Virus record (IMG/VR): IMGVR_UViG_3300025301_000128
Location: 1-23,198 of that record
Direction: 5' to 3' (one strand)
From: a virus
Length of the DNA: 23,198 nt
Below the pieces are notes generated by a model. The model was not told the DNA's origin. It searched no databases and saw only the letters and a program-made list of their open reading frames with translations. Positions within the stretch are counted from its first letter, which is position 1. Every line of letters starts with the position of its first letter. Positions 1 to 23,198 of this stretch are shown here, one piece after another. The position numbers and the translations under genes were made by a program.

Positions 1-5
1 TCAAG

Positions 6-221
6 ATGAAATATATTTTAATAATATGGGTGTGCTCCTTTATTCAGGGAAACGCCTGCCTGGTCCCGATGGAATATCCTACCTTATACAATAGTTGGTA
101 TGAGTGCTCCCGTAATGCTCAGGTGGAGTCTATAAAACTAATGTCTAAAATGGGTTTTAAACAGGTGAATGATTACAAGATTGGAACCAAGTATACCTGT
201 AAGGCTGTTGAGACCTATTGA
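6..221 (+). CDS. small secreted cysteine-containing protein, function unknown
   Basis: This 71-residue protein begins with a short basic-hydrophobic leader (MKYILIIWVCSF, residues 1-12) that looks like a signal peptide or single membrane anchor ending near the Ala-Cys pair at 17-18. Further cysteines at about residues 34 and 65 could form a disulfide outside the cytoplasm. Only five bases lie before the ATG in the window, so no ribosome-binding site can be judged. The layout (leader, a Ser-x-x-Glu-Cys motif, a final Lys-x-x-Cys region) resembles the 93-residue protein at 11991-12272, so the two may be distant relatives. It is one of only two genes on the plus strand and runs toward the minus-strand block. 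No function is recognised. Confidence 0.6.
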   Translation: MKYILIIWVCSFIQGNACLVPMEYPTLYNSWYECSRNAQVESIKLMSKMGFKQVNDYKIGTKYTCKAVETY

Positions 222-270
222 CAATTGTGGCCGAAATATGATAGCTAAATAGTAATTCATACCTCTCTAT

Positions 271-304
271 ATCCCTCTACTGAAATTCTTTCAGAAGGAG
301 GGAT
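271..304 (+). terminator. hairpin, probable terminator of the plus-strand gene
   Basis: ATCCCTC (271-277) pairs with GAGGGAT (298-304), and inside it CTGAAA (280-285) pairs with TTTCAG (289-294) around a TTC loop. Small asymmetric bulges separate the two stems. A moderately T-rich run (TTACTCCTTTT) follows on the plus strand, whereas the minus-strand side has no T tract. It lies 50 bases after the plus-strand gene, which fits an intrinsic terminator, though the T tract is interrupted. Confidence 0.5.
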
Positions 305-312
305 TTACTCCT

Positions 313-327
313 TTTACAATTTGTAAA
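313..327. promoter_or_regulatory. 15-base dyad, possible operator
   Basis: TTTACAA-T-TTGTAAA is a perfect inverted repeat around one central base. It sits just after the hairpin at 271-304, in non-coding DNA. The symmetry suits a dimeric DNA-binding protein, but in AT-rich DNA a chance palindrome is also possible. Confidence 0.25.
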
Positions 328-442
328 TTATTTCTTTACAAAAAATTACGAATTAACAAGACGTAACAACATTTTTCTTGCATCGTTACTGGTTGTAACA
401 TATGTAAATTATATGGAACCTTGGTCTTATTCAAATTGCGTA

Positions 443-506
443 GTTCACGACGACACCTTCGATTGGGGCGGCTAGCCCTGGCCTCTAGATTTCTTTTTTC
501 GTGAAC
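443..506 (-). repeat. inverted repeat spanning the 3' end of the 43-residue gene
   Basis: GTTCACGA (443-450) is the exact reverse complement of 499-506. On the minus-strand RNA the first arm lies in the last third of the 43-residue gene and the second lies beyond its stop codon, so the RNA could fold back over the stop. The loop holds a GC-rich stretch including GGCTAGCC and possible GGGC/GCCC pairing. It could be an end-of-operon structure. No T tract follows, so it is not a classic terminator. Confidence 0.35.
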
Positions 507-603
507 GTTTATTAGGTTTTTTTGAATGACGTCCCGGTCTTTTCCGTGCTCGTTTTTTTATGTGTTTGTAACCAAAAAGATTTCTAAGCTTTTTGCGGGC
601 CAT
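472..603 (-). CDS. 43-residue highly basic protein, function unknown
   Basis: Starting at ATG 603-601 the frame reads MARKKLRNLFGYKHIKK and continues to GQG before TAG at 472-474. About 21 of 43 residues are Lys or Arg, with a central RPGRHSKKPNKRS segment and a C-terminal KKKSRGQG. Such composition suits RNA or DNA binding, or binding to an acidic partner such as the ribosome or nucleoid, but no named family is assigned. I recall similar short basic proteins in marine phage genomes, without proof here. The start lies inside the end of the zinc-ribbon gene (20-base overlap), which suggests translational coupling and argues that the frame is real. No strong ribosome-binding site is visible. 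It is the last gene of the minus-strand block. Confidence 0.7.
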   Translation of the reverse strand: MARKKLRNLFGYKHIKKRARKRPGRHSKKPNKRSRKKKSRGQG

Positions 604-832
604 CGTTTTCGTCTAATACCATCTTGGTATTAGGATTTCCCATCGGAATATAACTAATGACTCCATTAACCAGTTGTTGGAGATCTGAACCGCAACTAAC
701 ACAACGATAATGAGTTTTAAAAAGAGAGACTAAAACACCATGATGGTTACAAGTAGGACAAGTTCCATTAACAATTTCTGTTTGAATGCGCATTCTGCCT
801 CCAAAGGCATCTTTTCCAAATCTTTTATTCAT
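584..832 (-). CDS. small zinc-ribbon protein
   Basis: This 82-residue protein carries two Cys-x2-Cys knuckles, CPTC at residues 25-28 and CVSC at 45-48, separated by 16 residues. That is the usual geometry of a zinc ribbon holding one Zn ion. A short basic N-terminus precedes the ribbon and a tail with acidic residues follows. Zinc ribbons of this size often bind nucleic acid or the transcription machinery, but the sequence does not say which. The start overlaps the preceding gene by eight bases and the end overlaps the 43-residue basic gene, so these small genes are probably translated from one message. The exact partner or target is unknown. Confidence 0.7.
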   Translation of the reverse strand: MNKRFGKDAFGGRMRIQTEIVNGTCPTCNHHGVLVSLFKTHYRCVSCGSDLQQLVNGVISYIPMGNPNTKMVLDENDGPQKA

Positions 833-1037
833 TTTTAAATAAATTTGACCATTCCGAAGGTTCTATTTCACTGTTATCTAAATGAGGTTGTTTGATTCCA
901 TCATCGACTTCAATTTCAATTTCAGTGGTTTCTTCTTCGTAGGGTGCACGTCCTATAAAATAGGATTCATCTTTAAGATGTCTAGGTCCTGGTTTAGGGA
1001 CAATGATTTCATTATTGATGTATCTTGGTTTAACCAT
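825..1037 (-). CDS. small acidic protein, function unknown
   Basis: This 70-residue protein has a basic, Pro-containing N-terminal third (MVKPRYINNEIIVPKPGPRH) and an acidic middle with the run EEETTEIEIEVDD at about residues 34-46. It has no membrane segment and no recognisable motif. The start follows the 44-residue basic gene by four bases, with an AAGGA-like site reading into the ATG. The end overlaps the zinc-ribbon gene by eight bases. An acidic protein between two very basic ones could be a partner of either, but that is only inference. Confidence 0.6.
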   Translation of the reverse strand: MVKPRYINNEIIVPKPGPRHLKDESYFIGRAPYEEETTEIEIEVDDGIKQPHLDNSEIEPSEWSNLFKNE

Positions 1038-1041
1038 GTCC

Positions 1042-1176
1042 TTACTCTATCATATCTTTAAGGTGTTGCAAGGCTTTCAATTTCTTTCTATTAAATTTTT
1101 TCTTATTGGCTCGAATGCGTTGACGAAAGATCTTGAACTGTAGGAGCTGTGCGATGTAATTTCTTTTCTTGCGCAT
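1042..1176 (-). CDS. 44-residue basic helical protein, function unknown
   Basis: ATG at 1176-1174 opens a 44-residue frame (MRKKRNYIAQLLQFKIFRQR...) ending with TAA at 1042-1044. It is rich in Lys, Arg and Gln with regularly spaced Leu, Ile and Phe, so an amphipathic basic helix is likely. An AGGA element lies about ten bases before the start on the minus strand. It fits exactly between the lipoprotein gene at 1252-1413 and the acidic gene starting at 1037. It could bind nucleic acid. Its reality rests on spacing, start site and composition, not on a known family. Confidence 0.6.
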   Translation of the reverse strand: MRKKRNYIAQLLQFKIFRQRIRANKKKFNRKKLKALQHLKDMIE

Positions 1177-1251
1177 AGATAATAGTCCTAGCAAAACAAC
1201 TTGCTAGTAAATAACAAATTATAAAAATAATAGTGAGAACTTTAATGTGCT

Positions 1252-1413
1252 TTAGTTGCAATTATTTTTATCTAAATCAATCGGTTTATCACTACCATAA
1301 AACCATATCCATGATGAAATTTTAGTTCCATCTTGAGTATAGGTGCATTTTTTGCCTACCGAGCAGGCGCTCAATGCGAATAATAGTGCGAGCACTAGAA
1401 ATAATTTATTCAT
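1252..1413 (-). CDS. small lipoprotein
   Basis: ATG at 1413-1411 follows a strong GAGGAG ribosome-binding site. The 53-residue product starts MNKLFLVLALLFALSAC: a lysine, a hydrophobic helix and a lipobox (LSAC, Cys 17), so signal peptidase II should cleave and lipidate it. About 36 residues remain, including two more cysteines (23 and 52) and an SSWIWFYG segment. The mature part begins CSVGKKCTYTQDG. Small phage lipoproteins can act as superinfection-exclusion factors or outer spanins. There is no matching inner spanin next to this one, so exclusion or another envelope role is the better guess. The start overlaps the preceding 37-residue gene by eight bases. Confidence 0.75.
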   Translation of the reverse strand: MNKLFLVLALLFALSACSVGKKCTYTQDGTKISSWIWFYGSDKPIDLDKNNCN

Positions 1414-1519
1414 TGGTCTCCTCTGTTTTTTCTTCTTCGTTTTTTATTTGACAACATGTACCTGAGTTTTCTTTTTCTTTGGTATGCATATTGCAAGTTC
1501 GTTTTTCTTCTATTGACAT
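1406..1519 (-). CDS. 37-residue Cys- and Glu/Lys-rich peptide, function unknown
   Basis: ATG at 1519-1517 opens MSIEEKRTCNMHTKEK..., ending at TAA 1406-1408. It has cysteines at 9, 22 and 23 and a histidine at 12, set in very charged sequence (Glu and Lys make up almost half). A GAGGA element sits nine bases before the start. An in-frame ATG nine bases earlier is too close to that element to be preferred. The gene starts ten bases inside the end of the metallothionein-like gene and ends inside the lipoprotein gene. Its Cys/His content suggests a possible metal-binding partner of the upstream gene, but this is weak. It may simply be a short leader-like frame. Confidence 0.5.
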   Translation of the reverse strand: MSIEEKRTCNMHTKEKENSGTCCQIKNEEEKTEETNE

Positions 1520-1656
1520 GAAAGACATTCCTCATTGTTTACAGTAGCTCCCTGCGGATTACAATTACATTTGGTGCAAGCACATACACCAGTAGAATCT
1601 GAATGTTCACCTACATTACAGTGACAATCACAAAAACAGTCTTTACACTTTGTCAT
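1510..1656 (-). CDS. metallothionein-like cysteine-rich protein
   Basis: ATG at 1656-1654, preceded by a GGAA element, opens a 48-residue protein with 11 cysteines, at residues 4, 7, 9, 11, 13, 25, 27, 30, 32, 44 and 47. The arrangement is two dense clusters, CKDCFCDCHC at 4-13 and CACTKCNC at 25-32, plus a final CLSC at 44-47. The CAC-x2-CNC block followed about a dozen residues later by a Cys pair resembles bacterial SmtA/BmtA metallothioneins, which hold Zn or Cd in a thiolate cluster. There is no hydrophobic leader, so a cytoplasmic metal store or buffer is likely. The start overlaps the 219-residue gene by 14 bases. Alternatives are an iron-sulfur or disulfide-rich peptide. Family assignment is inference; the cysteine pattern is directly seen. 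Confidence 0.7.
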   Translation of the reverse strand: MTKCKDCFCDCHCNVGEHSDSTGVCACTKCNCNPQGATVNNEECLSCQ

Positions 1657-2302
1657 TTTTAGTTTCCTCAATTCCGTAGAAGTACTTATCAGTATCTTCT
1701 GTTTTCCATTTACGACTATCTTCTACATTCCATTCAGAAGTTTGGACCTTCCAATCAAAAGGGATTTCATCCTTCACCGTGAAAGAGGGAATGCTCCAGA
1801 TTAGCCTATTGTTAGGTTGTGCTGCATAATTCCCCTCATCCAAGGCCATTATGTGCGCGCACTTATGTTCGTGCGGGATCTCCGAATGATCTGTGTCAAC
1901 TATATTACTCTCTGGATGAGCCCAGTCAACCGTAAAAAGGTACGCACCTGAGCGCCATTTTTTATCTTTGCCTATGAATTTACCGGACTGACCGTCCAAG
2001 ATGTCAAAAGCAGTAACGCTAGGATAGTAACTAAAGCAATTCCAAAGCTCCAGCTCGTCAAGTCGCATCCTAGGAACCTCTTTGACCTCAAAGCCTCTTT
2101 GTATAAATGCAGAGATCGGCAAACGGTAGAATACAGCTCCATTTTCCATAATTGCGTGAAAGAGTATTGGACGCCCTGTAATCGATGCGAAGCCAAAGAC
2201 AATGCAGTCTTCCACTTCTCCATGGTGTTCTTTAAGATCATAGAGATATTCTCTCCTGATCTGTGCATAGATCACAGGTGTGTTCGCGTTTAAATAAGCC
2301 AT
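1643..2302 (-). CDS. conserved-looking soluble protein of unknown function
   Basis: This 219-residue protein has no membrane segment and no catalytic motif I can name. It is rich in aromatic residues (many Trp, Tyr, Phe) and acidic toward the C-terminus, with an EHKCAHIMALDEGNYAAQ stretch around residues 144-161 that could bind a metal through His and Cys. The start at 2302 is preceded by GGAG about a dozen bases upstream. The 14-base overlap with the metallothionein-like gene downstream suggests they are translated together. Codon use appears somewhat less AT-biased than in polA, similar to the lysis genes, which may mean separate ancestry. A frame on the same strand ending in a hydrophobic segment is embedded here and I take it as a shadow. 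Confidence 0.6.
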   Translation of the reverse strand: MAYLNANTPVIYAQIRREYLYDLKEHHGEVEDCIVFGFASITGRPILFHAIMENGAVFYRLPISAFIQRGFEVKEVPRMRLDELELWNCFSYYPSVTAFDILDGQSGKFIGKDKKWRSGAYLFTVDWAHPESNIVDTDHSEIPHEHKCAHIMALDEGNYAAQPNNRLIWSIPSFTVKDEIPFDWKVQTSEWNVEDSRKWKTEDTDKYFYGIEETKNDKV

Positions 2303-2316
2303 CTAGCATAAAACTC

Positions 2317-2418
2317 CTAGTTTACTAAAAAATAAATGGCAACAATTACTACCACAATAGCGGCAGATATTTTTGGATTGGCTTTTGCCAGTGTCCAAAG
2401 TTGTTTAACTTTTTCCAT
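2317..2418 (-). CDS. 33-residue single-pass membrane peptide
   Basis: A strong AGGAGG site precedes ATG 2418-2416. The product is a short amphipathic N-terminus (MEKVKQLWTLAKANPK) followed by one hydrophobic helix rich in Val, Ile and Ala (residues 18-32), ending at TAG 2317-2319. The size and design resemble the many tiny phage membrane peptides used in lysis timing or host membrane control. It lies between polA and the 219-residue gene and starts only a few bases from the polA-side reading frame end at 2427 (read leftward). No specific role can be assigned. Confidence 0.65.
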   Translation of the reverse strand: MEKVKQLWTLAKANPKISAAIVVVIVAIYFLVN

Positions 2419-2426
2419 GTTTCCTC

Positions 2427-4277
2427 CTAATGTATTTCCCCCCAGTTGGTCCCTGATTCATAGTCTACCTTATTAGGTATCTCAAGTTCAACTGCTGATT
2501 CCATTATTTCAACAATACGTTTAGCTTCTTTATCATCTTTTACAGAAATGTCTAGTTCATCATGAATCTGAATATGAGGAACAATGCCTTCTTTATACAG
2601 TTCTAACATACATTTTTTTGTCATGTCCGCCGCTGATCCTTGAATTAATTTATTTAAAGATTTGTAGGTAAAAGCTCTTTTAATGCCTGGGCCATGTTCT
2701 AGTATGGCTTGTTCATGAGGAAGAGCTTTATGAATTCCAAAATAGTTAGGTTCCCATAAATGGAAACGACAAAGACGACCCAGTAAAGTACGAATTTGTC
2801 CTCGTTGCTGTGCTCGTTGCGATACAGCATTCATTAATTGTTTAACAAAAGGAACTTTAGAGTGATACGTTGCAAAAAGATTTTCTGCTTTTTCCTGACT
2901 AACTCCTAGTTCTGCTTGAAGTTTTGCTTTTCCCATTCCATAAAATAATCCTAGATTAATTACCTTAGCTTGTGTTCGAGGTATTTGTGCCATGTCTGCT
3001 ACAATTTTATGAAAGTCAGCGTTGCCTTCTTTATAAGCGTCCACGACAGTGAAGGCGGAAGGCAACTGCTGAAGAGATGCATAGTGTACAACCAACCTTG
3101 GTTCTTGTTGGTTATAATCAAAGCATCCCCACACACAACCTTCTTCGGGAATGAATAGGGATCGAATCATTGGTCCGAGATCTTTGTTACGTGCGGGAAT
3201 CTGTTGTAAATTTGGATTTGAATATGAAAATCTTCCAGTGACAGTGCCACCTTGATCAGATCTTATTTGATTAATGTCTGCGTGGATTCTGCCTTTATGT
3301 TCATGTTTAATAATAGTGTCTATAAAAGTTGTATGAGCCTTGTTTATTTCTCTAGCTTTTGCTATTTTCTTGACTAAAGGATGACTATGGAAGGAAAGAA
3401 AGTTTTTTGTAAATGAAGGGGCCTGTGTTTTCGCTGTTCTTTCATAAGATAATTTTAATGTGTCAAAAACTTTGGCAATTGATCTTGCAGCCCATATTTG
3501 AGCATCTACTTGTGTTTCTTTTTTTATTTCTTGCAACAATACTTTTTCTTCTGCAAGTAATTTTTTTTTCAACGCGTGAGCTTTTTCAACGTTTACTCGC
3601 ACACCTTTAAATTTCATATCTACTAAGCAAGGAAATAAATCTGATTCAAGTTCAAAAATAGATTCTAGATCCTGGTTGCTTAATTCTTGTTTCAATTTTT
3701 TCCATAACTGATACGTGACTTCCGCATCTCTTTCTGCATAAGTGCCTACATACATGGCTGGTAGTCTCCACATCTCGGCTTTAGGATCAATTCCCCATTC
3801 TTTTGCTCCGGCAATTAAAGCGCCTTCATCTTTTCCATAGCCGATATACTCACGACCTAAACTATTTAAATCATAGCGCATTCGATTTTCATTAATTAAA
3901 GATGCAGCGGTCATGGTGTCCACGATGTCTCCTTTAATTTCTATTCCCATGGCACGAATCCAACAAATATCATACATGGCATTATGAAAAATTTTAAGAG
4001 AAGAAGATTTACAAAGCTTCGTAAACCATTGAATTACCTTAGTTTTTTCTAAATTTCCTCCTCCTTCATGATCAAAAGGAAAGTAGCCTTTATAGTCTTC
4101 GCTTGCAACAGAGATACCTACGACTTTTCCATTTCCAATAACGGATCCTGATCCTCTTGTTTTTAAATCAGGATCTGAAGTTTCTAAATCGATAGCAACT
4201 TCTTGGCGGTTAGTAAGATCAGGAAATTTTTCTGGCTTGACCCATTCGGTTTGAGGTTTGAATAAAGGAATTTGCAT
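2427..4277 (-). CDS. polA: family A DNA polymerase with 3'-5' exonuclease
   Basis: This 616-residue enzyme copies the phage genome. The N-terminal half is a DnaQ-like proofreading exonuclease: Exo I has D30 and E32, Exo II is N99-x3-D103, Exo III is Y180-x3-D184. The polymerase domain follows: motif A holds D387 in DYNQQEPR, motif B is R434-x3-K438-x3-L442-x3-Y446-G447, and motif C is H572-D573-E574. The position equal to Phe762 of E. coli Pol I is Leu442. It is shorter than T7 gp5 (704 residues) and lacks a 5' nuclease domain. The ATG overlaps the DUF3310 stop codon by one base after a GAGGAAAA site. All catalytic residues are present, so it should be active. Confidence 0.97.
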   Translation of the reverse strand: MQIPLFKPQTEWVKPEKFPDLTNRQEVAIDLETSDPDLKTRGSGSVIGNGKVVGISVASEDYKGYFPFDHEGGGNLEKTKVIQWFTKLCKSSSLKIFHNAMYDICWIRAMGIEIKGDIVDTMTAASLINENRMRYDLNSLGREYIGYGKDEGALIAGAKEWGIDPKAEMWRLPAMYVGTYAERDAEVTYQLWKKLKQELSNQDLESIFELESDLFPCLVDMKFKGVRVNVEKAHALKKKLLAEEKVLLQEIKKETQVDAQIWAARSIAKVFDTLKLSYERTAKTQAPSFTKNFLSFHSHPLVKKIAKAREINKAHTTFIDTIIKHEHKGRIHADINQIRSDQGGTVTGRFSYSNPNLQQIPARNKDLGPMIRSLFIPEEGCVWGCFDYNQQEPRLVVHYASLQQLPSAFTVVDAYKEGNADFHKIVADMAQIPRTQAKVINLGLFYGMGKAKLQAELGVSQEKAENLFATYHSKVPFVKQLMNAVSQRAQQRGQIRTLLGRLCRFHLWEPNYFGIHKALPHEQAILEHGPGIKRAFTYKSLNKLIQGSAADMTKKCMLELYKEGIVPHIQIHDELDISVKDDKEAKRIVEIMESAVELEIPNKVDYESGTNWGEIH

Positions 4278-4531
4278 TATTTTTTTTCCTCTAACTTAAA
4301 ACCATAAGGTAGGGGTAAAGGTTGTTCCCCATAATCTCGTTCAATGATCATATCAATATAATGTTTTGCTTTTTCTAAATCTTGAACTTCTCCTTTATGT
4401 TGGTGTCTACAGATATATTTTATAGCGTTTCCTTCAGCAAAAGGCAAATTATTTTTGTTAATAAATTCAGCTGGCTGAATCGGCATATCTTTGTAATGAG
4501 ATCCTCCTATCTGCTTTTTATAGACGTTCAT
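4277..4531 (-). CDS. DUF3310 protein (T7 gp1.7-like)
   Basis: The 84-residue protein carries the DUF3310 signature: GGSHYKDMPIQPAEFI (9-24), then LPFAEGNAIKYICRHQHKG (29-47) and DLEKAKHYIDMII (51-63). In T7 the related gp1.7 is a nucleotide (dTMP/dGMP) kinase, so a nucleotide-handling role is plausible, although many DUF3310 proteins have no tested activity and this one is much shorter than gp1.7. An AAGGAG site precedes the start at 4531. It overlaps the SF1 helicase gene by four bases and the polymerase gene by one base, placing it inside a replication operon. Confidence 0.85.
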   Translation of the reverse strand: MNVYKKQIGGSHYKDMPIQPAEFINKNNLPFAEGNAIKYICRHQHKGEVQDLEKAKHYIDMIIERDYGEQPLPLPYGFKLEEKK

Positions 4532-6021
4532 ATTTTAAACTCCTTACTTCTATCTTTGCATCGAATTAAAAATAAATTTTTGCTACATCGAGTGAGACCG
4601 ACGTACCAAACTCGTTGTTCTTCATCTTGTTTCATCATAGATTTACGTGCTCCTTTTATAGTGTTGCGGGTTTGATTTTGAAGGATGATAACATTTGTAG
4701 CTTCTCCTCCTTTCGAACCATGGAGAGTGAGAATTTTAATTCTCGGTTTAAGACGAAGGTCTTCTCCATTACTTCTCATAGCTCGAATATAGGTTTTCAT
4801 CTGAGGTGTGACAGCGGTAAAAGCATCATACCATTGTAAAGAGGGATTTAATTTATATTTTGTTTGGAGATCGGAAAGTTTAAATAATTTGTCCTCGGTT
4901 TCTTTAAATTTTTTATTAAAACGTTCTAAGAGTCTTTGAACTTCTATGGTGTTGAGTTCTTTTTCTTTTTTCCATTGTTCCCAGTTAATAATATCTCGAT
5001 ACAAAGATTCACTAATACTACGACCTTGTTTAGTTTCAAAATAAAGTCCGCGTTTTTTAAGATCTCTAATAATAGGTTTGAGAAGATCATTAGTTCGAGC
5101 AAGAATATACCAATCGCCTTTCTGCATATTAATAGGATCAATAGAAAAGAATATTTTTATAGTTCCATCTTCAGACGTCGGAGTATTCCATGGTTTTTCT
5201 AATCTGCCTGATTTAATATTATCTAATCGTAGAAGAGCTCGTGTATGTATCATTCTAGGAACGCGTTTAGATTGTTTAAGGGGTATTTCAATAGCATCAA
5301 ATTTAATAAAAGAATCAACATCAGCTCCGGCCCAGCCAAAAATTGCCTGATCATCATCGCCTGCGATATAAACATCTTTACTATTTTGTTGTAGAAGTTT
5401 TATCATGTCCCATTGAAGAAGCGAAAGATCTTGAGCTTCATCTATAAAAATAACTTCAAAAGAAGGACATTGTTGTTGAGTAGTAAATTTTTTAATCATA
5501 TCATTGTAGTCAATTAAACCATAGGTTTGTTTGTAATCATCAATATGTTTCTCAACAATTTGAAGTTTATCTCTTTCAATTTTTCCAAGATGTTCATTCT
5601 TATCTAGCTGATCCAGCACATTAATTCTTTTAACTGCGGCGAGATTAATGAGACTTAAGTACTCACTATTTGAAGTAAAAATTCCATTAAAGTCATTTTT
5701 TTCGTAAGTCGCATATTTAATTCTTAATCCACATTCTTCTCCTATAGTTTTATAATGTTCTTCCTGCATTACATTTTCTTCTTTAAGTCCTAGATACCTG
5801 AAAGCAAAAGAATGTAATGTTCTAAAGTGTTTAACATCTTTTTTCTTCAAGAATAGATAAGTTTCTAGAAGCCTGTCTCTCGCTTCGTAGGCCGCTTTTT
5901 TAGTAAAAGCAAAATAACCAATACGATCGAGCGGGGTTCCTGCTTCTTTATATTTCATTACTTTATTTAATAGAGTTTGTGTTTTACCTGTACCTGGAGG
6001 TCCTATGACTTTATAGTTCAT
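4528..6021 (-). CDS. SF1 UvrD/Rep-like DNA helicase
   Basis: The 497-residue protein has the full superfamily 1 motif order: Walker A GPPGTGKT (7-14), motif Ia around FTKKAAYEA (39-47), TLHSF (68-72), motif II IDEAQD (193-198), motif III GDDDQAIFGWAGAD (221-234), motif V TLHGSKG (432-438) and motif VI VGLTR (474-478). It is shorter than UvrD or Rep (about 670-720 residues), so accessory subdomains are reduced. It would unwind DNA 3' to 5' using ATP. No DnaB-like helicase is visible in the window, so this may be the main replicative helicase, or it may clear forks or process recombination ends. The start overlaps the primase stop codon as TAATG, with AGGAG about 11 bases upstream. Confidence 0.95.
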   Translation of the reverse strand: MNYKVIGPPGTGKTQTLLNKVMKYKEAGTPLDRIGYFAFTKKAAYEARDRLLETYLFLKKKDVKHFRTLHSFAFRYLGLKEENVMQEEHYKTIGEECGLRIKYATYEKNDFNGIFTSNSEYLSLINLAAVKRINVLDQLDKNEHLGKIERDKLQIVEKHIDDYKQTYGLIDYNDMIKKFTTQQQCPSFEVIFIDEAQDLSLLQWDMIKLLQQNSKDVYIAGDDDQAIFGWAGADVDSFIKFDAIEIPLKQSKRVPRMIHTRALLRLDNIKSGRLEKPWNTPTSEDGTIKIFFSIDPINMQKGDWYILARTNDLLKPIIRDLKKRGLYFETKQGRSISESLYRDIINWEQWKKEKELNTIEVQRLLERFNKKFKETEDKLFKLSDLQTKYKLNPSLQWYDAFTAVTPQMKTYIRAMRSNGEDLRLKPRIKILTLHGSKGGEATNVIILQNQTRNTIKGARKSMMKQDEEQRVWYVGLTRCSKNLFLIRCKDRSKEFKI

Positions 6022-7586
6022 TAATAATTAGGCTCCTGGCGTTTAGATTTTTTATATTCAAGTTGATCTACTTTCATTTGTTTGAGTTTCACTACTTTGT
6101 GAGTTTTATTGCCAATGTTAAAAGAATGATCAAACTCTGCTTCTAGTTCTTGCTTCATAATAATTCCGGTGTCTCGAGAATCTAATTTCCATTTAAGGGG
6201 GAGTGTTTCAAAAAAAGAGGGAAAAAGAAAATAATGAAAACCTCCTTCGCTCCAAGAGAGTCCTCCTCTGATATCGCTACGTTGTTTAGCTTGACTTGAA
6301 TTAACACAATATTCGTAAAGATGTTGATAGAGTTGATCTTTAATATCCGTTCCCGCAGCCGGATAGACACGAGTTACAGATTTCATAACTAAATTTAAAA
6401 ATGCTCGATATTGTTTTGGAGAAAGAGGATCGGGATAAAAGCCTGCTTGTAACCAAACTAGATCTAAAAGTTTCTTTTGAGTGGTGAAAATGTCAGGATT
6501 AGAAGCTTCACATTCAATCGGTTTACCATCCGGTTTTTCTACCGTAAAACGAAGTTTAGGTGTAGTACTCATAATAACCTGAAGTCCAGAGAAAAGAGGA
6601 AAAGCGGAAGTAGTGTCTGATTTAATTCCAAAAGCTCTTTTAACACAAACATGTTTCATACATACTTTTGAAATCACTTCATCATTACAAGTATGATTGG
6701 CAGTTTCTTTAGTCCAGTATTTTATTTTATCATTAATTTTTTTAAGAGGCCAAGGAACTAAAAAATATTTATTAGCTTCATTCACTTTGTCTGGCCAATT
6801 TTCTTTATATTTTTTCTTAGCAAAAACCATATAGTTAAACATAAACCGATCTCTGCCATCTCCAATTTTAGTTTTAGAAAGTCTTTGTAAACAAGGGGGA
6901 CCATCTTCAAATTCCGGATCTCCTCCCATTAAAATTTCTGTGTCAACCCGTGTGATGAGTTGATCTAGTTCGTCGGGAGAGACACGGGAAGCGATAGCTA
7001 TTTTAATAAATTGTTCTAAGGATAAAGCGGTATTATTTTTATCTAAAGCATAACGTTTGGTGTTGGTATGATTAAAGTAAGGAAGATTAATAAAATTTCC
7101 TGACATATTTCCATGTTCATCCGGTTCTAATTCAATTTGTTTAGGATAAATTTCTGTAGTTCTTTTTAATTCAAGTGGTAAAAGGATCGATGCTAGGGCA
7201 TCACGCATGGTCTGAGCGCTAATGGCTTCGGTCAAAAATAAATAAATGTGTAAGCCTCCACTTTTGGATCGGCATGGGATGAGAGGAAGTTTATATTTTT
7301 CTATGTAAGAAAGAAGAAGGACTATATTAAAGTCTTTATAATTTTCAGGATCAACGTCGATACATCCAAAGAAGGCTTTACCCTCTTTGGTACAAGGTTG
7401 AATTCCTATTGATATTTTTCCTTCGAGATGTTGTTGGTAGTGGGTAGGGTGGACCGGTTGTTTAGACCAAATATACTCTGGTTTAATCTTATTTCTTTCT
7501 TTGTCAAACTCGACTTTGGCTTGTAACTTAATTTGACCAAAGTTTTCTTTGAGTCCAGAAAATAATTTTATAAATTCATCTATCAT
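6021..7586 (-). CDS. AEP-type primase with possible PriL-like iron-sulfur domain
   Basis: The N-terminal part of this 521-residue protein resembles the primase domain of TOTE-type systems. D77-x-D79 in FFGCIDVDP is the metal-binding pair and S-K-S-G-G-L-H113 is the SxH-like nucleotide motif, followed by the strand IELEPDEHGN near 151-160. The middle has PPC (C232), a GDGRDRF segment, then C300, C309 and C314. A proline-flanked first cysteine, a Gly-x-Arg segment and three later cysteines recall the iron-sulfur domain of the archaeal and eukaryotic primase large subunit. The C-terminal 180 residues are unassigned. It would make primers for the polymerase and may also extend them. A GC-rich hairpin lies in its leader, and a GGGA site precedes ATG 7586. 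Confidence 0.85.
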   Translation of the reverse strand: MIDEFIKLFSGLKENFGQIKLQAKVEFDKERNKIKPEYIWSKQPVHPTHYQQHLEGKISIGIQPCTKEGKAFFGCIDVDPENYKDFNIVLLLSYIEKYKLPLIPCRSKSGGLHIYLFLTEAISAQTMRDALASILLPLELKRTTEIYPKQIELEPDEHGNMSGNFINLPYFNHTNTKRYALDKNNTALSLEQFIKIAIASRVSPDELDQLITRVDTEILMGGDPEFEDGPPCLQRLSKTKIGDGRDRFMFNYMVFAKKKYKENWPDKVNEANKYFLVPWPLKKINDKIKYWTKETANHTCNDEVISKVCMKHVCVKRAFGIKSDTTSAFPLFSGLQVIMSTTPKLRFTVEKPDGKPIECEASNPDIFTTQKKLLDLVWLQAGFYPDPLSPKQYRAFLNLVMKSVTRVYPAAGTDIKDQLYQHLYEYCVNSSQAKQRSDIRGGLSWSEGGFHYFLFPSFFETLPLKWKLDSRDTGIIMKQELEAEFDHSFNIGNKTHKVVKLKQMKVDQLEYKKSKRQEPNY

Positions 7587-7600
7587 ACATCCCTTTAAGC

Positions 7601-7630
7601 GGGGCGGTTTAAGTCTCCCGTTGCCGCCCC
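7601..7630 (-). promoter_or_regulatory. GC-rich stem-loop in the primase leader
   Basis: GGGGCGG (7601-7607) pairs perfectly with CCGCCCC (7624-7630) around a 16-base loop. It is strikingly GC-rich for this AT-rich genome and lies just upstream of the primase ribosome-binding site on the minus strand. No T tract follows, so it is not a standard terminator. It could be an RNA processing site, an attenuator, or a protector of an mRNA end between the ssDNA-binding protein and the primase. Confidence 0.5.
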
Positions 7631-7635
7631 TATAC

Positions 7636-7648
7636 TCACCTTAGGTGA
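7636..7648. promoter_or_regulatory. 13-base dyad after the ssDNA-binding protein gene
   Basis: TCACCT-T-AGGTGA is a perfect inverted repeat directly next to the GC-rich stem-loop and four bases beyond the stop codon of the upstream gene. It could be an operator or extend the RNA fold. With no promoter hexamers nearby, its role is open. Confidence 0.3.
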
Positions 7649-7651
7649 ATT

Positions 7652-8407
7652 TTAGAAGTTTGTATCTTCTTTCTCTGCTGCTTTAGCTTGTCCACTTTTT
7701 ATAGAAGTGTGAAAAGCTTTAGCGTGCTGATAAAGATCGACATTATCTACTTTTCTTAAAAGTTTTACAGCGTAACCATACCAAGTAAAATTTCCTGATA
7801 TTTCTACTGACCGTAACTGATAGATGTGACTAAAAGATGGCGGATTAAAAGTACCATTTTTACCTTTTTCACTGATACTTTTCATCATCGAATTCCATCC
7901 GCGACTCACTTTAAGTTGAGTAGACTTCATCGCTATTAAGGCCTTATCAGATCCACTATCCGTTTGGATAATGACAAAATGATTTGCTGTTTTAATAATG
8001 ATGTTACCATTTTGAAGGACATCTTTACCTGATGCATCCTTCTTTGTTTGAGAAAGAATTTCAGGACCTCTATCCGGTGATGCCGGACGACCTTCTCTTC
8101 TTTCAAATGGTGCCCACTCAGGAAATGTGAGTTTGTAATAGCATGGAATGACTTCGATGCCTTTTGCTCCATCATACAGTTTTTTAGTAACTGTATTATA
8201 AAACATTCCTGGTTCAGCTCCGTCTACATACGAAGCATGTTTTTTCTTCGTTTCGTCGGAACTATTTTGAAGTAGTTTTAGGAATGGTAGGGCCAAATCA
8301 TCTTGGTCCATATTCTCTAAACCTAACTTCGCATCCGCTTCAAATAATGAAGTGGACGGTACTTCAGCTTGTTTCTTAGTAGTGATGTCTCTTGCTTCTT
8401 GAGGCAT
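7652..8407 (-). CDS. probable phage single-stranded DNA-binding protein
   Basis: The 251-residue protein has a segment DLALPFLKLLQNSSDE (about 36-51), then ASYVDGAEPGMFYNT (58-72) and IEVIPCYYKLTFPEWAPF (83-100). I associate this pattern with a widespread phage protein often annotated as ssDNA-binding. The end is charged and finishes with an acidic-aromatic tail (AAEKEDTNF); a terminal aromatic after acidic residues is the hallmark of T7 gp2.5 and many SSBs, where it recruits polymerase and helicase. Its place directly upstream of primase, helicase and polymerase supports the role. AAGGAG precedes the ATG at 8407, inside the end of the previous gene. The assignment is from context and remembered similarity, so moderate. 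Confidence 0.65.
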   Translation of the reverse strand: MPQEARDITTKKQAEVPSTSLFEADAKLGLENMDQDDLALPFLKLLQNSSDETKKKHASYVDGAEPGMFYNTVTKKLYDGAKGIEVIPCYYKLTFPEWAPFERREGRPASPDRGPEILSQTKKDASGKDVLQNGNIIIKTANHFVIIQTDSGSDKALIAMKSTQLKVSRGWNSMMKSISEKGKNGTFNPPSFSHIYQLRSVEISGNFTWYGYAVKLLRKVDNVDLYQHAKAFHTSIKSGQAKAAEKEDTNF

Positions 8408-8409
8408 GT

Positions 8410-8967
8410 TTATTTACTCCTTATTTTTGTTTGGTTTCCTACAAACGTGTTGAACAAATCAGAGGGCATCTCTTTCCCTGCTTCAGTCCGCTCTCTGAGT
8501 AATGCTTTTAAAGTCATCGGTTCTACTTTTAGTCTTTGTGCAGGTTGGTAGCCTTGACTTTGAGCAAGGATAGCATAATCGCTAGCCTTGGTATCTTCGT
8601 TACGACCAAAGGAAACGGTGACTTCATTTTTAATGATGTCGCCTAGGTCGTTGTTACGAAGCCAGTTAAATGCTGCTTCTCTTTGTGCGATTGGTATAGA
8701 AGCACCATAAATTTTTTTAATTTCTACAGAAGAACCATCTGCGAGTTTTAAAGAAGACAAAGACATTTCATTCATAATAGTTGGAATGACTTCACCTGAA
8801 ATTTTTGTAGCTGTTTCTTTCAAACTTTTTAGATCTTGTTCTTTTGCTTTAATATTTTTTTCTAACTGTTGAAGTTTTATTACTTCATCAGAAAGATTTT
8901 TTATATTATCTATTTCTTTGATGGCAAGAGATTGATCTTCTTCCATCATTTCATTTAATTTATTCAT
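8410..8967 (-). CDS. conserved replication-block protein with N-terminal coiled coil
   Basis: The first 60 of 185 residues are a highly charged helix with heptad-like Leu/Ile spacing (coiled coil likely). A compact domain follows, with LKLADGSSVEIKKIYGASI near 73-91, AAFNWLRNNDLGDIIKNEVTVSFGR near 98-122 and VEPMTLKALLRERTEAG near 147-163. I recall this domain layout in many phages next to the ssDNA-binding and primase genes, but know of no demonstrated function. It overlaps the upstream 129-residue gene by eight bases and its stop is three bases from the next start. It may be a structural helper of the replication complex, or a protein that happens to be co-expressed. Confidence 0.6.
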   Translation of the reverse strand: MNKLNEMMEEDQSLAIKEIDNIKNLSDEVIKLQQLEKNIKAKEQDLKSLKETATKISGEVIPTIMNEMSLSSLKLADGSSVEIKKIYGASIPIAQREAAFNWLRNNDLGDIIKNEVTVSFGRNEDTKASDYAILAQSQGYQPAQRLKVEPMTLKALLRERTEAGKEMPSDLFNTFVGNQTKIRSK

Positions 8968-9349
8968 CTACTTTTCCTTTCTCGTATAAGTTAATTGCAA
9001 TGGGATAATACATTCTTTCTTGTCGGTCCCATTTTAATAAATGATATTTGCCATGAGTTATATCAGATACAACAGAACATGCAACTCCAATGATTGCAGG
9101 ATCCCCTGTAAGTAGAAGATAATCAGTGGGACGATATTCTTTTAACAATCTTCTTAACTCAAAAATAATTGGACCCGGACTGAAAATCATTTGCGAATCT
9201 TCTCGTAAGAGGACTTTTATTTTGCCAAATTTTTGAGCTCCCATAATATTGATTTTAGGGCGCCCTTCTTTAGTACCTGGAATTTCCTGAATAACGTAAA
9301 CTATTTTTTCTGAGTCTTGTTTAAGTTCTTTATAATCTAAATTAGCCAT
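8960..9349 (-). CDS. conserved soluble protein of unknown function, first gene of the replication operon
   Basis: This 129-residue protein has alternating beta-type segments (IVYVIQEIPG, INIMGAQKFGKIKVLL) and a motif DYLLLTGDPAIIGVACSVV at about 76-94 that looks like a buried strand and helix in an alpha/beta fold. No catalytic residues stand out. It is the first gene of the minus-strand replication operon: a TTGACA/TATATC promoter lies 19-47 bases before its ATG, leaving only a short leader with an AGAAAG site. As the promoter-proximal gene it should be the most strongly expressed early product of the block. It overlaps the next gene by eight bases. Confidence 0.6.
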   Translation of the reverse strand: MANLDYKELKQDSEKIVYVIQEIPGTKEGRPKINIMGAQKFGKIKVLLREDSQMIFSPGPIIFELRRLLKEYRPTDYLLLTGDPAIIGVACSVVSDITHGKYHLLKWDRQERMYYPIAINLYEKGKVDE

Positions 9350-9358
9350 GGCTTTCTA

Positions 9359-9387
9359 TTGACATAGGATATAAGATAATGTACTAC
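9359..9387 (+). promoter_or_regulatory. possible plus-strand promoter for the SNF2 helicase gene
   Basis: A perfect TTGACA (9359-9364) is followed after 17 bases by TACTAC (9382-9387), a weak -10 match. The ATG of the helicase gene at 9408 is 20 bases beyond. The -35 is exact and the spacing ideal, but the -10 is poor. It overlaps the minus-strand promoter at 9368-9396, facing it. Confidence 0.4.
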
Positions 9388-9396
9388 TATTGTCAA
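9368..9396 (-). promoter_or_regulatory. minus-strand promoter for the replication operon
   Basis: On the minus strand TTGACA (9396-9391) is followed after exactly 17 bases by TATATC (9373-9368), a good sigma70-type pair. The transcript would start near 9361 and the first ATG is at 9349. The two TTGACA elements of the opposing promoters form an inverted repeat, so RNA polymerase can probably occupy only one at a time. Confidence 0.55.
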
Positions 9397-9407
9397 GAAA
9401 GAATACT

Positions 9408-10838
9408 ATGTTTTATAAATTTAAGACGAAGCCCTATGGGCATCAGTTAACTGCATTGAAAAAATCTTGTGACAAGAAGGTTTATGCTTTATTCATGGAA
9501 ATGGGGACTGGTAAAACTAAAGTAGCTATTGATAATTTAGCCATGCTTTATGATAAAGGAAAGGTAGATGGAGCTCTTATTATTGCTCCCAAAGGAGTGT
9601 ATAAAACTTGGTATTCTCAAGAATTTCCCGTCCATATGCCTGCTCATATTCGTTATAAGATGGTTTTATGGCAAGCTGCCATCAATCAAAAACAAAAGAA
9701 AAAACTGGACACGTTGTTTAAAACGGGTGTAGATCTTCATATTCTTATTATGAATGTAGAAGCTTTTAGCACTACTAAAGGTGTGGATTTTGCTAAAAAG
9801 TTTTTAAGTTGTCATGAAACATTTATGGTTGTAGATGAGAGTACTACGATTAAAAATCCTGAAGCTAAAAGAACTAAAAATATTATTAACTTGGCCATGC
9901 ACGCTAAATACCGTCGAATTTTAACAGGATCCCCTGTGACTAAATCTCCTTTAGACCTTTTTAAACAATGTGAGTTCCTTGATCCTTATCTCTTGAATCA
10001 TTCTTCTTATTATACATTTCGATCTCGATACGCCACGATGCGTACTGCTAATTTTAACGGAAGATCTGTGCAGCTCGTTGTAGGTTATAAAAACCTTGCA
10101 GAACTGTCGGAAAAACTTAAGCCCTTCTCCTATCGTGTTCTCAAAGACGACTGCTTAGATCTTCCACCTAAAACATACATGAAAAGAATCATTACGTTAA
10201 CCCCTGAACAACAGAAAGTTTATAGGCAAATGAAACAGATGGCGTTAGCAGAAATGAACGGAAAGGTTATAACAACAATGAGTGCATTAACCCAATTAAT
10301 GCGTTTGCATCAAATAACGTGCGGACATTTTAAAGCAGATGACGATTCAATTCAACTCATAAAAAATAATCGATTATCTCAGTTGTTGGAAGTGTTAGAT
10401 GAACTTGAAGGAAAAGCGGTAATCTGGGCTCATTATCAATTTGATGTTCAAACGATTGTAAAAGCGATTACAGAAAAATATGGAGAAAAGTCAGTAGTTA
10501 CCTATTATGGTTTAACTCCTAACGAAATACGACAATCTAATATAGAGCGATTCCAAACTAAAGATGAAACTCGTTTTTTGGTAGGAACCCCACAAACGGG
10601 TGGATATGGTATAACTTTAACGGCTGCTTCTACTATGATTTATTATTCTAATGGATATGATCTAGAAAAAAGAACTCAGTCAGAAGCTCGAATTGATCGT
10701 ATTGGTCAAAAATTCCCTATGACTTATATAGACATTCTCGCGGAAGATACTGTTGATGAAAGAATTGTTAAAGCCCTCCGCAAGAAAATTAATATTGCTA
10801 CCCAAGTGATGGGTGAAGAATTAAAAGATTGGATTTAA
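9408..10838 (+). CDS. SNF2-family DNA-dependent ATPase/helicase
   Basis: Taken from ATG 9408 the protein has 476 residues. A TTG in frame at 9390 would add six residues but has no ribosome-binding site, while AAGAAAG precedes the ATG. Motifs in order: Walker A MGTGKT (32-37), motif II VVDEST (141-146), motif III LTGSP (172-176), motif V GTPQTGGYG (393-401) and motif VI QSEARIDRIGQK (424-435). The last is typical of SNF2-type superfamily 2 ATPases, which translocate on double-stranded DNA. The lobes are compact with no extra nuclease or bromo-like domain. In phages such proteins are linked to replication, recombination or removal of bound host proteins. It is the only large gene on the plus strand and has its own promoter region, so it may be regulated apart from the other replication genes. 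Confidence 0.93.
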   Translation: MFYKFKTKPYGHQLTALKKSCDKKVYALFMEMGTGKTKVAIDNLAMLYDKGKVDGALIIAPKGVYKTWYSQEFPVHMPAHIRYKMVLWQAAINQKQKKKLDTLFKTGVDLHILIMNVEAFSTTKGVDFAKKFLSCHETFMVVDESTTIKNPEAKRTKNIINLAMHAKYRRILTGSPVTKSPLDLFKQCEFLDPYLLNHSSYYTFRSRYATMRTANFNGRSVQLVVGYKNLAELSEKLKPFSYRVLKDDCLDLPPKTYMKRIITLTPEQQKVYRQMKQMALAEMNGKVITTMSALTQLMRLHQITCGHFKADDDSIQLIKNNRLSQLLEVLDELEGKAVIWAHYQFDVQTIVKAITEKYGEKSVVTYYGLTPNEIRQSNIERFQTKDETRFLVGTPQTGGYGITLTAASTMIYYSNGYDLEKRTQSEARIDRIGQKFPMTYIDILAEDTVDERIVKALRKKINIATQVMGEELKDWI

Positions 10839-10870
10839 TCCCTTAAAATGTAGGACATACGCACGAGGCG

Positions 10871-10893
10871 CAGTAAAATTTTTTATTTTACTG
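10871..10893. terminator. AT-rich hairpin between the convergent helicase and Hsp20 genes
   Basis: CAGTAAAAT (10871-10879) pairs with ATTTTACTG (10885-10893) around TTTTT. It starts 33 bases after the helicase stop codon and includes the Hsp20 stop codon on the other strand. The nine-pair stem is AT-rich and the following T tract is short, so it is a weak but plausible bidirectional terminator. Confidence 0.4.
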
Positions 10894-11335
10894 TTATTGT
10901 CTTCGGCTTTTTGCCCTCAGGAACTATCTTTTCTAAAGATATTTTCAATAATCCGTTTTTTAACTCAGCACCTTTGATTTCTACATCATTAGCGATAGTA
11001 AAGGCTTTAGCAAAAGATCTCTTAGCAATTCCTTGATGGATCACGCCGTCTTTTTCTTTATCGGATTTAGTTTCCTTAACAGATTTTATAGTTAGTATGC
11101 TATCTGCGTATTCTACAGCAATGTCCTTCTTGTCATAACCTGCGAGAGCTACTTCAATATCGAACTTATTGTTTTCCTTTTTTACAATATTGTAAAAAGG
11201 AAAGTTAGCTGTCAACGAAGACCGAACATTGTCGTACTCATCGAAAAAATTTTCGAAGTGATCGAAAAGATTATCGAACCCGATTGAAACCGGTCTAAGT
11301 TGTTTAAAGATTGATGGTAATTTATCGAATGTCAT
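10883..11335 (-). CDS. small heat-shock protein, Hsp20/IbpA family
   Basis: The 150-residue protein has the IbpA-type order: an N-terminal aromatic arm with FDNLFDHFENFFDE (20-33), FPFYNI (45-50), the alpha-crystallin domain with FDIEVALAGYDKKDIAVEY (58-76), GIAKRSFAKAFTIANDVEI (102-120), and the end of the fold NGLLKISLEKIVPE (127-140). The tail KTITVK holds the short I-x-V motif that docks between subunits. It should act as an ATP-independent holdase that keeps unfolded proteins soluble, perhaps during virion assembly or host stress. Hsp20 genes are known in several marine phages. AAGGAGG precedes the ATG. A weak hairpin (ATGGAT 11364-11369 with ATCCAT 11379-11384, then TTTATTAA on the minus strand) sits upstream, so it may have partly independent expression. 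Confidence 0.95.
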   Translation of the reverse strand: MTFDKLPSIFKQLRPVSIGFDNLFDHFENFFDEYDNVRSSLTANFPFYNIVKKENNKFDIEVALAGYDKKDIAVEYADSILTIKSVKETKSDKEKDGVIHQGIAKRSFAKAFTIANDVEIKGAELKNGLLKISLEKIVPEGKKPKTITVK

Positions 11336-11398
11336 TTAACCTCCTTGTTAGACAGTTAATAAAATGGATCCCTAAGGCATCCATATATTTAATATAAT

Positions 11399-11515
11399 CT
11401 ATTTATATAAAATTGCAAGTAGCATTAATAATAAAACGAGTCCCATGTACCTGTTCGGCCCTGTGACCAGGACCCATTTTTTACATGCCATAAGTTTTTC
11501 CCATAAGAATTTCAT
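11399..11515 (-). CDS. 38-residue membrane peptide next to the endolysin
   Basis: ATG 11515-11513 overlaps the endolysin stop codon as TAATG. The product has a basic, amphipathic N-terminus (MKFLWEKLMACKKWV) and one hydrophobic helix rich in Leu and Met (about 24-36) before YK and TAG at 11399-11401. No ribosome-binding site of its own is obvious, fitting translational coupling to the endolysin. Its position right after the endolysin suggests a lysis role (pinholin, antiholin or regulator), but short membrane peptides are common and the function is unproven. Confidence 0.65.
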   Translation of the reverse strand: MKFLWEKLMACKKWVLVTGPNRYMGLVLLLMLLAILYK

Positions 11516-11991
11516 TATGCATCTCCTATAATTGGTTTATACCGTGTGTAGTTATCTTCATCTTTATACGCTCTGAGATTCTCCTTTGTATTTTCTTCTG
11601 AATCCGGATTGTACGCGACGTGCAACCATCCCGAGTTGGGCTCGTCTTTATTCCAGAATTCAAGAATCATTTGGTCATATAAAAGGTTCCCCTTGATCCA
11701 ATTAAAGATTTCATTGTTAGGTGTGCCATAGATTTCGAAGTCAGCTGCCATGCCTTTTGCATGTTGACTGTCCGGGCTGCTGCCGATCGCTTGACACAGC
11801 GCTGGGCTGCGATATCCGCTGGATATACTCACAACGTGATTAAAATGGTCCCTAACAGGTTGTAGGACCCTCTCACAGAGCAATCTGAGGTTCTCCTGGT
11901 GGTCAGGACTAGGGTCGTTAGGAATGCCTTTCCTCTCAGCTGTTTGAGACTTGGTTAGCTCAACCAAGCTAAAATTTTTAGAAAGTTGCAT
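11515..11991 (-). CDS. endolysin, peptidase M15 family
   Basis: The 158-residue enzyme is expected to cut peptidoglycan peptide bridges as a zinc D-Ala-D-Ala carboxypeptidase or L-Ala-D-Glu endopeptidase type. It shows the family start FSLVELTKSQTAERKGIPN (7-25), SSGYRSPALCQAIG (57-70), the zinc ligands H77 and D84 in SQHAKGMAADFE and H124 in GWLHV. The catalytic acid region is near E111. There is no signal peptide, so a holin or other membrane pore is needed to release it. It sits in the lysis block next to spanin and holin candidates. The ATG overlaps the stop codon of the 93-residue gene as TAATG. Confidence 0.92.
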   Translation of the reverse strand: MQLSKNFSLVELTKSQTAERKGIPNDPSPDHQENLRLLCERVLQPVRDHFNHVVSISSGYRSPALCQAIGSSPDSQHAKGMAADFEIYGTPNNEIFNWIKGNLLYDQMILEFWNKDEPNSGWLHVAYNPDSEENTKENLRAYKDEDNYTRYKPIIGDA

Positions 11992-12272
11992 TAGTATTTG
12001 GATTCCGCGTCGTATGAATCGCTGGTATATCCATGTTCAATTACACGTATGATTCTGGTACGGCCTGCTGTTTCACCTTCTTCTTTGATGTATTCGACTT
12101 CAGCTTTAACATTAGCTCCACATTTAAATTGGACGCGCTCGGGCTGAATATTTCTCTCGGCCGTCCTCTTCGCCTTCAGGCAGTCTGACATTGAGCTTTT
12201 GTATGTGTGCTCCACCAATTGGCCCTCTAAAAACATGCAAAGGGCGACGCATATAATTATTTCATTTGGCAT
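11991..12272 (-). CDS. small secreted or membrane-anchored cysteine protein
   Basis: The 93-residue protein opens with a hydrophobic leader (MPNEIIICVALCMFLEGQLV) that could be a signal peptide or N-terminal anchor. A motif SSMSDCLKAKRTAERN follows (26-41) and then FKCG (49-52), so Cys31 and Cys51 may pair outside the membrane. The rest is charged, with several Glu and Arg and a Tyr-containing tail. It resembles the 71-residue protein at 6-221 in layout. It lies between the endolysin and the coiled-coil membrane protein with one-base overlaps on both sides. A lysis or envelope role is suggested only by neighbours. Confidence 0.6.
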   Translation of the reverse strand: MPNEIIICVALCMFLEGQLVEHTYKSSMSDCLKAKRTAERNIQPERVQFKCGANVKAEVEYIKEEGETAGRTRIIRVIEHGYTSDSYDAESKY

Positions 12273-12688
12273 TATCGTACTCCGTTCTTGTAATGGATCT
12301 CTCGATTCGAATCTTTGAGTTCCTCAATATCTATTAACACTTTTTCCATTTGTTTACTTAAAAAATCTATGTTTACTTTATTGTGCATCATACTCTCAAT
12401 TTGTTTATTAATTCGATCGGTGGTCTTGTAAAGGTCCTCCAACATCATGTATTGTTCGGAATCAGCCGGCAAACTTCCAAGAAGCCCCCGAGGCCACTTA
12501 ATTCTGAACTCCGTATTCATCTCTAAATCTTTATTCATAATTTCTATTTGAGTTGACATACGATTCTGGTTCTCAATCAAACCGAAGTAAGCCCAGGTCC
12601 CGATCGCGACCATGGCGATCAAAGAGAAAACCGTTTTCATCGGCATTTGAACTCGTGCTTCGTCTGATATATTTAAAGGTTTACCCAT
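12272..12688 (-). CDS. membrane-anchored coiled-coil protein, lysis block
   Basis: I take ATG 12688 as the start (138 residues); a GTG at 12697 would add three. The N-terminus (GKPLNISDEARVQMPMK) is cytoplasmic-looking, followed by one membrane helix (FSLIAMVAIGTWAYFGLI, about 21-38). The remaining 100 residues are mostly helical and charged, with a WPRGLLGSLPADSEQ turn near 66-80 and heptad-like pattern beyond, so a periplasmic coiled coil is likely. I recall closely similar proteins in marine phages, but with no known function. Spanin-like bridging or an anchor for other lysis proteins are possible. It overlaps the 39-residue gene by eight bases and the next gene as TAATG. Confidence 0.65.
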   Translation of the reverse strand: MGKPLNISDEARVQMPMKTVFSLIAMVAIGTWAYFGLIENQNRMSTQIEIMNKDLEMNTEFRIKWPRGLLGSLPADSEQYMMLEDLYKTTDRINKQIESMMHNKVNIDFLSKQMEKVLIDIEELKDSNREIHYKNGVR

Positions 12689-12800
12689 AGACCCCACAAC
12701 AACTAAATTTTTCCATAAAAAAATAATGATACACCGAGAATCCTATTACTATCCCTATGCTCATTCCTATAAATAACGTCACGTACTTTATCATACGCAT
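12681..12800 (-). CDS. 39-residue membrane peptide
   Basis: ATG 12800-12798 opens a 39-residue peptide with a hydrophobic helix rich in Ile, Val and Gly (about 5-27, including GMSIGIVIGFSVYHYFF) and a short tail containing a Cys-Cys pair (33-34). It ends at TAA 12681-12683, eight bases inside the next gene, and overlaps the 26-residue frame by ten bases. The Gly-x3-Gly spacing in the helix favours helix packing, as seen in pinholin-type proteins. A role in lysis is inferred from position. The overlapping arrangement suggests coupled translation. Confidence 0.6.
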   Translation of the reverse strand: MRMIKYVTLFIGMSIGIVIGFSVYHYFFMEKFSCCGVYG

Positions 12801-12871
12801 TCTAGAAAGTGAACCCAGAATAGATAGCTTACTGCTGAAATAATGATGACTCTATAAAGGGCAATTAGCAT
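12791..12871 (-). CDS. 26-residue membrane peptide
   Basis: ATG 12871-12869 lies one base after the outer-spanin stop codon, behind an AAGGA site. The 26-residue product (MLIALYRVIIISAVSYLFWV...) is almost entirely one hydrophobic helix. It ends at TGA 12791-12793, overlapping the following ATG region by ten bases. It could be a functional micro-protein or a translational coupling device. The good ribosome-binding site is the main support. Confidence 0.45.
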   Translation of the reverse strand: MLIALYRVIIISAVSYLFWVHFLECV

Positions 12872-12872
12872 A

Positions 12873-13046
12873 TTATTCCTTTTGATTTATGTCGCCCCAA
12901 ATAATTTTATATTTTAATTTGCCACCATCATCTCCGGAAGTATGATCTGTTGGTTCTTCAATCTGAAGAACATGCTTTACGCCTTTGCACCCAACAGAAA
13001 AAAGACATAACAAACCGATGATTATAGAGGATACTAAATACTTCAT
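12873..13046 (-). CDS. outer-membrane spanin lipoprotein (Rz1-like)
   Basis: I choose ATG 13046, preceded by AGGAAG, giving 57 residues. The longer frame from 13121 would put a basic segment before the signal and overlap the inner spanin gene. The product begins MKYLVSSIIIGLLCLFSVGC: a signal peptide with lipobox-like SVGC, Cys 20, so it should be lipidated. The mature 38 residues are short and polar, with Asp/Gly and a final Trp-containing segment, as in o-spanins. With the inner spanin ending four bases upstream it forms a separated two-component pair that fuses the inner and outer membranes in the last step of lysis. This implies a Gram-negative host. Confidence 0.75.
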   Translation of the reverse strand: MKYLVSSIIIGLLCLFSVGCKGVKHVLQIEEPTDHTSGDDGGKLKYKIIWGDINQKE

Positions 13047-13050
13047 CCAT

Positions 13051-13248
13051 TTAATCTTCCTGTTTCTTTTTTCTCTTGCGTTTTTTCTTGCCCTTAAGAT
13101 CTTTAAAGCTCTGTACCTCATCTTCTATTATCTCCACTTTGGTTTTAATTAAGACCATGTCTTGCGACAATGAGAATGTACGCTGAAGCGTCCATCCTCC
13201 AAGCGCTAATAAAATAGCGAGTAGTGCTGTGATTAATTTTTCGTTCAT
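13051..13248 (-). CDS. inner-membrane spanin (Rz-like)
   Basis: The 65-residue protein has an N-terminal signal anchor (LITALLAILLALGGW, 5-19), then a charged helical segment with heptad-like Val, Ile and Leu (MVLIKTKVEIIEDEVQSF, 31-48), then a very basic tail (KGKKKRKRKKKQED). This N-in, C-out design with a periplasmic coiled coil is typical of i-spanins, though shorter than lambda Rz (153 residues). The tail of nine Lys/Arg is unusual. The start overlaps the stop of the XhlA-like gene as TAATG with no clear site of its own, so translation is probably coupled. Confidence 0.7.
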   Translation of the reverse strand: MNEKLITALLAILLALGGWTLQRTFSLSQDMVLIKTKVEIIEDEVQSFKDLKGKKKRKRKKKQED

Positions 13249-13466
13249 TAAATAGTTTTAACCAACAGATTAATTAATTGAAACGCGACGGCCCCCACCG
13301 TTGCTAATAGAACCCAATAGATTTTGTCTATCTTGCCACCCAAGCCCTTAATATCTGTGCACATATGTTTCAGGTGATTGGTTTTAAGATTGGCAATATC
13401 TTTTTTCAATCCTGTCACGTGGCCGTGCAAACTTATAATATGTTCTCGAGTCGTCTTGGGTACCAT
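13248..13466 (-). CDS. XhlA-like membrane protein, holin candidate
   Basis: The 72-residue protein starts with a helical, polar region with heptad-like spacing (HIISLHGHVTGLKKDIANLKT, 9-29), then a Gly-rich link and one C-terminal membrane helix (YWVLLATVGAVAFQLINLLV, about 50-69). A short coiled coil followed by a single C-terminal helix is the layout of XhlA/hemolysin-type holin partners. It is the first gene of the lysis block, overlapping the stop codon of the giant virion gene as TAATG. It could form or assist the pore that lets the M15 endolysin reach the wall. No two-helix holin is seen nearby, so this is the best candidate. Confidence 0.55.
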   Translation of the reverse strand: MVPKTTREHIISLHGHVTGLKKDIANLKTNHLKHMCTDIKGLGGKIDKIYWVLLATVGAVAFQLINLLVKTI

Positions 13467-16400
13467 TAAGCTAATCCCTTTTGTTTTAATCTCATTGCCT
13501 TCTCTTCATTCGAGAGCCAGGCTGTTTCCGTAGCTGTTAATCCTGTCGAACCTACAACATTTTGGTCTGGCTTGGAAGCTATAACTTCAGCTGAAACATT
13601 AGCAGCGTTGAGAGGCACTTGAGGCTTGACGCTTGCGACCTGTTTCTGTTCTGCCATGTCCATCGGTGGCATGATCATAGACGTTTTATCGTCAGGTAAT
13701 TTCTTACCGCCCATAAAATATTCGTCAAGCTCCTGGTCGCTTAATCCTAGCGGCACGTTCATCCATTTTCGGATGATGCCTTGGAGTTCTTGAACGGGAT
13801 AGATATCATTAAGGGTAAACGCGTCTCTTGTTCCATCAGCAATTTCTTTGGCGTAAGCATTGTTTAATTTTATCACCAGACGAGGAAGGATAGCAGTCAT
13901 TTCTCGAGGGGGTAGCTTAGCAGAATCAAAGGCATTTCGTTTCAAGAACCCCATTGTCATGTTACCGAAGTTCTGTCTGTCTTTAAACTCTCTTCTGATT
14001 TGTCCATAAGGAATATTCATTTCTTCCAAAAGAGATAAGAACTCAGAGACTCGAGATTTTTCTTTGTACATATTCTTCTGAAGTTTTTCAAACTCTTCAA
14101 TAAAATTAAGAGGATTGTCCATTAAGAGCTGAGGTTCAAAAGCATTTCTTTTAAAGGTATTGTTTATCTCTCTAACTCTTTTAGAAAAGTCAGAGATCAC
14201 ATAGGTTACACTGTTTCTTGGGTTTTCTTTTTTAGCACCCAGTCCTAAGAAAAGTTTCAAAATTTCATTCGTTGTGTTGTAACGATTCGCTGCGCGATCT
14301 ACTTCTTGTTCGTAGGCAGACATAATCTTACCCATGTTAACAAAGGTTGTCGGCGTAATAGTTTGAACTAAATGACCCGCAGCTTTAGCCAGGATTACAT
14401 CCCAGTCATCATTGGTGATGTCATAAATAATTTTTCCCCTTCTATCTTTTCCTCCTCTGGCCCCAGGAATACCCCAGTCCAGCGGAGTAATATCCAAAAG
14501 ACCTTCTCCCAAGATGGTTTCTGTGAGGAAAGGTTCTAGCAGTAGAGTAAATCCTCCTTTTTTCTTTTCATCATAGTCATAGAAGAAAGATTTAAAGAAA
14601 CGTTCGGCATACCAACGATCACTCTTGTCGACAGGATCAAACATGCCATTTACAAAGGTCGCAAAGGCATCTTGCGCAGCTTCAAACGGTTGTTCTCTGC
14701 TGAAGTTTAAAGTCCACCACGATGGCCAGCCATCTTTATCCCTTTCCATTTTACTAATTGGATAAAGGGTAGAGTTCTTATCGTACCAAGGTGAAAAGAA
14801 TCTTTGGTACTTAATAATAAAGTCTTCATCAATATTGGTGAGCGCTCCTGTCATTAACCCTAAGCCTTTACCAAAACCATACATGGTTCCTGTGAGTCCC
14901 ATAATTCTTCTGGCTCCCATCTGTCTTAACCAAGGATTGGATGAAGTAATTTCTCGTGTGCCGTAGACACCCACATTATATAAATTTCTAATGATTTCTG
15001 ATTGAAACGCTACGAAGTTTCCAACGGGAAAACGTCTCCAGTTCTTTACTAGATTTGGAACCATTCCGTAGTTAGGATAAACATTTCTAATATATTGTCC
15101 TGATATTTCTTTAATGGATTCTGCATAGGTTTTTAAAGTTCCATCTGCATTTTCAGGGTTCCATCTTTTTCCAAAGACTTCTCTGTATTGTTGAGAAACT
15201 AAATCTTTCCAGGTGTAATCAACGGTTCGGTTAGGTTCCACTCTGAATCCTAGTTTTCTAGCATTGGCAACGGTGAATCCGTTTCTAGGAATGGCTGGAA
15301 GGAGTTGAGACTTAGTAAATTCATAACCATAAGCTTTCCAAACGTTATCAGACGCTTGATAAAACTCTGTGGCTTTCCTAAAGATAGGATTATTAATAAG
15401 ATATTTAAATAAAGCGTCGGTACTCGCCCAACGATTCGACACAATATCTCCGATGACTGCTTCGACTTCACCTGCTACTACCGAACTATCGGTCACACCA
15501 TATTTTAAATATTCGGTCAGTTTCTTTTTCATAACCTCAGGACTAATTTTTCCACCAACCCCTACAACTTCACCGAAGGTTAATTTCATGGCATCCAAGA
15601 CACTCGCTTGAGACCCTATGTGTCCATTCAATAAAGAAAAGAAGGCAGCCGTTTCAAAGTTACGTGTTTGAGTCATTAAAGATAAAACTGTTTTACTCAG
15701 TTGAGCGGTTGTTTTAGCTGCAAGGAAAGGTTTATAAACACTGGCGAATGTAGAACTAATTAAAATATCGCTCATTAAAGCATCACTGGCAATAGCTCCT
15801 GCAATTTCAGGTGTGGTATGATAGAATCCGCCGTCTTTTTTAGTACCCCATTGATAGAGTTTACCAATATCAATTTGAGAAGGACGGGTAATAGCTTTAA
15901 TTGGAACCAGATTTCTTCCCACCCAAGGAGCAGTGATTCCTAGTTTTCCCATCATCCATTCTGCGGGATCTTTAACAATCCAACCGGCTCTTAAACCTTC
16001 TTTTAATATTTGTTTGTGGGTTTCAAGATGTGAAATCAGTTGAGCTTGTTTAGTTACGGTATCCACAATGATGGCTCGTGGGTCTGTTACTTTACCCATT
16101 AACTCTTCAATCACGGTTGGTAATGATTTTCCTTTTTTAACTAGAATATTAGCCGGTGTTACTAATGCGGTAATGGCATTGAGTCTTTCTAAGGGTGTTG
16201 TTCCTTCAACACCTCGACCATACGCTAGTACATCATCGACCATACGAGAAGCTTGACGGTTAAGTTCTACCCATAAAGGAGCTCCTTCTTTAACATTAAA
16301 GAATTTTCCTCCTTTAGTTTGTTGAAGTAGTCCTACAAAATATTTTTGGGCAGCATCAATTTTTGCCCGACTCGGTTTAAAGCTTCCTTGAAAGATTTCA

Positions 16401-18202
16401 TAAGACGTCGTTAAATATTTACCTAGGTTCTTAATAATTTCTTCTTTAACCTCCTCACTCTTTACATAAGGTTCAATCTTTTTACTTAAACTTTCAATCA
16501 GGTTTCTAATATTCTGTGCGGGAGCTTGTAACTCTGCGGGTAATTGATCACGCTTAAGTTCTTGTCTTAAAAAACGAATGACATCATCCCAGTATTGTTT
16601 TCCAGCGACAGCGCTAGATTGGGTGAACAGTCGACTAGCAAAACCTGTCTTTAACATTTTATAAATAGAGCTATCAATTCGTTTCAGATCCAGGTCCACA
16701 TTTTTTCTATAATTTCTGACTTGGTCTTCTCCTTTTCTCATAATGTCTTTAGCTTCTTTAGTGAGTTGTCCTCTAGTTCTTACAGGAGCCATAAGAAATT
16801 TATCTGCTAGCCCCATGATTCTTTCTCTTAAGGGACCTGCCCCAATAGAAAAGAATTGCCACTGGGCTAAGGGAGGAATTTTTTGGGTAATGAATCCTCC
16901 AGCATTTTTAATTCCTTTAACCAGTTGAGGGATACCTGTCATTCGACTGGCTGCAACTTTAGCAATTGGATTGACTACCCAGTCTCCTGCTATTTTTAAA
17001 GGAGGACCTAAAACATTTTTAGCTGTCCAGCCGGCTGCTCCCAGAGTTCCTTTTAAAGCTACGGTTAGACCGGCAATGAGTGCAGTTCCTTCAGCACCAT
17101 GAGCTAGTTTCCATTTAAGATCATGAACTGCTTTTTCTCGGTTAGTCATCTTGGACGTATCGGCTCGTGTAACCAAGCCAAAGCCTTCACCAAAACTGGT
17201 TTGGTCTGGATCACTTGTTACCGTTCTTCCTAATCCATACTTAACCGGAAGAGTCCAGAAGCCTAATCGTTTCGCAATGCTAGACGTTTGAACAATGTTG
17301 CCATAGGGATCTTCAATGACTCGTCCCCACTTATCTTTTTTTGCTTTGGTTTTTGAAAGTTTGTCAACCAGTTGTTTGGTTTGTCCTGGTGCTGCTCGCT
17401 TAGCGACCCAACCAAAACTTTTTAAAATTTTTCCTCCCAGCCAAAGATCGATTCCAAATTCAGCGAGACCTTCAGCGGTTCTTCGTAAGGCAGATTCTGA
17501 CTTACTGGCTTCGGGCCAATTCTCTTCAATGTAAGCTAGGGATTGTGTATTCAATCCCATGTCGACGAGTCGAGCTACTGCTTTAGTGACTTCTCTTACG
17601 GATCCTTGATAGGCATCAGAGACTCCTCCTAAAATTTTAGTAGAGAATTTATCTTCATATTCTTTTTGCTTAAGAAGTCCTGTTTCATCAGCTCGAAGAC
17701 TGAGATCATAGATTTTTTCTCCTTGCATAGGATTCATGATCATAAAAAAACGTCTTGCGTCTTTTTCATACTCAGGATCCTTCAGGACTTTAGTTAAAAG
17801 TTTATTGGGATAAAGAAGCTCGGCTGTACTGCCTGCTTTTTTAGCGTCTTTTTCACTGCCCCATTCTTTAATCGCTTTAATATAGTCGTGAACGATTTCA
17901 GGATGGTCTCGAAAGACATCTATATAACGTAAGGTTTTCTCTTTATAGGTTTCAGGTAGCGCATTAATATAGCTTCGTTCATTTGAGAAAGCGTCTACTT
18001 TAATATCTTTATCTTCTAACCTTTTTAAAACCCGTTCATAAGTACTTTCTGTCTCAACCTTCTGTAACTTCTTCTCTTCTATGCTTTTTAAAACACGTTC
18101 ATAAACACTGTCTGTGCCAATGTTCTCTAAAGTTTGATCGATTGAGTTTTTGATCTTTGTGTTTAGTAGTTCAAGCTCAGGATTTGGATATGCATTTGCC
18201 AT
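13466..18202 (-). CDS. giant virion protein, putative internal/ejection protein
   Basis: At 1578 residues this is the largest gene. The N-terminus has a tandem repeat: YERVLKSIEEKK then YERVLKRLEDKD around residues 34-65. The body is mostly helical and basic. Two stretches are hydrophobic and Gly/Ala-rich (about 367-395, and about 1090-1120 with GLTGTMYGFGKGLGLMTG) and could insert into membrane. The C-terminus ends in a motif LTATETAWLSNEEKAMRLKQKGLA, of a type I associate with virion proteins of marine phages. No transglycosylase, protease or polymerase motif is evident. Size, place at the end of the structural genes and membrane-active segments suggest a T7 gp16-like protein ejected with the DNA. 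This is inference; another large structural role is possible. A GGAG site precedes ATG 18202. Confidence 0.6.
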   Translation of the reverse strand: MANAYPNPELELLNTKIKNSIDQTLENIGTDSVYERVLKSIEEKKLQKVETESTYERVLKRLEDKDIKVDAFSNERSYINALPETYKEKTLRYIDVFRDHPEIVHDYIKAIKEWGSEKDAKKAGSTAELLYPNKLLTKVLKDPEYEKDARRFFMIMNPMQGEKIYDLSLRADETGLLKQKEYEDKFSTKILGGVSDAYQGSVREVTKAVARLVDMGLNTQSLAYIEENWPEASKSESALRRTAEGLAEFGIDLWLGGKILKSFGWVAKRAAPGQTKQLVDKLSKTKAKKDKWGRVIEDPYGNIVQTSSIAKRLGFWTLPVKYGLGRTVTSDPDQTSFGEGFGLVTRADTSKMTNREKAVHDLKWKLAHGAEGTALIAGLTVALKGTLGAAGWTAKNVLGPPLKIAGDWVVNPIAKVAASRMTGIPQLVKGIKNAGGFITQKIPPLAQWQFFSIGAGPLRERIMGLADKFLMAPVRTRGQLTKEAKDIMRKGEDQVRNYRKNVDLDLKRIDSSIYKMLKTGFASRLFTQSSAVAGKQYWDDVIRFLRQELKRDQLPAELQAPAQNIRNLIESLSKKIEPYVKSEEVKEEIIKNLGKYLTTSYEIFQGSFKPSRAKIDAAQKYFVGLLQQTKGGKFFNVKEGAPLWVELNRQASRMVDDVLAYGRGVEGTTPLERLNAITALVTPANILVKKGKSLPTVIEELMGKVTDPRAIIVDTVTKQAQLISHLETHKQILKEGLRAGWIVKDPAEWMMGKLGITAPWVGRNLVPIKAITRPSQIDIGKLYQWGTKKDGGFYHTTPEIAGAIASDALMSDILISSTFASVYKPFLAAKTTAQLSKTVLSLMTQTRNFETAAFFSLLNGHIGSQASVLDAMKLTFGEVVGVGGKISPEVMKKKLTEYLKYGVTDSSVVAGEVEAVIGDIVSNRWASTDALFKYLINNPIFRKATEFYQASDNVWKAYGYEFTKSQLLPAIPRNGFTVANARKLGFRVEPNRTVDYTWKDLVSQQYREVFGKRWNPENADGTLKTYAESIKEISGQYIRNVYPNYGMVPNLVKNWRRFPVGNFVAFQSEIIRNLYNVGVYGTREITSSNPWLRQMGARRIMGLTGTMYGFGKGLGLMTGALTNIDEDFIIKYQRFFSPWYDKNSTLYPISKMERDKDGWPSWWTLNFSREQPFEAAQDAFATFVNGMFDPVDKSDRWYAERFFKSFFYDYDEKKKGGFTLLLEPFLTETILGEGLLDITPLDWGIPGARGGKDRRGKIIYDITNDDWDVILAKAAGHLVQTITPTTFVNMGKIMSAYEQEVDRAANRYNTTNEILKLFLGLGAKKENPRNSVTYVISDFSKRVREINNTFKRNAFEPQLLMDNPLNFIEEFEKLQKNMYKEKSRVSEFLSLLEEMNIPYGQIRREFKDRQNFGNMTMGFLKRNAFDSAKLPPREMTAILPRLVIKLNNAYAKEIADGTRDAFTLNDIYPVQELQGIIRKWMNVPLGLSDQELDEYFMGGKKLPDDKTSMIMPPMDMAEQKQVASVKPQVPLNAANVSAEVIASKPDQNVVGSTGLTATETAWLSNEEKAMRLKQKGLA

Positions 18203-18206
18203 GTCA

Positions 18207-19289
18207 TTATGTTATCTCCGTGTCAAACGGTAACACAAGACTTACTCCCCATTTATTGTTGAAGGCATACACTTCATCCTGTGTTTTGATTTGTGCAAAA
18301 TCAGCAAACGCATCTTGGTTGTAATAAATGAGTTGAACAATTTCATCATCCACCTGAGGAGGCATCTTGGCTCTGAACTGTTGATACGTCATGTTAACAC
18401 TGGGTTGAATCTTTTCTTGAAGGGATACGTCTTCTTGAATCGTTTCTGTAGGGGTCTGAATAGTTTCGTCTACATTTAAACTCGCTTGCATCGGTTGCAC
18501 ACCTTGGTTGGTAGCACCCAATTGATAACCTATTCTTCCTCCAGTAGCTCCACCTTTTCTGCCTATTTCCGTTTCGAGTTGTCCAATTAGGGTCATTATT
18601 ATATCGATCAGTTTTGCTTGACCTTCAGGTGTATTTAAATCTGGGTAGGTAGTTTGAATTAATACTTTAGCTAAAGCTGTTGCTTCTTTTAATTTGTTAA
18701 ATCCTGTATTGATAATAGCAAGATCACTGTTGTATTGCTCTTGAGTAATATGACCGTTTGCAAGTTGTTCTTTTAGAGATAGGATTTTTTGTGCGGTCGC
18801 TGTAGATTGGCTAGCTATTAGTGCAACTTTTTCTCTACTCGCATCATCCATTCCTTGAATAATGACAGCACTTTCTCTGTCATATTCTTTTTCTATGCCA
18901 CCTTTATCAAGTTGAAATTGACGTTCTGCAGCTGCTGCTTCTGCAGGTCCTATAATCTGGTCTCGTGCTGTAACCGCTCCGCTTAATGCTTCGCCTAATG
19001 TGTCTGCATTGGAAAAGCCTTGGCCAATCCCACTCCAGAAAGCTCTCTTCCTTGTTGATTCAGGTACGCTGACATCTATTTCTGAAAATCGTTCGCTTAT
19101 AGTTTTTGGCTCTTGAAATCCTGTTCTATTTCCTATTGGATTTCCATAAATGTTTCCTCCGCCAATAGTTCCCCCACCAACATAATTATTTCTTGGTGTA
19201 TCCAAACCAGAAGTAATACCGGTTCCTTGAGCATCGTTAGTCTTTCCACCCAGTTTGAACATGGGTCTATTTAAAATTCTATTGTACAT
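18207..19289 (-). CDS. Gly-rich virion-associated protein with GGRIGY motif
   Basis: The 360-residue protein starts with MFKLGGKTNDAQGTGITSGLDTPRNNY (10-36), a pattern I recall from marine phage structural genes. A Gly-rich stretch and a helical region with coiled-coil character follow (about 115-250, with many Ala, Gln and Glu). Near residue 250 comes GGRIGYQLG. The C-terminal 100 residues are acidic and include QQFRAKMPPQVDDEIVQLIYY. The GGRIGY motif recurs in the 504-residue protein, so the two may share a partner or a fold. It sits between two structural genes with a one-base overlap upstream. A virion or assembly role is likely from position; the exact part is unknown. Confidence 0.6.
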   Translation of the reverse strand: MYNRILNRPMFKLGGKTNDAQGTGITSGLDTPRNNYVGGGTIGGGNIYGNPIGNRTGFQEPKTISERFSEIDVSVPESTRKRAFWSGIGQGFSNADTLGEALSGAVTARDQIIGPAEAAAAERQFQLDKGGIEKEYDRESAVIIQGMDDASREKVALIASQSTATAQKILSLKEQLANGHITQEQYNSDLAIINTGFNKLKEATALAKVLIQTTYPDLNTPEGQAKLIDIIMTLIGQLETEIGRKGGATGGRIGYQLGATNQGVQPMQASLNVDETIQTPTETIQEDVSLQEKIQPSVNMTYQQFRAKMPPQVDDEIVQLIYYNQDAFADFAQIKTQDEVYAFNNKWGVSLVLPFDTEIT

Positions 19290-20161
19290 TATGTTCTGGC
19301 TCCCATCAGAGACTGAAGATTACCAAACGCTCCGATCCCTGCATACGTTGGGCTTCCTTGGAAAGGTGTAACCGGTGCGCCAGGAACTTGTCCTGCTGTC
19401 GTGCCAAAAATATTAGCGGCTTGTCCAATTCTTTGCATTGGGTAATTCATTGCCATTTGATTCTGTGCAGCCATTTGATTCTGTAGCGCCTGGGCATAGG
19501 TATTTTCCTGTCCACCCATCGCTCCAAACTGTTGACCGAGTCCTGCCTGTAAATTAGGAACTAAGCTTGCCATTCCAGTTAAATTTTGTAAAGCGGTTTG
19601 TTGCCCCTGTAGTCCTTGGCCAAAACCTCCTTGCAAGAGACCAGCTTGGATCATCGCTCGGTTTGCATCCGATCCTAATTGATATTCAGACTGAGCAATC
19701 CCGTGCCGAGCTCCTCCAAAAGCTCCGGCTTGTGAGGCTGTTTTTCCCAAGCCCAATTTTCCAATCTGTGCTTGCTTATCGAATTCTGCCAGGGTTGTGT
19801 CTATAACTTGTTGTTGATACGGGGACATGTAGGCTTGGTAGCCTGTAGGATCGAGTAAACTTTTATCTTTGATACTTTGTAAATACGGTTGAAAGGAAGC
19901 AATGCCGGTGCCTCCGGTAAATCCTGAAATTTGTCCTGTGGCATCCCGTGAAATATCTCCCAATCCACCCATGTCAGCCGTGAGTTGTTGTTGTGCTTGG
20001 GTAAAGGCTCCGGGTCCAGCTACACCTGCAGTCATGGCTCCGGCATCAATCGGTCGTCCTAACTGTTGGGCTGCTAAACTTGCAAGTCCCTGACCGTAAG
20101 GTTGGATCCACTGTTGCGGATTCGTTGCAAAAGCCTGTGTATCAAACTGTGGTAATGCCAT
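19289..20161 (-). CDS. Gln/Ala/Gly-rich virion structural protein
   Basis: The 290-residue protein is very rich in Gln, Ala and Gly, with many Gln-Gln pairs, and low in Lys. Its middle has YMSPYQQQVIDTTLAEFDKQ (about 110-129), then SQAGAFGGARHGIAQSEYQLGSDANRAMIQ (143-172), which I recall as a conserved block in marine phage structural proteins. The pattern suggests a long helix with small-residue packing, as in proteins that line the portal channel or go out with the DNA. No enzyme motif is present. One-base TAATG overlaps on both sides indicate tightly linked expression with the 504- and 360-residue genes. Confidence 0.6.
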   Translation of the reverse strand: MALPQFDTQAFATNPQQWIQPYGQGLASLAAQQLGRPIDAGAMTAGVAGPGAFTQAQQQLTADMGGLGDISRDATGQISGFTGGTGIASFQPYLQSIKDKSLLDPTGYQAYMSPYQQQVIDTTLAEFDKQAQIGKLGLGKTASQAGAFGGARHGIAQSEYQLGSDANRAMIQAGLLQGGFGQGLQGQQTALQNLTGMASLVPNLQAGLGQQFGAMGGQENTYAQALQNQMAAQNQMAMNYPMQRIGQAANIFGTTAGQVPGAPVTPFQGSPTYAGIGAFGNLQSLMGART

Positions 20162-21675
20162 TATGCTTTTCCTTGAGATTGTTCGGAGATGTCTCCTCCG
20201 GCTTCTAAATTTTTCATGACGTTGTACATTCGTTGTGCACCTTCGTCGATGTCCCCGCCGCCAGCAGCTCTCACTGCATCTGCGGTAAAGACGAATTCAT
20301 TTTTACTGAGTCTTGCCGGAACGTCGTCGGCTTTTTCTTTTCGACCGATAGGAACAAAGCCCCCATCTTGTCTATAATCTTTTTCCATGCCACCTAAATT
20401 AAGCAAAGGCATAATGCCTCCCTCTTGGGCTCCAATCCTTCCGCCGTGAGCGTTAGGTTCATAAGAGGATGTAAAATTGCTTGGTAGAGGAAGATAATTA
20501 GGATCTTGAAGTCTCATATCTACTGATTCTGGATCTTGATCTCCTTCCCAATTACTCCATACACCAATATCATGTTCCAGCATGCTTAGAGCTTCATTAA
20601 GGTCATCGTATTGAGTATAGGGGCCCCATCCTTCGGGTCCGCCTCTTTGTCGTTTTACCAATTCCCAATATCTTTTATCAAACTGTTCTTTGGTCCATCC
20701 TTTTTTAAGGGCTAGTTTTTCTAATTGTAATTTTTTCATTTCCTGAATGTCTAACATTTGATTAGCAGCATCGAGTGTTTCTCGAGTATGTTCTTGACCT
20801 GGCATTGTTATGTCTTCAGAAAATGTAAAGTCTCTTGTGTTAGTATCCCTATCATATTTAGTTTCCTGTAAAAGACCACCGGGTTTTCCTGACATACCTG
20901 CTAAGGTTTTTGCTTCATCAGAAAAAATCTTATCTACAAACTCTAGGTTTTCTGAAACTCCTGGTCCCATTGGTCTTCCCATTGGACCCACGCCTTGTGC
21001 ATAACCCATTCTTGGATTCAGTGCGCCAATCCCTTGAAAAGGTCTGTCGATACCTCCGAGGTTGTATCCAATCCTTCCACCGTAAGCCTTCGCGTCGAGT
21101 GTCAGATCAGGTGTTGTTGAACCAGAAAAATCTATTGGGGTATAGGCAGCTACGTCTGCTACATCTGTTGTATATTGAGGTGCTTTTAGTTGCGTACCAA
21201 AATCGGTGCCAACATCAAATTCTGTTTCTGCAGCTGCGAGTTGCTGGTTGAGTTTATTAAACTGTTCCATCTCTGCTGCGTTTAATCCTTCTTTATCTTT
21301 CTTAGCTCTTAAGGCTGCCCATACTGACAAAGCATCGCCAACGATACTTCTGCCTTGCTGTATAACTGGGTTGCCGTGTATATCTAAAATAGCTTTTCCT
21401 GCTTTATTGAGAATCGGTTTGTCTTTATATGCTCCGGTTACACCTTCCCATATATCACCTGCTTTATCTCCAACCCACTCAGCAGCAGTGGTAATCCAAT
21501 CCCATGGTCCATACGTAGGCACTCCTTGAAGTGTCATGATACCAGATCCTCCATGAGCTCTTAATAGTTTAGCTTCGTCCTTATTGATATAAGCTAACGA
21601 TTCGCCGTCGGGTGCGTGTTTGTTAAGCAGTTTAGCTGCCTGTTTAAGTGATTTAATCCCGTTTGATTTTGTCAT
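20161..21675 (-). CDS. virion-associated protein with GGRIG repeats and KADDVPARLS motif
   Basis: The 504-residue protein has a conserved-looking N-terminus (ESLAYINKDEAKLLRAHGGSG, 25-45), a helical middle, and Gly-rich motifs GGRIGY (199-204), RMGYAQG (222-228) and GGRIGA (411-416). Near the end is GGFVPIGRKEKADDVPARLS... with KNEFVFTADAVRAAGGGD (about 438-474), then GAQRMYNVMKNLE. I recall this last block as a frequent C-terminal motif in marine phages, of unknown job. The fixed order of Gly motifs and the acid-rich middle suggest a modular structural or assembly protein. AGGAAA precedes the ATG, and a 60-base gap to the previous gene leaves room for a separate start site. Confidence 0.6.
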   Translation of the reverse strand: MTKSNGIKSLKQAAKLLNKHAPDGESLAYINKDEAKLLRAHGGSGIMTLQGVPTYGPWDWITTAAEWVGDKAGDIWEGVTGAYKDKPILNKAGKAILDIHGNPVIQQGRSIVGDALSVWAALRAKKDKEGLNAAEMEQFNKLNQQLAAAETEFDVGTDFGTQLKAPQYTTDVADVAAYTPIDFSGSTTPDLTLDAKAYGGRIGYNLGGIDRPFQGIGALNPRMGYAQGVGPMGRPMGPGVSENLEFVDKIFSDEAKTLAGMSGKPGGLLQETKYDRDTNTRDFTFSEDITMPGQEHTRETLDAANQMLDIQEMKKLQLEKLALKKGWTKEQFDKRYWELVKRQRGGPEGWGPYTQYDDLNEALSMLEHDIGVWSNWEGDQDPESVDMRLQDPNYLPLPSNFTSSYEPNAHGGRIGAQEGGIMPLLNLGGMEKDYRQDGGFVPIGRKEKADDVPARLSKNEFVFTADAVRAAGGGDIDEGAQRMYNVMKNLEAGGDISEQSQGKA

Positions 21676-21735
21676 AATTTCCTATTTTGCAATGTATATT
21701 AAACGAGCAGGGATTGCACCTGAGAATATATTTTA

Positions 21736-21927
21736 TTAATACTTGGTTTTCGCAAACAAATCAAGCTTTGGTATCTTGACTAAAACATCTCTTTGGATGT
21801 CTTCCACCGGTATCTGCAGGGTTTTCCACTCTTCGTCGGTCTTATAAATAGCCCCTGTTTTCTTATTTTTTATAGTGGTGATCACCTTTGCCTGGACCAC
21901 CGGAATGTCTTTACCATTAACGGCCAT
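21736..21927 (-). CDS. small protein of the structural block, function unknown
   Basis: This 63-residue protein has a beta-rich look (PVVQAKVITTIKNKKTGAIYKTDEEW) and a strongly charged C-terminus. No membrane helix or known motif is seen. The KNKKTGAIYKTDEEW stretch resembles short loop-strand elements of small head-tail or tail proteins, but that is only impression. Its ATG overlaps the stop of the 110-residue gene as TAATG, so it is translated with it. Confidence 0.55.
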   Translation of the reverse strand: MAVNGKDIPVVQAKVITTIKNKKTGAIYKTDEEWKTLQIPVEDIQRDVLVKIPKLDLFAKTKY

Positions 21928-22259
21928 TACGTTCGATCCTGTTCTAGAATACTGGCGACACCAGTCACTCGATCTGCGACACTGGCGGTAAGTATTAAAA
22001 TATCACCCTCTTCTAAAACGAGTAAATTGCTCGTCAGTAATTCCAATTGTTCAATAGCGTTACTGGAAGCAAAACCAATATTATAAGTGGTCGAAGCACT
22101 GGTATCGGTAAAAGACAGGGTCACCGTAACCGTACTGGCAGTATCATTATAAGCTTGTACCGTTTTAACAATCGCCACCGTTTCCGCTGGCACCGTATAG
22201 ATCGTGATTGGATCCGTTGAATTTAAATCAAATGCTTTGTTAATATATTTATTTGCCAT
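21927..22259 (-). CDS. small beta-rich virion protein
   Basis: The 110 residues are Thr/Ser/Val-rich with repeated beta strands (ITIYTVPAETVAIVKTVQAYNDTASTVTVTLSF, about 18-50, and LLVLEEGDILILTAS, 78-92), giving a predicted beta-sandwich. Proteins of this size and composition in phage structural blocks are often adaptor, decoration or fibre-attachment proteins. The LEEGD-x-I-x-LTAS pattern recalls small tail-associated proteins that accompany fibre genes. It lies between two small genes, with a one-base overlap downstream. The specific role is not determined. Confidence 0.6.
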   Translation of the reverse strand: MANKYINKAFDLNSTDPITIYTVPAETVAIVKTVQAYNDTASTVTVTLSFTDTSASTTYNIGFASSNAIEQLELLTSNLLVLEEGDILILTASVADRVTGVASILEQDRT

Positions 22260-22260
22260 G

Positions 22261-22428
22261 TTAATTCATAAATAAACTAAAGATTTCGTACTCATCTGTT
22301 AGTTGTTGTTGATAGGTAGTGTTAAGTTTTTGTACGATCGAGCCGACGTTATCTGCAACGCCTTGAACGTTGATCGCATCAAACTCGGGTCCAATAATGG
22401 TTGCTATTACTTCTGAAATTTTTGCCAT
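22261..22428 (-). CDS. 55-residue protein of the structural block, function unknown
   Basis: ATG at 22428 overlaps the stop codon of the large upstream gene as TAATG and gives a 55-residue protein starting MAKISEVIATIIGPEF. A longer frame from 22479 would need to run through the upstream gene, so the shorter start is preferred. It has an amphipathic N-terminal half and a Gln/Tyr-rich end (TYQQQLTDEYEIFSLFMN). No family is recognised. It ends one base from the 110-residue gene. Confidence 0.6.
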   Translation of the reverse strand: MAKISEVIATIIGPEFDAINVQGVADNVGSIVQKLNTTYQQQLTDEYEIFSLFMN

Positions 22429-23198
22429 TATCTTCTGCCTCCTGGATGAATGTCTAATCGAAACGTTCCCATTCTCCAACTCTGACCGGTACTCACATTA
22501 CCTACTTTAATCGCAATCTGTCGTGCACGTGCTCGAGTAAAAAGTTGGGTGCTAGTAGTTGTTGCGGTATGATTGGTTGCCACGGCAGTGCTACTTGGAA
22601 AAGCTTTTGTACTTAAAGTAATTCTTGAGTCTCCCGTTTGAGAACCATAGTCTGGAATAATTCTCGATATTCTCATCATAAATTCTCCTTCTCCTTGTTC
22701 GCCTTCCGGTCCTCCAATATCATAATCTCCTGATTCCACATAACCTGCAATAGCATTCGTTGTTCCTGTGGTAAAGACTTCATCGGTTCCTTTTTCTTGT
22801 TCCCAATAATAACTCCCTCCCGCAGAAATACCGACTACGGTTGGATTATCCGGAGCTAAACTGTTTTTATATTCGGTTGCAAACGGTTTATTATAAACCC
22901 CTTCAATCGTCCAAGTGGAACGAGCTAAAGAGGATGTATACCAGATGGGATTATCCGGAGTGGACTCCATATAATTATAAGTCACCGATCGGTCTACATA
23001 GTCTGAACCAGAACTTGGATAGAACCAAGTAATTTCTCCAAAGAGAGCATTAACGGCAACATGGATTTGTTGATTCGCATTGGCATTAATATCTTCAAAG
23101 ACATAATCTTCTACCAGACACGGCATCGTTTGAACTCGACCTCCATTAAAGTTAAAGAAACCTGTCGGTCCCATCCAATAGGCTATCCCATCCACTTC
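22428..23198 (-). CDS. C-terminal part of a large tail/stabilisation-like virion protein (cut by window edge)
   Basis: The frame is open to the window edge, so the true start lies outside; a GTG at 23195-23193 is probably an internal Val codon. The visible 256 residues begin with DGIAYWMGPTGFFNFNGG and continue to MPCLVEDYVFEDINANANQQ, a pattern I recall from phage tail tube or P22 gp10-like DNA-stabilisation proteins. The rest is Thr/Ser/Gly-rich with many beta strands, typical of tail components, and the extreme C-terminus is HPGGRR. It is the first gene of the visible minus-strand virion block. Family placement is moderate; the truncation is certain. Confidence 0.6.
   Translation of the reverse strand, partial: EVDGIAYWMGPTGFFNFNGGRVQTMPCLVEDYVFEDINANANQQIHVAVNALFGEITWFYPSSGSDYVDRSVTYNYMESTPDNPIWYTSSLARSTWTIEGVYNKPFATEYKNSLAPDNPTVVGISAGGSYYWEQEKGTDEVFTTGTTNAIAGYVESGDYDIGGPEGEQGEGEFMMRISRIIPDYGSQTGDSRITLSTKAFPSSTAVATNHTATTTSTQLFTRARARQIAIKVGNVSTGQSWRMGTFRLDIHPGGRR

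Follow-up and report, generated by a model that had tools for sequence, protein, structure and literature searches.

A predicted phage-encoded metal-thiolate mini-protein and its overlapping partner gene in a probable SAR11 phage

The locus and the reality of the 48-residue gene

The window, that is, the whole stretch of DNA that we analysed, comprises 23,198 nucleotides: positions 1 to 23,198 of the IMG/VR virus record IMGVR_UViG_3300025301_000128. The gene under study lies on the minus strand, with the following neighbours and signals:

1252–1413, minus strand: small lipoprotein-like gene, frequently found downstream of the gene pair
1406–1519, minus strand: partner mini-gene (start codon 1519–1517), 37 amino acids, MSIEEKRTCNMHTKEKENSGTCCQIKNEEEKTEETNE, with the motif CxxH...GxCC
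1510–1656, minus strand: metallothionein-like gene (ATG 1656–1654, coding 1513–1656, TAG stop 1512–1510)
1666–1669, minus strand: Shine-Dalgarno-like GAGG, 9 bases 5' of the ATG
1643–2302, minus strand: upstream 219-amino-acid gene (phrog_3704), a conserved neighbour
2427–4277, minus strand: DNA polymerase A, a conserved neighbour

The metallothionein-like gene encodes MTKCKDCFCDCHCNVGEHSDSTGVCACTKCNCNPQGATVNNEECLSCQ, a product of 48 amino acids with 11 cysteines (positions 4, 7, 9, 11, 13, 25, 27, 30, 32, 44 and 47) and two histidines, and with a putative metal ligand set of C4, C7, C9, C11, H12, C13, H18, C25, C27, C30, C32, C44 and C47. A preliminary description, made from the sequence alone, had correctly placed this frame at 1510–1656 and counted its 48 residues and 11 cysteines; we add the strand. 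Its observations on the context hold as well: the start of the gene overlaps the upstream 219-residue gene (1643–2302) by 14 bases, no signal peptide is visible in the protein, and the start codon is preceded by an initiation element, namely the GAGG listed above, as judged from the window together with the upstream sequences of relatives.

The frame is a real gene under strong purifying selection and not a product of chance. The most cysteine-rich 48-codon open stretch of the window contains 11 cysteines, as compared to at most 8 in 100 mononucleotide shuffles. For codons 2–42, comparison of 44 distinct close relatives gives a dN/dS of 0.13, and in the 11 ligand codons pN is 0.000 at a pS of 0.40, with zero amino-acid changes. 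Overlapped as it is at both ends (by 14 and 10 bases), the frame might be taken for a non-gene, or for something that arises merely from its overlapping neighbours, but this is hardly credible: strong purifying selection also acts on the codons outside the overlaps, and contexts that have neither neighbour retain the gene.

The window’s DNA polymerase A is 61–64% identical to the polymerases of HTVC027P and 023Pt_psg01, which places the window phage close to the HTVC023P/HTVC027P-type pelagiphages. Many records of cyanophages and pelagiphages label the phrog_3704 family PurM or ferredoxin; the window’s phrog_3704 protein matches nothing in Pfam and lacks a cysteine cluster, and these labels look like propagated misannotation. 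Nearby, at 584–832 on the minus strand, lies a gene for an 82-residue zinc-ribbon-like protein that is conserved in the same phages, making the region rich in small metal-site proteins. Elsewhere in the window (10883–11335, minus strand) is a small heat-shock protein gene, read from the sequence as Hsp20-like, whose relatives are found close to metallothionein-like genes in other marine phage contigs too.

Family size and ligand pattern

Querying IMG/VR with the single window protein yielded 51 relatives, a second query with a pelagiphage copy yielded 39, and an alignment query yielded at least 181 confirmed relatives; a DNA pattern specifying the ligands only matched at least 120 stretches. 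The loci that we collected hold 189 distinct core-to-stop proteins. The family core pattern is CxxCx[C/H]xCHCx4-6[H/C]xDxxGxCxCxxCx[C/H], to which most window-type members add a C-terminal ECxxCQ that completes the 13 ligands. In the IMG/VR relatives the cysteine spacing is conserved and the frame is not disrupted, two points that the preliminary description had singled out as decisive. Among 75 diverse members C4, C7, C11, H12, C13, C25, C27 and C30 are invariant, and H18, D20, G23 and C32 almost invariant; K3, which like D20 and G23 is not a ligand, is also almost invariant. Conservation of CxxC and CHC is partly built into the searches, that of C25–C30 much less so, and the independent evidence therefore lies in the second half of the protein and in the exchanges between cysteine and histidine.

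Such exchanges occur at three ligand positions. Among 120 proteins, position 9 is Cys in 89 and His in 31, position 18 is His with one Cys, and position 32 is Cys with five His. The exchange preserves a sum near 13, as in the commonest combination of 11 Cys plus 2 His (93 proteins) and in 10 Cys plus 3 His (18 proteins); 8 Cys plus 4 His, also among the commonest totals, is found in 28 proteins, and 8 Cys plus 3 His in 22. Unchanged ligand codons combined with Cys/His swaps that keep the sum near 13 are the signature of a metal site: exchange at fixed positions is the behaviour of metal ligands, unlike that of disulfide-forming or structural cysteines. Taken together with the ligand-sparing selection and a composition rich in cysteine and poor in hydrophobic residues (21.6% Cys, 5.3% His, and 3% for F, W and Y combined in the family), this makes a phage-encoded metal-thiolate protein a well-supported prediction.

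The ECxxCQ motif sits at the extreme C-terminus, separated from the core by a linker of variable length, and persists whether or not the partner gene is present. We rejected the explanation that it is conserved merely through its overlap with the partner’s start, since 52 ECxxCQ-tailed proteins have no overlapping partner gene. A strict coupling between Cys at position 9 (the C9 type, as opposed to H9) and the tail was also dropped: near-perfect in the first 120 proteins (88/30 versus 1/1), it is broken in the wider sample by 11 C9 proteins without ECxxCQ and 11 H9 proteins with it. That ECxxCQ stays fixed to the C-terminal end across variable linkers, and that the partner carries CC motifs, could point to a Cu(I) or redox protein, in which the thiolates bind copper or buffer thiols and ECxxCQ is a redox or hand-over motif. 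We consider such a function improbable: the conserved histidine ligands and the Cys-to-His swaps favour Zn(II) over Cu(I) on general bioinorganic grounds, and the model of the copper metallothionein MymT finds no match in the family.

Some contigs carry two metallothionein-like genes (L070 7081–7212; L166 8027–8173; L023 3122–3265 and 4683–4805). In L070 and L166 the second copy is divergent, reading CxxCxCxCHC...HSTWGGPPS... with a long loop.

Relation to known metallothioneins and zinc fingers

The phage protein has the traits of metallothioneins as a functional class: low mass, 11 cysteines among 48 residues in CxC and CxxC arrangements, and few aromatics. The preliminary description had gone further in likening it to SmtA/BmtA and naming PF02069 as the family to compare. 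However, PF02069 matched no tested member, with zero hits among 19 aligned and 7 diverse family members at E values up to 10, whereas SmtA, the positive control, scored 1.7e-20; comparison of the family with an SmtA/BmtA alignment by hhalign gave a probability of 4.4% over 15 columns, covering the CxCxxCxC block only. Nine family members likewise found no match in NCBIfam, including the MymT model NF052418 (6.2e-29 for MymT itself), and hhalign against MymT gave a probability of 0.9%. The SmtA and MymT control sequences were confirmed by their profile matches, SmtA also by PDB entry 1jjd. With the controls working, we rejected homology to SmtA/BmtA and to MymT alike. What survives of the earlier reading is the local CxCxxCxC spacing and, through the selection, swaps and composition described above, the metal-thiolate kind of the protein; the SmtA/BmtA family assignment does not. 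As judged by these sequence comparisons, the protein is metallothionein-like yet a member of neither the PF02069 nor the MymT family.

The phage family and SmtA/BmtA (SmtA structure 1jjd; related metallothionein structures 6gv6, 6gv7 and 6grv) are both small, cysteine-rich and leaderless, with a few histidines, a CxCxxCxC block and a similar number of ligands. They differ in the order of the blocks, which in the phage family is CxxCx[C/H]xCHC first, CxCxxCxC second and ECxxCQ at the C-terminus, as well as in spacing, in the phage-only occurrence and in the overlapping partner gene. With MymT the phage family shares the small size, the richness in cysteine and a CHC motif, and it is separated from it by the negative profile results above.

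Other resources gave no above-chance relative. The sole weak Pfam match was to GASA, a plant cysteine-rich family (E 0.042, far below its cut-off), PHROG returned chance-level matches only (best E 0.054), and the family profile matched no PDB sequence. AlphaFold2 models built from two alignments had low confidence (pLDDT 62 and 67) and no regular structure, and Foldseek found no match for the second of these low-confidence models; we take these structural results as speaking neither for nor against a metal cluster. In the open-licence literature we found no report of a phage or viral metallothionein.

In HTVC027P-type phages the slot after the phrog_3704 gene is filled by a different gene, gp12 (L169 6641–6799), which has 34 IMG/VR relatives (L174–L207) and is weakly similar to families of Lar-like restriction-alleviation proteins (best E 8e-4). 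Gp12 resembles the phage family in its position and in being a small Cys/His protein, but it differs in having a zinc-finger-like CxxC...CxxC arrangement, a hydrophobic C-terminal end and far fewer cysteines. We rejected it as a homologue, as there is no profile match, and regard it as a positional counterpart only.

The gp12 case bears on a different reading of the 48-residue protein: a zinc-finger-like mini-domain with two or three structural zincs, whose task would be to bind nucleic acid or a host protein, for instance in host takeover or anti-defence, rather than to store metal. Gp12, zinc-finger-like and weakly Lar-like, occupies the same slot, and in T7-like pelagiphages the metallothionein-like gene stands directly before the capsid gene. 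Moreover, conservation extends past the ligands to D20, G23 and the motifs CHC and HxD; the conservation of K3, D20 and G23 exceeds what a loose metal sponge needs and is compatible with a defined zinc-finger-like mini-fold. While this is the main counterpoint to a metal-cluster protein, we regard the mini-domain as unlikely: a 48-residue chain with 11 cysteines, recurrent CxC and CxxC, 13 ligands and a scarcity of hydrophobic or aromatic side chains fits a metal cluster better, and no zinc-finger family in Pfam, NCBIfam or PDB matches the phage family in sequence.

Partner gene, distribution and proposed role in SAR11 infection

The partner’s start codon falls within the 3' end of the metallothionein-like gene, and the two genes share 10 bases. 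The window’s partner is 37 amino acids long and others reach about 70; residues C9, H12, G20, C22 and C23 are invariant in the aligned set, and there is no match to it in Pfam families or phage records. Of 256 loci, 103 have it downstream of the metallothionein-like gene, in 98 cases with the identical 10-base overlap, and it accompanies only C9-type genes; as some contigs are counted twice, these figures are loci and not independent phages. A search with the partner alone gave 224 confirmed relatives, for which 80 loci were kept. One of these is cut by the sequence end, and in all of the 79 assessable loci a metallothionein-like gene lies immediately upstream. This one-way linkage, with the partner never alone and the first gene often alone, suggests an accessory that would act on or with the metallothionein-like protein.

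Four annotated phage records carry the family: the isolated Pelagibacter phages Gjalp, Eyrgjafa and HTVC041P, and the uncultured Chosvirus KM23C739. The gene is annotated as a hypothetical protein in Gjalp and Eyrgjafa and has no annotation in HTVC041P and KM23C739; the capsid gene follows it directly in all four. In the sampled environmental contigs, 15 places are in a T7-like capsid module, 32 are near other shared genes (hsp20, M15 and two small-gene families), and 166 adjoin DNA polymerase A or the phrog_3704 gene, which is also the arrangement in the window. Both C9 and H9 types are present in each of these three contexts, which suggests that the gene has been exchanged between phage lineages; the copies in HTVC041P and Eyrgjafa are of the H9 type. 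Several related phages, HTVC027P and 023Pt_psg01, have no match to the family profile, and the gene is thus not essential for this phage type.

The family looks virus-only. No relative turned up when 84,980 species of bacteria and archaea were first scanned; a degenerate DNA pattern run on the same species gave one match, on a contig of the uncultured Pelagibacteraceae isolate RIS_SAG_32. This contig has the gene order of the window (polymerase, phrog_3704 gene, metallothionein-like gene, partner), indicating a phage inside, or associated with, a SAR11 cell and supporting a SAR11 host; the window phage probably infects SAR11 bacteria. The family occurs in one of 297 Pelagibacteraceae genomes, as the phage contig of a SAR11 assembly. 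PF02069 was found in none of the 297 (the Synechococcus elongatus control was positive), a result that holds for the set and not for each genome, and SAR11 hosts appear to be without a bacterial metallothionein of known type. The preliminary description was incomplete in this respect: neither the virus-only distribution nor the partner gene figured in it, and both are new here, as is the occurrence in at least three phage gene contexts.

The explanation that we favour, and consider probable, is a metal-cluster, metallothionein-like protein of a separate virus-only family with a metal role in SAR11 infection. This small cytoplasmic protein would fold only around metal, its ligands forming one Cys/His cluster. 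Metallothionein clusters of SmtA and Pseudomonas are of the Cys9His1-2 type. From 13 ligands in 48 residues, and by analogy with SmtA and the Pseudomonas metallothioneins, which bind three to four metals (PMC7387436), we infer that the cluster may accommodate Zn(II), by estimate three or four ions, or else several ions of Cu(I). In the window’s branch the protein is probably co-made with the overlapping mini-protein, whose single CxxH...GxCC site could accept, donate or cap metal. The most likely role would be to capture zinc or copper freed by host takeover and then to buffer or supply it; the phage could benefit by catching the metal of the dismantled host, by avoiding mis-metallation or by supplying phage zinc proteins, for which the preliminary description had suggested the endolysin. 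Infection by HTVC027P, which itself has no family match, raises host zur expression, treated under iron uptake in that paper (PMC12753301), and this makes metal handling in such infections at least plausible. More tentatively, and with somewhat less than even confidence, we propose that a metallothionein family confined to viruses, of an origin separate from the cellular families and spread over several marine phage lineages, forms with its co-translated CxxH...GxCC partner a two-component system for metal capture and transfer, through which phages control zinc or copper in SAR11 cells lacking a bacterial metallothionein.

SAR11 are among the ocean’s most abundant bacteria, and their phages among the most abundant viruses. 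If the proposal is true, and a common phage gene absent from the host handles metal, phages would come equipped to manage trace metals themselves when infecting in metal-poor water. The size of the two mini-genes allows direct expression and testing, and with them a family that had gone unannotated even in Pelagibacter phage isolates gains a name and a function open to test.

The start of the gene varies between phages. In T7-like pelagiphages it often has no ATG (L054 3983–4150, L061, L062, L223, L249, L268, L311) and overlaps the preceding gene, the likely start being TTG. In HTVC023P (MN698239.1; L398, about 2645–2750) an unannotated cysteine-rich frame, ...TFCFECHHDCHCDKICPKCSCYTCNN, directly follows the phrog_3704 gene; it lacks an ATG, its resemblance to the family is limited to motif and position, with no profile match, and a rare start or a frameshift possibly allows its synthesis. 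The frames of L058 and L060, again among the T7-like pelagiphages, stay open back to an upstream ATG, as though an N-terminal extension had been fused on.
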